From the NCBI GenBank assembly GCA_028288365.1, contig JAQBNU010000017.1, forward strand, positions 1 through 64,000: DNA of 64,000 nt, read 5' to 3'. Source of the stretch: Chitinophagaceae bacterium. GTDB lineage: Bacteria > Bacteroidota > Bacteroidia > Cytophagales > Cytophagaceae. Position numbers and translations under genes: made by a program. Shown piece after piece: positions 1 to 64,000 of this stretch. Numbering within the stretch: the stretch's first letter is position 1; the number at the start of each line of letters is the position of its first letter. The notes below the pieces were generated by a model. The model was not told the origin of the DNA. It saw nothing but the letters and a program-made list of their open reading frames with translations, and made no database searches.

Positions 1-1009
1 GGGATCTCGCATGATGTCAGGAAACTCCACTTTAATTGAAGAATTTGAGAGCCAACTGGCTCAGTTTTCCGGTAAGGAAGATGCCATGGTCGTGAATTTC
101 GGTTACCAAGCCATGTCATCTATGATAGATGCTTTAGTGGACCGTCACGATGTGATTGTATACGATTCTGAATCTCATGCCTGTATAGTTGACGGAGTAA
201 GATTGCACCAGGGAAAACGTTTTGTGTTTCCTCATAATGATATTACCAATTTGCGTAAGCAACTCGAAAGAGCTACCAAGTTAGTGGGAGAGTCAGGCGG
301 TGCTATTTTGGTGATCACAGAAGGTGTTTTTGGTATGGCCGGAGACATGGGTCGCCTGAAAGAAATCGTGGCCTTGAAAAAAGAATTCAGTTTCCGTTTA
401 TTGATTGACGATGCACACGGCTTTGGAGCAATGGGCGCTACAGGAGCCGGCGCTGCAGAAGCGCAAGGTGTTCAAGCCGATATCGATATTTATTTTTCTA
501 CGTTTGCCAAATCAATGGGCAGCATCGGTGGTTTCATTGCGTCCAATGAAAATGTGATCAACTACCTGCGTTACAATACTCGTTCTCAAATCTACGCGAA
601 AACACTTCCTATGGCATTTGTTGTAGGAAACATGAAGCGTTTGGAATTGCTTCGTACAAGACCTGAATTGAGAGAAAACCTATGGAAAGTGGTGAATGCT
701 CTTCAGGATGGTTTAAAGAAAAAAGGATTCAATTTGGGTGTTACAGAATCTCCGGTAACTCCAGTTTTCCTTTCAGGAACAGAAGCTGAAGCGGCTCAAA
801 TGATCATTGACCTAAGAGAGAATTATGGAATATTCTGTTCTATAGTAATCTATCCGGTTGTTCCTAAGGATGTTATGATGCTTCGTCTGATTCCTACCGC
901 AGATCATACCCTGGCGGATGTGGAATTGACAATTAATGCTTTTGCTGCTATTGCTGAAAAATTGAAGGCAGGAGCTTACTCTGGCAGCCTTTCTAACATT
1001 TCTGTATAG
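1..1009 (+). CDS. PLP-dependent acyltransferase, serine palmitoyltransferase-like (5' end cut off)
   Basis: Alpha-oxoamine synthase family enzyme (fold type I PLP; the KBL/BioF/SPT group), which condenses an acyl-CoA with an amino acid. The reading frame is open to base 2 and starts mid-domain with GSRMMSGNST, so about 80-90 N-terminal residues lie outside the window. Visible are the substrate-binding GSR..SGN segment, the IDDAHGFGAMG loop that holds the PLP-ring Asp/His, and STFAKSMGSIGGF with the Schiff-base lysine. In Bacteroidota this subtype, with FAKSMGSIGG rather than the BioF-type LSKALG, is usually the serine palmitoyltransferase that starts sphingolipid synthesis. That substrate is inferred from family resemblance; glycine C-acetyltransferase is the alternative. 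A hairpin terminator follows directly. Confidence 0.85.
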   Translation, partial: GSRMMSGNSTLIEEFESQLAQFSGKEDAMVVNFGYQAMSSMIDALVDRHDVIVYDSESHACIVDGVRLHQGKRFVFPHNDITNLRKQLERATKLVGESGGAILVITEGVFGMAGDMGRLKEIVALKKEFSFRLLIDDAHGFGAMGATGAGAAEAQGVQADIDIYFSTFAKSMGSIGGFIASNENVINYLRYNTRSQIYAKTLPMAFVVGNMKRLELLRTRPELRENLWKVVNALQDGLKKKGFNLGVTESPVTPVFLSGTEAEAAQMIIDLRENYGIFCSIVIYPVVPKDVMMLRLIPTADHTLADVELTINAFAAIAEKLKAGAYSGSLSNISV

Positions 1010-1015
1010 GTAAAA

Positions 1016-1063
1016 AAAATAGCGATTCTGACGATTTTATTTTGTTTTGGGATCGCTATTTTT
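1016..1063 (+). terminator. Rho-independent terminator after the PLP enzyme
   Basis: A 10-bp perfect inverted repeat (AAATAGCGAT ... ATCGCTATTT) with a 25-base loop is followed by a T-rich stretch just after the stop codon at 1009. The loop is long for a classic terminator. Confidence 0.6.
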
Positions 1064-1113
1064 ATATATTTAGTAAATCAACACCAATTTATTAACATTA
1101 AAATTTTTCAAAG

Positions 1114-1296
1114 ATGAACAGGTACCAACAACTTAAGGATCTTATTGCTTCGCTAGAAGCAGATTTCGTGAAGTTTTATGACAAAGAGAACAGCGCTGCT
1201 GGAACTCGTGTTCGTAAAGGAATGCAGGATTTGAAAAATCTTGCTCAGGAAATAAGAGTAGAAGTACAGGATGTTAAAAACACAGACGAAAAATAG
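1114..1296 (+). CDS. Histone H1-like DNA-associated protein (Hc1 family)
   Basis: A 60-residue acidic/basic helical protein. The central AGTRVRKGMQDLKNLAQEIR segment is the hallmark of the small 'histone H1-like' (Hc1-type) proteins that are nearly universal and abundant in Bacteroidota and are thought to bind DNA. The whole protein is this one domain, with LKDLIASLE in the N-terminal half and a KNTDEK tail. It is monocistronic: terminators lie on both sides, and the 100-base upstream gap is AT-rich. The DNA-binding role is inferred from the family name; nothing here proves it. Confidence 0.85.
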   Translation: MNRYQQLKDLIASLEADFVKFYDKENSAAGTRVRKGMQDLKNLAQEIRVEVQDVKNTDEK

Positions 1297-1315
1297 TCTT
1301 TTGTGTTTTATAGCT

Positions 1316-1357
1316 TAAAAAAAGTCCCACTGAATTTCAGCGGGACTTTTTCTTTTA
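1316..1357. terminator. Bidirectional terminator between the H1-like gene and dapA
   Basis: A strong hairpin, AAAAAGTCCCaCTGAA/TTCAGcGGGACTTTTT, with A- and T-tracts on both sides. It lies between the convergent ends of the H1-like gene (+) and dapA (-), so it can serve both. Confidence 0.85.
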
Positions 1358-1374
1358 TGGGGAATCAAGATGAA

Positions 1375-2274
1375 TTAGCGGACTTTTACAGGCAGGAGGA
1401 CCTGCATGGCTTTTAGCATTCTGGCCGTTAAAGAAGCAGATGCTGGAACCAAGGGTAAACGAACTCTATGAGAACATACCTGAAGCTGTTCTAACACAAA
1501 TTTAATCCCTACCGGATTGCTCTCTTCGTAAAGCAAAGGATCCAATTCAGAGAATTTAAGCAGTTCTTCTGTTGCTGATTTGAAATCGCCTTTCAATGCC
1601 TGATTGATCATGAAACTGAACGTTTCCGGAAAAGCATTGGCCAATACGGAAATAGAGCCACTTCCACCAATGGCGATCATTTGTACAGCGACCATGTCAT
1701 CACCAGAAAGCAGTAAGAAATCAGGAGGAGTGACACGTCTGATGTCCAAAGCGAAATTCATATCACTGGAGGCTTCTTTGATGCCTACAATATTGGGCAG
1801 TTTAGCCAGGCGTTCCACGGTAGCCAGTTGAATGCCTGCTCCACCTGTTCTTCCAGGAACATTATACAATACAACAGGTACTGGAGAAGCTTCGGCAATG
1901 GCTTTGTAATGCTGATAGATACCTTCCTGAGAAGGTTTGTTGTAGTATGGAGAAACAGAAAGGATGCTGTTCACACCTTTGAGGTTCATGGTTTTTAAAT
2001 TGGATACGACATCTGCCGTGTTGTTGCCACCCAGACCAAACATGATGCCTTTGCCTTTTGCTTCTTCGCGCGCGATGTCCAGCAAAAGTTGTTTTTCAGC
2101 CAACGTAGTAGTAGGAGATTCTGCTGTGGTGCCATTCACAACAAGGTAATCGACATTTCCCCCCAAACAGTTTTTGATCAATTGTCTGTATGCAGCGGTA
2201 TCGATTTCTGATTTTTCGTTGAACGGCGTTACCAATGCTACGCCCGTTCCTCTCAATTCCTGTGTAATGCCCAT
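1375..2274 (-). CDS. dapA: 4-hydroxy-tetrahydrodipicolinate synthase
   Basis: Condenses pyruvate with aspartate semialdehyde, the first committed step of lysine/diaminopimelate synthesis in the cytoplasm. It is a 299-residue TIM-barrel protein of normal length. Visible are NGTTAES (Thr49-Thr50, the proton-relay threonine region), LYNVPGRTG (Tyr137, the catalytic tyrosine) and NIVGIKEASSD with the Schiff-base Lys166. The C-terminal tail is slightly longer than average and basic (LLPVKVR). It is transcribed alone: ligA upstream on the same strand is separated by about 140 bases holding a palindromic repeat. Confidence 0.95.
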   Translation of the reverse strand: MGITQELRGTGVALVTPFNEKSEIDTAAYRQLIKNCLGGNVDYLVVNGTTAESPTTTLAEKQLLLDIAREEAKGKGIMFGLGGNNTADVVSNLKTMNLKGVNSILSVSPYYNKPSQEGIYQHYKAIAEASPVPVVLYNVPGRTGGAGIQLATVERLAKLPNIVGIKEASSDMNFALDIRRVTPPDFLLLSGDDMVAVQMIAIGGSGSISVLANAFPETFSFMINQALKGDFKSATEELLKFSELDPLLYEESNPVGIKFVLEQLQVCSHRVRLPLVPASASLTARMLKAMQVLLPVKVR

Positions 2275-2365
2275 GCTTTTGTTTGATTACTTTTCAGGCC
2301 ACAAAATTCGTTAATAATACGCTGAATAAGAAGCGTTGTGTAAAAATAATTAAGAGATGAGAGAT

Positions 2366-2415
2366 TGGAAATCAGAGATCAGAAAAATTAGGACTTGATT
2401 TCTGATCTCTGATTA
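2366..2415. repeat. Palindromic repeat, 'ATCAGAGATCAGAAA' type, copy 1
   Basis: Left arm AATCAGAGATCAGAAA at about 2370-2385 and its exact reverse complement at 2399-2414 enclose a 13-base loop. It sits just past the ligA stop codon and may act as its terminator. A sister copy lies at 4531-4591 on the other side of ligA, so ligA is bracketed by two members of the family. Confidence 0.8.
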
Positions 2416-2417
2416 CT

Positions 2418-4460
<2,043 letters not shown>

Positions 4461-4527
4461 TTAGACTGCGTCAAGAGCAAGGATTTTTAAGATTTTATGA
4501 ACTTTCATGGATAGCGTATATGTTTCT

Positions 4528-4596
4528 TATAATCCGAGATCAGAAATCAGAAATCATTAGATATCTTTACCTTGATTTCTGATCTCGGATTTCTCG
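4528..4596. repeat. Palindromic repeat, 'ATCAGAGATCAGAAA' type, copy 2
   Basis: Left arm AATCCGAGATCAGAAATCA (4531-4549) pairs with TGATTTCTGATCTCGGATT (4573-4591) across a 23-base loop. It lies between the divergent ligA and nitroreductase genes, so it cannot be a simple shared terminator. It runs to within 20 bases of the nitroreductase ATG and creates an open but repeat-encoded upstream extension in that gene's frame. Confidence 0.8.
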
Positions 4597-4613
4597 TCTC
4601 TAAATTTTATTTT

Positions 4614-5159
4614 ATGATAAACGAATTGATTGACAAACGCTGGAGTACACGTGCATTCAGCGATACTCCCATTTTACACAGCGATGTGGATAAACTATTG
4701 CTGGCTGCTAGTAAGTCTCCTTCGGCTTTTAATGAACAACCCTGGCGCTTTGTCGTGGGACTGAAAGCAGACGGAGCTATCTATGAAAAGTTACTGGGTT
4801 GCCTGACAGACAACAATCGCCTGTGGGCTTCCAAAGCTCCCTTGCTTGTTATGTTATTGGCTAAAAGAACCTGGTCACATAATGGCGAAGCGAATCTCAA
4901 TGGTGCTTATGATGTTGGTCAGGCTGCGGCTTATTTTACCATGCAAGCTACGCATGACCACTTGTTTGTGCATCAGATGGGAGGGTTTGACCGTGAGAAA
5001 GCCATCGAGGTCTTGAACATTGATCCGGACTTTCAACCGTTGGTGGTGATTGCCGTTGGTCATAAAGGAACAGATGAAAATTTACCAGAAGGCTTGAGGG
5101 AAAAAGAAAAGACACGTTCGCCGAGAAAAAAAGTGGAGGAACTGATTCTTAAACCATAA
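4614..5159 (+). CDS. Nitroreductase family protein
   Basis: A flavin (FMN)-dependent oxidoreductase of the nitroreductase superfamily, 181 residues from the ATG at 4614. The N-terminal RWSTRAFSD (residues 9-17) and SPSAFNEQPWRF (35-46) are the FMN-phosphate and ring-contact motifs of the family. The centre has YDVGQAAAYFTMQA, and the C-terminus is basic (EKTRSPRKKVEEL). The frame is open further upstream (from 4572), but that part falls in a palindromic repeat, so 4614 is the better start. The physiological substrate is unknown. A strong terminator follows. Confidence 0.88.
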   Translation: MINELIDKRWSTRAFSDTPILHSDVDKLLLAASKSPSAFNEQPWRFVVGLKADGAIYEKLLGCLTDNNRLWASKAPLLVMLLAKRTWSHNGEANLNGAYDVGQAAAYFTMQATHDHLFVHQMGGFDREKAIEVLNIDPDFQPLVVIAVGHKGTDENLPEGLREKEKTRSPRKKVEELILKP

Positions 5160-5167
5160 ATTGCAAG

Positions 5168-5200
5168 AGCCTGTTTGATCCCATCAAACAGGCTTTTTTT
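5168..5200 (+). terminator. Terminator after the nitroreductase gene
   Basis: AGCCTGTTTGAT ccc ATCAAACAGGCT followed by seven further T residues: a textbook intrinsic terminator 8 bases past the stop codon. Confidence 0.92.
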
Positions 5201-5313
5201 GATCTGTATTTTATTTTTTCATTTACTATTTTGGTTCTAGTATAAGATTGGGTTGTTGGAGTTGATGAATAGTCTGGTTGAATAGGAATAAGTAGGTTAT
5301 CGCAGATGAGGAT

Positions 5314-5395
5314 AGGGGCGTTCCCTTCGGGCCGGGCTTTCGCCACTCTCCCGCTAATTAGCGGGATCAAACAATGGCTCAATTCCTAACGCTAA
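5314..5395. repeat. Large dispersed repeat 'GGGCGTTCCC', copy 1 (left end only)
   Basis: Within the gene-free stretch 5204-5568. It begins GGGGCGTTCCCTTCGGGCC and continues with GGGCTTTCGCCACTC, the perfect palindrome CCCGCTAATTAGCGGG (5350-5365), then CAAACAATGGCTCAATTCC and TAACG. The same blocks in the same order occur at 14916 and 32547. Only the left half is present. The rest of the stretch (5204-5313, 5396-5568) is AT-rich with nothing recognised. Confidence 0.8.
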
Positions 5396-5586
5396 TTGTG
5401 ACTCACTTTACAATCCAATATTAGACTAGAGCCACTATTTTTATAGCAGGTGTTGTACGACGTAATGATTTGGTCAAACATTTTAGACGATGAAGTGTTT
5501 ATCTGTTAAAATCAATCTTTTATTGCAACCAAATAATTTTTTCACCAACGAAATCCAATCCTTAACCCTTGTTCGTAGATATACAC

Positions 5587-5928
5587 ATGATACACGTTTT
5601 GAAATATGCACTGTTGTTTGTTCTGGTCTTTATGATCTACATCGTGGTCAGCACTTCACTGGAATCTAATCTCTATACCGAATGGGATTTCCTGGCGGCT
5701 ATACCCTGGATGCGTGCTACGCTTTGGGATTTTTACGCCAACATTTTAGTCATCTATTTGTGGGTGTTGTATAAAGAAAAAAAGGTGTTGGTGCTCTTAC
5801 TCTGGGCCGTCTTGTTCTTTTGCTTAGGCAGCATTGCAACGATCGGTTATGTGTTGATTCAATTGTTTCGGGCGCAACCGGGCGACAGCATCAAAGAGGT
5901 ATTGGTACAAACTAAACGTTCCATTTAG
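5587..5928 (+). CDS. DUF1475-like small membrane protein
   Basis: A 113-residue protein from the ATG at 5587 (a TTG six codons upstream is possible) with three hydrophobic segments: roughly residues 4-24, 45-60 and 65-90. The conserved-looking TEWDFLAAIPWMRATLWDFY stretch between segments 1 and 2 resembles the DUF1475 family of inner-membrane proteins of unknown function. Its stop lies two bases before the next gene (DUF1295), so the two are almost certainly co-transcribed. Small membrane proteins of this kind recur beside DUF1295 and cyclopropane-synthase genes. The function is unknown. Confidence 0.7.
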   Translation: MIHVLKYALLFVLVFMIYIVVSTSLESNLYTEWDFLAAIPWMRATLWDFYANILVIYLWVLYKEKKVLVLLLWAVLFFCLGSIATIGYVLIQLFRAQPGDSIKEVLVQTKRSI

Positions 5929-5930
5929 TC

Positions 5931-6731
5931 ATGCAGATTGTATTTCTTTTCCTGCTTTCGTTTTTCACCGTCTCCTTACTGATGTTTGGAGTATGGCTGC
6001 TGCAATTAAAAAATAAAAATGCGGGCATTGTCGATATCATCTGGGCCATTAGTTTCATGGTGTCCGCGATGGCGTTTAGTTTTTTTACAGAAGGTTATGA
6101 CGTAAGAAAACACATCTTGATCGTTCTGGTTTCCTTGTGGTGCCTGAGATTGGGCTTGCATTTATTCATTCGCAACTGGGGAAAAGAAGAAGACCTGCGC
6201 TACACACAACTCCGCAAAGAGTGGGGAGCGAAAGCCAACAGAAACATGTTTTTGTTTTTCGAATTTCAGGCCATCACAGCAGCGGCTCTTTCTATTCCTT
6301 TCATTCTGATTTTAAATAATGCATCCACTCAATTCTCTATCCTTGAAATAACGGGTTATGTGTTGATTCTCGTAGGCCTGATCGGAGAAGGCATTGCCGA
6401 TTACCAATTGAAAAAATACAAAGCTACTGTCCCCAAAGGAGGCATCTGTAATGTGGGGCTTTGGAACTATTCACGACATCCTAATTATTTCTTCGAGTGG
6501 TTGGTATGGGTCGCTATCTTTCTCATAGCACTAACCGCGCCCTATGGCTGGGTATCGATCTATTGTCCTTTGCTGATGTGGCACTTTCTCAATAACGTGA
6601 CAGGAGTAAAAGCAACGGAGGAACACATGGTGAAAACGAGAGGAGAAGCTTATATCAACTACCAGAGGACGACATCAGCTTTTATTCCCTGGCCAATAAA
6701 GGAACGAGTGAAGAGAGACGAGGTACGATAA
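5931..6731 (+). CDS. DUF1295 membrane protein (steroid 5-alpha-reductase / ICMT-like)
   Basis: A polytopic membrane protein of 266 residues with about seven hydrophobic segments. The C-terminal NYSRHPNYFFEW motif (179-190) is the signature shared by DUF1295, steroid 5-alpha-reductases and isoprenylcysteine methyltransferases; its Arg/His/Pro/Asn residues bind the NADPH- or SAM-type cofactor. In other bacteria DUF1295 genes sit with cyclopropane-synthase-like and amine-oxidase-like genes in membrane-lipid modification clusters, as here. Oddity: the last residues (KERVKRDEVR) are encoded by the left arm of a dispersed palindromic repeat, so the natural C-terminus has probably been replaced by repeat sequence. 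Confidence 0.85.
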   Translation: MQIVFLFLLSFFTVSLLMFGVWLLQLKNKNAGIVDIIWAISFMVSAMAFSFFTEGYDVRKHILIVLVSLWCLRLGLHLFIRNWGKEEDLRYTQLRKEWGAKANRNMFLFFEFQAITAAALSIPFILILNNASTQFSILEITGYVLILVGLIGEGIADYQLKKYKATVPKGGICNVGLWNYSRHPNYFFEWLVWVAIFLIALTAPYGWVSIYCPLLMWHFLNNVTGVKATEEHMVKTRGEAYINYQRTTSAFIPWPIKERVKRDEVR

Positions 6732-6775
6732 ATTAAATATCCATTCCTCCTTGCTCGTTCCTCGTCCCTCTTCAA
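6697..6775. repeat. Palindromic repeat 'GAGGGACGAGGAACGAG', copy 1, overlapping the DUF1295 3' end
   Basis: The right arm (about 6745-6772, CTCGTTCCTCGTCCCTCTT) is the reverse complement of a slightly diverged left arm (about 6711-6728, AAGAGAGACGAGGTACGA). The left arm is inside the coding sequence and includes the region of the stop codon. Related single arms directly follow the stop codons at 10239 and 62697. Confidence 0.72.
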
Positions 6776-6803
6776 AAGTGAATGATCAATTAACAATATA
6801 ACT

Positions 6804-7835
6804 ATGTGGTACACCCGTTTATTAGAAAAGAATGTAGTGCCTGATTTTCTCATCAGAAAAGGCATCAGAAGTCTGTTGAAGCAGCGTTTGAAAGATGAAA
6901 CAAACGATGACCTGGAGGTGCAGCAACAGCACTTTATGGACTTGCTGAAAACGTTCAAGACCTCGGCTATCGCAGTAGAAACAAAGGCTGCCAATGAGCA
7001 GCACTATGAAGTGCCTACTGAATTTTATTTGCACACACTGGGCAAAAACTTAAAATACAGCAGTGGCTACTGGAAAAAAGGAAATAATGATTTCGATCGT
7101 TCGGAAGACGATATGCTGGAATTGACCTGTCAGCGTGCAGAGTTGAAAGACGGCATCGAAATTTTAGAATTGGGTTGCGGATGGGGATCATTGACTTTAT
7201 TCATGGCGGCGAAATATCCCAAGGCAAACATTCTGGCGGTTTCCAATTCGGCGACACAACGTGCGCACATCGAAGAGACTGCCAGACAAAGAGGGTTGAG
7301 CAATGTGAAAATCATCACGGCTGATATCAATGTGTTTACAACGGACCGTCGCTTCGACAGAATTGTATCGGTGGAAATGTTTGAGCACATGAGAAACCAC
7401 GCACAGTTGTTTGAGAAAATATCAGGCTTCTTGAAAGATGAAGGCAAAATGTTCATTCATATTTTTACTCATAAAGAACTGACCTATCTGTTCGAAGTGA
7501 AAGACGATACGGATTGGATGTCGAAGTATTTCTTCACCGGCGGCATGATGCCTTCTGATCATTACCTGTTGTATTTTCAGGAGCACTTTACCATACAAAA
7601 TCATTGGAGAGTAAACGGTACACATTATTCCAAAACATCGGAAGCCTGGCTCAGTAAGATGGACAGCAACAAAGACATCATCATGCCTTTGTTTGAAAAA
7701 ACATATGGTAAAGACCAGGCGGTAAAATGGTGGGTATACTGGAGAATTTTTTTCATGTCATGCGCTGAACTATGGGGCTATGACGAAGGGAAAGAATGGT
7801 TCGTGAGTCATTACTTGTTTCAGAAAAAAGCGTAA
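6804..7835 (+). CDS. Cyclopropane-fatty-acid-synthase-family SAM methyltransferase (short form)
   Basis: A SAM-dependent methyltransferase of 343 residues. Residues 60-95 carry the AxxxHYEVPTEFYLHTLG..YSSGYW block typical of the cyclopropane-synthase/coclaurine N-methyltransferase group. Motif I is ILELGCGWGSLTLF (about 120-133), followed by AVSNSATQ and SVEMFEHM. It differs from the full-length homologue at 11121 in lacking the long N-terminal domain, and it ends with a W-rich WWVYWRIFF segment. It probably methylates an unsaturated fatty-acyl chain or another lipid. It lies 72 bases after DUF1295 with a palindromic repeat between them, and a terminator follows. Confidence 0.85.
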   Translation: MWYTRLLEKNVVPDFLIRKGIRSLLKQRLKDETNDDLEVQQQHFMDLLKTFKTSAIAVETKAANEQHYEVPTEFYLHTLGKNLKYSSGYWKKGNNDFDRSEDDMLELTCQRAELKDGIEILELGCGWGSLTLFMAAKYPKANILAVSNSATQRAHIEETARQRGLSNVKIITADINVFTTDRRFDRIVSVEMFEHMRNHAQLFEKISGFLKDEGKMFIHIFTHKELTYLFEVKDDTDWMSKYFFTGGMMPSDHYLLYFQEHFTIQNHWRVNGTHYSKTSEAWLSKMDSNKDIIMPLFEKTYGKDQAVKWWVYWRIFFMSCAELWGYDEGKEWFVSHYLFQKKA

Positions 7836-7859
7836 AGCAGTGAAAGCTGTCAGAAGAGA

Positions 7860-7890
7860 AAAAACCGTCTGATCAGGCGGTCTTTTTTAT
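7860..7890 (+). terminator. Terminator after the short CFA-like methyltransferase
   Basis: An ACCGTCTG at CAGGCGGT hairpin (one G-T pair) followed by CTTTTTT, 25 bases past the stop codon. It ends the first lipid operon (5587-7835). Confidence 0.85.
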
Positions 7891-7914
7891 TAAATGAACT
7901 ACACTCTCTGTACG

Positions 7915-8080
7915 ATCCTTTTTCTTTTCTTTTGCTCACCCAAAAGAAAAGAATCCCGAGGCTTCGGGAAAAAGGGAGCCACGAAAAAAATGGAAGAAGA
8001 TATTTGAGTATTGATAAACGATACGAAGTTAATTCCAAACGATATCTTCTTCCATTCGCTCTTTTCGTGGACGCCAGCCG
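7915..8080. repeat. Compound palindromic element in the gap between the two lipid operons
   Basis: In the 417-base gene-free stretch 7836-8252, three nested or adjacent hairpins occur: CTTTTCTTTTG/CAAAAGAAAAG (7923-7951), CCCGA/TCGGG (7955-7968), and a long stem in which CCACGAAAA...ATGGAAGAAGATAT (7979-8003) pairs with ATATCTTCTTCCAT...TTTTCGTGG (8042-8070). This looks like a mobile or structured non-coding element, not a gene. Short frames through it are by-products of the symmetry. The remaining 8081-8252 is AT-rich with nothing recognised. Confidence 0.75.
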
Positions 8081-8252
8081 CACCAGGTTTGCTGATTTCA
8101 ATAAGGATTATACGATAATTTTTTTATTGTATAAAATAGTTGCTTTTAGGTTGTTATGATTTTGGAAAGAAAGATTTGGTGAGAGTATAAAATATTCCTT
8201 ATTCAAAATCCAGTGAGGCAGCCGGTGTCGTATATCTTATAAATAGGATGTT

Positions 8253-8972
8253 ATGAGAACCAGAGGGTACACGTTATTGATTCTATGCCTGTCTTTTGTG
8301 TTTGTCTTTGCAAAGCTCAATACAAAAGAAGAATACCTGACTTACCGTGGCATTGCTACAGACTTGCGTTCCAATAAATTTTATTATGTGGAAGAACATA
8401 AGGAGATCATGGAGAATCATGTGTTGAAAGAAACGGTGATTCAATACAGAGATTCAGCCGGTGTCGTGATGGCTAAAAAAGTAATTGATTATTCGAACAA
8501 TAAGGTTACCCCTTCTTTCGAACAAACCGATTACCGTGATGGGTATACCGAAGGTGTTTCATTTTCTGAGCATGAATTGATTTTTAAATACAGAAAAAAC
8601 AAATCAGAATCGTTGAAGTCAAAAACAATCCAGACGCCGGATAATCTGGTAGTGGATGGAGGTTTCAACTATTACATCAAAGGGAATTGGGGGGAACTAA
8701 CCGATGGAGAAACGATGGTGTTTAATTTTGCGGTACCTTCTCAGTTGGATTATTTTTCCTTCCGTTTGTACAAAGAGTCAGAACAAAAAGACGCGGTAGT
8801 ATTCCGAATGGAGCCGGACAATTTTGTCTTGAGAAAACTGGTAGATCCTATACGCGTTACTTATAAAATGTCCACGAAGAGAATTGTAAAATACGAGGGA
8901 CTTTCTAACATCAATGATAAAAAAGGGAAGAGTTATTTAGTGAAGATCATGTACCCGAAAGTTGGTCCTTAA
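8253..8972 (+). CDS. Uncharacterised exported protein of the lipid-modification operon
   Basis: A 239-residue protein with an N-terminal signal-like segment (RTRGYTLLILCLSFVFVFAK, no lipobox), then a beta-rich, charged body. A DGGFNYYIKGNWGELTDGET stretch (about 127-150) leads into a FNFAVPSQLDYFSFRLY strand pattern. I do not recognise a named domain with certainty. Proteins of similar size and layout sit beside CFA-synthase/DUF1365/amine-oxidase genes elsewhere. It starts the second lipid operon; the next gene begins 13 bases after its stop, so a role in the same pathway is inferred, possibly as a periplasmic lipid-binding or handling protein. Confidence 0.72.
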   Translation: MRTRGYTLLILCLSFVFVFAKLNTKEEYLTYRGIATDLRSNKFYYVEEHKEIMENHVLKETVIQYRDSAGVVMAKKVIDYSNNKVTPSFEQTDYRDGYTEGVSFSEHELIFKYRKNKSESLKSKTIQTPDNLVVDGGFNYYIKGNWGELTDGETMVFNFAVPSQLDYFSFRLYKESEQKDAVVFRMEPDNFVLRKLVDPIRVTYKMSTKRIVKYEGLSNINDKKGKSYLVKIMYPKVGP

Positions 8973-8985
8973 TTTTAAGAAAGAT

Positions 8986-10239
8986 ATGAATATAGCCATC
9001 ATAGGCACAGGCATCGCCGGAATGGGATGCGGCCATTTTTTACACGAGAAATATAATCTCACCTTCTACGAACAAAACAATTATGTTGGAGGTCACACGA
9101 ATACGGCGTATGTAGAAGGCAATAAACCGGTAGATACAGGCTTCATCGTGTTCAACGACATCACGTATCCTAACCTGGTACGCTTATTTAAAAAGCTGAA
9201 CGTGGAAGTCTATCCTACAGACATGTCTTTCAGTGTGCAGCATGTACCGACTCAGCTTGAATATTGCGGTTCCAGTTTGAATTTGATTTTTGCACAGCGC
9301 AAAAATATTTTCAATCCAAAATTCATAAAATTCATCTTACAGGTCAATCGCTTCAACAAAGAATGTACAAAAGTGTTGGACAATCCGAAGTATGAAAAAT
9401 ATTCCATGGCAGATTTTGTAAGAGAAGAAGGATACAGCGATGACTTCTTATACAAGTACCTGGCACCGATGAGTTCGGCGTTGTGGTCTACACCTACAGA
9501 TATCACCATTAAATTTCCGGCAGTTTCGCTGGTACGATTCTTCAAGAACCACGGTTTACTGGGCTTGTCTACGCAGTACCAATGGAAGACCGTTCGCAAT
9601 GGCAGCTGGGCCTATAGAGACAAACTCATTGCTCCTTTCAAAGATAAAATAAAAACCAACACGCGTGTGCAAAATGTAGTGCGTGTTGGAGATAAAGTAA
9701 GAGTATACGACGATCGCGGTGGTGAGTCAGAATTTGACAAAGTCATCTTTGCTTCACATGCCGATCAGACCTTGAGGATGTTGTGTGATGCTACACCATT
9801 GGAGAAGTCATTGCTGAGTAATTTTGAATACCAGAGGAACATCGCGACCCTACATACAGATGCGTCACTGATGCCGAAGATCAAAAAGACCTGGTCTGCC
9901 TGGAACTACCGCATTGAAACTGTGAATAAAGAATTGGTAGCTCATACCATTTATTACATGAACAAACTGCAGGACATTTCTGAGAAGAACGATTATTTCT
10001 TATCGATCAATCAACCGAATACGGTGGATCCTGCGAAGGTGTTGAAAACGATCGAATACGAACATCCCATCTTTACTCCTGCTGCTTATAAGGCACAGGG
10101 AGAATTGCACAAGCTGAATGAAAACGGCCAGGTGTATTTCTGCGGAAGTTATTTCAAATACGGTTTCCATGAAGATGCTTTTACTTCTGCTGTAAATCTT
10201 TGTTCCAAGCTGTTGGGTAAAGATGTTTGGGAAGAATAG
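8986..10239 (+). CDS. FAD-dependent amine-oxidase-like protein of a fatty-acid modification cluster
   Basis: A flavoprotein of 417 residues from the ATG at 8986; upstream in-frame codons would overlap the previous gene. A Rossmann FAD site, MNIAIIGTGIAGMGCGHFL, is at residues 1-19, the YVGGHTNT second FAD loop at 33-40, and a C-terminal VYFCGSYFKYGFHEDAF flavin-contact segment closes the fold. It belongs to the NAD(P)-binding/amine oxidase group that in Proteobacteria accompanies CFA-like methyltransferases and DUF1365 under alternative sigma control. There the pathway converts unsaturated phospholipid acyl chains to methylated and furan fatty acids. A desaturase/oxidase role on acyl chains is inferred from that context. 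Confidence 0.85.
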   Translation: MNIAIIGTGIAGMGCGHFLHEKYNLTFYEQNNYVGGHTNTAYVEGNKPVDTGFIVFNDITYPNLVRLFKKLNVEVYPTDMSFSVQHVPTQLEYCGSSLNLIFAQRKNIFNPKFIKFILQVNRFNKECTKVLDNPKYEKYSMADFVREEGYSDDFLYKYLAPMSSALWSTPTDITIKFPAVSLVRFFKNHGLLGLSTQYQWKTVRNGSWAYRDKLIAPFKDKIKTNTRVQNVVRVGDKVRVYDDRGGESEFDKVIFASHADQTLRMLCDATPLEKSLLSNFEYQRNIATLHTDASLMPKIKKTWSAWNYRIETVNKELVAHTIYYMNKLQDISEKNDYFLSINQPNTVDPAKVLKTIEYEHPIFTPAAYKAQGELHKLNENGQVYFCGSYFKYGFHEDAFTSAVNLCSKLLGKDVWEE

Positions 10240-10272
10240 AGAGGGACGAGAGAGCAGGAACGAGGGACGAAT
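10238..10272. repeat. Repeat 'GAGGGACGAGGAACGAG', copy 2 (single orientation)
   Basis: AGAGAGGGACGAGAGAGCAG then GAACGAGGGACGAATAAA starts at the stop codon of the flavoprotein gene. It is the same motif family as at 6697-6775 and 62696-62722. It separates the flavoprotein from DUF1365 by 85 bases inside an otherwise tight operon. Confidence 0.65.
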
Positions 10273-10324
10273 AAACATAAATCCAGAGAGCATTTGATTT
10301 TCGTAAGTATAAAAAAGAGACGCG

Positions 10325-11116
10325 ATGAATTCTTGTATCTATAAATGTTCAGTCATGCACCATAGACTGGTTCCTAAAAAGAACAAGTTCAACTATGATG
10401 TGTTCATGTTCTATGTAGACCTGGATGAATTGGAACAATTGTCGAAGAAGAATTGGTTATTTGGATTCAATGCCTTCAACCTGTTTAGCTTTTACAATAA
10501 GGACCATGCGAATACCACGGAAGGTATTTTAGATCGTACGTCTTCTGTGAAATTGAAAATAGTAGAATACATCAAAAGCAAAGGGATCAATACTGTACCA
10601 TATAAAATTACGTTGCTGAGCAACCTGACTACGATGGGGTATTTGTTCAATCCGGTTTCTTTCTATTATCTGTTTGACAAAGACAACAAACCATTTTGTT
10701 CGGTTGCAGAAGTGAGCAATACATTTGGTGAAATGAAATTATATTTGTTGGATTCGGAGACGCTGGTAGGAGATACGTTTTCTACTATGGCACCTAAAAA
10801 TTTCTATGTGTCTCCTTTTTCACAAGCCAATACTTGGTTCCATTTCATCCTGAAAGTTCCTGGGGATAAGCTTCAACAGCGAGTGGATGATTATACCGAT
10901 GAGAAAGGAGATCGTTTTTTATTGAGTGCGATTTCAGGAGTAAAAGAAAAATTATCGGATGCGAACATGATCAAACATTTTCTTTCGATTCCCTTCATCA
11001 CACTCAAAGTAATTGTGCTGATTCACTGGCAGGCGTTTAAAATTTATTTGAAGAAGATGCCTTATTATAAAAAAAGTCAAGATCAACAGTTTCAACAACA
11101 ATACATTAAACTTTAA
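10325..11116 (+). CDS. DUF1365 family protein
   Basis: A 263-residue protein with the DUF1365 pattern: N-terminal YKCSVMHHRLVPKKNKFNY (residues 5-23) followed by FMFYVDLDEL, then GYLFNPVSFYYLFD (about 103-116), SNTFGEMKLYLL and a DANMIKHFLSIPF ... WQAFKIYLKK C-terminal helix. DUF1365 genes are almost always next to a flavin amine-oxidase and a CFA-synthase-like gene, exactly as here. The biochemical role is unsettled; work on proteobacterial furan/methyl fatty-acid clusters places relatives in acyl-chain modification. It lies 4 bases upstream of the CFA-like gene, so they are co-translated. Confidence 0.9.
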   Translation: MNSCIYKCSVMHHRLVPKKNKFNYDVFMFYVDLDELEQLSKKNWLFGFNAFNLFSFYNKDHANTTEGILDRTSSVKLKIVEYIKSKGINTVPYKITLLSNLTTMGYLFNPVSFYYLFDKDNKPFCSVAEVSNTFGEMKLYLLDSETLVGDTFSTMAPKNFYVSPFSQANTWFHFILKVPGDKLQQRVDDYTDEKGDRFLLSAISGVKEKLSDANMIKHFLSIPFITLKVIVLIHWQAFKIYLKKMPYYKKSQDQQFQQQYIKL

Positions 11117-11120
11117 CCGT

Positions 11121-12365
11121 ATGGATACTTCCCTGTCATTGATTAGAAACCGCAAATTCTCTTTGGTAGAATTATTGGTACTGAGAACATTTGGCAAGAT
11201 GACCAGAGGCAGACTACACGTAGAGATGCCGAATGGAGAACATTTATATTTCGGAGACGGAGAAGATGCCGTGTCTGCCAAGATTACGGTGTACAGGTCT
11301 TCTTTCTTTAAAAAATGTGTGATGTACGGCGACATCGGTTTCGCAGAAGCTTATGTAGACGGCGATTGGGGAACCAATGACATTGTATCGGTGGTGTCAT
11401 GGTTTATTCTGAACATGGAGAATAATCCATCGATCAGCGGAACGAAGACCAGTTCTTTCATTACGAATCTGTTTTCAAAAATAAACCGTTGGTATCATTT
11501 GTCCAGAAAGAATACGATCACCGGTTCCCGCAAAAATATTTCAGAACATTACGATTTGGGAAATAGTTTTTACACACTGTTTCTTGATCCTACCATGACC
11601 TATTCCAGCGGGATCTTCAGAGAAGAGTCCACTACACTGGAAAAATCACAAATAGAAAAATACGATCGCTTGTGTCGTTTGTTGAAATTAAAATCCACCG
11701 ATCATTTGTTAGAGATCGGCAGTGGTTGGGGAGGATTTTCTTCTCATGCGGCTAGAAATTACGGTTGTAAAATTACCACCGTTACGATTTCTCAGGAACA
11801 GTATGCGTATGCCAAACAACGTTTTGCTGACGAGAATATTTCTGATGAGGTCAACATCCTGTTGGAAGATTACAGAAACATCGAAGGTAAATTTGATAAA
11901 ATCGTTTCCATTGAAATGCTGGAAGCCGTGGGACATCAATTCATGCCGCGTTACTTTGAAAAATGTAACGCGTTGCTGAAAGAAAACGGATTGCTGGCTT
12001 TGCAAGTGATCACCTCTCCGGATGCACGCTATGACGAGATGCGCAGAGGAGTAGACTTTATACAAAAACATATTTTCCCCGGGTCTTTGCTTCCATCTGT
12101 GGCACGCATCAACCGGTGCATCAACGAAGCTTCTAATTTGAATTTGTACGACATCAAAGACATTGGCATAGATTATGCGAAGACATTGAACATCTGGTGT
12201 GAGGAATTCAATAAGAAAAAAGAAGAGATCATGGCGCTTGGAATGGATGCTACGTTCATTAGAAAATGGAACTATTATTTTCAATATTGTGAAGCGGCTT
12301 TCAAAATGCGCAACATCAGTGTGATGCAATTGGTATATACCAGACCTAATAATTTCGAATTCTAA
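11121..12365 (+). CDS. Cyclopropane-fatty-acyl-phospholipid synthase family protein
   Basis: A SAM-dependent enzyme of 414 residues, the full family length. An N-terminal substrate-binding domain (about 1-130) is followed by the family signature NISEHYDLGNSFYTLFLDPT with MTYSSGIF (about 138-165), motif I LLEIGSGWGGFSSHAA (about 195-210), TISQEQYAYAK and KIVSIEMLEAVG. It transfers a methylene or methyl group to unsaturated phospholipid acyl chains. A second, shorter homologue lies at 6804, so the district has two non-identical methyltransferases. Spacing is 4 bases from DUF1365 and 1 base to the hydrolase downstream. Confidence 0.92.
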   Translation: MDTSLSLIRNRKFSLVELLVLRTFGKMTRGRLHVEMPNGEHLYFGDGEDAVSAKITVYRSSFFKKCVMYGDIGFAEAYVDGDWGTNDIVSVVSWFILNMENNPSISGTKTSSFITNLFSKINRWYHLSRKNTITGSRKNISEHYDLGNSFYTLFLDPTMTYSSGIFREESTTLEKSQIEKYDRLCRLLKLKSTDHLLEIGSGWGGFSSHAARNYGCKITTVTISQEQYAYAKQRFADENISDEVNILLEDYRNIEGKFDKIVSIEMLEAVGHQFMPRYFEKCNALLKENGLLALQVITSPDARYDEMRRGVDFIQKHIFPGSLLPSVARINRCINEASNLNLYDIKDIGIDYAKTLNIWCEEFNKKKEEIMALGMDATFIRKWNYYFQYCEAAFKMRNISVMQLVYTRPNNFEF

Positions 12366-12366
12366 T

Positions 12367-13212
12367 ATGAATCGTTTTGTTCTGCTTGTGATCTTGTCTC
12401 TCTTGTGGAGTTTGTCTGTATTCGCCAATCGTTACAAGGTGCATAAGAACATAGACTACGTGAAGGCTTCTGAGCGTGATTACGATAACGTACGTCATAA
12501 GCTGGATGTCTATGCACCCAAAGAAAAATACAACACAGGAAAAGTCTTTGTATTCATTCATGGAGGAAGCTGGGATACCGGTCGCAAGGAACTGTATAAA
12601 TTTGTGGGCCGTGCCTTTGCGGCCAATGGCATCGTAACGGTGGTCATCAATTATCGGTTGAGTCCTGTCGCTAAATACGATGGCATGGCATACGATTGTG
12701 CCAGAGCCGTTGCCTGGGTAAAGGAAAACATCGCAACGTACGGAGGAAATCCGAAGGAGATATTTGTTGGGGGACATTCTGCAGGCGGACAGCTGGCAGC
12801 ACTGATTGTGACGGATCCCACTTACTTTGATAAAGTAGGAATATCTAATCCTGTGAAAGGATGTATTCTCAATGATCCGTTTGGATTGAACATCTACAAA
12901 TACCTGGAACACGGTTACGATGGAGATGCGACTTTTCGCAGAACTTTCACCAATTCACCGCAGGTATGGAAAAAAGGTTCACCGATTTTCCATGTGAAGA
13001 AAGACACGATCAGGTATTACATCATTCACGGCGGCAATACGTATCCGGCTGTGATGGGAGACAGCGAGGACTTTCACGCAAAAAACATAGAAGTTGGAAA
13101 TGCTTCGGAGATCCATACGGTGCGGCACAAGCGGCATATACCGATGGTATTGTTATTCTTTCGTAAGCACAATAAAGAAGTGAAGAAAGCGATTGCCTTT
13201 ATGATGAAGTAG
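12367..13212 (+). CDS. Secreted alpha/beta hydrolase (BD-FAE/HSL-like esterase), paralogue 1
   Basis: A 281-residue protein with an N-terminal signal peptide (about 1-20, cleavage after VFA). It has the oxyanion FIHGGSW (63-69), the nucleophile elbow GGHSAGG with Ser138, and a late RHKRHIPM with the probable catalytic His. It is an esterase/lipase-type hydrolase of the periplasm or outer surface. It begins one base after the CFA-like stop, so it is part of that operon. A paralogue at 15429 has the same motifs and the same ILNDPFGLN segment, near-identical even at base level, so the two arose by duplication. The substrate is unknown; a lipid ester is plausible from context. Confidence 0.88.
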   Translation: MNRFVLLVILSLLWSLSVFANRYKVHKNIDYVKASERDYDNVRHKLDVYAPKEKYNTGKVFVFIHGGSWDTGRKELYKFVGRAFAANGIVTVVINYRLSPVAKYDGMAYDCARAVAWVKENIATYGGNPKEIFVGGHSAGGQLAALIVTDPTYFDKVGISNPVKGCILNDPFGLNIYKYLEHGYDGDATFRRTFTNSPQVWKKGSPIFHVKKDTIRYYIIHGGNTYPAVMGDSEDFHAKNIEVGNASEIHTVRHKRHIPMVLLFFRKHNKEVKKAIAFMMK

Positions 13213-13227
13213 TAAATGATTTATTAC

Positions 13228-13306
13228 TTGTTGTTGGCATCCCGCCAACAACTGACTGTATTAACACGTCTCGTGCCGGCACTTGTTGGCGGGACGCCAA
13301 CAAGAA
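13228..13306. repeat. Paired-hairpin repeat 'TTGTTGGCG', copy 1
   Basis: Two hairpins lie 29 bases apart: GTTGTTGGC atcc CGCCAACAAC (13230-13252) and CTTGTTGGCg gga cGCCAACAAG (13282-13304). They directly follow the hydrolase gene. The same paired design is at 17184-17289 and 35493-35598. Confidence 0.85.
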
Positions 13307-13338
13307 TATAAGTTTGTTTTATAGTTAACGTTTAACCT

Positions 13339-13370
13339 GAAAGGCTCCGGAAATTCACCGGAGTCTTTGT
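13339..13370 (+). terminator. Terminator upstream of the sigma factor gene
   Basis: AAAGGCTCCGG aaattca CCGGAGTCTTT, followed by a short T-rich run. It closes the second lipid operon, so the sigma gene needs its own promoter in the 90 bases that follow. No clear TAnnTTTG box was found there. Confidence 0.7.
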
Positions 13371-13508
13371 TCGCTTTATACAAAGATTTCGTTCGGAAAT
13401 TGTTTTGAATTTTTCTTTGTATATCTAACGATACTGGGTAGCTTAGTAAAATAAAGAAAAGCCATCGCTCCAAAAATAAAAATATCGGAAGAAGAACTCA
13501 TTAGATTA

Positions 13509-14009
13509 TTGATATCTAAAGACAAGAAGGGTTTTGATATCCTTTACAACAATTATTCTTCGTCGTTATATGGAGTCATTCATTTGATCGTAAAGAAAGA
13601 AGAATACTCAGAAGAAATTCTCCAGGATACGTTCCTTAAGATTTGGAAAAAAATAGATGATTACGATGCATCGAAAGGTCGTTTTTTTACCTGGATGTTA
13701 AACATTGCCAGAAACATGGCGATTGATAAATTAAGATCAAAAGAATTTAAGGCAGGAAATAAAACCGATGACATCTCCAGCTACGTAGATATAGGAGATA
13801 CAGGATATGCAGACAAACACAACATGGATCACATCGGTGTGAAAGACGTGTTAAATAAGCTGCCGGAAGAACATCGTTTCCTGATACAAAAAATGTATTT
13901 CGAAGGATATTCTCAATCGGAAATTGCAGAAGAATTTGATATCCCATTAGGGACGGTTAAAACAAGAGTACGGACAGCAATGTCTAAACTTAGAGAACTA
14001 TTTCAATGA
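13509..14009 (+). CDS. RNA polymerase ECF-type sigma-70 factor
   Basis: An extracytoplasmic-function sigma factor. Region 2 runs from the N-terminus through KGFDILYNNYSSSLYG and EEILQDTFLKIWKK (core and -10 binding). Region 4 is LPEEHRFLIQKMYFEGYSQS with EIAEEFDIPLGTVKTRVRTA, a -35-binding helix-turn-helix. The TTG at 13509 is the only conventional start in frame, but the frame stays open back to 13455, and the codons from 13464 (APKIKISEEELIRLL) encode the region-2 leader usually present in this family. The true start may therefore be the ATC at 13464. It overlaps the anti-sigma gene by 4 bases (ATGA). Confidence 0.9.
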   Translation: MISKDKKGFDILYNNYSSSLYGVIHLIVKKEEYSEEILQDTFLKIWKKIDDYDASKGRFFTWMLNIARNMAIDKLRSKEFKAGNKTDDISSYVDIGDTGYADKHNMDHIGVKDVLNKLPEEHRFLIQKMYFEGYSQSEIAEEFDIPLGTVKTRVRTAMSKLRELFQ

Positions 14010-14791
14010 ACATAAAAGAGTACATATCGTCAGGAATACTGGAAACTTACCTACTGGGTGGGTTAAGTGAAGCTGAAGCGGGCGAGGTGGAAACTTATGT
14101 AAAGCAATATCCGGAAATACGTGCTGAATTGGATAAGCTGGAAGGCGATCTGGAAAACATTGCTTTATCATATGCGAAAGCACCATCGCCGTCTTTGAAA
14201 TCCAGGATCGCTTCCGAGTTAGATTTCGTGGAAGAAAAAGAAGTGCAGATCATTCCTATTCCTTCTTTCTATCGCATGGCTATCGCTGCGTCTGTGGTAC
14301 TTGCCATCATCTCTACTGCCAGTGCAGGATATTTCTGGAACGAATGGCAGAAGGCAGAAGGACGTGTGATTGCGTTGGAAGTAGAAAAGAGTTCTTTAGC
14401 AAACAACATCAACCTGACCAAACAGGAATTAGATAAAACCAACAGCTACTTAAGTCTGGTACAAGATACCAATTCTGTATTGATTACACTGAAAGGTTCA
14501 GCCTTATCACCGACCGCTGCTGCGAAAGTACTTTGGAACAAGAAGACACAGGAAGTTTACTTAGGTGGGTTAGCGGCTCTTCCTGTTCCAACAGCTGAAC
14601 AACAATACCAGCTCTGGGCCATCGTAGACGGACAGCCTGTAGATGCCGGAGTATTTGATATGGAAAATAAAAATGTACTGCAACAATTGAAAACCGTTGC
14701 CAATGCACAGGCCTTCGCTGTGACGCTGGAGAAGAAAGGCGGTAGCCCGACTCCTACACTGGCAGCGTTGTATCTGATAGGAAATGTATAA
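14006..14791 (+). CDS. Membrane anti-sigma factor, RskA-like
   Basis: A 261-residue single-pass membrane protein. A cytoplasmic N-terminal anti-sigma domain (SGILETYLLGGLSEAEAGEV, residues 9-28) is followed by one transmembrane helix (about 91-110), a coiled-coil-like stretch (112-150) and a C-terminal extracytoplasmic RskA domain (ALPVPTAEQQYQLWAIVDGQ, PVDAGVF). It holds the upstream ECF sigma factor inactive until a cell-envelope signal arrives. The ATGA start/stop overlap with the sigma gene indicates translational coupling. It lacks the His/Cys zinc-binding and cupin layout of ChrR. A strong terminator follows. Confidence 0.9.
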   Translation: MNIKEYISSGILETYLLGGLSEAEAGEVETYVKQYPEIRAELDKLEGDLENIALSYAKAPSPSLKSRIASELDFVEEKEVQIIPIPSFYRMAIAASVVLAIISTASAGYFWNEWQKAEGRVIALEVEKSSLANNINLTKQELDKTNSYLSLVQDTNSVLITLKGSALSPTAAAKVLWNKKTQEVYLGGLAALPVPTAEQQYQLWAIVDGQPVDAGVFDMENKNVLQQLKTVANAQAFAVTLEKKGGSPTPTLAALYLIGNV

Positions 14792-14808
14792 TCTCAATAT
14801 CTTATAGA

Positions 14809-14843
14809 ATAAAAAGCCTCGGTCATTGACCGGGGCTTTTTAT
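14809..14843 (+). terminator. Terminator after the sigma/anti-sigma operon
   Basis: AAAAAGCCTCGGTC att GACCGGGGCTTTTT: a near-perfect stem with flanking A and T tracts, about 20 bases past the stop codon. Confidence 0.92.
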
Positions 14844-14915
14844 TAGAGCTAACAGGAGAATTATTTTTGTATAAAGATTAGTAGTTGTTTGTTGTGATTT
14901 ATCACTATTTAGGTT

Positions 14916-15172
14916 AGGGCATTTCCCTCCTTCGTCGGGCCGGGCTTTCGCCACTCGCTTTCCGACTTATAGCGATACGTTTAAATCAATCCTATTTGTC
15001 GGAAGAGCTCAGACAATGGCTCAATCCCTAATGCAACAGCTTTGCGTTAGGGATCGAGCAGAAAGCCCGAAGTGCGCGGACTTGTGCGGTTGGCGGACTT
15101 GGAGCGAGAGCCCGGCCGCCACTATAAGCTTGTATAAAGCGAGCAAGATGAATTGGCGGTAACGCCCTCATC
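14916..15172. repeat. Large dispersed repeat 'GGGCGTTCCC', copy 2 (both ends present)
   Basis: This fills the core of the gene-free stretch 14844-15428. The left end is AGGGCATTTCCCTCCTTCG with GGCCGGGCTTTCGCCACTCG, and the right end is GGACTTGGAGCGAGAGCCCG ... ATTGGCGGTAACGCCCT. The outer ends are mutually inverted (AGGGCRTT / AACGCCCT). An internal hairpin ATCCCTAATGC ... GCGTTAGGGAT lies at about 15024-15054. Blocks are shared with copies at 5314, 32547 and 35655. The remainder, 15173-15428, is AT-rich with no feature I can name and should hold the promoter of the next operon. Confidence 0.85.
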
Positions 15173-15428
15173 ATTCTGATGATTGATTCTCCTGATCATC
15201 TTCTCTCTCCAAAAACTATATCTTTAGATTTTCTTTAGGTCCAATAAGTATATAGTCGCCTATTTTAATTGTGAGTAGCAGATACTCATAAGTTACTTCA
15301 CATAGATTACCTATCACTAATAATATCTTTTTTTTCTATCAACTAATTGGTATTTTCATTGCATCAAATAGCTTGTGCATCATTATTGATCAACAACAAA
15401 ACCAAGAAACAAGCTAACCTAATCCACC

Positions 15429-16298
15429 ATGAAAATAGTATTGTATGTGTTCATTTTTCTGAACTGTAGTTTATGCGCTTGGGCAAAAAAGTATACTGTT
15501 CATAAAGACATTCCATACACGGCTGTTACAGACCCTGACTACGACAAAGGAAGCCATTGCTTGGATGTATACGTTCCTAAAGAACATATAAAAAAGAAAG
15601 GCAAAGGAAAAGTATTGGTCTTCATTCATGGCGGAGCATGGAAAGGAGGTTCCAAGGATTCCCCAAGACATCGGGCAGTTGGGAAATCATTTGCATCGAA
15701 TGGTATCATCACCGTGGTGATCAACTACAGGCTTTGGCCAGAAACAAAATATTATGGAATGGCCGATGATTGCGCGCGCGCCATTGCGTGGGTGAAACAA
15801 AACATTGCACAGTACGGAGGCAATCCAGAAGACCTCTATGTTTCTGGACATTCCTCAGGAGGCCATCTCGCGGCGCTGGTGACCACCGATTCCAGTTACC
15901 TGATGAAAGCCGGTGTGACGTCCAAAGTGCCCATAAAGGGTTGTATACTCAATGATCCGTTTGGATTGAACATGTTTGAATACATGGCGCAAGGTAATGT
16001 GGTGGATGTTTTTTTATTCCGAATCATTTTTACTGATTTGCCTACAGAGTGGATGAAAGGTTCTCCTTATTACCACATCAACAAAGACGATGTGCGCTAC
16101 TACATGATCTACGGAGCGGAGACCATGGCCTTTGTAAAAGAGAGCAGTAAAGAATTTCACGAGCGAAATCGTTTTGTCGGTAATTATTCTACCATACACC
16201 GGGTCAATTGGCGAACGCATATTCCTATGTTGGATCTGTTTTGTCATAAGCATAGTAGAGAATTGAAAAAGGCCGTTGCGTTCATGCAAGAGAAGTGA
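15429..16298 (+). CDS. Secreted alpha/beta hydrolase (BD-FAE/HSL-like esterase), paralogue 2
   Basis: A 289-residue protein with a signal peptide (about 1-19, LCAWA), FIHGGAW (65-71), nucleophile elbow SGHSSGGH with Ser142, and the late NWRTHIPMLDLF segment carrying the likely catalytic His. Motif for motif it matches the hydrolase at 12367, including the ILNDPFGLN segment after the nucleophile; the elbow reads HSSGG instead of HSAGG. The two paralogues flank the sigma/anti-sigma pair. Its stop overlaps the GTG start of the UbiA-like gene, so these two form an operon. The substrate is unknown. Confidence 0.88.
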   Translation: MKIVLYVFIFLNCSLCAWAKKYTVHKDIPYTAVTDPDYDKGSHCLDVYVPKEHIKKKGKGKVLVFIHGGAWKGGSKDSPRHRAVGKSFASNGIITVVINYRLWPETKYYGMADDCARAIAWVKQNIAQYGGNPEDLYVSGHSSGGHLAALVTTDSSYLMKAGVTSKVPIKGCILNDPFGLNMFEYMAQGNVVDVFLFRIIFTDLPTEWMKGSPYYHINKDDVRYYMIYGAETMAFVKESSKEFHERNRFVGNYSTIHRVNWRTHIPMLDLFCHKHSRELKKAVAFMQEK

Positions 16299-17149
16299 AG
16301 TACCTGATCAACATACGTGATTTTTTTATATTGGGGCATGTCTGGCTGGCGCTGTGTGCGGTTGCTCAGGGCTTGTTGACCTTTCATTTGATTCAGGCAA
16401 CTATTTCATTGCCAGTATGTGCGATTTTATTTCTCGCTACTTTTTTTATTTATAACATCAGAGCGCTATATGATTCATCGTTGCGTGGGGAACAAAAAAA
16501 AACCGCACCGCTTCATGTCCGATGGATGTCTTCTCATCTACACATGCTGTGGGGACTATCTTCTCTGGCAGCGATAGGCATTTTGATCTTCACCTGGATG
16601 TTGAAAGAGAAAACGATTGTTGTTTTTTCGATAACAGGATTGCTGGCTTTGTCTTATTCAATCCCTTTGTTATCCAGTAAAGGTGGTCTGAGGCAGCTGC
16701 CAGGATTCAAAGCCTTTTTAATTGGCATCGTGTGGACATTGAGTACCGTATTGATTCCGGTGATGGAATCGACATTGGTGATGGATGCGGCGCAGGTGAC
16801 GGTGTTGATGATCAAACGATTTACATTATTCTTTGTGTTGGCACTGGTCTGCGATATACGCGATGAACAAACAGACAGAGAACATCAGTTGCATACCATT
16901 GCTACGTATTTGGGAGCAGCCAAGGCAAGAATGCTATGTCTGGGGTTATTGGTCATAGAAGAATTTATTATTTATACATACGATTATAATTTGGATCGTG
17001 ACGTGTTTTATAGACTGACTCTTTTTACTTTGCTTACTGCTGTTGTTGTGTGGTCTACGAAGTATACAAAGAATGTATTTTATTATCTGTTTGTAGCGGA
17101 TGGTATGACCATGCTTCAGTATGTGTTGGTGTGTATGGTATTAGTGTAA
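16295..17149 (+). CDS. UbiA-like prenyltransferase family membrane protein
   Basis: A polytopic membrane protein of 284 residues with about eight hydrophobic segments. The first Asp-rich motif position reads NIRALYDSSLRGE (residues about 49-61) and the second reads DIRDEQTDREHQLHTI (about 188-203), the spacing expected for UbiA-type aromatic or lipid prenyltransferases. The first motif is weak (one Asp, an Asn and a Glu), so activity is not certain. The start is GTG, overlapping the previous stop by 4 bases. A role in polyprenyl or pigment lipid synthesis is inferred. Homologues in Bacteroidota are mostly annotated as hypothetical. Confidence 0.7.
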   Translation: MKYLINIRDFFILGHVWLALCAVAQGLLTFHLIQATISLPVCAILFLATFFIYNIRALYDSSLRGEQKKTAPLHVRWMSSHLHMLWGLSSLAAIGILIFTWMLKEKTIVVFSITGLLALSYSIPLLSSKGGLRQLPGFKAFLIGIVWTLSTVLIPVMESTLVMDAAQVTVLMIKRFTLFFVLALVCDIRDEQTDREHQLHTIATYLGAAKARMLCLGLLVIEEFIIYTYDYNLDRDVFYRLTLFTLLTAVVVWSTKYTKNVFYYLFVADGMTMLQYVLVCMVLV

Positions 17150-17150
17150 G

Positions 17151-17289
17151 AAGTGATCAGTGGACAGTTGTTAGTATCAACTTCTTGTTGGCGTCTCGCC
17201 AACAAGTGATGGTTTATGAACGGATGCCATTTGTTTAATAACGTTCATCGACTGTTCATTGCAACAGATGTTGGCCGGACGCCAACATC
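17151..17289. repeat. Composite repeat: 'GTGATCAGTGGACAGTTG' arm plus paired-hairpin repeat copy 2
   Basis: Starting at the UbiA-like stop codon, a single arm of the GATCAGTG family (17151-17173) is followed by the paired hairpins CTTGTTGGCgtctCGCCAACAAG (17184-17206) and GATGTTGGCcggaCGCCAACATC (approximately 17267-17289). The 60-base spacer is like that of copy 3 at 35493-35598. Confidence 0.85.
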
Positions 17290-17351
17290 GAGCCGAGCCT
17301 ACATCATTTAGGTTTGATAAAAGAAGGGGTAGCCATTATTAAAAATAAAAT

Positions 17352-17840
17352 ATGAACGCATCAGATTGGATCAAACAGTTGGTACTTCTTCCTCATCCGG
17401 AAGGCGGGCACTACAAAGAAACGTACCGTTGTGCGGAAGAGCTTGCCGTTACTGGTCTGGAAGGGAAGCGAAATATCAGTACAGCTATTTATTTTTTATT
17501 GGAAGGAAACCACCGTTCTCATTTTCATCGCATACAATCCGATGAACTTTGGTTTTTTCACGAAGGCACAGCCTTAGAAATTTTTATTCTAAGAGAAGAA
17601 AAAATAGAGGTGATGGTGTTAGGGAAGAATATAGCAGAAGGGGAAATGTTACAAGCCATCATTCCTGCAGGAGTTTGGTTTGGTGCCAGAGTGCAGCATC
17701 AAAAAGATTTTGCTCTTGTCAGTTGTACCGTAGCACCAGGATTTGATTTCAGAGATTTTGAATTGGGAAAGAAGAAAGAATTGGTTAAACTTTTTCCGCA
17801 ACATGAGTTGATCATTGAGGAGTTTGGTTATTCTGATTAG
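17352..17840 (+). CDS. Cupin_5 (DUF985) family protein
   Basis: A single-domain cupin of 162 residues. The N-terminal LLPHPEGGHYKETYR (about 11-25) is the DUF985/Cupin_5 signature. It is followed by STAIYFLLEGNHRSHFHRIQ and SDELWFFHEGTALEIF, which supply the His/Glu metal ligands, and later by PAGVWFGARV. Cytosolic, no signal peptide. The biochemical activity of this family is not well established. It is monocistronic and convergent with the next gene; only 23 bases separate the stops and no strong hairpin was seen. Confidence 0.9.
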   Translation: MNASDWIKQLVLLPHPEGGHYKETYRCAEELAVTGLEGKRNISTAIYFLLEGNHRSHFHRIQSDELWFFHEGTALEIFILREEKIEVMVLGKNIAEGEMLQAIIPAGVWFGARVQHQKDFALVSCTVAPGFDFRDFELGKKKELVKLFPQHELIIEEFGYSD

Positions 17841-17863
17841 TTAAGACAGATGGTCTGAAAATA

Positions 17864-18337
17864 CTATTTACTATTCTTCAATAATAAATTGAAATTCTTC
17901 TCTTCCGCAATCGTGCAACCGCTTTCCATCAATTGAAAGATGATCTTTTCTCTTTCCTCTGCGTAGGCTTGTTCCTTTGAATAGAGCGTGATGCCAACGG
18001 AGTCCGGTGCTTGTTCCCATTGTTCAAAAAAATCAGGATCGGTTAAGTCTAAACCTGATTCGTCAGAGAGTTGGATAGCGACCATGTGCAACACCTCTTC
18101 TTTGCAATGGAAGATCATCCAGTCCTGGCGTGTGAGGTGTTCTACATATTTTATTTTCTTCAATACATTATCAAAGACCATGTCACTAAATGTATCAATG
18201 AGATCCTCCACACGTTCCATAGTATTGGCCTTCATGTCTACCCATTCCGGTGCGGTGATCTGATTGGTTGCCAGAAAATGAATGAATTCCGGTTCGAGCT
18301 CCTGAAGTTCTTCGTTACTGAGTCTTTTGTATTTCAT
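17864..18337 (-). CDS. DUF6495-like conserved protein
   Basis: An acidic cytosolic protein of 157 residues from the ATG at 18337 (a start seven codons upstream would overlap the preceding gene). The N-terminal MKYKRLSNEELQELEPEFIH then FLATNQITAPEW, and the later DTFSDMVFDNVL and ADSVG-type segments, resemble a Bacteroidota-only family annotated as DUF6495. No catalytic motif is visible. It lies 13 bases downstream of the HolD-like gene, and the two are probably co-transcribed. The function is unknown. Confidence 0.75.
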   Translation of the reverse strand: MKYKRLSNEELQELEPEFIHFLATNQITAPEWVDMKANTMERVEDLIDTFSDMVFDNVLKKIKYVEHLTRQDWMIFHCKEEVLHMVAIQLSDESGLDLTDPDFFEQWEQAPDSVGITLYSKEQAYAEEREKIIFQLMESGCTIAEEKNFNLLLKNSK

Positions 18338-18350
18338 AAAAGGAGATTGC

Positions 18351-18926
18351 TTAACCAATTCCTAAGAGTGCCTGCAAGGCTTTCCATAGATTGGCTTTCA
18401 GTGCGGTCGTTTGGGCAAGTGCAGCCAATGGATCGCTGAGCAAAAGTTGTTTGCCTGATACGACTTGTGATTGATAGAGTGTGAGTTTGGCTTGTTTAGC
18501 GGTTTGTAGAGATTCTGCATCACAAAATACAATGGCTTTTGATGCAGGCAATTCATCTGTAAATAACAACCCATTGGTGGTGTTGGCTTCTAATAGTGCA
18601 ATGTCTGCCGGGTTGAGTTTACAGGCTTGCAAAATTTTATTCAGTAGTTCCTGATCGGCTGCTTGTAGCGCAGCCTTTTTACCCCAGAATACAATGCACA
18701 AAGCGGAAGAGTTACCAGGATGAAGAATTTTTAATGCCGGTTGTTGTATGACAGGAGGAGTTTGTACCGTTGATGTGGCAGTAGTTGGTACCGTTTGCAC
18801 AATAGTTTTTTCTACAACAGGAGCTGTAGCCACTTCCGCAACCGGCGCGGTTACTGCCTTTGTTCCTGTGGAAGGGAACACATACAGGTCTTCAGAGAAG
18901 ATATAGGGGTAAAATTCCTCGATCAT
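18351..18926 (-). CDS. Conserved protein with a HolD (DNA polymerase III psi)-like C-terminal half
   Basis: A 191-residue protein from the ATG at 18926; longer frames to 19007 run into the promoter of the divergent gene. Layout: a short conserved head MIEEFYPYIFSEDLYVFP, a low-complexity Ala/Pro/Thr/Val linker (about 20-70), then a compact domain: KILHPGNSSALCIVFWG, LLNKILQACKLNPADIALLE, KAIVFCDAESL and finally LLLSDPLAALAQTTALKANL with WKALQALLGI. The last two blocks parallel E. coli HolD (LRALTVSPDQVLQL and SPALTDLRANPTARAALWQQ). I infer a replication clamp-loader psi-like protein. This is a visual match only, and it could be an unrelated hypothetical. Confidence 0.6.
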   Translation of the reverse strand: MIEEFYPYIFSEDLYVFPSTGTKAVTAPVAEVATAPVVEKTIVQTVPTTATSTVQTPPVIQQPALKILHPGNSSALCIVFWGKKAALQAADQELLNKILQACKLNPADIALLEANTTNGLLFTDELPASKAIVFCDAESLQTAKQAKLTLYQSQVVSGKQLLLSDPLAALAQTTALKANLWKALQALLGIG

Positions 18927-18968
18927 GCTTTTCAAAGATAATAAATGTCGTTTGGATGCGGAAGAATG

Positions 18969-18999
18969 TTGGTAAAAAAGAGGAATAGGTCTAGCTTTG
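18969..18999 (+). promoter_or_regulatory. Bacteroidota-type promoter for the deoxyhypusine-synthase-like gene
   Basis: TTG at 18969-18971 and TAGCTTTG at 18992-18999 with a 20-base spacer match the -33/-7 (TTG / TAnnTTTG) consensus of the Bacteroidota housekeeping sigma factor. The -7 box ends 40 bases before the ATG at 19040. Confidence 0.7.
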
Positions 19000-19039
19000 C
19001 AGGGCAATTCAATAGTTATCTACATCAACATCCAAAACC

Positions 19040-20014
19040 ATGGCCAAAGGTCCTATTTCTCAATTTACTGAAAAGCATTTCTTGCATTTTAACGCGGCGG
19101 CATTGATGGATGCTGCTAAAGGTTACGAAACCCACATGCTCGACGGCGGCAAAATGATGATTACCCTGGGTGGTGCCATGAGCACGGCGGAATTGGGTAA
19201 GTCACTGGCTGAAATGATTCGTCAGGATAAAGTACAAATCATTTCTTGTACCGGAGCCAATTTGGAAGAAGACATCATGAATTTGGTGGCGCATGATTTT
19301 TATAAAAGAGTACCCAACTACCGCGACCTGAGTCCTCAGGAAGAAAGAGAGTTGTTGGACAATCATTACAACCGTGTCACAGATACCTGTATCCCGGAAG
19401 AAGAAGCGTTTCGTCGTTTGCAAAAACATATTTTCAAAGTGTGGGACAATGCGGATAAAAAAGGAGAACGTTATTTTCCGCATGAGTTCATGTATCAGAT
19501 GTTATTGTCGAAAGAACTAGAGCAATATTATCAGATTGATCCGAAAGACAGCTGGATGCTGGCTGCCGCAGAGAAGAACTTACCGATCGTTGTTCCGGGA
19601 TGGGAAGATTCTACCATGGGAAATATCTTCGCTTCGTATTGCATCAAGCGGGAATTGAAAGCGTCTACGATGAAGTCAGGTATAGAATACATGATGTGGT
19701 TGGCAGACTGGTACATTAAAAATTCAGAAGGTAAAGGCGTAGGCTTCTTCCAGATTGGTGGCGGTATAGCGGGCGACTTCCCGATTTGTACGGTGCCTAT
19801 GTTGTACCAGGATATGGAGATGGAAGAAATTCCTTTCTGGGCGTACTTCTGTCAGATTTCTGATTCTACAACCAGTTATGGTTCTTATTCAGGAGCTGTT
19901 CCCAATGAAAAAATTACCTGGGGTAAATTAGATATTGATACGCCGAAATTTATCGTAGAGTCAGACGCCACGATTGTAGCGCCATTGATGTTTGCGTGGA
20001 TATTGGGCTGGTAG
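19040..20014 (+). CDS. Deoxyhypusine synthase family protein
   Basis: A 324-residue NAD-dependent spermidine-using enzyme family member. Visible are MMITLGGAMSTAELGKSLAE (NAD-binding region), SCTGANLEEDIMNLV, VVPGWEDSTMGNIFAS, GFFQIGGGIAGDFPIC and the C-terminal ITWGKLDIDTPKFIVESDAT, where the WGK lysine is the position of the aminobutyl-carrying active-site lysine. Bacteria lack eIF5A, so in this phylum the enzyme is thought to act on free polyamines (homospermidine synthase-like) or an unknown acceptor. It is monocistronic, with its own promoter and terminator. The family is certain; the substrate is not. Confidence 0.9.
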   Translation: MAKGPISQFTEKHFLHFNAAALMDAAKGYETHMLDGGKMMITLGGAMSTAELGKSLAEMIRQDKVQIISCTGANLEEDIMNLVAHDFYKRVPNYRDLSPQEERELLDNHYNRVTDTCIPEEEAFRRLQKHIFKVWDNADKKGERYFPHEFMYQMLLSKELEQYYQIDPKDSWMLAAAEKNLPIVVPGWEDSTMGNIFASYCIKRELKASTMKSGIEYMMWLADWYIKNSEGKGVGFFQIGGGIAGDFPICTVPMLYQDMEMEEIPFWAYFCQISDSTTSYGSYSGAVPNEKITWGKLDIDTPKFIVESDATIVAPLMFAWILGW

Positions 20015-20019
20015 AAGGG

Positions 20020-20138
20020 AGTGATCAGTTGTCAGTGAACAGTGATCAGTCATTTACTATTATACATTAAAACAAAAGGACTTCACATGTGAAGTCCTTT
20101 TGTTTTTACTGATCACTGACAACTGTCCACTGATCACT
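20020..20138. repeat. Palindromic repeat 'AGTGATCAGT', long inverted pair around a terminator
   Basis: The left arm (20020-20050) and right arm (20108-20138) are near-perfect reverse complements of about 31 bases built from AGTGATCAGT, TTGTCAGTG and CAGTGATCAGT units. They enclose the intrinsic terminator at 20068-20107. The element sits between the convergent stops of the deoxyhypusine-synthase-like and thioesterase genes. Confidence 0.85.
20068..20108. terminator. Bidirectional terminator between convergent genes
   Basis: AAAACAAAAGGACTTCACAT and its exact continuation GTGAAGTCCTTTTGTTTTT form a loopless-looking 16-18 bp stem with A/T tracts on both sides. Confidence 0.9.
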
Positions 20139-20146
20139 CTTTTTTT

Positions 20147-20665
20147 TTATTTTCCAAAAAACGTCTTCAACGATTCCGCATCTTCCGGCTTCATCCTGCC
20201 GGCCAGTACCAGTCTTAGTTCGCGGCGTTTGAGCGCACTTTCGTAGAGTGCTTTGTCTTCTTTGGTTTCAGGAATGAGTTCGGGTACTTTCACCGTGTTG
20301 TTATCCGCATCTACTGCTACAAAAGTAAAAAAGGCTTCATTGGTTTTAATTCTTTCTTTTCCCTTCGGAATATTTTCGGCAAATACTTCGATGTGAACTT
20401 CCATTGAACTGGTGAAGGCGCGTGTTACTTTTGACGTCAGTGTTACCACACTTCCAATCGTGATGGGATGAGTAAAGGAAACGTTATCGACAGAAGCTGT
20501 TACGACAGTAGTGCCCGAATGGCGCTGCGCAGAGATGGCAGAGACCACGTCCATCAGGTACATCAAACGTCCGCCCATTAAATTATTTAAGGTATTGGTA
20601 TCATTGGGTAAGACCAATTCTGATTTGATGACGAGTGAGTCGGATGGAGATTTGGATTTTAGCAT
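20147..20665 (-). CDS. Acyl-CoA thioesterase (hotdog fold)
   Basis: A 172-residue hotdog-fold protein of the YciA/BACH type. LPNDTNTLNNLMGGRLMYLM (about 19-38) holds the N-[LM]-GG-x-LM signature, followed by DVVSAISAQRHSGTTVVTAS and FTHPITIGSVVTLTSKV. It hydrolyses acyl-CoA to free acid and CoA in the cytosol. The C-terminal 40 residues (ETKEDKALYESALKRRELRL) are a helical extension common in Bacteroidota members. It is flanked on both sides by GATCAGTG-type palindromes. Confidence 0.9.
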   Translation of the reverse strand: MLKSKSPSDSLVIKSELVLPNDTNTLNNLMGGRLMYLMDVVSAISAQRHSGTTVVTASVDNVSFTHPITIGSVVTLTSKVTRAFTSSMEVHIEVFAENIPKGKERIKTNEAFFTFVAVDADNNTVKVPELIPETKEDKALYESALKRRELRLVLAGRMKPEDAESLKTFFGK

Positions 20666-20670
20666 AATAT

Positions 20671-20766
20671 AGTGGTCAGTTGTCAGTGATCAGTAGTATT
20701 TAGTGTTTTTTGATGCAAGTAATTTAAACGTATTAGTTGTTCTCTTTTTTCTGATCACTGATCACT
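20671..20766. repeat. Palindromic repeat 'AGTGATCAGT', copy between thioesterase and pcm
   Basis: Left arm AGTGGTCAGTTGTCAGTGAT (from 20671) and right arm CTGATCACTGATCACT (20751-20766) are inverted copies with an AT-rich 56-base middle. It occupies the whole space between the thioesterase start and the pcm stop. Confidence 0.8.
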
Positions 20767-21421
20767 ATTTCCCCCATCCGTGTTTTCCTACGAGCGGTAC
20801 AAATCTAAACTGCCCGAATTGTTCGCGTTGAAATTCGTTTTCGCTTTTGCGGATGATGCGTATCATGGTTTGGTTGGCGCTGTCACCGACAGGGATCACC
20901 AGGTGTCCGCCCACTTTCAATTGTTTCATCAGTGTTTCCGGTATGGAAGGAGCGCCGGCAGTGACGATGATGCTGTCGTAAGGTGCGTACTGAGGCAGTC
21001 CGAGTGTGCCGTCCATGCAGAAGAACTGGGCTTTGTAGCCCATTTGACTCAATGTGTATTTTGCTTTTTCAGACAAGCGGTGGTGGTATTCGACGGTATA
21101 CAATTTAGCACCGAGTTCGAGCAGCACACAGCTCTGATAGCCAGATCCCGTGCCGATTTCCAATACTTTGTCGCCTTTTTTTACATGGAGCAAAGACGTT
21201 TGAAAAGCGACAGTATAAGGTTGTGATATGGTTTGTCCCTCGTCGATGGGAAAAGCTTTGTCCTGGTAGGCATGTTCAAGAAAAGCGTTGTCCAAAAATA
21301 CATGTCGGGGAATGCGTCCAATGGCATTCAGTACGGATTGATTCGTAATACCCTTCTCTGTCAATAGGTTAACCAATTGTTTACGCAAGCCCTGATGTCT
21401 GAATGAGTCGATTAAATTCAT
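20765..21421 (-). CDS. pcm: Protein-L-isoaspartate O-methyltransferase
   Basis: Repairs isomerised aspartates in aged proteins using SAM. Its 218 residues are the normal length. RIPRHVFLDNAFLEHAYQDK then AFPIDEGQTISQPY (about 32-65) is the substrate-contact block, motif I is VLEIGTGSGYQSCVLLELGA (about 84-103), and IIVTAGAPSIPETLMKQLKV with GGHLVIPVGD closes the fold. All family motifs are intact. It is divergent from the sugar transferase gene; the 95-base gap holds the promoter of the latter. Confidence 0.96.
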   Translation of the reverse strand: MNLIDSFRHQGLRKQLVNLLTEKGITNQSVLNAIGRIPRHVFLDNAFLEHAYQDKAFPIDEGQTISQPYTVAFQTSLLHVKKGDKVLEIGTGSGYQSCVLLELGAKLYTVEYHHRLSEKAKYTLSQMGYKAQFFCMDGTLGLPQYAPYDSIIVTAGAPSIPETLMKQLKVGGHLVIPVGDSANQTMIRIIRKSENEFQREQFGQFRFVPLVGKHGWGK

Positions 21422-21454
21422 TGTTTTCTGCTACCTCTAAAATGTGTATTTTTG
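21421..21454 (+). promoter_or_regulatory. Bacteroidota-type promoter for the sugar transferase operon
   Basis: TATTTTTG at 21447-21454 fits TAnnTTTG, and TTG at 21421-21423 lies 23 bases upstream, inside the -33 range. The expected transcript start is about 55 bases before the TTG start codon at 21517. Confidence 0.55.
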
Positions 21455-21516
21455 CAGGTGCATGATGTTGCAATTTAAAATATCTATTCGATATTTATCG
21501 GATTAATTTCAGTACG

Positions 21517-22917
21517 TTGGAGAGAAGACTTTTATTTACACGTTTTATTTTATTAGACTGGTTGGTATCGGTTGTTGCGTGGATTGTTTTTTACATGGAA
21601 CGTAAAGAATTGTTGAACGAAACCCAGGAGTCCATCGGTATTCCTTTATTGGTTAATGCTACGATCATCGGCCTTTTCTGGGTCGTGCTGTTGGCCTTGA
21701 CAGGTTTTTACAACGATATTTTTTCTAAGTCCAGAATCAAGGAAGTATTCCGTTTGATTCCTGTGGTTTTGATCGGAGTGGTATTGATCTTCCTCGTGCT
21801 CTTATTGGATGATGAAGGTGTGACAAGGTATACAGAGTATTACAAGACATTAAGCTATTACACGGCTTTACAATTTGGCGCTTTGTTCTTTGCGAAAACA
21901 TTTGCCATTACATCCATCAAATTATCCATATCGAGAGGACATATTTATTTCAAAGCATTATTGATCGGCTCCGATCAGAAGGCGCTGGATCTGTATGAAG
22001 AAATAGAAAATGAACATCAAAACCAGGGCATACGTTTTTCAGGGTACATGCACGTCAGCGATGAAAATAAAAACCTTTGGTCAACTAAGCTACGACACAT
22101 CGGCCTGTATACGCACATAGGTAAAGTCATTCGCATCGCTAAAATCAATCATGTGATCATTGCCATAGAACCTTCTGAACACGATAAGGTGACAGATCTC
22201 ATGAGCAAGCTGGAAGGACTGGATGTGAAGGTGAGCATTATACCGGATGTGTATCAATTGTTGTTGGGCTCTGTAAAAGTGACACAGGCTTTCGGATTGC
22301 CGTTTATAGAAATCAGTCAGGACTTGATTCCGTTGTGGCAAAAAGCATTGAAGCGCGCTATGGATATTATCGTTTCTATCATTGTGCTGGTGGTGGGTTT
22401 TCCTTTCCTGGCAACTGTTGCATTGATTACTAAATATACGTCCAAAGGTCCGGTGTTTTTTTCACAGGAAAGAATAGGGAGAGGAGGACTTCCTTTTCAA
22501 ATTTTTAAATTCAGAAGCATGTACATTGATTCGGAAAAACATGGTCCGGCATTGGCTTCTTCTTCCGATTCAAGAATTACGCCTTGGGGTAAGATCATGC
22601 GCAAGTCCAGATTGGATGAGTTTCCGCAATTTTATAATGTACTGATAGGAGATATGAGCCTTGTAGGGCCGAGACCGGAACGTCAGTTTTTCATTGACCA
22701 GATCATGTTAAAGGCACCGTATTACAGGCATCTGCATCGGGTCAGGCCGGGTATTACATCACTTGGACAAGTGAAATTTGGTTATGCTGAAAATGTAGAT
22801 CAAATGGTAAAGAGATTGAAGCATGATATTTTGTATATTGAAAACATGTCTTTAGCCATGGATTTTAAAATCATGTGGTATACTATTTTTACGATCATAA
22901 AGGGGAAAGGAAAATAA
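21517..22917 (+). CDS. Polyprenyl-phosphate sugar-1-phosphate transferase (exopolysaccharide type)
   Basis: A 466-residue membrane protein that starts polysaccharide or glycan assembly by moving a sugar-phosphate to undecaprenyl phosphate. Four N-terminal transmembrane helices (about 5-125) are followed by a nucleotide-sugar-binding-like soluble domain (KALLIGSDQKALDLYEEIE, about 145-260), a further helix (about 285-305) and the catalytic bacterial sugar transferase domain: RAMDIIVSIIVLVVGFP, GPVFFSQERIGRGGLPFQIF then KFRSM, RKSRLDEFPQFYNVLIGDMS then LVGPRPE. The start codon is TTG. It runs with 1 base of spacing into the riboflavin synthase gene. Confidence 0.93.
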   Translation: MERRLLFTRFILLDWLVSVVAWIVFYMERKELLNETQESIGIPLLVNATIIGLFWVVLLALTGFYNDIFSKSRIKEVFRLIPVVLIGVVLIFLVLLLDDEGVTRYTEYYKTLSYYTALQFGALFFAKTFAITSIKLSISRGHIYFKALLIGSDQKALDLYEEIENEHQNQGIRFSGYMHVSDENKNLWSTKLRHIGLYTHIGKVIRIAKINHVIIAIEPSEHDKVTDLMSKLEGLDVKVSIIPDVYQLLLGSVKVTQAFGLPFIEISQDLIPLWQKALKRAMDIIVSIIVLVVGFPFLATVALITKYTSKGPVFFSQERIGRGGLPFQIFKFRSMYIDSEKHGPALASSSDSRITPWGKIMRKSRLDEFPQFYNVLIGDMSLVGPRPERQFFIDQIMLKAPYYRHLHRVRPGITSLGQVKFGYAENVDQMVKRLKHDILYIENMSLAMDFKIMWYTIFTIIKGKGK

Positions 22918-22918
22918 A

Positions 22919-23518
22919 ATGTTTACTGGTATTGTAGAAGCCATGGGGATCGTGCAGAAAATAGAGCACGATCGAAGCAATATGGTGCTCACCATTGCAT
23001 CGTCTATTTCAAAAGAATTGAAAATAGATCAAAGCGTTGCGCACAATGGTGCTTGTTTAACTGTTGTTGCGTTTGATGAGCAGACACATCGTGTCGTGTT
23101 GATCGATGAGACCTTGCAGAAAACAAATTTCGGTGAGATCAAAGTAGGCGATGAACTGAATTTGGAACGTTGTTTGCCTCTCAATGGCAGACTGGACGGA
23201 CACATGGTGCAGGGGCATGTAGACCTGACCGGTACTTGCACCAGCGTAATCGATCAAAATGGAAGCTGGAAATACGTCATTGAATACGATACCAACAAAG
23301 GTTTCATGACAGTATCCAAGGGATCCATTTGCATAAATGGTATCAGTTTGACAGTGGTAGATTCAGGTCCCGGACGCTTATCAGTGGCTATCATTCCATA
23401 TACGTTTGAACACACTACGATGAAACATGTTCAAAAAGGAAGTCAGGTGAATATAGAATTTGATATTATAGGCAAATACATCGCACAATACGCTTCTATA
23501 TATAAGATTCAACCTTAG
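22919..23518 (+). CDS. ribE: Riboflavin synthase alpha subunit
   Basis: Dismutates two 6,7-dimethyl-8-ribityllumazines to riboflavin. Its 199 residues form two tandem lumazine-binding barrels. MFTGIVEAMG opens repeat 1 and GHMVQGHVDLTGT opens repeat 2. SVAHNGACLTVV and SICINGISLTVV are the matched substrate-contact segments of the two repeats. It lies one base after the sugar transferase stop: co-transcribed, although the two functions are unrelated. No riboswitch was seen upstream. Confidence 0.96.
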   Translation: MFTGIVEAMGIVQKIEHDRSNMVLTIASSISKELKIDQSVAHNGACLTVVAFDEQTHRVVLIDETLQKTNFGEIKVGDELNLERCLPLNGRLDGHMVQGHVDLTGTCTSVIDQNGSWKYVIEYDTNKGFMTVSKGSICINGISLTVVDSGPGRLSVAIIPYTFEHTTMKHVQKGSQVNIEFDIIGKYIAQYASIYKIQP

Positions 23519-23568
23519 TTAGTAATGTTGCGTAGAAGTAGTTAATTTTAAGTATAAATGAGTTTTTC

Positions 23569-24255
23569 ATGAATGCTATCATTATAGGTTCTTCCAAGTC
23601 TGAAATTGAAATTTTAAAGACATACCTGGAGAAGGTCAGTTTGATTACTGTTGTTGCCGTATTAGAAAATCCGGATGACACCGACGTACCCGCTTTTAAC
23701 AGAGAAGATATTTCTTTGTTCTTCATCGGTGCCGAACTGGTAGGGGAAAAGTCATTCGATGTATTTGACTTTTTTGAAGGATCAGCTCCTGTCATTGTTT
23801 TTTCAAAAGAAGAAAAATATGCCATCAAGTCCTTTGATGCGGGAGCCATTGACTACATGGTTCTGCCAGGTACGCTGGATCGCTTTTTACGTGCGCTTAA
23901 GAGAGCGGAACGTGTAGCCATCAGCATTGGTATTCAAACGGAGAATAAAGACATGTATGTGCGCTCTAATGCGAAAAGTTTACGTGTCCCTTTTGACAGT
24001 GTATTGTATATAGAAGCCATGGCAGACTATGTGATTATACAAACAGAAGACTGCAAGTACATCGTACATTATACGATGAAAGGCATACAGGATAAATTAC
24101 CAGCTGATCGATTTGTGAGGGTGCATCGTTCTTACATTGTCAACATGGATAAGATTCATGCGATCGATAACCAGGAAGTGATCATCAAGGAAAAAAGAAT
24201 TCCGATCGGAGCCTCGAACAAAGACTATTTCTTTAGTCGCCTCAATTTGATTTAA
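23569..24255 (+). CDS. LytTR-family response regulator with a degenerate receiver
   Basis: A 228-residue DNA-binding regulator. Residues 1-115 form a CheY-like receiver, and about 125-228 form a LytTR domain (SVLYIEAMADYVIIQTEDCK, DRFVRVHRSYIVNMDKIHAI, IPIGASNKDYFFSRL). In the receiver, the position of the phosphoryl-accepting Asp is Gly54 (SLFFIGAELVG against the usual DLIFLDIxMPG), and the conserved Lys before the Pro of the KPF motif reads LPG. It should therefore not be phosphorylated in the usual way. No histidine kinase lies nearby. The 3' end overlaps the convergent PAP2 gene by 14 bases. Confidence 0.9.
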   Translation: MNAIIIGSSKSEIEILKTYLEKVSLITVVAVLENPDDTDVPAFNREDISLFFIGAELVGEKSFDVFDFFEGSAPVIVFSKEEKYAIKSFDAGAIDYMVLPGTLDRFLRALKRAERVAISIGIQTENKDMYVRSNAKSLRVPFDSVLYIEAMADYVIIQTEDCKYIVHYTMKGIQDKLPADRFVRVHRSYIVNMDKIHAIDNQEVIIKEKRIPIGASNKDYFFSRLNLI

Positions 24256-24820
24256 TCGGATAACGATTGATCATTTTTTTACATACATAAGCCATGAGAT
24301 AAGCTACACCTACGCCACAAGCTGCACCTGTAAGGATATCCAGCGGATAATGCTTGCCTAAATAAATGCGGCTGTAAGATACCACTGCTGCCCAGAGGAA
24401 GAGCCAGCTCCAGTTTCTTTTTTTACCAAATACCAACCAGATAAAGCAAGCCAAGCCAAATGTATTGGAAGCATGAGAAGAAAAGAATCCATATTCTCCT
24501 CCGCAATCTGTCACCATGCGCAACAAGGGAAGGATAGAGGGTTCGTGACAAGGTCGCAGTCGTTGTGTCAAAGGCTTGGCTACACCCGATGCCAGCTGAT
24601 CACAGAGTACAATAGTAAGTACAACAGCGGCAATTACCCAAATGGTATTGTAACGAAATTTTTTAATCAGGAAATAAAGCAACATGGCATAAAAAGGGAT
24701 CCATATAAAAGTACCGGAAACCAATACCATGAATTGATCGGCCCAGTCGGCAGACCAATGTGTATTCAGGTATACCAGCGCCTGCTGATCCCATGCGATG
24801 AGTTGCTCAAATGCTTTCAT
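24242..24820 (-). CDS. PAP2-family membrane phosphatase
   Basis: A 192-residue integral membrane phosphatase with about five helices. The three catalytic motifs are present: KPLTQRLRPC (KxxxxxxRP), SSHASNTFG (PSGH-type; here SSHA with the catalytic His) and SRIYLGKHYPLD (SRxxxxxHxxxD). It acts on lipid phosphates such as undecaprenyl pyrophosphate or phosphatidic acid at the membrane face. It overlaps hemF upstream by 14 bases (translational coupling) and the LytTR gene downstream by 14 bases (tail to tail). Confidence 0.92.
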   Translation of the reverse strand: MKAFEQLIAWDQQALVYLNTHWSADWADQFMVLVSGTFIWIPFYAMLLYFLIKKFRYNTIWVIAAVVLTIVLCDQLASGVAKPLTQRLRPCHEPSILPLLRMVTDCGGEYGFFSSHASNTFGLACFIWLVFGKKRNWSWLFLWAAVVSYSRIYLGKHYPLDILTGAACGVGVAYLMAYVCKKMINRYPIKSN

Positions 24821-25718
24821 TGGTCCAGTCTAATCCTTTTTTTAATTGTGTCAATGTGAGTTGTTCTTGGCTTCCTGCTTTGGCCTGGAAGTCATATTCC
24901 CAGCTAGCTTCAGGAGGCATGCTCATCAGAATACTTTCTGTTCTGCCATTGGTGTCCAATCCGAATTTCGTTCCCTTGTCGTAGACAAGATTGAATTCTA
25001 CATAACGACCTCTTCTTATTTTTTGCCATTGTTTTTCTTCTGCAGAGAAAGAATGTGCACTGTTCTTTTTTAGGAGAGGAACATACAATTCTGTAAACAG
25101 CATGCCTGTTGCTTTGACGAAATCAAAGAGCTGTTCTTTACTTAGCCCGTATGTAGAATCGTTCAGGTGATCAAAGAAAATGCCTCCGATACCTCTTGTT
25201 TCATTTCTATGTGGAATATAAAAATAATCATCGGCCCACTTTTTAAACGTGGTGTAAAACTCCGGATGGTAGTGATCGCAATGGGCCTTTAATTTTTTGT
25301 GAAAGAACTGTGCATCTTCTTTGACGATATAATGCGGTGTGAGGTCTATCCCTCCGCCAAACCAGTAGGTTCCGTTGCTCATCTCAAAGTAACGGATATT
25401 CATGTGGATGATGGGCACATGCGGATTATGCGGGTGCAGCACGATGGAAACACCGGTAGCAAAGAAATCAGCAGGTGGAAGTTGGAGTGCCTGTGAAATC
25501 TTCTCTGGTGTTTGACCGTGAACAGCTGAAAAACCTACACCACCTTTTTCAATGGCATTTCCATTTTTAATGATGCGTGATCTTCCGCCACCACCTTCTT
25601 CCCGTGTCCAGAGGTCTTCCAGGAAGAGCGCTTTGCCATCGGCTGTCTCTAATTGACGGCAGATATAATCCTGTATACCTTTGAATGTTTCTGCAATGTG
25701 TTCTTTTGTCATACTCAT
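24807..25718 (-). CDS. hemF: Coproporphyrinogen III oxidase, oxygen-dependent
   Basis: Converts coproporphyrinogen III to protoporphyrinogen IX with O2 in haem synthesis. 303 residues. WTREEGGGGRSRIIKNGNAI then EKGGVGFSAVHG (about 46-77), IVLHPHNPHVPIIHMNIRYF, WFGGGIDLTPHY and RNETRGIGGIFFDHLND, plus a C-terminal RRGRYVEFNLVYDKGTKFGL segment, are all typical HemF motifs. The start overlaps the stop of the Omp85 gene upstream by one base, and the end overlaps PAP2. The presence of HemF implies oxygen-dependent haem synthesis. Confidence 0.96.
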   Translation of the reverse strand: MSMTKEHIAETFKGIQDYICRQLETADGKALFLEDLWTREEGGGGRSRIIKNGNAIEKGGVGFSAVHGQTPEKISQALQLPPADFFATGVSIVLHPHNPHVPIIHMNIRYFEMSNGTYWFGGGIDLTPHYIVKEDAQFFHKKLKAHCDHYHPEFYTTFKKWADDYFYIPHRNETRGIGGIFFDHLNDSTYGLSKEQLFDFVKATGMLFTELYVPLLKKNSAHSFSAEEKQWQKIRRGRYVEFNLVYDKGTKFGLDTNGRTESILMSMPPEASWEYDFQAKAGSQEQLTLTQLKKGLDWTNESI

Positions 25719-28162
25719 TAGAATGGATAACCTATCCCGATGTTGAAGGTAGGTGATTTGGTAATGGTTTGTGAAAGCACATACCGTTGACCGATGGGTT
25801 CAGCAGGATCGAGCAATCTGTAACCCATGTCAAATCGAATGATCAGGAAGGTGAAGTTCAGACGTACACCATATCCTGTGCCCACTGCAATATCTCGAAT
25901 AGATTCGAAATATTTGAAATCAGAACCAGGCCGTGTGGGATCTTTTAATGCCCATACGTTACCGGCATCCAGGAAGACGGCTCCTTCCAGGAACCAGTAT
26001 ATTTTAAAGCGGTATTCAATGCTTGTTTCCAATAACACTTCTCCCGGTTGTTCAAAGAGGTAACCGTTTCTCGTGTCTTTGTAAGAACCTGGTCCCAGAC
26101 GCCTCGGCTGCCAGGCCCTGATGCTGCTGGTACCTCCTGCGAAGAAATATTTTTCATAGGGTAAAATAAAACTGCCGTTTTGCTTGTAACCTGACGTACC
26201 ATAGGGCCTCGTGTAACCGGCAATGAACTTTGCTGCTACGCTGTGTTTTTTACCTAGTGGTCTAGTTCCTCTCAAGTCCAATTGAAATTTAACGTATTGG
26301 AAATATTGTAAATTGAATAATTTATTTTCCGGTTCATGGGTAATGTAACGACTGAGCATGTTCGGAACATTGCCTCCGATCTCAACATACGGTTTAATGA
26401 AGATACTCGGTTTGTTTGTTCCGAACTGAAAGTTGTTGTAAGCATAATAAAAGTTAAAGTTGGTCACGATGGACCTTCTGAAGGTCACGTAGAGGTTGTT
26501 GCCTGAAGCCCTTAAGGTATCGAGGTAGTTTTGAAACTCATCGGTCTTGATGTTGGAGTTGACCACGTACATCTCTATGGGTGTTACCCCAAACTGGCTG
26601 AATTTATTTTTTCCTAAAAAGAAATAGGACAGGGAAGTATTGACGAATGTTCGTCTGTATTCATAGCGGTCAATGAAACCATAACCCATCAACAATCGCG
26701 ATCGTGGAGCACTGCGTTCTACTTTTTTTCGTAAACCTGGAAAGAGAAGAGAAGGGAAAGTCAACGTAATACCGCTGTTGAATTGTTGCGTCGTCAGTAC
26801 GTTGTTGACGTTCAATGCAGAAGCTTGTCCTTCCAAACTGTAACGCACAAACGTTTCGAAGATTTCGAAATTCTTGAATACGTTGCGGGCCTTGAAACTC
26901 ACATTGACGAAGGGACCTGGTATATAACCCTGACCTACGGAGAGTCCGTATTCCTGCGACAATTGGTATTTTTTCAGCGGACTGGTGTAGATGTATATCT
27001 TCAGTGCGTTGGTAGAAGCATTGGCACTGTCTTGCTTGATGACATCCGGTTTGATGTTGACGAGTCGAAACATATCGAGTGTTCCTAATCTTCTTTGAAT
27101 GCTTTCTATTTTTCGCTGATCGTAGACGTCACCTTCTTTTAGAAATATTTTGCGACTTAAAATTTTTGTGTTGTATTTTCTTCCATAGAGTTGGTACGTG
27201 ATGATGCCGTCATGTATTTCTTTGTAATTGTCAGGCATGGACTTTCCCTGACTGACTTCTGCAAAGAAGGCGACTTCATCGATGCGGTATACATTAAACT
27301 GAGAACTGTCTTCCTTCTCGATGTGCAGGGTGATGTCGAGCTGATAGGCATTCAGGTTACTGTCTAGTGTATAATAAATATTTTGTTTAGAAATTTTATA
27401 ATACCCGTTGTCTTTTAGAATCGCGAAGAGGCGATCTCTTTCATCCGAAAGGTGTTGTTCATTGTACTGGACATTTTCATTCAAATCGCTGGCGCCTTTG
27501 TGAGCGGTGTTCAATGAATCTATTCGTTTATCATGTATGTCGTAAAAGATGTGTCGAACGGTATAAGGTTCTTTTTCTGAAACGTGATAAGTTACTTTGG
27601 CTTTGCGTTTTTTGTATTTCACCGACCAGGTCACTTCGTTTTGTAAGAAACCTTTCGACTTCAAATGCCGGTGAATGTTTCGTGTACTCTCTACTGTACT
27701 GATGGAATCAAAGACAACGGGTGCTTCACCTATCGTACGCATGACCCAGTTGCCTTCCGTTATGTTTTTATAACTCTTGGAAAGTTTTTTGTTTTTCTTT
27801 TCGCGCAGTTTGTTTTTTCGTTTTTCTGTTTTTGCTTTTTCAATTCTGCGATTGAAAGAAGCTTCCTTATGGTTGTATTGTTTTTGAAGGGCCACTGTAT
27901 CGTACCAGCTTTTTCCAAAATAATAAAACCCCAAATAAATTTGAAAGCCCAGAATGTTGCGGTTGCTTTTTTGCTTAAAGTAAGAGCTCAGCTCATCTTC
28001 TGATAATTTTTTAGTACCTTGAACGGACTGTTTGGTGAGCAGGTGTTTACCCTTGTATTTGGGGTCATTGCTGAAATAACGCAAACTGGGTCTACAACTG
28101 ACCATAAGCAGCGCAAAACCGGCAAAAAATAGTACGTAATGATATATGGATTTCTTTGTCAA
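25718..28162 (-). CDS. BamA/TamA (Omp85) family outer-membrane protein, lipoprotein form
   Basis: An 814-residue outer-membrane assembly-type protein. The N-terminus has a lipoprotein signal (FFAGFALLMVSC, Cys about 23), then POTRA-like periplasmic repeats (about 100-400, including a Lys-rich helix with KAKTEKRKNKLREKKNKKLS) and a C-terminal 16-strand barrel ending in Phe. The barrel has GTSSIRAWQPRRLGPGSY (about 660-677) and FDMGYRL near the end, matching the VRGF-type lid-lock motif region. It is a lipidated Omp85 of the TamA-like type found in Bacteroidota, so it may handle outer-membrane protein or lipid insertion. It is divergent from the rRNA methyltransferase gene and overlaps its possible TTG start. 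Confidence 0.9.
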   Translation of the reverse strand: MTKKSIYHYVLFFAGFALLMVSCRPSLRYFSNDPKYKGKHLLTKQSVQGTKKLSEDELSSYFKQKSNRNILGFQIYLGFYYFGKSWYDTVALQKQYNHKEASFNRRIEKAKTEKRKNKLREKKNKKLSKSYKNITEGNWVMRTIGEAPVVFDSISTVESTRNIHRHLKSKGFLQNEVTWSVKYKKRKAKVTYHVSEKEPYTVRHIFYDIHDKRIDSLNTAHKGASDLNENVQYNEQHLSDERDRLFAILKDNGYYKISKQNIYYTLDSNLNAYQLDITLHIEKEDSSQFNVYRIDEVAFFAEVSQGKSMPDNYKEIHDGIITYQLYGRKYNTKILSRKIFLKEGDVYDQRKIESIQRRLGTLDMFRLVNIKPDVIKQDSANASTNALKIYIYTSPLKKYQLSQEYGLSVGQGYIPGPFVNVSFKARNVFKNFEIFETFVRYSLEGQASALNVNNVLTTQQFNSGITLTFPSLLFPGLRKKVERSAPRSRLLMGYGFIDRYEYRRTFVNTSLSYFFLGKNKFSQFGVTPIEMYVVNSNIKTDEFQNYLDTLRASGNNLYVTFRRSIVTNFNFYYAYNNFQFGTNKPSIFIKPYVEIGGNVPNMLSRYITHEPENKLFNLQYFQYVKFQLDLRGTRPLGKKHSVAAKFIAGYTRPYGTSGYKQNGSFILPYEKYFFAGGTSSIRAWQPRRLGPGSYKDTRNGYLFEQPGEVLLETSIEYRFKIYWFLEGAVFLDAGNVWALKDPTRPGSDFKYFESIRDIAVGTGYGVRLNFTFLIIRFDMGYRLLDPAEPIGQRYVLSQTITKSPTFNIGIGYPF

Positions 28163-28167
28163 ATCTA

Positions 28168-28905
28168 ATGCTAAGCAAAAACGATATAAAAATCATCAAA
28201 TCTCTGCAGAATAAAAAATACAGGAAGACTTATGGCTTATTTACTGTAGAAGGGGAGAAAAATGTAGTCGAATTGATACAGGCTCAATGGCGCATTCAAC
28301 GCCTGATCATCAGTGAACGTTTTGCAGAGAAATACAGGACCTTGTTGTCGTCCTTCAGGCAGGAAATCACTGTTGTTTCCGAGTCTTTGCTCGGTGAACT
28401 GGGACATCTGGAGTCCAACCATGCAGCACTGGCTGTGGTGCCAATGGTAGATCTCAGCAAAGAACAACTGGATCAGAGCCGCTCCATGTTGGCCCTGTGC
28501 AATGTACAGGATCCGGGGAACCTGGGCACCATCATTCGAACGGCCGACTGGTTTGGTATCCATCAGATTGTCTGTTCACCAGTCACAGTAGAATGGTTTA
28601 ATCCTAAAGTAATCCAGGCCACGATGGGTGCTTTTATCCGGGTGAAGGTCTTTTACCAGGAACTGGAACCCTTTCTTAAAAATGCCCGGCAGCCCATTGT
28701 TGCGGCCGATTTGCAGGGAAGTAATATTTACGAACACCAGTTTAAGGATCCTTCTATTATTTTAATGGGCAGTGAATCGCACGGTATACCGGAAGAACTT
28801 TCTTCTTACATCACGGATAGATTGACCATTCCTTCTTTTGGTGAAACCGAGTCCTTGAATGTAGCCATCGCTACGGGTATATTTTGTTATGCGTTGAGGA
28901 AATAA
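28168..28905 (+). CDS. SpoU/TrmH-family RNA methyltransferase
   Basis: A SPOUT-class 2'-O-methyltransferase for tRNA or rRNA, 245 residues from the ATG at 28168 (a TTG at 28156 is possible but overlaps the divergent gene). The N-terminal substrate-binding segment (KKYRKTYGLFTVEGEKNVVE) is followed by the three SPOUT motifs: NVQDPGNLGTIIRTADWFGI, IILMGSESHGIPEEL and IPSFGETESLNVAIATGIF. The length and motifs fit the TrmH/RlmB-like group; the exact RNA target cannot be told. Confidence 0.93.
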   Translation: MLSKNDIKIIKSLQNKKYRKTYGLFTVEGEKNVVELIQAQWRIQRLIISERFAEKYRTLLSSFRQEITVVSESLLGELGHLESNHAALAVVPMVDLSKEQLDQSRSMLALCNVQDPGNLGTIIRTADWFGIHQIVCSPVTVEWFNPKVIQATMGAFIRVKVFYQELEPFLKNARQPIVAADLQGSNIYEHQFKDPSIILMGSESHGIPEELSSYITDRLTIPSFGETESLNVAIATGIFCYALRK

Positions 28906-29076
28906 AGACTCTTGGCACTATTCACTTTTGGGTTGTTCTTGTTAAATCTTTAGAATAGGAAAAAGGTCATTTATTTAAATGAAAACTTTATTCATAAATT
29001 TATTGTGAAAATAAGTAATTACAATTTTAGAAAATATTTGGTGTAGATAATTTTAAGGAGGCAGATAGAGTAAAAT

Positions 29077-29106
29077 CCTTTTTGTAAACGGCCGTTTGCA
29101 AAAAGG
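29077..29106 (-). terminator. Terminator of the glycan operon
   Basis: CCTTTTTGtAAACGGCCGTTTgCAAAAAGG is a long palindrome that begins three bases after the stop of the minus-strand GT4 gene and continues into a T-run on that strand. The rest of 28906-29076 is AT-rich with nothing recognised. Confidence 0.8.
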
Positions 29107-29108
29107 AG

Positions 29109-30347
29109 CTATTGGTTCAGCAAACTTTCGTACACAGATTGATATTGCTGAGCAACTACAGGAAAATTAAATTTCTCCATCACCTGTTCTCTGCTGGCTT
29201 CACCAAACGAGCGTCGCAAGATTTCATCGCTTAGTAATAAATACAAACCTTCTGCCATGTCTTCTGTTGACTTGAGTTGAGCAAGGTATCCGTTCTTCAA
29301 ATGTTGAATCATATCGGACGTGCCGCCCACATTGAATGCGATGGCTGGTGTACCGCTGGACATCGCTTCCATCACTGTGTTGGGAAGGTTGTCTTCTATA
29401 GAAGGAGTGATGAATACATCTGCCAAAGCGTAATATTCCGCCATGGTTGTAGAATCGGAAATGTATCCTGGGAAATGTGCAGGATAAGGCAGCGCTTGAA
29501 TTAATTCAGGATTGAATTTTCCGATGATGAGCAACTCCGTGCTGTCGTTGAGTTGCGGATGTCTCTTCTTCAACAAGGACAACGCAGACAATAGGTATTG
29601 AAATCCTTTTCGGCTGTCCTGCACATTGGCCGCAGCAAACAGGACGATATTTTTATCGGTGGCTAAACCGTATTTTTTTCTAAGCGCTGATTTTGATTGA
29701 GGCTTGTAGATGTCTGTATCAATGGGATTGGGAATGGCCATGATTTTTTTATGAGCCAGTAAAGAACTTTGACCCGCCAGTTCTTTTAACCAATGGCTGC
29801 ACGTAACAATGGTCAAGTCCAACTCGTCAAACAACGCTTTCTTTTTTAAATAGACCTGATGAGACAAATCATTATCGGCTGGATCTTTTAGAAAAAAGCA
29901 TTGTCCGCAAGCTTGTTTGAAATGATCACAGTTGTCGCTGTAATGGCAACCTCCCGTGAACGTCCACATGTCGTGAAGGGTCCAGACGATGGGCTTTTTT
30001 AATTGTGCCAGTTGTTCTAGCGAATGAAGAGAAAGAAAACCATTGTTGATCCAATGCAAATGAATGACATCGGCATTTTTAATTTCCTCTTGACGCGAAA
30101 TATCCATTCCCGTATTGGCCAACGAAAATTTAAACCGATCCTCTTTTGATCGTTCGTAAAAAGAAAAGTACGTTTTTTCTATTGCCAGTCGAAAGAGGTA
30201 AAGGTATTTGGAAAAGACAGAAGATTCGTTGAGGTGCAAGGTACTTGCTTTGACTGTACCCGTTGTAGAGAGCGCATGGTACAAGCGGGAACAGGCAATG
30301 GCTGCTCCGCCGGTATGGGCGTATGTATTGACGAGTACAACCTTCAT
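29109..30347 (-). CDS. Glycosyltransferase family 4 protein, last gene of a glycan operon
   Basis: A GT-B fold retaining glycosyltransferase of 412 residues. The N-terminus has KVVLVNTYAHTGGAAIACSR (acceptor side). HLHWINNGFLS and WTLHDMWTFTGGCHYSDNCD (about 118-137) resemble the glycosyltransferases that accompany colanic-acid-like pathways. The C-terminal donor site is VFITPSIEDNLPNTVMEAMS with SGTPAIAFNVGG, carrying the EX7E motif. The cluster of Cys residues around 137-155 (CDHFKQACGQCFF) is a known trait of this subgroup. The gene starts at the stop of the FkbM gene. The sugar is unknown. Confidence 0.9.
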   Translation of the reverse strand: MKVVLVNTYAHTGGAAIACSRLYHALSTTGTVKASTLHLNESSVFSKYLYLFRLAIEKTYFSFYERSKEDRFKFSLANTGMDISRQEEIKNADVIHLHWINNGFLSLHSLEQLAQLKKPIVWTLHDMWTFTGGCHYSDNCDHFKQACGQCFFLKDPADNDLSHQVYLKKKALFDELDLTIVTCSHWLKELAGQSSLLAHKKIMAIPNPIDTDIYKPQSKSALRKKYGLATDKNIVLFAAANVQDSRKGFQYLLSALSLLKKRHPQLNDSTELLIIGKFNPELIQALPYPAHFPGYISDSTTMAEYYALADVFITPSIEDNLPNTVMEAMSSGTPAIAFNVGGTSDMIQHLKNGYLAQLKSTEDMAEGLYLLLSDEILRRSFGEASREQVMEKFNFPVVAQQYQSVYESLLNQ

Positions 30348-31150
30348 TAGATCTGGTAAGCGAAAATGTTGACTTGAAAATCCATCGTCTTATCGAGAGA
30401 ACGATTGGCAAACGGTTTTCGTCTGAGGTTAACCGGTAAAGTATAATAGCGAAAGCCGTTGCTGTGCAAAATGCTAAGCAGTGTGTGTAAGTCTTGTCCG
30501 GACTGACTGTAAGAATGGTATTCGATGAAGAGGTTTTTGATTTTTGATAAAACGGTGGCGCAGTCCTGGATGACATCTATTTCTGCTCCTTCTATATCCA
30601 TTTTAAGAAAATCAATGCTGTTTTCTTTGTCCAGCAGGTCGCGCAGGCGCACGGAGGGTATATTGACTTTATTAATACCTGTCATGATCGAACCTCCGTC
30701 TGCTCCGTCTGAAGCCATTTCCACACCGTCGTTGTGAATCCATACGGCTTTATCAATGAGGTCCACTTGTTGCAAGTTGTTGCGTTTGATGTTGTCGTCC
30801 AATAATTTAGCAATGGCCGGGTCGGCCTCAAAGGCTTTGATGACGGCACCAGGAAAGAGTTCTTTGAAATACAGACAACTCATGCCAATGTTAGATCCGC
30901 AATCGTAGATCAGTGGATTTTTTTTGTTGCTTTCGAAATAATAAATTTCATCGGCAAAGATTTCCTTGAACTGCCAGACGAAGGACAAGGGATCCGCTAC
31001 CGTGATAGAGTATCCTAAAAAAGAAACCTGTTTTTTTGAAAAACGTTTGGAATCCCCGTGCAGAAAGACCAGCCAGTGGAACACCCGTTGATTCTTGTGC
31101 TTCAGGAAATAATAAGCGTTTTTAAATAATACTTTTAGAAGTAAGGTCAT
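30347..31150 (-). CDS. FkbM family methyltransferase
   Basis: A SAM-dependent O-methyltransferase of 267 residues. IYDCGSNIGMSCLYFKELFP (about 82-101) is motif I, AFEADPAIAKLLDDNIKRNN follows, and IDFLKMDIEGAEIDVIQDCA with LFIEYHS are the FkbM signature parts. It lies between two glycosyltransferases, so methylation of a sugar in a surface glycan is inferred. The gene ends at the start of the downstream GT4 gene and begins 18 bases after the upstream GT4 gene, forming a three-gene operon. Confidence 0.9.
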   Translation of the reverse strand: MTLLLKVLFKNAYYFLKHKNQRVFHWLVFLHGDSKRFSKKQVSFLGYSITVADPLSFVWQFKEIFADEIYYFESNKKNPLIYDCGSNIGMSCLYFKELFPGAVIKAFEADPAIAKLLDDNIKRNNLQQVDLIDKAVWIHNDGVEMASDGADGGSIMTGINKVNIPSVRLRDLLDKENSIDFLKMDIEGAEIDVIQDCATVLSKIKNLFIEYHSYSQSGQDLHTLLSILHSNGFRYYTLPVNLRRKPFANRSLDKTMDFQVNIFAYQI

Positions 31151-31168
31151 CGTGTTTTTTTTAATGCA

Positions 31169-32386
31169 TTATTTTTTGCCGGCCAGGTACTGGAAGGTTT
31201 CCGCATATCCGTTGATGACGGTATGTATATTGATTTCTTGTTGGATGATTTGTAAGGAGTGATCACCCATTTGTTTGACCAGATCGGGTTTGCCAAGCAG
31301 GTAGTGAATCTTTTGGTATAAATCTTCTTCGTCATCGTTCTCAAAGAAGAAACCGTTGACATTGTTTCGTACCAGTTTTTTTTCTGTGCCGTCGCATACC
31401 GAACAGATGACTGGCTTTTCATAACACATGGCTTCGTTGATGGAAAGTCCGCCGACGCCTGCCAGTACATAGATAGCTGAAGCCTGAAAATATTGTCCCA
31501 GGACTTCGGGATCGTATACGCCGCCTACGAAGCGTACCTGTTGTGCAACGCCTAGTGCGTTGGCTTGCTGCTTCAGGTGTTCTTCTTCAGGTCCGTTGCC
31601 GACGACGAGCAATTCCACTTGTGGGAAATCTTTTTTAAGTTTTTCTATGATCGACACCAGGTAATGTACCTTCTTCCATTTCACTAAGCGACCGACGTGA
31701 ATGATGCGAAGCGGATTGGCAGGTAGGATAGGAGCCGCGTTACTGATCTTTTGTTTCGATTGAAATATTTTATCTGTATCAGGAGAATTGTAAATGATGT
31801 GTATTTTTTCTTTGTCTACGCCGTAGCTGCCCAATACGTCAAAGGCTTCTTCCACGTAGCAGACGTGCGCATCGAGTTTGTCTAAATAATATTTTCTGAA
31901 TTGTGTGATGAGAAAATATTTAAACTGATCGACCAGCGATACTTTATCTGTGACGGTAAGCGTTTCATTCACCACATTTTTTGCAGAAGCATAAAACCTT
32001 CGGGCTTCGGAATATTTGGGAACGAGGTATGGAATACTTTTCTCCACCAGTTTGATCTTGTTGGCTTTGATGTAGCGGTATAAAGAGCGGTCCAGAAAAA
32101 TGCCTTGTATGTATGGCCAACCCGCGATGATGACATCGGGTTGTTCTGATTGAATGATGCTTTTGACGTGTTGCAAAAAAGCTTTCCCATACCAGGCTAC
32201 GTATTCTTCTGTGCGAATGACTTTGAACGAAATGCCTTTGTCGGTTTGAAATACATTTTTACCCAATGAAGTGTTGTTGTTTTCCGGAATCAAAACAGAA
32301 ACCTGCGTATCGGGCAGTGCATTCAGCCGATTCAATACATCGTTGTAATAATGCGGAAGACCTTCAAATAGGAATAGAACCTTCAA
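31169..32386 (-). CDS. Glycosyltransferase family 4 protein, first gene of a glycan operon
   Basis: A GT-B fold glycosyltransferase of 405 residues. The donor-binding half starts near PLRIIHVGRLVKWKKVHYLV (about 235-254), followed by LLVVGNGPEEEHLKQQA, VRFVGGVYDPEVLGQYFQAS and AGVGGLSINEAMCYEKPVIC, the EX7E-type site. The N-terminal half has VIIAGWPYIQGIFLDRSLYR. It is cytosolic or membrane-associated, with no clear transmembrane helix. As the first gene of the GT4-FkbM-GT4 operon it is likely to build a methylated surface oligosaccharide, but no polymerase or flippase gene is in view. Confidence 0.9.
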   Translation of the reverse strand: MKVLFLFEGLPHYYNDVLNRLNALPDTQVSVLIPENNNTSLGKNVFQTDKGISFKVIRTEEYVAWYGKAFLQHVKSIIQSEQPDVIIAGWPYIQGIFLDRSLYRYIKANKIKLVEKSIPYLVPKYSEARRFYASAKNVVNETLTVTDKVSLVDQFKYFLITQFRKYYLDKLDAHVCYVEEAFDVLGSYGVDKEKIHIIYNSPDTDKIFQSKQKISNAAPILPANPLRIIHVGRLVKWKKVHYLVSIIEKLKKDFPQVELLVVGNGPEEEHLKQQANALGVAQQVRFVGGVYDPEVLGQYFQASAIYVLAGVGGLSINEAMCYEKPVICSVCDGTEKKLVRNNVNGFFFENDDEEDLYQKIHYLLGKPDLVKQMGDHSLQIIQQEINIHTVINGYAETFQYLAGKK

Positions 32387-32546
32387 TGCTTAAGGATGAT
32401 TTAAATGATGGAATCAGTTGATCGATCTTTGGTAAAGATAAGCGTTTAGTTTTATTTTTTTTGTAAAATTATGGATCTCGTGAATTTATCCGGATATAGC
32501 TGTTGTATATATGTTATGAATGATAACTCTGATCAGATTGAAGATA

Positions 32547-32878
32547 AGGGCGTTCCCTGCGGGCCGGGCTTTCGCCACTCGCTTCTCGGCAAAGCATCTA
32601 ATGGTTTCAAATGAAGAACATGTGCCGAGAGAGCTCAAACAATGGCTCAATCCCTAACGCAAATCGTTAGAGCTCTTAAGAACCAAATCGTAGGTTAAAG
32701 CTGAATGATAAAGCAATGTAAAATCGCGTGAGGGATAGGAGTGGAAAGCCCACAGCGAGCCGATAAAAATAGGTTATTGGAGCAAGTCTGATCCGAGCGA
32801 GGACTTGGAACACAATTGAGCACGAGAGTGCGAAAATTGCGAACGTAGTTCTGCCCGGCCCGGAGGGACACGCCCTGA
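32547..32878. repeat. Large dispersed repeat 'GGGCGTTCCC', copy 3 (longest, both ends)
   Basis: Fills most of the gene-free stretch 32387-33040. The left end AGGGCGTTCCCTGCGGGCCG matches the reverse complement of the right end CGGCCCGGAGGGACACGCCC, giving terminal inverted repeats of about 22 bases. Internal blocks are GGGCTTTCGCCACTCGCTTC, CAAACAATGGCTCAATCCC, the hairpin CTAACGcaaatCGTTAG and GAGCACGAGAGTGCGAAAAT. About 46 bases near 32810-32855 are nearly identical to copy 4. The flanks 32387-32546 and 32879-33040 show nothing further that I can name. Confidence 0.88.
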
Positions 32879-33040
32879 ATGCACTAGCAATAAATTAAAA
32901 CGAAGCCAACGATCCAATTCTCCTTCTCTTAACCTATTTCCTTCTCCACTTTTTTATATTAAATTCCACTTAAATCTGACTGTCTACATCGACTTTCACC
33001 AATTTAATACGATCTTCACGTAAACTATAATCTTACCACA

Positions 33041-33583
33041 ATGAAGCAATTGATTGCAGCTCTTCTCTTACTTGGCCTTGCGTTTCAGGTACAGGCACAA
33101 CAAGACGATTCTAATTTTCAACATACCAATAAAGGTTCGCACCTGGCTGGAGGAACGATCAGTCTGGCGAGTTCGTTTGCTGCTTCGTACAATGTGTTTG
33201 GAGCCAACTTAAATCCCAACTACGGTTACTTCTTTGCCGATCGCATGGCAGTGGGTGGAATCTTGTCGTTGAATTATTCCAAGTCGAATACAGCGGATGC
33301 GAGTACATTGGCTACCTTGTCGCCGTTCTTTCGTTACTATTTCGGACCGAATAAACCGTTGATGTTTTTTGGTTATGCTTCTGCAGGCGGAGGAATTTAT
33401 ACCTACAATCAATCCAACGATTGGTTGTACAGTTTTCAGGTGGGCCCGGGTGTGGATTATTTCATCAATGAACACGTGGCGTTGGAAGGTTTGGTGACTT
33501 ACAAAGGAAGCCAGGTCACAACTACCAGACAGGACTATACCAACACCGTAGGCTTGTTGGTCGGATTACAAATCTTCTTTTAA
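33041..33583 (+). CDS. Secreted outer-membrane beta-barrel protein
   Basis: A 180-residue protein with a clear signal peptide (KQLIAALLLLGLAFQVQAQ, about 1-20) and alternating aromatic/glycine strands (NPNYGYFFADRMAVGGILSL, RYYFGPNKPLMFFGYASAGG, QVGPGVDYFINEHVALEGLV) ending in GLQIFF. This is the layout of an eight-stranded outer-membrane barrel (OmpW/OmpX-like) with a terminal Phe. The function is unknown. It stands 10 bases before a lipoprotein gene and leads a three-gene row of envelope proteins. Confidence 0.85.
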   Translation: MKQLIAALLLLGLAFQVQAQQDDSNFQHTNKGSHLAGGTISLASSFAASYNVFGANLNPNYGYFFADRMAVGGILSLNYSKSNTADASTLATLSPFFRYYFGPNKPLMFFGYASAGGGIYTYNQSNDWLYSFQVGPGVDYFINEHVALEGLVTYKGSQVTTTRQDYTNTVGLLVGLQIFF

Positions 33584-33593
33584 ACAGATCGCT

Positions 33594-34022
33594 ATGAAAA
33601 AAAATGCCATGACTTACCTGAGAAGTGTCGTGCTGTTCATTGGCGTCACTTTGCTCTTCGGCGCCTGTCATACCAATGGGTATAACAACAATGTTTCTTA
33701 CGGACCTTTTTACTACAGCTACATCAATTATGCACAGGGCACCGATCCTTATTCGGGTGCCATCTATTTTCTCATCACGCCTTACGGATACAACACCGCT
33801 TACGAATACTATGAAGTGACGGTATATGGTCTTGGTAAATATTATGTGCCCACCGGAGGAGGCCGTGTGACACTGCCTTATCTGTATCCGGGTAATTACA
33901 GTTTCTCTGTGCATGTCGGTTGCAACAATGCGTTCAATGCCACCTGTTACGATCAGTACTACAGCGGCAATGTAAATGTGTATGCTACACAGGCCGTTCA
34001 AGTACAATTCTCTCCCAACTAG
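33594..34022 (+). CDS. Small Tyr/Asn/Gly-rich lipoprotein
   Basis: A 142-residue protein with a lipobox VTLLFGAC (Cys about 26). The mature part is unusually rich in tyrosine, asparagine and glycine (SYGPFYYSYINYAQGTDPYS) and beta-rich, with CNNAFNATCYDQYY near the end holding two Cys. No named domain was recognised. It is co-oriented between the barrel protein (10 bases) and the TANFOR-like protein (23 bases), so a shared envelope role is likely. Confidence 0.75.
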   Translation: MKKNAMTYLRSVVLFIGVTLLFGACHTNGYNNNVSYGPFYYSYINYAQGTDPYSGAIYFLITPYGYNTAYEYYEVTVYGLGKYYVPTGGGRVTLPYLYPGNYSFSVHVGCNNAFNATCYDQYYSGNVNVYATQAVQVQFSPN

Positions 34023-34045
34023 TAGATGCTGAAAAATAGGATACC

Positions 34046-35449
34046 ATGTCGCTGAAAAAATTAGTTGTCACTGTTTTCTTGTGTGTAGTAGGAATGCTCA
34101 AGGCAACGGCACAAGCACCAGTGCAATTGAGTGCGTCTGTTCAGGGCCCTTATAGCACGCTACTTTCAGAGTACTATAACGATCAGGCACGGTTGAGTGT
34201 GGCGTTGCTGAATACCAGTGCAACGGAAACTTTTTTGCAGGTATACCTGAAGATGAGCATAGAGGGACAAGGTATAAAACTGCAGAGTGCTGCGTTTGCC
34301 AATTACCCTTCGATTGATTTGACGAGTGGTTATTCGGTGATTCTCCGTCAAAAAGATTTGGCGCCTTATTTCAATCCAAGAAATTTGCAAGGCTCTACCG
34401 CTTCCGGTTTGAGCCGCTTGCCGGAAGGAGACTACCAGTTTTGCTTTGAAGTATACGAGAGAAATACCGGACGTTTGCTGAGTGATAAACAATGTGCGCA
34501 AGCTTATTTGACGTTTAGTGATCAACCTTTTTTGACATCACCTGAAAAAGAAAAAGTGATTTCGCGTAATGATCCATTGAGTATTCTGTTTCAATGGACA
34601 CCCCGTCATTTGTCTAATCCCAATGCCAGTCGTACCTCGTACGAATTTACTTTGGTGGAAGTCAAAGAAGGAGATGCTGTGCCGGAAGCAACCTTCAACA
34701 AGTCTGCACCCCTTTATACCACTTCTGTACTAGCACCGAGTTTGTACTACGGTCCAGATCAACCTCAACTGGAAGTAGGCAAGCGCTATGCCTGGAGAGT
34801 GCGTGCTTCCCTGGTTACGACCAGTGGGGAACAGGAACCTTTTCGCAACGACGGCTATTCAGAAGTATTTTGGTTCAAGATGCAACAAGCCTGTCCTGCT
34901 TTGTCTCGCGCAGACATTTTCGCAGATCATGCCACGAATACCACCACGTTGAGCTGGGCAAGTGATAACAAACACGTAGGAGCGACGAGACTCGATTATC
35001 GTAAGAAGGGTACAGGTAAATGGACGACAGTAGAAGCGGCCATCAGTGAAGCGGTACTGAGCGATTTATTGTGGAACACAGAATATGAATACCAATTGGG
35101 TAATCGTTGTGCGCTGACAGATGAATTTGCATACGGTCGTCTGGAAAGTTTCAAAACCATCAATCAGGATTTGGCGCATGACGTTCCAAAGAAATTTCCG
35201 AAAGTTTCTAACCATACACTCATTGATGTGTTGAATGCAGGAGATGTGGTCTATGTGCAATCCTATGTGATGCGGATCATACAAGTTACCGGTGTTGCCG
35301 GACGTTACAGCGGAGAAGCGTATGTCGGTCTATTGGTGCCTAACATGAGCACTCCTGTCATGATCAAAGCCACGTTTCAGGACCTGCAGGTCAATATAGA
35401 GAAACAAATTTTTTCAGGAAAAATTGAAGCAAAGGAAAACGGAAAGTAA
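34046..35449 (+). CDS. TANFOR-like secreted protein with fibronectin-type region (short form)
   Basis: A 467-residue protein with a signal peptide (about 1-22, KATAQ). The N-terminal 150 residues (PVQLSASVQGPYSTLLSEYY, LPEGDYQFCFEVYERNTGRL then LSDKQCAQ) match the start of TANFOR-type Bacteroidota surface proteins. A Fn3-like segment follows (about 170-275), then a second Fn3-like stretch, and a final domain starting HDVPKKFPKVSNHTLIDVLN. Such proteins usually continue for more than a thousand residues; this one stops shortly after ATFQDLQVNIEKQIFSGKIE. It may be a natural short form or a truncated relic, because two repeat elements begin about 45 bases past its stop. Confidence 0.75.
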   Translation: MSLKKLVVTVFLCVVGMLKATAQAPVQLSASVQGPYSTLLSEYYNDQARLSVALLNTSATETFLQVYLKMSIEGQGIKLQSAAFANYPSIDLTSGYSVILRQKDLAPYFNPRNLQGSTASGLSRLPEGDYQFCFEVYERNTGRLLSDKQCAQAYLTFSDQPFLTSPEKEKVISRNDPLSILFQWTPRHLSNPNASRTSYEFTLVEVKEGDAVPEATFNKSAPLYTTSVLAPSLYYGPDQPQLEVGKRYAWRVRASLVTTSGEQEPFRNDGYSEVFWFKMQQACPALSRADIFADHATNTTTLSWASDNKHVGATRLDYRKKGTGKWTTVEAAISEAVLSDLLWNTEYEYQLGNRCALTDEFAYGRLESFKTINQDLAHDVPKKFPKVSNHTLIDVLNAGDVVYVQSYVMRIIQVTGVAGRYSGEAYVGLLVPNMSTPVMIKATFQDLQVNIEKQIFSGKIEAKENGK

Positions 35450-35492
35450 TTGTTTGCATAACGATAGCGTATCTCCATTGAATCAACAACTT

Positions 35493-35598
35493 CTTGTTGG
35501 CGTTTCGCCAACAAGTGATGGATTAACAACGTGCATGATCTGTTGTAGAGATTGACTGATCGTTTTACCCTGGCAGATGTTGGCGAGACGCCAACATC
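35493..35598. repeat. Paired-hairpin repeat 'TTGTTGGCG', copy 3
   Basis: CTTGTTGGCgtttCGCCAACAAG (35493-35515) and GATGTTGGCgagaCGCCAACATC (35576-35598) enclose a 60-base spacer, matching copy 2 in design and spacing. It lies in the gene-free stretch 35450-36117, 43 bases after the TANFOR-like gene. Confidence 0.88.
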
Positions 35599-35654
35599 GA
35601 ACTAAGCGGTAGCAAAAAAGTAATCAGATCAGTTTTCAGAGATCAGAAAAATAC

Positions 35655-35831
35655 CAACGCCTTTCGATTTGCGTTAGGGATCGAGCACAATTGAGCACGA
35701 GAGTGCGAAGATTGCGAACGCAGTTCTGCCCGAAGTGGGCTGGCTTGTCCGGCAGGCGGACTTGGAGCGAGAGCCCGACCTCCACGAAAAGGATTGTTAG
35801 AGCATCCAAGATCGATTGGCGGTAACGCCCT
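35655..35831. repeat. Large dispersed repeat 'GGGCGTTCCC', copy 4 (right half only)
   Basis: Contains GCGTTAGGGATCGAGCAC, AATTGAGCACGAGAGTGCGA, CGAACGCAGTTCTGCCCG, GGACTTGGAGCGAGAGCCCG and the terminal ATTGGCGGTAACGCCC. It therefore carries only the right half of the element seen whole at 14916 and 32547. A short AATCAGATCAGTTTTCAGAG-type motif precedes it. The rest, 35832-36117, is AT-rich with nothing recognised. Confidence 0.85.
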
Positions 35832-36117
35832 ATCTGCTACTTTCTATACTATAAATACAAAAGTTTTCTGGTTTTTATGTCCAATACGTAGAGGACTTTA
35901 CTTTCGTATTGAATAACAGAATCCATGTGTTGAGGAAACTGTCTTTTTGCTTTCTCATCTTATGCACCATGGAATATTCTCTACACCATCGTGTGAAATA
36001 TAAGCAGAGTGGGGTGTGAGCGATGAGTGAACCCTAATTTTACAGCAGGATGTTAGTATTCTGTCAAGGCACGTACTTTGTTATTCGTAGAGAGAACACA
36101 ATCTACCTCATACGACC

Positions 36118-36564
36118 ATGAACCGTTATATAATATTTCTTACAGCAGCAGCTTTGCTATTTTCCTTCAGTACATTTGCACAAACCGAATCGCCTCATCA
36201 CCTGTTGAGCAAACATCATAAGAAAGCGCAAGACGATAACAGCAATGTGGCTTTGCACAAAACGGAGAAAGCAGAGTTCCGCAGGAAAGAAGCTCTTGCT
36301 TCGGGTATGTCCATTGCTGATGCAAGAGCTACGCACCGTGACATGATCAGCAAGGAGACCACTTCAAAAAGCAAAGTGCGGAAAGAGCATCACAAGGCCT
36401 TGAGCAAACACCATAGTAAAGCAGCTAAACACAATCAGGAACTGGCTAAAGAATTGTCTAAGCCAAGTCCTGACGAACAAAAAGTACAAGAACATATAGA
36501 AGGTGTGAAGCGCTCGCTGGATCAGGCGGAGCAGGATAATCAGGCGCTTGGAGAAAGTAAATAA
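36118..36564 (+). CDS. Secreted His/Lys-rich helical protein
   Basis: A 148-residue protein with a signal peptide (about 1-21, FSTFAQ) and a mature part of repeating HHLLSKHHKKAQDDNSN, EHHKALSKHHSKAAKHNQEL and EHIEGVKRSLDQAEQDNQ segments. It is almost wholly helical, strongly basic and histidine-rich, without Cys. No family was recognised. It resembles small periplasmic proteins that bind metal or nucleic acid, but this is composition only. It is monocistronic, with a bidirectional terminator after it. Confidence 0.75.
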   Translation: MNRYIIFLTAAALLFSFSTFAQTESPHHLLSKHHKKAQDDNSNVALHKTEKAEFRRKEALASGMSIADARATHRDMISKETTSKSKVRKEHHKALSKHHSKAAKHNQELAKELSKPSPDEQKVQEHIEGVKRSLDQAEQDNQALGESK

Positions 36565-36598
36565 AGAAGTCACGCTCATTGAGCGGGACTTCTTTATT
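36563..36598. terminator. Bidirectional terminator between convergent genes
   Basis: AAAGAAGTCaCGCTC att GAGCGgGACTTCTTT with flanking A/T runs, directly between the stops at 36564 and 36599. Confidence 0.9.
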
Positions 36599-37342
36599 TT
36601 AGAAAATCTCCAGGCCTTTATCGGTTTTTTTAGACAGTACGGTGATTGTACTTGGTTTTACATTCATCAAAAAAGGAATGCATTTCCATATAGCGAATAG
36701 CGTTTTTTGTTTGATGCGTTTGATCCATTTTTTCCTATAGAGAAAGTTTAACAATTCATTGGTGTATACTGCTTTCAAATCTTTGATGATTTCAAACCCT
36801 TCTGTTTTTATGAGGAAGCGAAAGGTCTGCGGACTGTAGATGTTGATGTGTCCATAGGCCAGAAAGTGCTCTACTTTTTTATCTACGTTCAATGAAAAAT
36901 CAATGGGTACTTCCAATATCTGGTACTTGGATACACGCTTGATCTCACGCAGCAACAAGCGTGGAAACTCTACATGTTCGATCACATGCGAGCAGATGGT
37001 CAGGTCAAAATGATTGTCGGGGTAGGGAATATGAAAGCCGTCGTAGCAGGTTACTTCTTTCAACGAAGGGATGTTTCTTTTTTTGATTTCTTCCACACCG
37101 CTGGATGAAATGTCAACGGAATACATATTGGAATTGAACTTTTTACTGTCCAGGTAAGCGAGTACACTGCCGTCTCCGGAACCTACGTCCAATACGTTTT
37201 TGAACGACATGCCTTTTGCAATTTCCAGTATGTTCTCCGCTTTTCCTTTCGCTCCAAGCTCTCTCCACTGTCTAGATTCCTCGCTGTATTGCTTATCGTA
37301 TACGCCTGCTAACTGGTCTGTTATTTTAAAAGATTCACTCAT
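36599..37342 (-). CDS. Class I SAM-dependent methyltransferase
   Basis: A 247-residue Methyltransf_11-like enzyme. Motif I is NVLDVGSGDGSVLAYLDSKK (about 48-67), then YSVDISSSGVEEIKKRNI, and HIPYPDNHFDLTICSHVIEH (about 106-125) is motif II/III with the acidic loop. The C-terminal part is basic (YRKKWIKRIKQKTLFAIWKC) and probably membrane-associated. The substrate is unknown; similar enzymes modify surface sugars or lipids. It is monocistronic. Confidence 0.87.
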   Translation of the reverse strand: MSESFKITDQLAGVYDKQYSEESRQWRELGAKGKAENILEIAKGMSFKNVLDVGSGDGSVLAYLDSKKFNSNMYSVDISSSGVEEIKKRNIPSLKEVTCYDGFHIPYPDNHFDLTICSHVIEHVEFPRLLLREIKRVSKYQILEVPIDFSLNVDKKVEHFLAYGHINIYSPQTFRFLIKTEGFEIIKDLKAVYTNELLNFLYRKKWIKRIKQKTLFAIWKCIPFLMNVKPSTITVLSKKTDKGLEIF

Positions 37343-37437
37343 GAAAACACTGTTGAAGGTGTGGTAAAGACGTTGTAAGTTAATAATTATTTGTCAGGGT
37401 ACATAGTTCCATGCTATTGTCCTATTGACCGGGCATA

Positions 37438-37476
37438 AAAAAAGTGGTTAGCGTTTTATCTGCTAACCACTTTTGA
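37438..37476 (-). terminator. Terminator of the T9SS operon
   Basis: AAAGTGGTTAGC gttttatct GCTAACCACTTTT lies 19 bases beyond the stop of the minus-strand OmpA/PD40 gene, with an A/T tract in the proper place for that strand. Confidence 0.85.
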
Positions 37477-37494
37477 TAACGTATTACCGTTCCC

Positions 37495-39696
37495 TCATTC
37501 CGCTTTAATGATCAGGAATTCCGTTCTACGGTTGATGCTTTTATTGATGAGGTTGTGCGTGCCATCAGGATTCATGTTGGGAACTAAAGGCTTTGTTTCT
37601 CCATACCCCTGCGCGGTCATGCTTGCGTGTGGGATACCTTTTGACGCCAGGTATTTCATTACTTTAGCAGCGCGTTGTTTGGACAGTTGCATGTTGTATT
37701 CATGTGAACCGAGATCATCGGTATGAGAGCTGATCAAAATTTTATCTTTGGGATGTTCCTTCAGGAAGCTTACCAACACCGTATCCAGTACCGCTTTCGC
37801 ATCTTCATTTAGATCCGTCTGATCGGTTTCGTATTGAATGTCTTTCAACACAAATGCTTTTCCTTCGTTTGGTTTTTCAATCACTACCACAACCGGTGGT
37901 TTCTCAATCGGCTTCATGACCAAATTTTTGCTCAACACATCAGAAGAAGCCATGTCGCGGGTATCCAATGTGAGACTGTCTTTGATGTAGCCCGGAAGAT
38001 CCATGGTGAAGTTATAATGTTTACCTTTCTCCAGAGGCATTTCAATGATACAGTCTTTTCCTAATTTAAGCGTATCCAACGTCATCGCTTTCGTTTTCAG
38101 GTCAGTGCTGCGTACGGTTAGCCATTTGCCTTCACAGTCTGTCGTATCGCTTTTCAACACGGTAAGGTCGAGTTTGCAGTTGAAGGGTTTGGGAGGCATG
38201 ATCTCGAACGCGAAAATATCGTCGCAGCACGTTTCATGAAAATAGGGAGTACCACCAGGTCTGTTGGAAACAAGAAATCCTTTTTTGCCATCGGCGTTTA
38301 AGGTATAACCAAGTTCATCCTGCGGAGAGTTGATCGGAAAAGAAAGGTTTTGTGGTTTCAAAAACTTACGTCCTTCCTTTTGCATCTTGAAGACATCGAG
38401 TCCTCCGGCATTCACCTGCCCGTCTGAACTGAAGTATAATACCTGTGACGGAATGTGGAAGAAAGGAGTACATTCTGTTTGCGGAGTATTGGCCAATCCA
38501 AAGTTAATGGGTTCTGCCCATGCTTTTTTGGAAGGTATGTAATAGGTGTACCAGATGTCCAGTCCGCCTTTGCCTTCCGGGCGATCAGAAACGAAATACA
38601 AGTATTCTGTTTTGGTTGGCCCACTCGGTGCGACTTTTTTTGCCGGTTGTTTTTTATTGGTGGCTGTTTTAGGGTTGGATTTTTTCTCTGTACTCTTTGT
38701 CGAATCTATCGCACTTGAAGTCGCAGCGCTGGTTGTATCGATTACGATAGCCGGTTGAGTAGAGGTATGGTTCTCCAGGTTAATGGGAGCGGGTAGCATG
38801 ACCGGTTTATCCCATTTGCCATTTACTTTTTCCGTATAGTAAATTTTGCATTCTACTTTTCCATTGAGATCCCTGGAACATTTAGAAAAGTAATAGCGAT
38901 TGGTGTATGGAGAGTAAGTAAAGTTACCCATGTCCATTGTGGGGTCGTTGAAGGCGTCGAATTCACCTTGCTCTTGCCACTGGTCATTGATTTTTTCCGC
39001 CTGGTAAATCTGGCGTACAGGTTTCTTTTCGTAGTGTTCCTGGTGCGCATCGAAATATTGCAGACTGTCCATGTGCAGCGCTCCGTAAAGCATGTTGTCG
39101 TCATCGACAAACAGGGGAGAGAATTCCGTGTGCGGATTGTTGATCGAAGGTCCTGCGTTTTTTACGGCGATGTTTTCAGGAAACTCCTGATACATGATCG
39201 CGCTGTCGCAACCGGCAATTTCTTTAGGCAACAACAATTTGAAATTCTTATCGCCAAGGTTAAAGGATTCTTGTTTGAATAACAAAAAGTTTTCTTTTGC
39301 TGCTATATAATTGCCTGTCATCTTTTGCATGAGCGCTTTGTAGTACAAAGAAAACGGATACTTCGCAGGTTCTTTGTCACGGATATAGCCGTATACTTTT
39401 TCTGCTTCTTTGTAATTTCTGGTCAGGCGGTACAAGTCGGCCAGTTGCATTCTGTTGTCGAAATCACTCTCGTCTTTTTTTACAATTTCCTGGTAGTAAA
39501 AAAGAGCCGTGTATGGATCACCTGTTTCAAGCGCATGCTTGGCACGTGCTTTCATTTTTGAAATGCTGATGGTATTGTCAATGATCGCTTCGTCCTGAGC
39601 CATGGCTGGCAGCGTGCATGCCATGCTGCCCAGTGTGAGCAGTAGGATCGAGAGAAGGTGTTTGTTTAAAAACAAAAAGGAAGGAAAAATTTTCAT
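37495..39696 (-). CDS. OmpA-family protein with TPR and PD40 (WD40-like) repeats, T9SS/gliding type
   Basis: A 733-residue envelope protein from the ATG at 39696; longer frames upstream lack a signal. Signal peptide about 1-34 (CTLPAMAQ). TPR repeats follow (about 45-150, TGDPYTALFYYQEIVKKDES), then PD40/beta-propeller repeats (FSPLFVDDDNMLYGALHM, YFVSDRPEGKGGLDIWYTYY, QVLYFSSDGQVNAGGLDVFK, GFLVSNRPGGT), a carboxypeptidase-regulatory-like segment, and a C-terminal OmpA peptidoglycan-binding domain (ILISSHTDDLGSHEYNMQLS, KQRAAKVMKYLASKGI). The layout matches PorE-like T9SS components. A Ser/Thr/Lys-rich insert occurs near residues 320-350. Last gene of the operon with PorP/SprF. Confidence 0.92.
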   Translation of the reverse strand: MKIFPSFLFLNKHLLSILLLTLGSMACTLPAMAQDEAIIDNTISISKMKARAKHALETGDPYTALFYYQEIVKKDESDFDNRMQLADLYRLTRNYKEAEKVYGYIRDKEPAKYPFSLYYKALMQKMTGNYIAAKENFLLFKQESFNLGDKNFKLLLPKEIAGCDSAIMYQEFPENIAVKNAGPSINNPHTEFSPLFVDDDNMLYGALHMDSLQYFDAHQEHYEKKPVRQIYQAEKINDQWQEQGEFDAFNDPTMDMGNFTYSPYTNRYYFSKCSRDLNGKVECKIYYTEKVNGKWDKPVMLPAPINLENHTSTQPAIVIDTTSAATSSAIDSTKSTEKKSNPKTATNKKQPAKKVAPSGPTKTEYLYFVSDRPEGKGGLDIWYTYYIPSKKAWAEPINFGLANTPQTECTPFFHIPSQVLYFSSDGQVNAGGLDVFKMQKEGRKFLKPQNLSFPINSPQDELGYTLNADGKKGFLVSNRPGGTPYFHETCCDDIFAFEIMPPKPFNCKLDLTVLKSDTTDCEGKWLTVRSTDLKTKAMTLDTLKLGKDCIIEMPLEKGKHYNFTMDLPGYIKDSLTLDTRDMASSDVLSKNLVMKPIEKPPVVVVIEKPNEGKAFVLKDIQYETDQTDLNEDAKAVLDTVLVSFLKEHPKDKILISSHTDDLGSHEYNMQLSKQRAAKVMKYLASKGIPHASMTAQGYGETKPLVPNMNPDGTHNLINKSINRRTEFLIIKAE

Positions 39697-39731
39697 AAGG
39701 TGTTTCTTCTTCAAAAGAAATAAAACATGGA

Positions 39732-40721
39732 TCAATAACGGTCGCAAGGAATAGTGGCTTTACGGGGAACTCGGCTCGGCGTAGTATAGACCAGAGAGAT
39801 TTCCCATGCCGATTTGTTTTTAGCATTCTGATTCAGCTTGGATACGTTGAAGTCCCAGCTGAAGCCTACGTTGAAGCGATTATAGGAACCTCCGACCGTG
39901 CCAATGAAGGAGTCACTGTTGGTGGTACTTCCTCTGTAACCGATGCCTCCAAGGAGCACAAGGCTGCTGTTGATTCTTTTGTTCAAGTTGATGCCCGTAA
40001 GAAAGTCAGTAGCGTTCTTCGCTCTCATGTACAAGATGTGTGGCGTAATCCAGACGGATGGAGAAAAGTCATAGGCTGCCGATGCATTGAACACATGGCG
40101 GAAAGGAAGTTTATCAGAAACGGTAGTATACGAATCGTTGGGTCTGTTGACGTTGAACAAAGCATAACCAGCCGACACTTTGGTTTTACCAAAACGATGC
40201 ATCCATCCCGCGCCAGCATTGATGTCTGGATAGGTCCATGTATTTTGTATTTTCGTTTCACCACTCGATATGCCTTGATCGAAACTTCCGGTGGCATCGT
40301 TCCATTGCCCTGGAAAAGTCTGGGCACTCAAATCTATTCTGCGAAACACCATGCCGCCTTGCACGCCTAAGCGAAAGAAATGTTGATGAATGTTTTTCTG
40401 ATAACTCAAAGACAACATGGCTTTATTCGTTTTCAAAAAAGCAGCGCTTACCTGATCGTTTACAAAAAGAAATCCTACGCCAAACTCATCCGGGAAACGA
40501 AGGATCTTTTTTTCAATCGACAACATGTTGGTTTTAATGGACGGAGAAACTTGCGCCCACTGGCTTCTGGAGTTCAAGGTGACACGCATGTCTCCCTCGT
40601 AATTGCCGGTATACGCGGGATTCAGCGAGAGGTTAGAAGTATAGTATTGTGTAAGATGTACCTCCTGACTGAAAGCGCAAAAAGCAGAAAACAAAAGGAG
40701 TGAAGTAAAAATGAGTTTCAT
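39732..40721 (-). CDS. PorP/SprF family type IX secretion system membrane protein
   Basis: A 329-residue outer-membrane beta-barrel from the ATG at 40721, where a signal peptide begins (KLIFTSLLLFSAFCAFSQ). EVHLTQYYTSNLSLNPAYTG at the mature N-terminus is the PorP/SprF signature. Strand-rich repeats and a late GGIGYRGSTTNSDSFIGTVG follow. SprF-type proteins are usually paired with a large type-B-sorted protein and needed for its secretion; here the 1488-residue PKD protein at 41697 lies divergently next door. It is 35 bases upstream of the OmpA/PD40 gene and 20 bases after the metalloprotease gene: one operon. Confidence 0.94.
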   Translation of the reverse strand: MKLIFTSLLLFSAFCAFSQEVHLTQYYTSNLSLNPAYTGNYEGDMRVTLNSRSQWAQVSPSIKTNMLSIEKKILRFPDEFGVGFLFVNDQVSAAFLKTNKAMLSLSYQKNIHQHFFRLGVQGGMVFRRIDLSAQTFPGQWNDATGSFDQGISSGETKIQNTWTYPDINAGAGWMHRFGKTKVSAGYALFNVNRPNDSYTTVSDKLPFRHVFNASAAYDFSPSVWITPHILYMRAKNATDFLTGINLNKRINSSLVLLGGIGYRGSTTNSDSFIGTVGGSYNRFNVGFSWDFNVSKLNQNAKNKSAWEISLVYTTPSRVPRKATIPCDRY

Positions 40722-40741
40722 ATAAAAAGAATTATTCGGAC

Positions 40742-41587
40742 CTACCATGCGATCAGTGGATTGCTTAAATAATACTGAGCCATCTTTTCGTACTGGTCGT
40801 GCGAGAATTTCAAGCAAACACAAGGAGAGTAATAACTCATGATGTTGCTGACATCCGGATCGTAATACTCTCCATTGGCATCTTTTTCTGTGTCGATGAA
40901 GGTACAAGAAGGAGTGATGTAATTGCTGAGATCTCCACCGTGGTAAGGATCGGCGGGGGTATCGCATACGTTGTCACCTGCGGCAGAACAGTTGCTTCCG
41001 TTTACCAGCTCCGGGCCGGAACCGGTATCAAACGGGTGTTTCAAACTGAAGTAATGTCCCAATTCATGGGCAACGGTCAACTCTGTAAGACAGTCAGGAT
41101 CTTTCACGATCCAAACGCCTGTATAATTGTATGAATTGTAATCGCTGTGGTATACACCGCCCAAACTGGCTATTCCGCAGGCTACCAATAAATCTTCCAC
41201 AATGAAATCAGCAAAGTACATATTGATCCTTTCTTTTACATTGTACTTGGCCATCAATTCGACTTCCGGTCTCATCTGAAGAGGAGTTTCAATGATTAGA
41301 AAGTTGTAATTGTAATTGTAGATGTACCTGAATTCACATACTTTAAAAGAAACACCGATGGGCGCAAACGCATTATTGACACTGGCTATGGTGTTTATGA
41401 TGTCTGATTGCGAAATACCCGGCACCGAGTCTTTCGACATAATGATATGAGCAACAATAAGAAACTCTTTATTTACTTTGGTCAATGGCCTGATAGAATC
41501 CACTTCTATTCCAGCGTATGCATACCTAAATCCGGCAAAAAGAAATACAAGAACCATGAGTCTTGTAAAAAAGAAATTTGATTTCAC
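40742..41587 (-). CDS. M43-family (pappalysin-like) secreted zinc metalloprotease
   Basis: A 281-residue protein with a signal peptide (about 1-25, AGFRYAYA). The metzincin motif HELGHYFSLKH has the third ligand in place but Ser where most members have Gly. The Met-turn is SNIMSYYSP. Several Cys residues (SNCSAAGDNVCDTP, PSCTFID, PCVCLKF) would form disulphides as in M43B proteases. There is no T9SS sorting domain after the catalytic part, so it is probably periplasmic or exported by another signal. It lies first in the operon with PorP/SprF and OmpA/PD40, so a link to processing of T9SS cargo is inferred. Confidence 0.87.
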   Translation of the reverse strand: MKSNFFFTRLMVLVFLFAGFRYAYAGIEVDSIRPLTKVNKEFLIVAHIIMSKDSVPGISQSDIINTIASVNNAFAPIGVSFKVCEFRYIYNYNYNFLIIETPLQMRPEVELMAKYNVKERINMYFADFIVEDLLVACGIASLGGVYHSDYNSYNYTGVWIVKDPDCLTELTVAHELGHYFSLKHPFDTGSGPELVNGSNCSAAGDNVCDTPADPYHGGDLSNYITPSCTFIDTEKDANGEYYDPDVSNIMSYYSPCVCLKFSHDQYEKMAQYYLSNPLIAW

Positions 41588-41648
41588 GGGGTTATAAATT
41601 TTAATTGAGCAAAAAAAAACGAAACGTAGTATTCAAACTTTTTTTTAT

Positions 41649-41656
41649 TAATTTTG
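41649..41656 (+). promoter_or_regulatory. Possible -7 promoter box of the PKD adhesin gene
   Basis: TAATTTTG fits TAnnTTTG and lies 41 bases before the ATG at 41697. No good TTG -33 element lies at the right distance, so this is tentative. Confidence 0.4.
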
Positions 41657-41696
41657 CACTGAATACTTTTCGTAAAGGTAACGTTTTTTTTATACA

Positions 41697-44600
41697 ATGA
41701 ATTCTACTCTCAAACTTTTATTTTTATCATCCTGTATTGCCCTGTCCGTTTCTTTTTCAGGTTTTGGACAAACATCAAATGTGGCAGCAGGCTGTTCTCC
41801 TTTACAGGTGAATTTTACTGCACCCTCTGGAAGCAGCACGTTCTATTGGGATTTCAAGGATGGAGTCACTTCCAATCTTCAAAACCCCAATAACATATTT
41901 GCACAAGCAGGTACTTATAATGTGGAGTTTAAAGAATCTGTAAGTGGACCGGTTATTGGTACCGTACAGATTACGGTATATCCGGAACCTCAACTCCGTA
42001 TCATCGGAGCGACGGGCTGTACGCCGTTTCACGCAGCATTGCAAGATAACTCGATAATAGATCCTGCTATCCATGTCAATACCTATGTTTGGGTATTCGG
42101 AGACGGACAGAGCAGTACCGGTCCTGAAAATGTATTTCATGATTATGTTACATTGGGCAAATTCAGTGTATCCTTTAGTGTGCAAACCAATTACCCAAGT
42201 TGCGACAGAACACTTATTTTCAGCGATGTGGTAGAAGTCATTGCGCAACCTTCACCTATTATAGCTACAACGCCTAATCCTCCCAACACCTGTGCCAATA
42301 GCCTGAATGTATCGTTCATCAACAATTCAACCGGTGATCGACCGATGTCTTATTCCTGGGACATGGGCAATGGTGCAACGAGCACGGCTGTTACTCCTCC
42401 TTCTCAAACCTATGGATTGGGTCAGCATACCGTAAACCTGCAAGCCATCTACACCGGCATGACCGGTTGTTTGGCGACTACTTCACAAAGCATTAATGTC
42501 GGCAGCCCGGTGGCAAACATCATCACAAAAAAAGATACGCTGTGTATTAATGCTCTTGCAGTACCCTTTTATACGCATACGAGCGGCACCTATCACTGGG
42601 ATTTCGGTCCACATGCGGTGTTGGATACGAATCTTTTGAATTCAGATAGCCTTACGGTATCCTTTAATCAGGGTGGTGTACAAAACGTTTCGTTGACCGT
42701 GACCTCATTGGATGGACAATGCTCCAATACGAAAACGATTCCGATTTATGTAGACGATGTAAAGGCGATTGCTACGCATACGCCTCAGTTTACCTGCAGC
42801 AGTCCTGTCACGGTGCAATACACCGGAAGTTCCAATCAAAGCAACGTTTCTTATTTGTGGTCATTTGCAGCAACTGGTGATTCTGTATACACAGCCAACA
42901 CCACCAAAACTTTTTCTTCCAACAGTTCAGATTATTTTGGATACAATACATTAGAAACACTTTCGGCAGAACTGACGGTCACTTCCAATGTGACAGGATG
43001 TAAAGGGTATGATAATGGAGACAGTGACATGTGGCTGCCCAATGCCTTGTTCATGCCGGATATTTCAGAAGGTTGCCATTCTTTGACGGTTAATTTTAGT
43101 GATTCAAGTATTTCGGCACCTGTTAATCCGATTGTAAGTGAAACCTGGTTATTCGGAGACGGCACCACGCAAACATTGCCTTATAGCGTTATTCCTGGAT
43201 TTAAGATTCCCGTTCCCCATACGTACAATACCCCTGGAGAATACATGGTGCGTCTGATCGTCACGACACAGATGGGTTGTGTAGATACATCGTATGCTGT
43301 ATTGATTCAAGTGGGCGATGACCTGACTTCTCAAATTAATTTTACAGCAGATAAATCAGCCGTATGTCCCGGAGAAGCGGTAGAGTTTACGGCACAAGTC
43401 ACACCGGCCGCCGCCGCGTTGATTGATGGGTACCATTTCAGTTCAGAAGGCAACAGAGTGTTTCATTGCGCCGATCAAACAGCCGTGTCATGGTCTTATA
43501 CCAATCTCGCCGGACCTCAGGATGTATCGTTAACAGTAGATTACAACGGTTGCTTGACCACGGTCACCAAGAGTGCTTTTGTCAATGTCAAAGGTGCTGT
43601 CGCTAAAATCGATTATGCGGCTGCCTGCAACCAGCCCATGGATTATAAATTCAGAAGCCAAAGCATGGGAGCAACAACACTGGCTTGGAATTTTGGAGAT
43701 ACGCAAACGTCTGCCGCTACAGCCATCACCCATAGCTACGCGGCTACCGGAGATTACTCTGTAACGCTTACGGCTTCAGATCCAGGCAGTGGCTGTGCCG
43801 CTACACAAGACAATGCGCTGATTCATGTGCGTAAGATCAAAGCTAGAATGACCATGGATACTTTATTGTGTGGAGGTAATCTTCACACGTATAATTTTAA
43901 CGCGACTGCTTCCACTGATGTATACAGCAACTGTTACACAGGTTATACCTGGCAATTCACGGGTGCTGACGGACATTCTCATGTAGACATTCGACCTTAT
44001 ACATCTACTTCTTCAGTAGGAAGTTTTACCTTCCCGGATGGAGGACACTACATGGTGAAACTGATTGTAAAAGATATTAACGGATGTACAGATACCACCA
44101 GTCAGCATTTCAATGTCTATAACCTAAACGCCAGTTATTCTTGGGATAATCCTCAGATCTGCGTTCCTCGTACACAACACTTCACCAATCTTACGCAACA
44201 CGATACCACGATCGTTTCTTATGTCTGGCAATTTGGTGATACATCTGTGGCCAGCTCGACTGTATCAGATCCGACAATTATATACAAATCGCCTGCTCCA
44301 AATGGTAGTTCGTATGATGTGTACCTCACGGTAACGGATGCAATAGGTTGCAGCAGTCAATTTTATCAACCGCTTTCCTATTACAAACCGACTACAACTA
44401 TCACCAGCTCCGATAATACATTGTGTACGACGGATCCATTTACACTGACCGCTACGGACTTTACAGCCGGAGGCTCTCACCTTACGTACAATTGGGATCT
44501 GGGCAATGGACAGACCAGCACCTCTGCTACACCTTCGCTCGCTTATACCAATGCGCAGACTTACCACGTCAAATTAAATTATGCTGAAATCAGTTCAGGT

Positions 44601-46163
44601 TGTAAAGACAGTACCTTGCTGGATTTGACCGTGCATGGTAAACCCATTGCAAAAATTGGTACCAACATCAATTTAAATGCTGTGTTGTGTGCAGATGCCA
44701 ATGTCTTCTATACAGATTCTTCTATCAGTGTAGATCCCATCACGGGATACTATTGGGATTTCGGAACAGGACCTCCTACCGGAGCAGCTGGTGGCGCTGC
44801 GTTTTACCATAAAGGAACCTATACCGTTGTGCACATCGTAGTGACCAACAATGGATGTCTGGATTCCGCGCAAACTACATTTAGAGTATACAAACCGGAA
44901 GGTTCATTTGACATCGATAAAAATACCATTTGTAAAGACGATCAGATTATGTTCAGTCTGGGACATCATCCGGATACTGCTGATGTAGGTTCCTTTACGT
45001 GGGGCTTTGGGGATGGTATTACGTTAAACAATGTATCGCCTGTTTCACACACCTACAACTTCCATCCTGTTTCAGGATTTACAGTGGCTAAGTTGGTGTT
45101 AAGAGGAGCCAATGGCATCTGTCCGGTAGAACAGGAAGACACGATTTTCATTCGTCAGGTCATCGCTGATTTTGACAGAGGCATTGCAGGTGATACCAGT
45201 TTGTGTTTTAATGACGGTCCGTATCCGTTTAAGAATACATCCATTGCAGCGGATTCATATAACTGGAATTTCAACGACATGACGTTTGATACGTCTAAAG
45301 ATCCTACACATCAGTTCCCAAGTCCAGGAGTATTCAACGTAACGCTTAGCATTACCAATACCGCTACAGGTTGTGTAGATACGATTACCAAACCAGCGGT
45401 ACTGTACGCCAATCCTACACCTCATGCCAATGGGGATACATTATGTCAAGGAACTCCATTTCTTAATTTTGGTGTAACGAATCCTGTAGCAACAAGCCAT
45501 TATTTATGGACGCCCAGTACTGGCTTATCGGATCCTACCATCGCCAATCCTACAGCGACAATCAACGAAAGCATCATTTATGAAGTGACGGAAACGGATA
45601 CCAATAATTGCGCGACTCAGATAGCTGTACCGGCTGTTGTGGTCGGTCCGCTTCCTTTGCATGATGTAGACACAACGATTGTGATTGGTGACCAGGTGAC
45701 GCTGCCTATTTATGGAGTCAATAGTTTATATTATTTGAACTGGACACCTACGACAGATTTGAGTTGCCTGCATTGTAATTTTCCTACTATACGTCCATTG
45801 ACAGATGTACTCTATACATTGGTGGTGACAGACTCTTTACATTGTGATTCGGTAGGCTATACATTTAAAATTACGGTGAAACCGGATACATTTGTGAAGA
45901 TGCCTACAGCCTTTACACCCAATGGAGATGGTACCAATGACATCGTATATGTAGAAGGATGGGGGATCAAGCAATTGCTGGAGTTCACGATCTTCAATCG
46001 TTGGGGACAACAGATCTACGCTTCTTCTGATTTGACAGAAGGATGGAACGGTACATTCGACGGTATTCTGCAGAATAGTGATATATATGTGTACAAAGTA
46101 AAAGTATTGACATGGAGAAACGAAGAAGTGCGCCAGGAAGGACACATCAATTTACTTCATTAA
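41697..46163 (+). CDS. Giant PKD-repeat surface protein with gliding-motility (CHU_C) T9SS type-B sorting tail
   Basis: A 1488-residue secreted adhesin-like protein. Signal peptide about 1-23 (SFSGFGQ). Many PKD/Ig-like repeats follow, recognisable by the recurring YxWDFGDG-type centres: FYWDFKDGVTSN, YVWVFGDGQSS, YSWDMGNGATS, TWLFGDGTTQ, LAWNFGDTQTS, YNWDLGNGQTS, YYWDFGTGPPT, FTWGFGDGITL, YNWNFNDMTFD. The last 90 residues hold the type-B C-terminal domain: PTAFTPNGDGTNDIVYVEGW, FTIFNRWGQQIY and GWNGTFDGILQNSDIYVYKV. It is exported through T9SS to the cell surface. The neighbouring PorP/SprF gene is the likely partner. The repeats are diverged, so this is not a recent internal expansion. Confidence 0.94.
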   Translation: MNSTLKLLFLSSCIALSVSFSGFGQTSNVAAGCSPLQVNFTAPSGSSTFYWDFKDGVTSNLQNPNNIFAQAGTYNVEFKESVSGPVIGTVQITVYPEPQLRIIGATGCTPFHAALQDNSIIDPAIHVNTYVWVFGDGQSSTGPENVFHDYVTLGKFSVSFSVQTNYPSCDRTLIFSDVVEVIAQPSPIIATTPNPPNTCANSLNVSFINNSTGDRPMSYSWDMGNGATSTAVTPPSQTYGLGQHTVNLQAIYTGMTGCLATTSQSINVGSPVANIITKKDTLCINALAVPFYTHTSGTYHWDFGPHAVLDTNLLNSDSLTVSFNQGGVQNVSLTVTSLDGQCSNTKTIPIYVDDVKAIATHTPQFTCSSPVTVQYTGSSNQSNVSYLWSFAATGDSVYTANTTKTFSSNSSDYFGYNTLETLSAELTVTSNVTGCKGYDNGDSDMWLPNALFMPDISEGCHSLTVNFSDSSISAPVNPIVSETWLFGDGTTQTLPYSVIPGFKIPVPHTYNTPGEYMVRLIVTTQMGCVDTSYAVLIQVGDDLTSQINFTADKSAVCPGEAVEFTAQVTPAAAALIDGYHFSSEGNRVFHCADQTAVSWSYTNLAGPQDVSLTVDYNGCLTTVTKSAFVNVKGAVAKIDYAAACNQPMDYKFRSQSMGATTLAWNFGDTQTSAATAITHSYAATGDYSVTLTASDPGSGCAATQDNALIHVRKIKARMTMDTLLCGGNLHTYNFNATASTDVYSNCYTGYTWQFTGADGHSHVDIRPYTSTSSVGSFTFPDGGHYMVKLIVKDINGCTDTTSQHFNVYNLNASYSWDNPQICVPRTQHFTNLTQHDTTIVSYVWQFGDTSVASSTVSDPTIIYKSPAPNGSSYDVYLTVTDAIGCSSQFYQPLSYYKPTTTITSSDNTLCTTDPFTLTATDFTAGGSHLTYNWDLGNGQTSTSATPSLAYTNAQTYHVKLNYAEISSGCKDSTLLDLTVHGKPIAKIGTNINLNAVLCADANVFYTDSSISVDPITGYYWDFGTGPPTGAAGGAAFYHKGTYTVVHIVVTNNGCLDSAQTTFRVYKPEGSFDIDKNTICKDDQIMFSLGHHPDTADVGSFTWGFGDGITLNNVSPVSHTYNFHPVSGFTVAKLVLRGANGICPVEQEDTIFIRQVIADFDRGIAGDTSLCFNDGPYPFKNTSIAADSYNWNFNDMTFDTSKDPTHQFPSPGVFNVTLSITNTATGCVDTITKPAVLYANPTPHANGDTLCQGTPFLNFGVTNPVATSHYLWTPSTGLSDPTIANPTATINESIIYEVTETDTNNCATQIAVPAVVVGPLPLHDVDTTIVIGDQVTLPIYGVNSLYYLNWTPTTDLSCLHCNFPTIRPLTDVLYTLVVTDSLHCDSVGYTFKITVKPDTFVKMPTAFTPNGDGTNDIVYVEGWGIKQLLEFTIFNRWGQQIYASSDLTEGWNGTFDGILQNSDIYVYKVKVLTWRNEEVRQEGHINLLH

Positions 46164-46188
46164 GAGTAATCAGTTTCAAGAACATAAT

Positions 46189-46223
46189 AAAAAAGGTCCC
46201 GCTATAAGCGGGACCTTTTTTTG
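46189..46223. terminator. Bidirectional terminator after the PKD adhesin gene
   Basis: AAAAAAGGTCCCGCT ata AGCGGGACCTTTTTTT: perfect 15-bp stem with both A and T tracts. It serves the adhesin (+) and the small gene at 46238 (-). Confidence 0.93.
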
Positions 46224-46237
46224 TTAAAGTCTGTTTG

Positions 46238-46390
46238 TTATTTAGCATGTTTGAAATACTGAACTTCCTGTTCGTGTTTCTTTGCCCCTTCTAAAGAAGA
46301 GAAGGTTCCGAGGTTGCGTCGCTTGTGGGTTTTGGGATCTGTCTTCCTGGAATACAATCGGTACTCACCAGATTTCAATTTGCGTATCAT
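46238..46390 (-). CDS. Small basic conserved protein, 50 residues
   Basis: A complete short frame read by hand on the minus strand: starts MIRKLKSGEYRLYSRKTDPK, continues with THKRRNLGTFSSLEGAKKHE and ends QEVQYFKHAK. It is strongly basic, with a predicted beta-hairpin (EYRLYSRKTDPKTHKRRNLG) plus helix. The same arrangement (MIRKLKSGEYRLYSRK.. and NLGTF....A..HE..VQYFK) is familiar from a widespread family of tiny bacterial proteins of unknown function. Its end abuts the bidirectional terminator, which supports it being a real gene. It is too small to be found by usual length limits. Confidence 0.8.
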   Translation of the reverse strand: MIRKLKSGEYRLYSRKTDPKTHKRRNLGTFSSLEGAKKHEQEVQYFKHAK

Positions 46391-46746
46391 GATCGTTGCT
46401 GTTTAATAGTAGATCGTTTTATAACGGTCCCTCACTAAATGTAAAAATCATGCCATGACATTGTGGATGTTCAGAGAAGAGAACATGGAACAATAAATGG
46501 AAACAGGTCATGCCTGTCAATTGATAGATGTGGTTCATTGTTTCTGCTTTAAAGGGAACATGGCAGCATACAAAAAATCAGTGTACGTCTTTCTTACTCT
46601 TCTCTTTGTTCTACAACTCAATGACAAAAGGAAATTTTTCCTCAGGATTAAATTTTTAATACCATTTGTTGCGGGTAGAAGCTGTATTTCTATGGCATTA
46701 TCTTTTCTGTGTAAGAGGCATACTGTTCACCTAAACATCTTTTCTT
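46391..46746. other. Gene-free stretch between the small basic gene and the copper-storage-like gene
   Basis: 356 bases. A 112-codon frame at 46497-46835 crosses it but overlaps the Cys-rich gene in another frame and looks like a chance reading. No clear promoter box, hairpin or repeat was recognised; it must hold the divergent promoters of the two flanking genes. Confidence 0.5.
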
Positions 46747-47124
46747 ATGACCATGAAACCAGTTTCCCATCACCATTCAGGACACAACCACAACGAGTTG
46801 ATTCAGCTATTGATGCATTGTGCCTTAACTTGTGAAACCTGTTCTTCTGCTTGCCTTGATGAACCGGATGTGTCCATGATGGCCAGATGCATAGAGCTCG
46901 ATCGTGATTGTGCAGATATATGTTCCTTGGCTGCGCGACTGTTGCAACGCGATGGGGAGATCGCACATCATTTTCTGGCAGTATGTGAAGAGATGTGTCG
47001 TTTATGCGCTGGAGAGTGCAACAAACACGAACACAATCATTGTAAAGTATGTGCCGAAATATGTCATAAATGTGCGGAGGCTTGTCATACACATTTAGAA
47101 GTTGTACATGCTTACACTAAATAA
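46747..47124 (+). CDS. Four-helix-bundle copper-binding protein (Csp/DUF326-like)
   Basis: A 125-residue protein with 16 Cys residues spaced on helix faces (LLMHCALTCETCSSACLDEP, RCIELDRDCADIC, AVCEEMCRLCAGECNKHEHN, HCKVCAEICHKCAEACHTHL), the pattern of the Csp copper-storage proteins, which line the core of a four-helix bundle with thiols to hold many Cu(I) ions. An N-terminal His-rich tip (SHHHSGHNHN) adds likely metal-binding sites. There is no signal peptide, so it is the cytosolic (Csp3-like) type. It is monocistronic, followed by a long hairpin. No copper regulator or exporter gene is adjacent. Confidence 0.9.
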   Translation: MTMKPVSHHHSGHNHNELIQLLMHCALTCETCSSACLDEPDVSMMARCIELDRDCADICSLAARLLQRDGEIAHHFLAVCEEMCRLCAGECNKHEHNHCKVCAEICHKCAEACHTHLEVVHAYTK

Positions 47125-47140
47125 TGATATGCTCTTTATG

Positions 47141-47196
47141 AGGATTTTTTACGTCAAGTGTAAAATTATTTCTACACTTGACGTAAATGATCCTTA
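47141..47196. terminator. Long perfect hairpin after the copper-storage-like gene
   Basis: TTTACGTCAAGTGTA (47148-47162) pairs fully with TACACTTGACGTAAA (47173-47187) over a 10-base loop, and AGGAT/ATCCT extends the stem outward. It lies about 17 bases past the stop codon. It has no strong T-tract, so it may be a processing or regulatory structure instead of a plain terminator. Confidence 0.6.
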
Positions 47197-47259
47197 AGAC
47201 TTACTCCTACAGTACAGCTATTGCCAAGCGTTTGGCATTGTTTTCTCTAGGATTTAAAC

Positions 47260-47784
47260 ATGCATACGATCAAAGAAAAATACCTGGCAGAAGTGGTGCA
47301 ATTTTGTGACGATGGCGTATTCCCAAACAATTCCTTGCCAGTTTTATTTTACAGAGGTGTATTGGATTTGCCTTTGGTATTGGCTGCACACGTCATCAAA
47401 AGTTTGTTTGTTCAAAACGGGTGGCGCAACATTTGGGAAAATGGTATTTACGAATACCAGCATTACCACAGCAGTACACACGAAGTAATGGGTGTCTTAA
47501 AAGGTAAAACGACATTGTTATTGGGTGGTGAAAAAGGAGTGGAGCTATCTATACAAAGAGGAGATGTCCTGATCATTCCGGCAGGAGTGGCACATAGAAA
47601 TTTGCAATCACAATATGCGATCACTTGCGTGGGAGCTTATTCGCAAGGCGATCGTTACGATATTTTATATGGCAATCCGGGTGATCGACCAAAGGCCGAT
47701 CACAACATTCATGCGGTACCTTTGCCTGAGCTCGATCCCGTGTTTGGTTTGCGTGGAGATATGAAAGAATATTGGACTTCGTAG
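47260..47784 (+). CDS. Cupin domain protein, YjlB-like
   Basis: A 174-residue single-domain cupin similar to B. subtilis YjlB. The metal-binding motifs are EYQHYHSSTHEVMGVLKGKT (about 64-83; His/His/Glu ligands) and DVLIIPAGVAHRNLQSQYAI (about 106-125; His ligand). The N-terminal part (FPNNSLPVLFYRGVLDLP) and the PGDRPKADHNIHAVPLPELD tail match this subfamily. Cytosolic; the enzyme activity is unknown. It stands alone, with a short TGCCAA/TTGGCA inverted repeat about 30 bases upstream. Confidence 0.88.
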   Translation: MHTIKEKYLAEVVQFCDDGVFPNNSLPVLFYRGVLDLPLVLAAHVIKSLFVQNGWRNIWENGIYEYQHYHSSTHEVMGVLKGKTTLLLGGEKGVELSIQRGDVLIIPAGVAHRNLQSQYAITCVGAYSQGDRYDILYGNPGDRPKADHNIHAVPLPELDPVFGLRGDMKEYWTS

Positions 47785-47800
47785 AATAACAGAATACTTT

Positions 47801-47836
47801 TTTGTCACATGAAAAGATAATGCTCCAGTACCTTTG
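47801..47836 (+). promoter_or_regulatory. Bacteroidota-type promoter for the DUF72-Fpg operon
   Basis: TACCTTTG at 47829-47836 is a full TAnnTTTG match, with TTTG at 47801-47804 upstream (24-base spacer, slightly long). The gene starts at 47891. Confidence 0.6.
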
Positions 47837-47890
47837 TTAGAACGGATGTTTCATGGCATGTTCTTAGCAGTGCATATGTAAAGAGGAATC

Positions 47891-48634
47891 ATGGCCAATA
47901 CCAAATTTCGCATCGGATGTTCGGGATATTATTACACCGCTTGGAAGAATAAATTTTATCCACCCGGATTGCAACCGAAGAATTGGTTGTCGTATTACAG
48001 CACGGTCTTTAACAGTGTAGAATTGAACGGTACCTTTTACCGTACACCTAAACTGGCTGACCTTACGAAGCTGGCGCATGGGGCTGTCAATGATTTTAAA
48101 TTTTCAGTAAAGGTCAGCAAAGACATTACGCACGGTTTGAAACTCAAAGACAGTAAACAACGCATCGAAGATTTTCAGGAGTTAATCATAGAAGGATTGG
48201 GAAATAAATGTGCGCACTTTTTATTTCAACTTCCTCCATCGTTTCATTATAACGAAGAAAATTTAGAACGAATCCTGCACAACATACCACATGCGCCAAC
48301 GAATGTCGTGGAACTGCGTCATGCGTCCTGGTGGAACGAAGAAGTGGAGAAGGCGTTCAAACATGCGGGACTTACTTTTTGTAACGTAGATTATCCGGGA
48401 CTTCAAGTACCTTTCCTGCATACGTCTCCTCATTTTTATTTGAGACTACACGGTAATCCGGATTTGTTCAAGTCGTCTTATAGTAAAGAAACATTGGAGG
48501 ATTTTTGCAAACAGTTTCCAGAAAGCGCTCAATCGTATGCCATTTATTTTAACAACACCTATTACGAAGCGGGATATACCAACGCGCTACAACTGGTCTC
48601 ACTGTTGGATAAAGAGATTACCGTGCTAAAATAA
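47891..48634 (+). CDS. DUF72 domain protein
   Basis: A 247-residue TIM-barrel-like protein of the DUF72 (YecE) family. IGCSGYYYTAWKNKFYPPGL (about 8-27) is the family opening, then YSTVFNSVELNGTFYRTPKL, FKFSVKVSKDITHG, VVELRHASWWNEEV (about 137-150) and FYLRLHGNPDLFKSSYSKET. The activity of the family is not established. It is followed six bases later by the Fpg/Nei-like glycosylase gene, suggesting co-transcription and possibly a role in repair or nucleic-acid handling; that link is inferred only. Confidence 0.92.
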   Translation: MANTKFRIGCSGYYYTAWKNKFYPPGLQPKNWLSYYSTVFNSVELNGTFYRTPKLADLTKLAHGAVNDFKFSVKVSKDITHGLKLKDSKQRIEDFQELIIEGLGNKCAHFLFQLPPSFHYNEENLERILHNIPHAPTNVVELRHASWWNEEVEKAFKHAGLTFCNVDYPGLQVPFLHTSPHFYLRLHGNPDLFKSSYSKETLEDFCKQFPESAQSYAIYFNNTYYEAGYTNALQLVSLLDKEITVLK

Positions 48635-48640
48635 TTACTT

Positions 48641-49414
48641 ATGCCAGAAGGTCCGTCTATCGTGATACTCAAAGAAGAACTCCAATCTTTTAAAGGGAAA
48701 AAAGTAGTGGAAGTGTCAGGCAATGCAAAGATTGATTTGCAACGCATGCAGAATGCTACCATCTTAGATTTTAAAAGTTGGGGCAAGCATTTTTTGATTT
48801 GCTTTGATGGATTTTTTTTAAGAATACATTTGCTCATGTTTGGCACGTATCACATCAATGAAACAAAAGATCAGGCGCCTAGACTTCATCTTCGTTTTGA
48901 AGAAGGAGAATTTAATTTTTATACCTGCAGTGTGAAATTGATGGAAGGTCACGTGAACGATTATTACGATTGGGAAGCGGATGTGATGTCCGATGAATGG
49001 AATCCTCAAAAGGCAGATCGATTGCTAAAATTGAAATCAGTAGAAAAAGTATGCGATGTATTATTGGATCAGCAATTATTTTCTGGTGTGGGTAACATTA
49101 TAAAAAATGAAGTGCTGTTTAGAATCAAGGTACATCCTGAATCATTGGTTGGAGAGTTGCCGGCAGCAAAGCGAAAAGAGATGATCAAGGAAGCGCGCAC
49201 GTATAGTTTTGATTTTTACTATTGGAAGAAAGCCTATGAGTTGAGACAACATTGGTTGATCTATAAACAGAAAGAATGTCCAAGGTGTAAGATTCGCACC
49301 CATCATGGATACATCGGCAAGACCAATCGGCTGACGTATTTTTGTAGCAATTGTCAAATCGAATATGTAGCAGCTGTGCCGACGGGCAAAAAAAAGAAAA
49401 TAAGTACCTCGTAA
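48641..49414 (+). CDS. Fpg/Nei family DNA glycosylase
   Basis: A base-excision repair glycosylase/AP-lyase of 257 residues. MPEGPSIVILKEELQSFKGK places the N-terminal catalytic Pro2 and Glu3. LDQQLFSGVGNIIKNEVLFR (about 141-160) is the helix-two-turn-helix, and a C-terminal Cys4 zinc finger, CPRCKIRTHHGYIGKTNRLT with FCSNC, supplies the DNA-binding arginine region. The PEGPS start and the shorter length resemble endonuclease VIII (Nei)-like members more than classical MutM. The terminal tail is lysine-rich (TGKKKKIST). It is in an operon with DUF72. Confidence 0.92.
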   Translation: MPEGPSIVILKEELQSFKGKKVVEVSGNAKIDLQRMQNATILDFKSWGKHFLICFDGFFLRIHLLMFGTYHINETKDQAPRLHLRFEEGEFNFYTCSVKLMEGHVNDYYDWEADVMSDEWNPQKADRLLKLKSVEKVCDVLLDQQLFSGVGNIIKNEVLFRIKVHPESLVGELPAAKRKEMIKEARTYSFDFYYWKKAYELRQHWLIYKQKECPRCKIRTHHGYIGKTNRLTYFCSNCQIEYVAAVPTGKKKKISTS

Positions 49415-50054
49415 GAAGCAGAGGCTTTCTTTAGGGAGTTCGAATAAAAAGGTTTCATGAATATCTTGAAAGAGTGAACGCTTGTGTCATTAGATTTGGT
49501 ATTGGGTAATCACTTTTTGTATATCAATGCTTCCTGTATAATCTCCGCATGAATCAGAGACTTTCACGCTATAGGTTCCTTTACTTGTTGTGGTAAAAGT
49601 TTGTGTATTTGAACTATCCTGCCACAGATAAGATAAGTAACCTTTGCTTGCATCAAGAACGATTGGTTTGAAGACATGCATATTAAGTTGGATTCATAAT
49701 GGTAAATTTATTAAAGAGATAGATGTACCTAAACGAGATTTAAAGACAAAGGGGGGATGTTAATTCTCTCTTATTTTTCAGGATGTTTGCATGCTTTCAT
49801 TCATTCATTAAAAAATGGATTAAACGATTAAAGCTATTTAAAACACATGTGAGATAAAAATGTCTTTTATGTTGATTAAATAAGCTATTTCGTCGTCTGA
49901 AATGTTTAAACATGAAACTTTTATCATTTTTTATTTCACTTTGGGAAAATAAATACTCAATTTTCAACATCTGATTTGTCTTTTTAATCTTGGGTGATTG
50001 ACTCGTTTGACAAATTTTTAGAGAGTTTATATCATACGTTTTTCAATACAAAAG
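49415..50054. other. AT-rich gap with a surface-protein gene relic
   Basis: 640 bases without an intact gene. The only coding trace is the minus-strand relic at 49490-49681. The remainder, 49682-50054, is strongly AT-rich; no hairpin, repeat-family member or clear TAnnTTTG box was recognised. It resembles a decayed intergenic region. Confidence 0.5.
49490..49681 (-). pseudogene. Relic of a T9SS surface protein (single Ig/PKD-like repeat)
   Basis: A 63-codon frame with the core YLWQDSSNTQTFTTTSKGTY then SVKVSDSCGDYTGSI, the usual YxWSDGSTTQTITVTxSGTYSVTVTDxCG repeat of Bacteroidota surface proteins. No signal peptide, no further repeat and no sorting tail are attached, and a stop codon lies a few codons before the Met. 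It reads as a leftover of a larger deleted gene, not a functional protein. Confidence 0.5.
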
Positions 50055-50579
50055 ATGAATCAAAAAGTAGTAACCCGTTTGTTATTTATTTCCAATGTGG
50101 CATTGATACTTACTGTACTTTCTTATTGGGCATTCAGTCCAGGTAAAGAGAAAGTAGCGTTTGTTAATTCTGCTAAAGTCCTTTCACAATTTATGGGGAT
50201 GAAAGAGACACAAGAAGCCTATCAAAAGAAGATTGCCGAAAAACAAGCAAAGTTAGATACGATGCAGCTGCACATTCAGCAGCAAGAACAAGCATTATCC
50301 AACAAGAACAGCTCCACTCAGCTGGCACAATTGAATCAATCAAAGAATGAGTTTGTCAAACAGAAGGAAGCCTGGGAAAAAGAGGTGACTCTAGAAGGCA
50401 ATCAATTGACACAGGGTATGCTCACTCAAATCAATACTTACATAGAGAATTACGCGAAGGACCATGGATACCTACTTGTACATGGGTCTAATGCATCAGG
50501 TAATATTTTGTATGCAGATGAATCCATTGATGTAACGGACGACATCATCAAAGGATTGAATGCAGAATATAAAAATTAA
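50055..50579 (+). CDS. OmpH/Skp-like periplasmic chaperone
   Basis: A 174-residue protein with an N-terminal membrane anchor or signal segment (RLLFISNVALILTVLSYWAF, about 8-27), then KVAFVNSAKVLSQFMGMKET, the start of an OmpH/Skp domain, a long coiled coil (about 57-125, rich in Gln/Lys/Glu), and the terminal YAKDHGYLLVHGSNASGNIL with YADESIDVT block typical of the family. It holds unfolded outer-membrane proteins in the periplasm. The sequence is somewhat diverged from the housekeeping Skp, so it is probably an accessory paralogue serving neighbouring surface proteins. Confidence 0.88.
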   Translation: MNQKVVTRLLFISNVALILTVLSYWAFSPGKEKVAFVNSAKVLSQFMGMKETQEAYQKKIAEKQAKLDTMQLHIQQQEQALSNKNSSTQLAQLNQSKNEFVKQKEAWEKEVTLEGNQLTQGMLTQINTYIENYAKDHGYLLVHGSNASGNILYADESIDVTDDIIKGLNAEYKN

Positions 50580-50641
50580 GGCCATTTATAATGGCAGGCA
50601 GTGGGGGCGATGATTATTTGTTTTACTGTTAACTACAAGTT

Positions 50642-51286
50642 GTGGAATTCTTTAAACTAGTCTTTGTTTTTTTTCTCCTGTTTTTATTTTCGTGCAATCA
50701 CGAGGTAAAAGATCAACAAGAATATTTGCGATGGGTCAACGATCCTCAGCATGAATTAGTGAAAGCTAAGTCAGTAGGAGATTTACTGTTGGAAGTAAAA
50801 TATCTTCCTGCGGATTTGCTGGCTTGGAAAGAACTAAAGGATAAATCATTTACTGAAAAAGAAAAGGATAGTCTTATTCATTTTTATGATCAAAGCTTGA
50901 CCTTTTTATTAACGGTAAAACCTGATTCGAGCAAAGGAGCAACGGACGATATCTTGTACAGAGGCGTCACAAATGAAAAGGATTTTAAGCTAAGGGTCAA
51001 TGCACTGAACTTCGGTATTGAACGCATGATCAAACTGATCATAGGCAAAGACGAATATTACCCGGCGCTTGCGGTGATGGAAAACACATACGGTACTTCG
51101 TTGTCCAAGAATTTTTACATCGTGTTCAGTGCGGACGATAAGAAGAAAATCGGAGACCAGTGGAAAACAATGGATCTTGTTTTTACAGATGAATTGTTTT
51201 TGACAGGCATCAATCATTTTATATTTCAGGAAAAAGCGATTGAAGATATTCCGGATTTTAATTTCCGGAACAACAAGACCAACTAG
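50642..51286 (+). CDS. Uncharacterised lipoprotein upstream of a giant secreted protein
   Basis: A 214-residue protein with a GTG start at 50642, hydrophobic signal and lipobox FLLFLFSC (Cys about 18). The mature part is helical and charged (QQEYLRWVNDPQHELVKAKS, VGDLLLEVKYLPADLLAWKE) without a recognised domain. It lies 5 bases before the 1952-residue giant protein and is almost surely co-transcribed with it, which suggests an outer-membrane partner or immunity-like role. That is inference from position. Confidence 0.78.
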   Translation: MEFFKLVFVFFLLFLFSCNHEVKDQQEYLRWVNDPQHELVKAKSVGDLLLEVKYLPADLLAWKELKDKSFTEKEKDSLIHFYDQSLTFLLTVKPDSSKGATDDILYRGVTNEKDFKLRVNALNFGIERMIKLIIGKDEYYPALAVMENTYGTSLSKNFYIVFSADDKKKIGDQWKTMDLVFTDELFLTGINHFIFQEKAIEDIPDFNFRNNKTN

Positions 51287-51291
51287 AAATT

Positions 51292-54200
51292 ATGAGTTCT
51301 TACAGATTAAGCATGCTGCGCAAGGTATCCTTGTTTATTGCCACGATCCTATTGATGGAGGCTTTATTCCCTGTCACGGCCTATGCACTGACGGCTGGAC
51401 CAGGTTCACCGGAATTTTCCACTTTCACTCCGGTGGCCACGTCTGACATGGTCAATGTGTTTACCGGTGATTTGAATTACAATCTTCCCGTGGTAGAAAT
51501 ACCGGGTTCGGATGGAGGTGGGTATGCCCTGTCTCTTTCTTACAACAGTGGTGTATCTTCAGAAGAAGAAGCCAGTTGGGTGGGATTCGGATGGAACCTT
51601 AACCCTGGATCCATCAATAGAAATCTCAGAGGTTTTCCGGATGATTATAAAGGATCACGGGTTGATTTTTTCAATAAGACACGCCCCAATTATTCCATCA
51701 CTGCCAACCAGCAAATAGGCATTGAAGTATTCGGACAAGACCAGGCCAACATCGGGCTCAGTGCAACGGTGGTGACCAGAGTCAATAACAATCAGGGATA
51801 TTACATTTCCAAAGGCTTTGGATTCAATGTACTGGGTTTAGGGTTAAACATGAGTACAGATCCCAATGGAACCACCTTCTCCTACGACATCAATGCGGCC
51901 AAGCTTCTTAAAACTTTGTCGGGAAAAAATAAAAAGAGCGCCGATAACGATAAAAAAACCAAAGGCGACAAGGACAACAACAAGACCAGCAAAGAAGAAT
52001 GGAAAAAACAATCCGGTGCGAAAGTCAATAGCCAGTTGAGTACACAGAATGCCATTGCCGGTTATGCCAACAGTTTGGGCAGCAGCTACGGTTTGTTTAC
52101 CTATTCGGAAGCCGTACGTGGTGCCGCCTTGACAGAGTATGCGGGCTTTGCCTTTAACAACGCGGGAATATCCACTACAATCAATGTGTATGTTCCTATT
52201 GGGATTCATACGGTCACCAACAATTCCAGTTTTAATTTGCAGTATAACAAATACCGCAGTGAAAAAACAGCATCCGGTTACATGTACAATACCAATACCG
52301 ATGATCACCGCGATTACTACGTAGAAAAAGACATTGCTTTTTCTCCCCGTACTTATTTCATGGGTGTTCCGTTTAACAACTCGGATGTTTTCAATGTATC
52401 GGGAGAAGGCGTGGGCGGAGGCTTTAAATACTTCCCCAATAATATCGGAAGCTTTACTCCGGCTCCGGTAGAAAGTAAAACCAGTATTTACCAGGTGGGT
52501 GTTGAATTCATGATCAGTGATAACGTGGGTGTGGGTGTAGAGTTCGGGGTAGGGATAGAACGCAATACGGTTAGTGAATGGCTGGGCGTCGGCAGTAACT
52601 TTGGTCCGGATGGTGGGTTCTTTCGTTTCAATAATGACATGGGTGGAGAAGCTACGTATAGCACGACCGGCATCGATGCAGCGGCCATGGACTGGAGCAA
52701 AGCGACTCCTCCGGGATCGAAGGTGGTCGTGGCTTCCGCAAACAGCTATGTTTTGCAATCGGATAGAGAAGGACGATCTTCTTATGTAGACTACCATACC
52801 TATGGCAATGTACACGGTGGATTCACCAATGATTTCGACAGTACAAGCGGTTACTCCAATGATGCGGTAGCACAAAAGGCGATCTTTAACCAGGATGGAA
52901 TGCGCTACGTGTACGGCAAACCGGTATATACAAGAAATGAAACCAACCTGCAGGTAGATACAAAATTCGATGATGCGGCTTTACTCGCGGTGAAAAACCG
53001 TTACCTGGCCTTCCGAAAACTTCCGTTGGAAAAAAATGGAGTGGACTATAATGTAACGGACGATAACCTGAAGCGCACGGATTTCACTACGCTCACAGGA
53101 GAAATAAAAAAGCAACCGTATGCGAGTTCGTACTTGCTCACTGCCCTGACCACCAGTGATTACGTAGATGTCAACAAAAACGGTTTGGACAATGCAGACT
53201 TTGGCGGATGGACGAAGTTTTCTTACAGACAGGCTTATGGAGGCAAAGCAGCGGGTGCGCCCTGGTACCGTTACCGAACACCGTATACCGGATTGTTGTA
53301 CCAACAAAACCAGATTTCCGATGTATGGGATGATGTGGGTTCTGTGGTGACAGGTGAAAAAGAATTGGATTACCTGAACACCATCGAAACCAAAACACAC
53401 ATCGCGTATTTTGTGACCAACAAAACAACTGGCGCCAATGCCTGGACCACAGGCAGCGGAAAACGCAGACTGGACGGGCTATCCGCGGCGGATGTAACGA
53501 ATCAGGATCTGGCAGCGGTCAATGAAGGAGCCAAAGGAAACCATGAACCGGAGTATTTGGAAAAGATAGTCCTGTTTGCCAAAGACCGACCAGATAAACC
53601 GATTAAAGTCGTTCGCTTTGATTACGATTACAGTTTGGTGCAGAATGTTCCGAACAACTACAACGGAGATTTTCCTGCACCTCGTAATGACGGTAACAAT
53701 CTATACAATACAAGCAGCGATCCTGCGCATCCTTCTGGCAGCGGTAAGCTTACGCTGAAGCGCGTGTGGTTTGAATACGAAGGAACGATACCGAGTAAAG
53801 TAAGTCCGTATGAATTCAGTTATGCGTATGCTACCTCCGGGCATTTTGCTGGTGAAGTCAATGCCTTGTACAGCGATATTGTAAGCTTCGGTAATAATCC
53901 CAATTATTCGGATGCGGCGCAAAACCCCGACTATACTCCTTACCTTTTAGATCAATGGGGTTGCGTACAACCTTATGGTGAGGAACGGGATAACGATAAT
54001 GTCCGTACGCATTACCAGGGGTTGCTTCCCATTACGACGAAAGGCAGCAGTGGCTGGCGATCGAAGATCACCCCGAACCTCGCCTACGATCCGGCCGCCT
54101 GGAACCTCAAGTCCATCAAGCTTCCCAGCGGTGGAGAGATCCATATACAATACGAAGAAAAAGATTACCAATACGTGCAGGACAGACCTGTGATGGCACA

Positions 54201-57150
54201 GGCCAGTTTGATTCCGGGGGAGTACCACGAAGACGACAGTTATACAGATACTCCGCTCAACTACGAAACACATTCCGTGACCAATCCTTATTACGTGGTC
54301 AATGCCGGAGACCTGGGCGTTGATCCTTCATCTTCCACACAAGTAGACAGTCTCATCCATATCATCAATACTTATTTCCGGACGAACAGCGACGGTACGA
54401 CCGTCGCGGAGGAAAAAATAAATTTCAAATTTCTATATGCGTTGACCGGTTCGACGCCGAGCCTGGATGATTGTACGTCCGAGTACATCAGCGGTTATGC
54501 CAACCTGGTCAAAGCAGAAAAGTATACCCTTTCAGGAGGGGGGTATGGGGTGAAGCTGACACTCGGTTCGGAAACCTCTGCTGCCGGTGCTTACGCGAGT
54601 ATTCCCAGACAAGCCTGTGTAAAATATGTCATCACGCAAAGGGAGAAGAAATTGCAGGGCACGCAATGTCAAAGTGATCCGGAAGCGGGTATGGAAGATG
54701 AAATGAAAAAATTTGCGAACCAATACCAAAACACCGCGGGCTTTTCCTTGCAGCAGGCCATAGACCAGGTCAAGCTTGGTTTCAGTACAAAGATTCACCC
54801 TTACGCACCTATGGTGGATATGCTTTCCGCTCAGCGTGAACTTTACGAGGCCGACGGTTACAACATGCAGAGCATTTGCGCACATGTGAAAGAAGAGAAC
54901 TCCTTTATCAAACTGCCGATGTATGGCGTGAAGAAAGGCGGAGGCATTCGGGTGAAACGTTTGCTGATGTACGATCCCGGCATAGAGAGCGGCGATGCGG
55001 CCTTGTATGGTTCGGAATATGCTTATGTATTGGAAAACGGCACCAGCAGCGGCGTAGCGACCAATGAACCTTCTGCCGGAAGAGAAGAAAATCCTTTGGT
55101 AGTGTTCTTGCCCAAAAGAGGGCAAAGCTGGTTCAGCCGCATCACGGCAGGAGAAGACAAAGAGCAATCGGAAGGTCCGATTGGAGAGTCCCTGCTGCCT
55201 TCCCCGTCTATCGGGCATTCCAGAGTGGTGGTGCAAAATATTCACCGGGGACTTTCCGGTACCGGTTTTACCATCCATCAGTATTTTACGGTAAAGGATT
55301 ATCCATTTGACGGCTATTACGGTCAGGACAACATCAACGCCTCCGGTGTCTCTTCTACCAACTTGGGCGATACACAAACCAAGGATCATTTATCACTGCC
55401 TGCCGGTTTGTTTAATTTTACCCTGACGCGTTTCTGGTCCACCCAAGGATTTCGCTTTATCATCAACAGCATGCACGGGCAGTTGAAAAATATTTCTACG
55501 TACGGAGGCACCTATACTCCTGCTGATCCGAGTACGTCTTATTTAACTTCGGCGAAAGAATACACTTATTTTGAACCGGGTGAAGAAGTGCAGATGATGC
55601 GTGCGCACAGCGATGGCACCGTGACATTTGAAAACGGTCATCCGGGCAAGGAAATGGAAATGGCACAAGAGTCAAGAAACGTTTCCGATGTCACGTTTGA
55701 TTTTAAACTCGGTATAGACGTCAGCATCACGATCTCCTGGGTACCTCCCATCTTTGTGACCGTTTCTCCTTCGTTCAACCTGAACGATGAACTCATCAAG
55801 ACGCATTGCACGTCGAAAATCATCCGCTACCCGGCTATCGTGAAAAGCGTGAAGAGTTACCAGGACGGCATCTACAGCCTGAGTGAAAACTTATCGTTTG
55901 ATGAACTGACCGGGCAACCGGCCGTGGTGAGAACCTATGACAGTTATAATAATATCCAGTTGGGTAGTGGAGGAACAATACTGGATGGTTCGGTGTACAA
56001 TTTCAATCTTCCCGCGGCTTATAAATACCCGTCGATGGGGCAAAAGGCGGAGTCGCCTGACCATACGAACCAGCTTGCCGCGCATACGGCCACGTTTGTT
56101 TCCTATAGCACGGCAGGAGATCCAAGAAGTAGCGGATGGCTGAATGCACCGAAGAACGTGATCAGCGCGAGTATACAAACCTTTGCCAACGGATGGAGTG
56201 GTTCCTGGACCGATCCTTACATCACCGCAGATTTCTCCGGTGTATCCACAGCGCAGACGGACCTGGAAAAAGTATGGAGACCATACAGCGCCTATGTTTA
56301 CAAAGCCGATGTAGCGTCTGCCAATCATGCACGCAAGGTCTATACCGGCGGGTATTTTGACATTGACAAGCCGTTTAACTGGAGCAGTGAAAGCAGCAAT
56401 ACGATTGCTGCCCGTACCGGCTGGCTGAAGTCCTCAAGCATTACCCGCTACTCGCCGCATGGGCTGGCGCTGGAAGAAGTGAATGCCATCGGTATCCACA
56501 GTGCCAATAAATTTGGTTACAACCAGCGCATGGTGATCATGTCAGGACAGAACGCACGCTATGGAAATATTTATTTCAATGACTATGAGACCAGCGACAG
56601 CTCCACCAGCTCGGCCGCTCACTCCGGTGCGAAATCAAGTTTGCTGACCACGTCAAGTACTACAGGTTTTGCGGGTCACATTGCCGGAGGTGCAACGGGA
56701 GTAGAAGTGACTTCTGAATTGAACAAGGGAGGCTTACTGAAATTGTGGGTAAAGCAACTAACTCCATCAGCGCTTAATCCCGTGGTACTTTCCGCTCAGA
56801 TCAGTTCGGCCAACTATCCGATGCATAAGGTGGCTTCTACAGGACAATGGACACTTTACGAAGTGCGACTTCCAAAAACAGCTTTTGCAAGCAGCGGTCA
56901 AATCGGTTTGAATTATAACCAAAGTATTTATGTAGACGATGTACGCTTTCAGCCCTTCGAAGCACAAGCCACTTGTTATGTATACGACATAGAGACGCTC
57001 AGACCGATCGTGGTATTTGATGATCAGCATTTCGGTCTATACTATCAGTACAACAGCGAAGGTAAGCTGGTTAGAAAATTAGTCGAGACGGAAGAAGGTC
57101 TTAAAACGATTCAGGAAACGCAGTACAATACGCCGAGAGTATCGAGGTAG
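51292..57150 (+). CDS. Giant secreted RHS/SpvB-like protein
   Basis: A 1952-residue protein with a signal peptide (about 1-32, FPVTAYA). The N-terminus TAGPGSPEFSTFTPVATSDM, FTGDLNYNLPVVEIPGSDGG and GVSSEEEASWVGFGWNLNPG, then SINRNLRGFPDD, is the hallmark of a Bacteroidota family of huge surface proteins related to SpvB/RHS beta-cage shells. A Lys/Asp-rich insert (about 205-245) breaks the early barrel. The C-terminus ends in an RHS-like YNSEGKLVRKLVETEEGLKT segment without a toxin or sorting domain. I see no classic RHS core. It is the second gene of the operon after the lipoprotein. Confidence 0.85.
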   Translation: MSSYRLSMLRKVSLFIATILLMEALFPVTAYALTAGPGSPEFSTFTPVATSDMVNVFTGDLNYNLPVVEIPGSDGGGYALSLSYNSGVSSEEEASWVGFGWNLNPGSINRNLRGFPDDYKGSRVDFFNKTRPNYSITANQQIGIEVFGQDQANIGLSATVVTRVNNNQGYYISKGFGFNVLGLGLNMSTDPNGTTFSYDINAAKLLKTLSGKNKKSADNDKKTKGDKDNNKTSKEEWKKQSGAKVNSQLSTQNAIAGYANSLGSSYGLFTYSEAVRGAALTEYAGFAFNNAGISTTINVYVPIGIHTVTNNSSFNLQYNKYRSEKTASGYMYNTNTDDHRDYYVEKDIAFSPRTYFMGVPFNNSDVFNVSGEGVGGGFKYFPNNIGSFTPAPVESKTSIYQVGVEFMISDNVGVGVEFGVGIERNTVSEWLGVGSNFGPDGGFFRFNNDMGGEATYSTTGIDAAAMDWSKATPPGSKVVVASANSYVLQSDREGRSSYVDYHTYGNVHGGFTNDFDSTSGYSNDAVAQKAIFNQDGMRYVYGKPVYTRNETNLQVDTKFDDAALLAVKNRYLAFRKLPLEKNGVDYNVTDDNLKRTDFTTLTGEIKKQPYASSYLLTALTTSDYVDVNKNGLDNADFGGWTKFSYRQAYGGKAAGAPWYRYRTPYTGLLYQQNQISDVWDDVGSVVTGEKELDYLNTIETKTHIAYFVTNKTTGANAWTTGSGKRRLDGLSAADVTNQDLAAVNEGAKGNHEPEYLEKIVLFAKDRPDKPIKVVRFDYDYSLVQNVPNNYNGDFPAPRNDGNNLYNTSSDPAHPSGSGKLTLKRVWFEYEGTIPSKVSPYEFSYAYATSGHFAGEVNALYSDIVSFGNNPNYSDAAQNPDYTPYLLDQWGCVQPYGEERDNDNVRTHYQGLLPITTKGSSGWRSKITPNLAYDPAAWNLKSIKLPSGGEIHIQYEEKDYQYVQDRPVMAQASLIPGEYHEDDSYTDTPLNYETHSVTNPYYVVNAGDLGVDPSSSTQVDSLIHIINTYFRTNSDGTTVAEEKINFKFLYALTGSTPSLDDCTSEYISGYANLVKAEKYTLSGGGYGVKLTLGSETSAAGAYASIPRQACVKYVITQREKKLQGTQCQSDPEAGMEDEMKKFANQYQNTAGFSLQQAIDQVKLGFSTKIHPYAPMVDMLSAQRELYEADGYNMQSICAHVKEENSFIKLPMYGVKKGGGIRVKRLLMYDPGIESGDAALYGSEYAYVLENGTSSGVATNEPSAGREENPLVVFLPKRGQSWFSRITAGEDKEQSEGPIGESLLPSPSIGHSRVVVQNIHRGLSGTGFTIHQYFTVKDYPFDGYYGQDNINASGVSSTNLGDTQTKDHLSLPAGLFNFTLTRFWSTQGFRFIINSMHGQLKNISTYGGTYTPADPSTSYLTSAKEYTYFEPGEEVQMMRAHSDGTVTFENGHPGKEMEMAQESRNVSDVTFDFKLGIDVSITISWVPPIFVTVSPSFNLNDELIKTHCTSKIIRYPAIVKSVKSYQDGIYSLSENLSFDELTGQPAVVRTYDSYNNIQLGSGGTILDGSVYNFNLPAAYKYPSMGQKAESPDHTNQLAAHTATFVSYSTAGDPRSSGWLNAPKNVISASIQTFANGWSGSWTDPYITADFSGVSTAQTDLEKVWRPYSAYVYKADVASANHARKVYTGGYFDIDKPFNWSSESSNTIAARTGWLKSSSITRYSPHGLALEEVNAIGIHSANKFGYNQRMVIMSGQNARYGNIYFNDYETSDSSTSSAAHSGAKSSLLTTSSTTGFAGHIAGGATGVEVTSELNKGGLLKLWVKQLTPSALNPVVLSAQISSANYPMHKVASTGQWTLYEVRLPKTAFASSGQIGLNYNQSIYVDDVRFQPFEAQATCYVYDIETLRPIVVFDDQHFGLYYQYNSEGKLVRKLVETEEGLKTIQETQYNTPRVSR

Positions 57151-57206
57151 TAACAGGCGGAGAAGATTTAGTAAACTGTATCAAATAAAGAATAAAAAAT
57201 AAAGCC

Positions 57207-57947
57207 ATGAAATTGTTGAAGCAAACAAGCATCTCGTTTTTACTGCTGTCGGTGCTGACGATAGCAACAGCTAGTAAACCTACAGATGAAGAACCTTGCG
57301 TTCAGGAGCTGAGAGCATGCCTGACTAAAATGGCTCAACAATCATCGCCTAAAGGGAACCAGGCTTATTATATGCACATGGGCATTATCAAAAAAATGGC
57401 TCCAGGTTCAGAAACACCGGATACAGATGCGGATGTAAAGCTCATCATCAGTGCCCACCAGATGCATTATGAAACGCAATTGCTGAGTGTATACAAAGAC
57501 GATCAAGATGCCTTGACCATTGTGCATCCTTCCAAACAAATCATTCGATCTAAGGGAAGCAAGATTCCTTATAATGATCAGGCGCTGACCGGTGTGAGTA
57601 AATTGCAACTGGACATGCTTTCCAAATGTACAGCGACCGGATGTAAACTGTTGGACAAGGACGGTGTGAAACTGAAACAAGTGATTTTATTTCCGAATGA
57701 ATCACTGAAGAAAAGTGCTCAGGTAAAAACAATGACCTTCACCTATGACCCGAAGGCACAAGATCTGAAAACCATTGAAACACGCTACCTGCCGGGCCAG
57801 CCGATGATCAATGAAAAAGTCAGTATTTATAATACAGATTTTAATTACAAAGAAGCATTACCTGCCAGTGTGTTGAATAAAGTATACAACTCATCGGGAA
57901 AATTACTTTCGAAATACAAAGGCTATAAGGTAGTGGATCAAAGATAA
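57207..57947 (+). CDS. Uncharacterised secreted protein of the giant-protein operon
   Basis: A 246-residue protein with a signal peptide (about 1-22, LTIATA). The mature part has an early CVQELRACLTKMAQ pair of Cys and a second pair, SKCTATGCKLLDKDG, and is otherwise mixed alpha/beta. No domain was recognised. It stands between the two giant genes (56 bases after the first and 52 bases before the second), in the same direction. A chaperone-like or adaptor role for the giants is possible but unsupported. Confidence 0.72.
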   Translation: MKLLKQTSISFLLLSVLTIATASKPTDEEPCVQELRACLTKMAQQSSPKGNQAYYMHMGIIKKMAPGSETPDTDADVKLIISAHQMHYETQLLSVYKDDQDALTIVHPSKQIIRSKGSKIPYNDQALTGVSKLQLDMLSKCTATGCKLLDKDGVKLKQVILFPNESLKKSAQVKTMTFTYDPKAQDLKTIETRYLPGQPMINEKVSIYNTDFNYKEALPASVLNKVYNSSGKLLSKYKGYKVVDQR

Positions 57948-57999
57948 AAAAGTGATTACCGACAACTGTGCACTCTTATAAATCTTAACAATAAAAAAT

Positions 58000-60900
58000 A
58001 TGTTTCTATCAATTAGATTTTTGCTGATGCTATTATGCTCAGTGCTGATGGTACAATCGCTTCGGGCGCAACAAAATCCTTGTGACCAAAGTTTGTCTGA
58101 GCAATTGTCGGGTGTTATCGTCGGTGTGAACCGTACGGTGGGATTGCCGATTGCTTTCACGTTGAATAAAAAAGTAAACGGTGCTACCGTCAAAGTGAGT
58201 GCCGACGTAGGAGAGGATTATATCTTTGGTCGTTCCTGGGATTATCCTTTTTCTGCCGTCATCAGTTTTCAACTGGATGCGCTAGATGCCAGCAGTACTG
58301 TTGTACCCGGTGTGTTCAATAATAGTACTTACACCATTACCCTGGACAACGATCATCCGGAAGCTTCCTTTGTCAAAGACTTTAGTTCACTGGTTGGAAC
58401 AGGTGGAACATTCAGCTTTTCTAAATTCAAAGTCACCTTGACTGCGGTCTCTGTCACGACATCGGGTTCTACTCCTTCTTCTGTGCTGAGTCAGATCAGC
58501 AGTAACCTGCGTGTATTTCTGGGTTACGATTTGAAATATGGTTTTAACCTGACAGGTGCAACGGCACCCAGTGCTTCCATGAGTTCACAAAATATAACGG
58601 GTACGCGTGAAGTTACCTTCTCCTGGAATGCCGGTACGCAGGAATTTTGCAATTACCAATTACAACTGCTCCGCTTGTACAACAATGATATCAGTACGTC
58701 TTTAAATGAACAAACTATCACCGCTAAAGTAGACTGGTCAGGCGCTTTGACCGTGCAAACAGAAAGTGCTGCAACTGCCCTGAAATTAACGGTAGCAGAA
58801 GGGCAGGGGTATTATGTATGGAGGGTAAGACCGATTGGTACTTATTATCCCGGAGGTATTGCCAATCCTTTAAACCTCAGTGAAAGTCTATGGAGTACGG
58901 CTCCAGCTGACGGAGCAACGTTGAATCTTCCCGGTGGTCTGGGTTCGAATCCTACCTTGTTCTTTTTAAATGATCCGGACGATAACATCAACCGCATTTA
59001 CAGCAGAACATTTACAGAAGGCAATAAAGTGTCTGAGACCAGTACCTATGCCAACAGTCTCATGCAGGTAAAGCAAACGCAAAGTTATTTGCCTTCTGTC
59101 GATACGACTTTAGTGGTACAGCATGTATTGGATCTAAGCGGTAGACCGGCCTTAACCACCATGCCTGCACCGCAGGATTCCAGCATGTTCCAGGGCTATA
59201 AAAGCAAATTCATGCAGACGGAAACCTCGGTGCTTTACAGAGATACCAGTTACGATTCGGATGCCAATTACAACAATCCCTTAAGAGCCAAACAAACCAC
59301 GGGAGCTTACCAATATTATTCTTCGGGCAACACCAACAATCCAAACATTGCCGATGCACAAGGTTATCCGTATCAACGGACGCAGTATTACAACGACGGC
59401 ACGGACCGCGTCAAACAACAGTCTGGTGTAGGCAAACAACAAATGATTGGTACCGGCAGCAGTGCCGACAGCAAAGGAGAAGGCAAGACTGTGCGCACGT
59501 ATTATGGCACGGCTTCCGAAGCAGAGTTGATCCAGTTGTTTGGAGACGAAGCTCCGTCCAGTGAAAATGTATTCAAGACGATCAACGTAGATCAGAACAA
59601 TACAGCCACCATCACCTTGACCAATAAAGAAGGAAAGGTCATCGCCACGGCTTTGTCTTTCCAGGATGTAGACAACAGTGGCGTGTTTGCTTCCATTGAT
59701 GGGGAAGGAGAAAGAACCACGTTGACCACCGTGAGCGATTCCATTACCGTCAATACCCGCACGGCCAATGGCTTCGTGAGTTCCAAGCGACTGGCCGTGA
59801 TGCAGACCACCACGATGAATGTGGGTTATCAGATCAGCTGCGATACGCTGAACTTGCCTTGTGCCAATGGAGAAGTGGATTGCGGTTACCATTTGAAAAT
59901 ACAATTGTTCAACCTGGACAGCAATACTACGCATGTGTTGTATGACAACGATTTGAAAAACATCACGTGTTCTTCTGTGACAGGAAAAACAGGAACCTAT
60001 AAGACCGTCACGCTGGATCCCCTCACACTGGCACCCGGCAGCTACATCATTCAGAAAAACCTGACCACTGGAAGCGTATCGGTAGCCATTACGGCTGCAC
60101 AAGATAAGATCGATATTCAGACAGGCCCTATTACAGGTTTGATCAAAGGCTGGCTGGCCGATGTGAAATGTCCGCCGCAGTTGAATGATTTTTTTGTAAA
60201 ACTCAGAACCTTGTCGAACAACATCAAGGCGCATACCATTACAAGCTATGGTTTCCCATCGGACTTCATGACCATTTACAATGCTGATCCTTCGGGATTT
60301 GATTTAACGATTACACCCGATAACGGCGATCCACAACATGCAAGGTTGAAGACTCCTTGTTGCGGTGACTTAAGCGTTCCGATCAACTGGGTGCCGCCGT
60401 TCAACTGTCCGGTGGTGCCGAGACTGGTCGATAAAAACGGCAACGGTAAAATCGATGTACGCGATTACAATCCATACGGCAGTCCCGATTCACTGGATCA
60501 GCCCGAAGAATTTTTCCCGGACTTTGAAGGCTATGCGCGTGTGTTCCTCCGCGAATGTTGGGACAGTACCGAGTTTTATGGTACTTACATGGAAGGCTGG
60601 AAGCCCGGTGAATTCAACCTCATGATCTACCACATGCTGACCGATCAGTACAACTGCAGCAATAATTATCCGGAGAAAGACACTTCGGCCGCCCAACAAC
60701 AATTGAACAAACTGTCGGATCAAACCAATACAATTTACAATTCCTGCGGAGATTCCATCGGTTCCTATACTTCTTCCGGACTCTCTTTTGGCTGCGGAGA
60801 TTCTTTAACGTTGTCCATTTATGATGTGCCCACTAAAGTATCCGCTTGTCCGCAGTATACCTGTGATGCTTTGTTTGCTTGCTGGTCCACGCAACTGGCG

Positions 60901-62697
60901 GCCGTACGTGCCAAGCGATGCCTGGATATTGATTACGAACAGGAAGACAACAACGTAGGAAATAAATCCGATGCACAGGATTCTGATGGAAAAAACGGGT
61001 TCAATGACAACTTTGATAAAAATGCCAAAGGTGGTGGACTGTTGGGTAAATGGATCGCCAAACGCGCCGTCTCTAAACGCATGCGTGACCTGCAGGCAGG
61101 TGGCAGCGGCACCATCACACCGACTTACGATCGTCATGTCGTACAGGATTTTCTGCAATGCACGGGTTACCGTTTCGCGAAGGTTCTGACCCAATACGAT
61201 CCTTATCCTTTACCGGCGGATTCAGGTGGAACCATTGATTATACGGTGGCAGCGGTGAATGATACCAGTGCCTTGTCTACTGCTGGAAAAGGCAACGGCG
61301 ATTATTATTACATTCCGTTTTCCAACTGGAGGCCAGGAAAAACCAATACGACCGGCACGCCGACCCCGTCGGAAGCCAATACCAGACAGTACAAAGGATT
61401 TTTCCCTTTTATCAAGAATCCGATTTACGCGTTCAAGTATTTTGAATACCCTTACGAATCGACCGACGATTACCAGGACATAGAAGCCATGACGTGTTAC
61501 AGTGATCCCAACGACTGTTACAAGACCTTTGATCCGGCAGGTGTTGTACCGGCGGTAAGGATTCCGTGTTGCGTGACCGTCAACCACGACGGCAGTTACA
61601 ATACCAGCCAGTGTTACAAAGATTATAAATACCCCAACCTGGCTCGCTTGCCGCTGGATCCTGATTCTTCTCATCCCACTTTCGGCATCTTGTCGGATGG
61701 AGGAGGAAAATACAAACTGACGGTTTCTGATTTCTGTGGCGTGGGCAGGTACGGTTGCGAGTATACCAAAGACGTCTGGAGCTGCGGACAGCGCACCGCC
61801 TTTTACCTTGCGTTGAAAAACTACCAGGTACCCAGTGCCGCCTTTGTGTCGATCTATGACCAGCGCAATTGTGATTTTTCCAAGAGTGTGCAAAGCTGGT
61901 ACCTGAATCCCCAGAGCGAAGACAATAATTTTCCAGATACCATTTCTTACAGTGAAGCCGGGCAAATCGTGAGTTCGCTGCCCGGTTATACCTGGGCGGA
62001 CTTCAGCGCCATCACTTCTTTTAAAACATTGAGCGGTGCTACAGTATCCACGATCAGTGAAGTGGAAATGAACATGGTGAAGCAAAATTCGGAATGCAAA
62101 CAAAGTTGTGAGAACAGAAGAACAGATATAGAGACCGCACTGTACGATTTATTGACGAGCAAATGCTACGTGATCGGTCCTTGTAAGACCAACGAAGACT
62201 ATGTAGCGGATAATGTCATTCCCCAGGAAGATTTTGATGCCATGGTGGATGGGGTCATTGCTCAATGCAACAGTCAGTGCGCGATCAATACGTTCAAGTG
62301 TTTTCCGGTGGCTTATTGTCGCTTGTTCAAAACCAAAAAAGATTCACTGGGATACAACGAACAAAGTACGGTGATCAATTACGGTACGGGCGGTACCGCG
62401 GCGGACGTGCCTTTGTGTCCGTTGGTGACCGGTCATGATTACTATGATTGCAGCGGAGCGGAGGATTCCACGTTATCCTATTGCCAGTACACTAAATACA
62501 AAGAAGCTTCTGGCTGGTATATACAATTGGATATAGAGTCTGCCTGTTCAGGTAAAGAACATGCCCGCGATTTCACCTGCGACGAAGACAACGATACCTG
62601 CGTACCGAAAGACAGTTATGAGAAAACAGGAAAGCCCACTACAGTACCAACCGTCACCACCAGTGCGGTGCCGGTGAACGTACATGTGGACGAATAG
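58000..62697 (+). CDS. Giant secreted cysteine-rich protein, RHS-system partner
   Basis: A 1565-residue protein with a signal peptide (about 1-24, MVQSLRA). Residues 1-330 are Fn3/Ig-like. The middle (SETSTYANSLMQVKQTQSYL, VVQHVLDLSGRPALTTMPAP) resembles the start of RHS-type proteins that follow TAGPGSPEF-type giants in Bacteroidota. The C-terminal 900 residues hold about 40 Cys residues, often as CC or paired (TPCCGDL, IPCCVTV, NSQCAINTFKCFPVAYC), so they are probably disulphide-stabilised. The EF-hand-like motif DKNGNGKIDVRDYNP (about 810-824) may bind calcium. There is no T9SS sorting tail. The function is unknown. Confidence 0.8.
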   Translation: MFLSIRFLLMLLCSVLMVQSLRAQQNPCDQSLSEQLSGVIVGVNRTVGLPIAFTLNKKVNGATVKVSADVGEDYIFGRSWDYPFSAVISFQLDALDASSTVVPGVFNNSTYTITLDNDHPEASFVKDFSSLVGTGGTFSFSKFKVTLTAVSVTTSGSTPSSVLSQISSNLRVFLGYDLKYGFNLTGATAPSASMSSQNITGTREVTFSWNAGTQEFCNYQLQLLRLYNNDISTSLNEQTITAKVDWSGALTVQTESAATALKLTVAEGQGYYVWRVRPIGTYYPGGIANPLNLSESLWSTAPADGATLNLPGGLGSNPTLFFLNDPDDNINRIYSRTFTEGNKVSETSTYANSLMQVKQTQSYLPSVDTTLVVQHVLDLSGRPALTTMPAPQDSSMFQGYKSKFMQTETSVLYRDTSYDSDANYNNPLRAKQTTGAYQYYSSGNTNNPNIADAQGYPYQRTQYYNDGTDRVKQQSGVGKQQMIGTGSSADSKGEGKTVRTYYGTASEAELIQLFGDEAPSSENVFKTINVDQNNTATITLTNKEGKVIATALSFQDVDNSGVFASIDGEGERTTLTTVSDSITVNTRTANGFVSSKRLAVMQTTTMNVGYQISCDTLNLPCANGEVDCGYHLKIQLFNLDSNTTHVLYDNDLKNITCSSVTGKTGTYKTVTLDPLTLAPGSYIIQKNLTTGSVSVAITAAQDKIDIQTGPITGLIKGWLADVKCPPQLNDFFVKLRTLSNNIKAHTITSYGFPSDFMTIYNADPSGFDLTITPDNGDPQHARLKTPCCGDLSVPINWVPPFNCPVVPRLVDKNGNGKIDVRDYNPYGSPDSLDQPEEFFPDFEGYARVFLRECWDSTEFYGTYMEGWKPGEFNLMIYHMLTDQYNCSNNYPEKDTSAAQQQLNKLSDQTNTIYNSCGDSIGSYTSSGLSFGCGDSLTLSIYDVPTKVSACPQYTCDALFACWSTQLAAVRAKRCLDIDYEQEDNNVGNKSDAQDSDGKNGFNDNFDKNAKGGGLLGKWIAKRAVSKRMRDLQAGGSGTITPTYDRHVVQDFLQCTGYRFAKVLTQYDPYPLPADSGGTIDYTVAAVNDTSALSTAGKGNGDYYYIPFSNWRPGKTNTTGTPTPSEANTRQYKGFFPFIKNPIYAFKYFEYPYESTDDYQDIEAMTCYSDPNDCYKTFDPAGVVPAVRIPCCVTVNHDGSYNTSQCYKDYKYPNLARLPLDPDSSHPTFGILSDGGGKYKLTVSDFCGVGRYGCEYTKDVWSCGQRTAFYLALKNYQVPSAAFVSIYDQRNCDFSKSVQSWYLNPQSEDNNFPDTISYSEAGQIVSSLPGYTWADFSAITSFKTLSGATVSTISEVEMNMVKQNSECKQSCENRRTDIETALYDLLTSKCYVIGPCKTNEDYVADNVIPQEDFDAMVDGVIAQCNSQCAINTFKCFPVAYCRLFKTKKDSLGYNEQSTVINYGTGGTAADVPLCPLVTGHDYYDCSGAEDSTLSYCQYTKYKEASGWYIQLDIESACSGKEHARDFTCDEDNDTCVPKDSYEKTGKPTTVPTVTTSAVPVNVHVDE

Positions 62698-62824
62698 GAG
62701 GGACGAGGAACGAGAAATCGAAGATCAGTGGAAATGATGGTAAGGAAAAAAATAAGTAAGTAGTACTATAAGAAAAAAAATAAAACTGATCACTGTCCCA
62801 AGTATCGGGATCCACTGATCACTA
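62696..62824. repeat. Stacked repeats: 'GAGGGACGAGGAACGAG' copy 3 and a 'GATCACTG' palindrome
   Basis: Directly at the stop of the 1565-residue gene lies GGAGGGACGAGGAACGAGA, the same motif as at 6745 and 10241. About 70 bases later, ACTGATCACTGTCCC (from 62785), a CCCAAGTATCGGGATCC segment and ACTGATCACT (to 62823) repeat the GATCACTG motif of 20020 and 20671. Two repeat families are stacked in one gap. Confidence 0.75.
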
Positions 62825-62834
62825 CTATCGAATT

Positions 62835-63257
62835 ATGAAAACAACAACAACTCTTATTTTCTTCTTTGCTTTACTGGTGACGAGCCTTGCGAATGCACAA
62901 AGCGTGGTGATCAGCAATTTGACGGCGACCCGGAAGTTGTCGAATCAAACGAGCGAGATGCCTTATACCTGGAGTGTGGCGTTGACTTGTGCGAGTCCTT
63001 TGGATCATTCGTCTGTGCTGGTGTTGGCGGGAAGCGCGAAAGACAAGAACGATGCAGGTATGACGAAAGCCACGTGGCATAGCGCCAACGGACAGTGGCA
63101 GGTGTTGCCGGCTACGGCTTCTTATCAAAACGGGCAATTGGTACTGACCTTTGAGGTAAATAAAAGCCGCCTCTTATTGAGCAAAGTGTTCACGGTGTAT
63201 GTCGTGGATAAAGGCGGAGCGGAGGTTTCGAACCGCTTGTATGTTGACATGAAATAA
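62835..63257 (+). CDS. Small secreted protein of unknown function
   Basis: A 140-residue protein with a signal peptide (about 1-21, TSLANA). The mature part is a beta-rich single domain (QSVVISNLTATRKLSNQTSE, PYTWSVALTCASPLDHSSVL, FEVNKSRLLLSKVFTVYVVD). It resembles an isolated Ig/Fn3-type domain, but no family was named. It lies between the giant Cys-rich gene and the FG-GAP gene. Confidence 0.7.
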   Translation: MKTTTTLIFFFALLVTSLANAQSVVISNLTATRKLSNQTSEMPYTWSVALTCASPLDHSSVLVLAGSAKDKNDAGMTKATWHSANGQWQVLPATASYQNGQLVLTFEVNKSRLLLSKVFTVYVVDKGGAEVSNRLYVDMK

Positions 63258-63361
63258 ATAGTGATCAATGTTTAGTTGATGTCAGGTCTTTCGACCAGAG
63301 TGATGAAGAAGCATAGCATTACACAGATGATAATAAGAATAGAAATAAAATAAAGACAGGT

Positions 63362-64000
63362 ATGAAAAAGATCATCACATTTCTTTGCGTCGTGTTGCTG
63401 GTGGCAGCGATGAGTATACAAGTAAAAGCGCAGTCGATTGATTTTTATGATTCGGTGAAGGTTTATAAAACCACTACTATGCCCATCTCTCTGAGAAGTG
63501 GGGATATGGATGGTGACGGTATTGAGGATTTAGTCGTGGCTGCATATGACACCTTGCATATATTGAAAGGTACAGGAGATGGTACTTTTACGTTGTTGCA
63601 TAAATACAGTATGATTACAGTAGTGGGCGATGCTGCTGTATCCTATAATTTTGTTCTTGCGGATTTAACCAACGATGGGAAATTGGATGTTGTATTTCCA
63701 AATAGTGATTACCTGGGTTTTTTTGTGAATACTGGAAGTGGTGCTTTATCGCCATTAAAGAAATATAACTTAGGAGGAACTTCCGATGAAATTGCTGTAG
63801 CTGATTTTAATCTGGATGGTTATTTGGATGTTGTTGTTCCTACCAACAATTTTTTAGATCCGCATTATAAATACATTGCTGTTTTCATTAACAATAAAAA
63901 CGGAACATTGAAAAATGAAGTGCTGTACAGTGTGCCGCCAAAAGATTATGATGCACCGGAGAGTGTTGCAGGATTTCATGTCAATACGTTGGATCTGAAT
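63362..64000 (+). CDS. FG-GAP/VCBS repeat secreted protein (3' end beyond the window)
   Basis: Reads open for 213 codons from the ATG at 63362 to the window edge. Signal peptide about 1-24 (SIQVKAQ). FG-GAP-type repeats follow: RSGDMDGDGIEDLVVAAYDT with LHILKGTGDGTF, LADLTNDGKLDVVFPNSDYL with GFFVNTGSGAL, and VADFNLDGYLDVVVPTNN. Each DxDxDG loop is a calcium-binding element of integrin-like beta-propellers. Such proteins are common T9SS cargo or SpvB-like shells; the C-terminus that would settle this is not visible. Confidence 0.9.
   Translation, partial: MKKIITFLCVVLLVAAMSIQVKAQSIDFYDSVKVYKTTTMPISLRSGDMDGDGIEDLVVAAYDTLHILKGTGDGTFTLLHKYSMITVVGDAAVSYNFVLADLTNDGKLDVVFPNSDYLGFFVNTGSGALSPLKKYNLGGTSDEIAVADFNLDGYLDVVVPTNNFLDPHYKYIAVFINNKNGTLKNEVLYSVPPKDYDAPESVAGFHVNTLDLN

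Follow-up and report, generated by a model that had tools for sequence, protein, structure and literature searches.

The window, the whole 64,000-nucleotide stretch analyzed here, comes from an uncultured Bacteroidota bacterium and carries a set of lipid-modification genes next to an ECF sigma factor and an RskA-type anti-sigma factor, and its DNA signals suggest that a membrane-anchored switch, not a cytosolic sensor, turns the lipid genes on. Our favored explanation, to which we assign a probability of about two in three, is that these genes form a furan fatty acid regulon controlled by a SigK/RskA-like membrane switch, with feedback through an internal promoter. What is known of how bacteria encode furan fatty acids, a class of protective lipids, comes from a few Proteobacteria. 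If the explanation is true, Bacteroidota and other groups deploy the same module behind a different switch, held at the membrane, with a promoter code that is almost unchanged. The explanation would also provide a predicted regulon for a common, little-studied sigma/anti-sigma type; in Bacteroidota, 6% of ECF sigmas have a recognized class I anti-sigma nearby (PMC7406223).

The ORF list and Pfam searches recovered all 12 genes named in an earlier sequence-only reading of this DNA, with unchanged coordinates and all on the forward strand; two of them, the exported protein and the UbiA-like gene, lack firm Pfam support. The features are as follows.

5551-5577, +: ECF-type promoter motif 1, AAATCC-N17-CGTA then GATATA, before the DUF1475 gene
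5587-5928, +: DUF1475 membrane protein (Pfam E=2e-17)
5931-6731, +: DUF1295 membrane protein, steroid-reductase/ICMT-like class (Pfam E=1e-67)
6804-7835, +: CNMT/FufM-type SAM methyltransferase (CMAS-like Pfam E=7e-40; 6gkv E=5e-82)
7864-7881, +: terminator-like hairpin closing lipid unit 1
8206-8232, +: ECF-type promoter motif 2, AAATCC-N17-CGTA then TATCTT, before the exported-protein gene
8253-8972, +: exported beta-barrel-like protein, DUF1849-like fold (no Pfam match; structure model)
8986-10239, +: UfaD-type FAD oxidoreductase, amine oxidase domain (Pfam E=5e-15)
10279-10305, +: ECF-type promoter motif 3, AAATCC-N17-CGTA then AGTATA, before the DUF1365 gene
10325-11116, +: UfaO-type DUF1365 protein, putative furan-forming monooxygenase (Pfam E=7e-69; PMC7380195)
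11121-12365, +: UfaM-type CFA-family methyltransferase, full CMAS (Pfam E=4e-86)
12367-13212, +: secreted BD-FAE esterase 1 (Pfam)
13340-13368, +: terminator-like hairpin separating the lipid unit from the sigma unit
13416-13446, +: conserved housekeeping-type promoter candidate for sigma (TTTG ... TAGCTTAG)
13464-14009 (from the first TTG, 13509-14009), +: ECF sigma factor (Pfam)
13761-13791, +: intragenic motif copy, AAAACC-N17-CGTAGATA, in the sigma2-sigma4 linker, upstream of rskA
14006-14791, +: RskA-type single-pass membrane anti-sigma (RskA_C, PF10099, E=5e-18)
14808-14844, +: inverted repeat 3' of rskA, end of the block inverted in congeners
15429-16298, +: BD-FAE esterase 2 (Pfam)
16295-17149, +: UbiA-like gene (weak Pfam score, 27.3 bits versus a cut-off of 34.2)

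The cluster appears to encode a (dimethyl-)furan fatty acid pathway in full. As the sequence-only reading had recognized, it contains the DUF1295/DUF1365/flavoprotein/CFA set that has been tied to furan fatty acids and to RpoE-ChrR (PMC7380195, PMC5507510, PMC4336711). UfaM-, UfaD-, and UfaO-type genes are encoded together (Pfam and PDB families) in the same D-O-M order as RPA2571-2569 of Rhodopseudomonas palustris (PMC7380195); these assignments are family matches combined with gene order, and that of FufM is a family match. The two methyltransferases had both been taken for CFA-type enzymes. In PDB comparisons, the full-length one (11121-12365) does match CFA synthases, but the shorter one, along its entire length, most resembles coclaurine/pavine N-methyltransferases (6gkv, E=5e-82, residues 6-341), with a best CFA synthase match of only E=4e-30. 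It is thus CNMT-type, and its putative kinship to FufM is drawn via Arabidopsis AT4G33110/LIME1, to which FufM is 38% identical (PMC10940516). In contrast to R. palustris, where the FufM gene (RPA0924) is unlinked, the FufM-type gene here lies within the cluster, which, in a different phylum and with a product deduced from its genes, also adds DUF1475, DUF1295, a periplasmic barrel, and a secreted esterase to the known pathway. Four of the gene types seen here, CFA1, the CNMT-type CFA2, DUF1365, and DUF1295, are co-induced in the SAK1-dependent singlet-oxygen response of Chlamydomonas (PMC4067076), where, unlike in this cluster, the genes are unlinked and the regulation is eukaryotic.

The predicted substrate is probably a phospholipid acyl chain with one double bond, supplied by desaturases whose genes lie at other sites in the genome (homologues 54-66% identical). 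The UfaM-type enzyme would add a methyl group to this chain, the UfaD-type flavoprotein would form the methyl-diene, the UfaO-type DUF1365 protein would add O2-derived oxygen to complete the furan ring, and a further methyl would come from the FufM/CNMT-type enzyme. Accessory roles around this pathway may fall to DUF1475, DUF1295, the periplasmic barrel, and esterase 1, and the regulon as a whole would serve to protect membrane lipids. The model of the exported protein (pLDDT 90) matches 6ntr with a probability of 1.00, TM of 0.40-0.53, and E of ~1e-3. The DUF1365 model (pLDDT 92) produced only weak, nitrobindin-like matches (TM ~0.3), so a mechanism based on its fold was dropped and no cofactor is claimed for this protein. 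The function of DUF1365 rests on two alphaproteobacteria.

Could the product instead be an ordinary cyclopropane or methyl-branched fatty acid, with the DUF1365 and flavoprotein steps serving something other than furan formation? The CFA synthase matches of the full-length methyltransferase would fit such a product, as would the weak fold matches and narrow functional record of DUF1365. However, UfaM, UfaD, and UfaO are sufficient for furan formation in R. sphaeroides (PMC7380195), and the four-gene set, with its D-O-M order and FufM-type gene, is retained in 35 of the 41 loci from relatives that have full flanks. We regard an ordinary product as unlikely, though far from negligible.

AAATCC-N17-CGTA stands at the head of all three lipid transcription units, and every one of these sites is kept in all congeners. 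Motif 1, whose CGTA lies 9 nt from the ATG at 5587, is kept in congener loci L028 to L031, and the same motif precedes DUF1475 in G400. The consensus of RpoE-ChrR promoters, TGATCC-N16-CGTA (PMC5507510, PMC4336711), belongs to the same class, differing in the first two bases of the -35 element and in its spacer, which is one nucleotide longer in the window and is N16 in distant Bacteroidota. There, xxATCC-N16-CGTA is found upstream of 28 of 315 module genes versus 2 of 508 other upstream regions (p=2e-10, in tests that were run after the motif had been seen and on related loci that are not independent of one another), and the enrichment is confined to the N16 spacing. Pattern searches of the whole genome with the strict motif returned 17 exact sites, compared with 4 in the reversed control (16-19 and 5-9, respectively, in congeners). 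A large strict-motif regulon was rejected, as beyond the three lipid sites no exact site is shown to be a promoter.

The sequence-only reading had proposed that a Bacteroidota genome pairs this lipid module with an RskA-type membrane anti-sigma in place of ChrR. This view holds: the anti-sigma matches RskA_C, and a profile search of the host genome yielded no ChrR (PF12973) match, which rules out a ChrR encoded elsewhere in it. The RskA-type protein has a single hydrophobic span near residues 82-110 and contains neither Cys nor His; the sigma protein is also devoid of Cys. Coding conservation of the sigma gene starts at a non-canonical codon, ATC at 13464, with the first TTG at 13509, and its end overlaps rskA by 4 bp. 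Its nearest PDB match is SigK (4nqw), almost tied with R. sphaeroides RpoE, and it scores 119.6 bits, below the curated SigK cut-off of 226. The system thus resembles SigK-RskA of Mycobacterium tuberculosis (ECF19) in its RskA_C anti-sigma, single membrane span, and overlapping gene pair but differs in its targets. Paired sigma cysteines (133/183) are conserved in 94% of ECF18 members and 56% of ECF19 members (PMC7509140); the sigma protein here carries none and hence no SigK-type disulfide. With the RpoE-ChrR regulons of R. sphaeroides, Shewanella, Pseudomonas syringae, Vibrio, and Stenotrophomonas, it shares an ECF sigma and lipid-modification targets, including UfaD and UfaO. In contrast to those regulons, its anti-sigma is a membrane protein without zinc ligands or cysteine, no photolyase is seen among the cluster genes, and the motif is absent upstream of the sigma gene but present inside it. 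The RskA architecture would place the origin of the signal in the envelope. Our search of openly available literature found no relevant paper on RskA with singlet oxygen or on ECF control of the module in Bacteroidota.

The pair had been described as part of one co-oriented gene district, all on one strand. That is true of this species, but three congeners carry the sigma/RskA block in the opposite orientation. This inversion, the hairpin at 13340-13368, and the upstream region that the pair has to itself make it a unit separate from the lipid operon. The promoter candidate at 13416-13446 was identified by the general Bacteroidota promoter consensus; a motif for autoregulation was not found directly upstream of sigma. 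An invertible switch was considered and rejected, as the nearby inverted repeats are dispersed palindromes that do not bracket the block alone. Within this family, the pair also predates the cluster; it is present in 15 of 19 genomes, only 5 of which encode DUF1365. In the phylum sample, 2 of 11 DUF1365-bearing genomes lack RskA, which speaks against the favored explanation. Relatives with an unlinked sigma pair, which the sequence-only reading had held to count against its proposal, do exist. Linkage, however, is the wrong test, because what is conserved is the regulatory motif.

This conservation extends into the sigma gene. In RskA-partner sigma genes, the intragenic motif is frozen at synonymous sites, its -35 and -10 codons are invariant (4 of 4 motif codons fall among the 11 invariant codons of 86, p=1.6e-4, again in a test that followed the sighting of the motif and on related loci), and its spacer, 17 in the host's family and 16 in Sphingobacteriales, matches that of each group's lipid promoters. 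A matrix trained on lipid promoters, with a background of one site scoring at least 18 per 460 kb, detects high-scoring sites adjacent to the sigma pair in relatives free of the lipid genes, namely, G405 (18.1), G406 (22.4), and G409 (23.0, oriented away from the sigma gene); G404, G401, and G413 have no clear site near the pair. In two loci from another phylum (L098 and L076), GCATCC-N16-CG(T/A)x occupies both strands of the DNA that separates a SigK-like sigma, accompanied in L098 by RskA, from the lipid operon. As a control, the only other ECF gene of the host genome with a sense-strand internal match (L191; TGATCC-N16-CGTA) loses it in congeners whose protein is identical in sequence; that match is thus due to chance, and L191 was rejected as the reader of the motif. 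These promoter data, new to this follow-up, support the proposed tie between this sigma type and the lipid genes.

They also bear on the suggestion that the pair is an unrelated neighbor and that another ECF sigma of the same promoter class reads the lipid units. The patchy co-occurrence in the family, the flipping of the pair as a separate unit, the genome's 21 region-2 sigma genes, and the lack of a motif directly upstream of sigma all speak for it. Still, we consider it improbable, given that the motif occurs within the sigma gene partnered with RskA, next to the pair in relatives without the cluster, and between sigma and lipid operon in the other phylum, and that every other ECF gene in the host genome lacks both a conserved internal site and a strict site upstream. 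An even less probable scheme, which we hold to be a long shot, makes light the primary control, through a CarH/LitR-type B12 regulator, with the ECF promoters secondary. In L023 to L026, L078, and L080, MerR and B12-binding genes flank the module instead of, or besides, the sigma pair, some with photolyase, GPx, or lipocalin, and ufaM of Pseudomonas is governed by LitR-type regulators (PMC9758184). However, none of the window genes read in the vicinity of the cluster is CarH-like, and the ECF motif stands ahead of all three lipid units.

In the favored model of a membrane-held sigma, the RskA-type protein would keep sigma at the membrane until an extracytoplasmic signal, probably membrane damage or photo-oxidized lipid, frees it by conformational change or proteolysis. 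Free sigma would then start each of the three lipid units from AA(T/A)CC-N17-CGTA promoters and, from the promoter inside its own gene, transcribe rskA alone, shutting the response down. Such an intragenic feedback promoter would be a compact regulatory device, and, if the model is right, the system would offer a simple way to ask whether oxidized membrane lipid, and not oxidized protein, is the trigger. The broader proposal is that RskA-partnered ECF sigmas are the counterpart of RpoE-ChrR for the furan module across Bacteroidota and, separately, in Verrucomicrobiota-type genomes, with a nearly identical promoter code, an envelope trigger, and damping by a conserved intragenic promoter that makes anti-sigma without sigma; we consider the case for it evenly balanced.

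The downstream genes had been counted as additions to the cluster. UbiA, with its subthreshold Pfam score and its absence from the cluster site in congeners, was rejected as a regulon member, and the second esterase, which has no motif, is likewise not a supported member. Of the two added esterases, esterase 1 stands: its gene starts 1 bp past the end of ufaM, is kept across the genus, and adjoins the sigma pair in G406.

All genes named in the sequence-only reading were found on the + strand, and their families were confirmed. The window, positions 1-64000 of contig C27, belongs to a 3.8-Mb draft genome, its genus within the Bacteroidota is represented here by metagenome assemblies alone, and the assemblies used are metagenomic drafts. 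The presumed short CFA gene at 6804-7835 is present, but it encodes a coclaurine-N-methyltransferase-type protein, which matches 6gkv over almost its full length (E=5e-82; the highest-ranking CFA synthase reaches 4e-30). In R. sphaeroides and R. palustris, cis-vaccenoyl chains are converted to a methylated furan fatty acid by UfaM (CFA family), UfaD (FAD oxidoreductase), and UfaO (DUF1365), and FufM adds the second methyl (PMC7380195). The window carries the corresponding genes at 8986-12365 in the same D-O-M order as R. palustris. Arabidopsis LIME1/AT4G33110 shows 38% identity to FufM (PMC10940516). In Chlamydomonas, singlet oxygen induces CFA2, likewise annotated as coclaurine N-methyltransferase, along with CFA1 and one gene each of the DUF1365 and DUF1295 types (PMC4067076). 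The gene at 6804-7835 is therefore assigned to the FufM type, on family membership rather than a direct comparison. Of the 41 relatives with complete flanks in the genome collection, 35 carry all four types. Judged by gene content, the module belongs to the Ufa pathway, with a predicted furan product.

In many relatives the cluster begins with a fatty acid desaturase gene; the window's genome encodes three desaturase homologues outside the cluster (54-66% identity), which could supply the pathway substrate. The exported protein (8253-8972; predicted structure with pLDDT 90) resembles the DUF1849 barrel 6ntr (probability 1.00, TM up to 0.53). In one congener (L033 8016-8627, equivalent to L029 11675-12289) it lacks ~50 central residues, through either a deletion within the gene or faulty assembly, and in many Mucilaginibacter loci (L034, L038, L049, and others) a distant esterase of the BD-FAE fold replaces it between the FufM-type and UfaD-type genes.

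The ECF sigma gene and rskA (13464-14791), previously counted as part of the lipid district, are separate from it by position. In three congeners the block 13398-14841 has the opposite orientation with respect to either the lipid genes or esterase 2, and terminator-like hairpins or an inverted repeat follow the units:

7864-7881, terminator-like hairpin after unit 1 (DUF1475 to the FufM-type gene)
13340-13368, terminator-like hairpin after esterase 1
14808-14844, inverted repeat after rskA

RskA homologues are found in 15 of 19 family genomes and DUF1365 in 5 of the same 19. In the relative G406 (assembly 69% complete), the sigma pair (RskA 72% identical) adjoins esterase 1, and the lipid cluster is absent from that contig. 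The UbiA-like membrane protein (16295-17149), a weak match, occupies this site in the window's species only; in congeners the interval from esterase 2 to the DUF985 gene contains no such gene. Its membership in the proposed cluster is not supported. The sigma pair is flanked by two paralogous secreted BD-FAE esterases (12367-13212 and 15429-16298), and paired short dispersed palindromes of the TGTTGGCGnnncGCCAACA type border the region from sigma to UbiA at either end (13228-13306 and 17182-17287), with other palindromes at similar spots in L030 and L029.

Alignment of the congeners' upstream regions revealed the motif AAATCC-N17-CGTA, with one site per transcription unit, kept in every congener:

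5551, before DUF1475, 9 nt from CGTA to the start codon
8206, before the exported protein gene, 20 nt from CGTA to the start codon
10279, before DUF1365, 19 nt from CGTA to the start codon

Exact matches number 17 genome-wide, versus 4 for a reversed control pattern. The RpoE-ChrR consensus is TGATCC-N16-CGTA (PMC5507510, PMC4336711), differing in the -35 element and by one spacer nucleotide. In distant Bacteroidota clusters, xxATCC-N16-CGTA precedes 28 of 315 module genes versus 2 of 508 other genes (p=2e-10; the loci are not independent, as many come from Mucilaginibacter and Pedobacter). Other spacers from 12 to 21 gave at most 3 matches each there, alternative -10 words gave no signal upstream of the module genes, and the -35 variant AACC was about equally enriched (27 versus 2).

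Four lines of argument favor the RskA-partnered sigma as the probable reader of these promoters. The regulatory evidence consists of sequence patterns throughout; the motif was seen first and tested afterwards, and the first three lines rest on data outside its discovery. First, a scoring matrix built solely from lipid promoters, those of the window's genus and of the relative G400, yields strong sites adjoining the sigma pair in three cluster-free relatives: G405 (score 18.1, in the interval from rskA to a CHRD-domain gene), G406 (22.4, in the interval from sigma to a divergent MFS gene), and G409 (23.0, N16, pointing away). With a background of one site of ≥18 per 460 kb, 0.009 were expected in the examined flanks (Poisson p=1e-7, or 4e-5 without G409).

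Second, a copy of the motif, AAAACC-N17-CGTAGATA, lies inside the sigma gene at 13761, in the sigma2-sigma4 linker. Among 13 Sphingobacteriales-type partner sigmas, the AAAACC and ACGTA codons are invariant at synonymous sites while neighboring codons vary (11 of 86 codons invariant, including 4/4 motif codons; p=1.6e-4), and in L228 the protein differs while the DNA still reads AAATCC-N16-CGTA. The two lineages place the -35 in different codon registers, and each uses the spacer of its own lipid promoters (17 in the window's, 16 in the Sphingobacteriales-type). Among the genome's other sigma genes, one (L191) has an internal sense-strand match, TGATCC-N16-CGTA, but congeners that encode a 99-100% identical protein have lost it, as chance would predict.

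Third, in L098 (recorded as Methylacidimicrobium, with RskA beside sigma) and in L076, where no adjacent RskA was found, GCATCC-N16-CGAT faces the lipid operon and GCATCC-N16-CGTT/CGTA the divergent sigma gene; GCATCC-N16-CGTA also heads the module in L090, L091, and L106. Fourth, RskA_C is present in 21 of 24 module-bearing genomes and, in a phylum sample, in 9 of 11 DUF1365 genomes versus 147 of 385 others (p=0.005, kinship ignored).

Coding conservation of the sigma gene extends 5' of the first ATG/GTG/TTG (13464-13509) as far as an ATC or comparable codon, which a stop precedes by a few codons. In seven genomes of the family (the window, L029, L030, L136, L133, L128, and L130) translation of sigma seems to begin at a non-canonical codon, like that of infC.

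The pair resembles SigK/RskA, but its sigma falls below the SigK model cut-off and lacks the SigK cysteines. In its predicted topology, RskA has a cytosolic N terminus, crosses the membrane once near residues 82-110, and carries its RskA_C domain on the outer side. Both proteins are free of cysteine and RskA also lacks histidine, which excludes a ChrR-type zinc site and a SigK-type disulfide as the sensor; the likeliest route of sigma release would be conformational change or proteolysis from outside. The intragenic promoter would yield RskA without full-length sigma and so turn the system off. The regulon appears similar in working to the RpoE-ChrR lipid regulon but, since ChrR is absent, is not a member of it. 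In R. sphaeroides, full RpoE activation requires RSP_1090/1091 (UfaO/UfaD) and CfaS, and ChrR is degraded by proteases (PMC7074977), which may offer a model for lipid feedback.

The module also has other neighborhoods. In L023, L024, L025, L026, L078, and L080 (other Bacteroidota and Ignavibacteria-type genomes), it has beside it a regulator with MerR and B12-binding parts (CarH/LitR-like), a light-linked version, in some cases with glutathione peroxidase, second DUF1295, photolyase, or lipocalin genes. Mucilaginibacter loci such as L038 (3550-18203) have an oxidative protein repair neighborhood, with a SelR (methionine sulfoxide reductase B) gene upstream and, 3' of the module, a different ECF sigma, DUF1223, an AhpC/TSA protein, and a molybdopterin-oxidoreductase/cytochrome b561 pair (MsrP-like).
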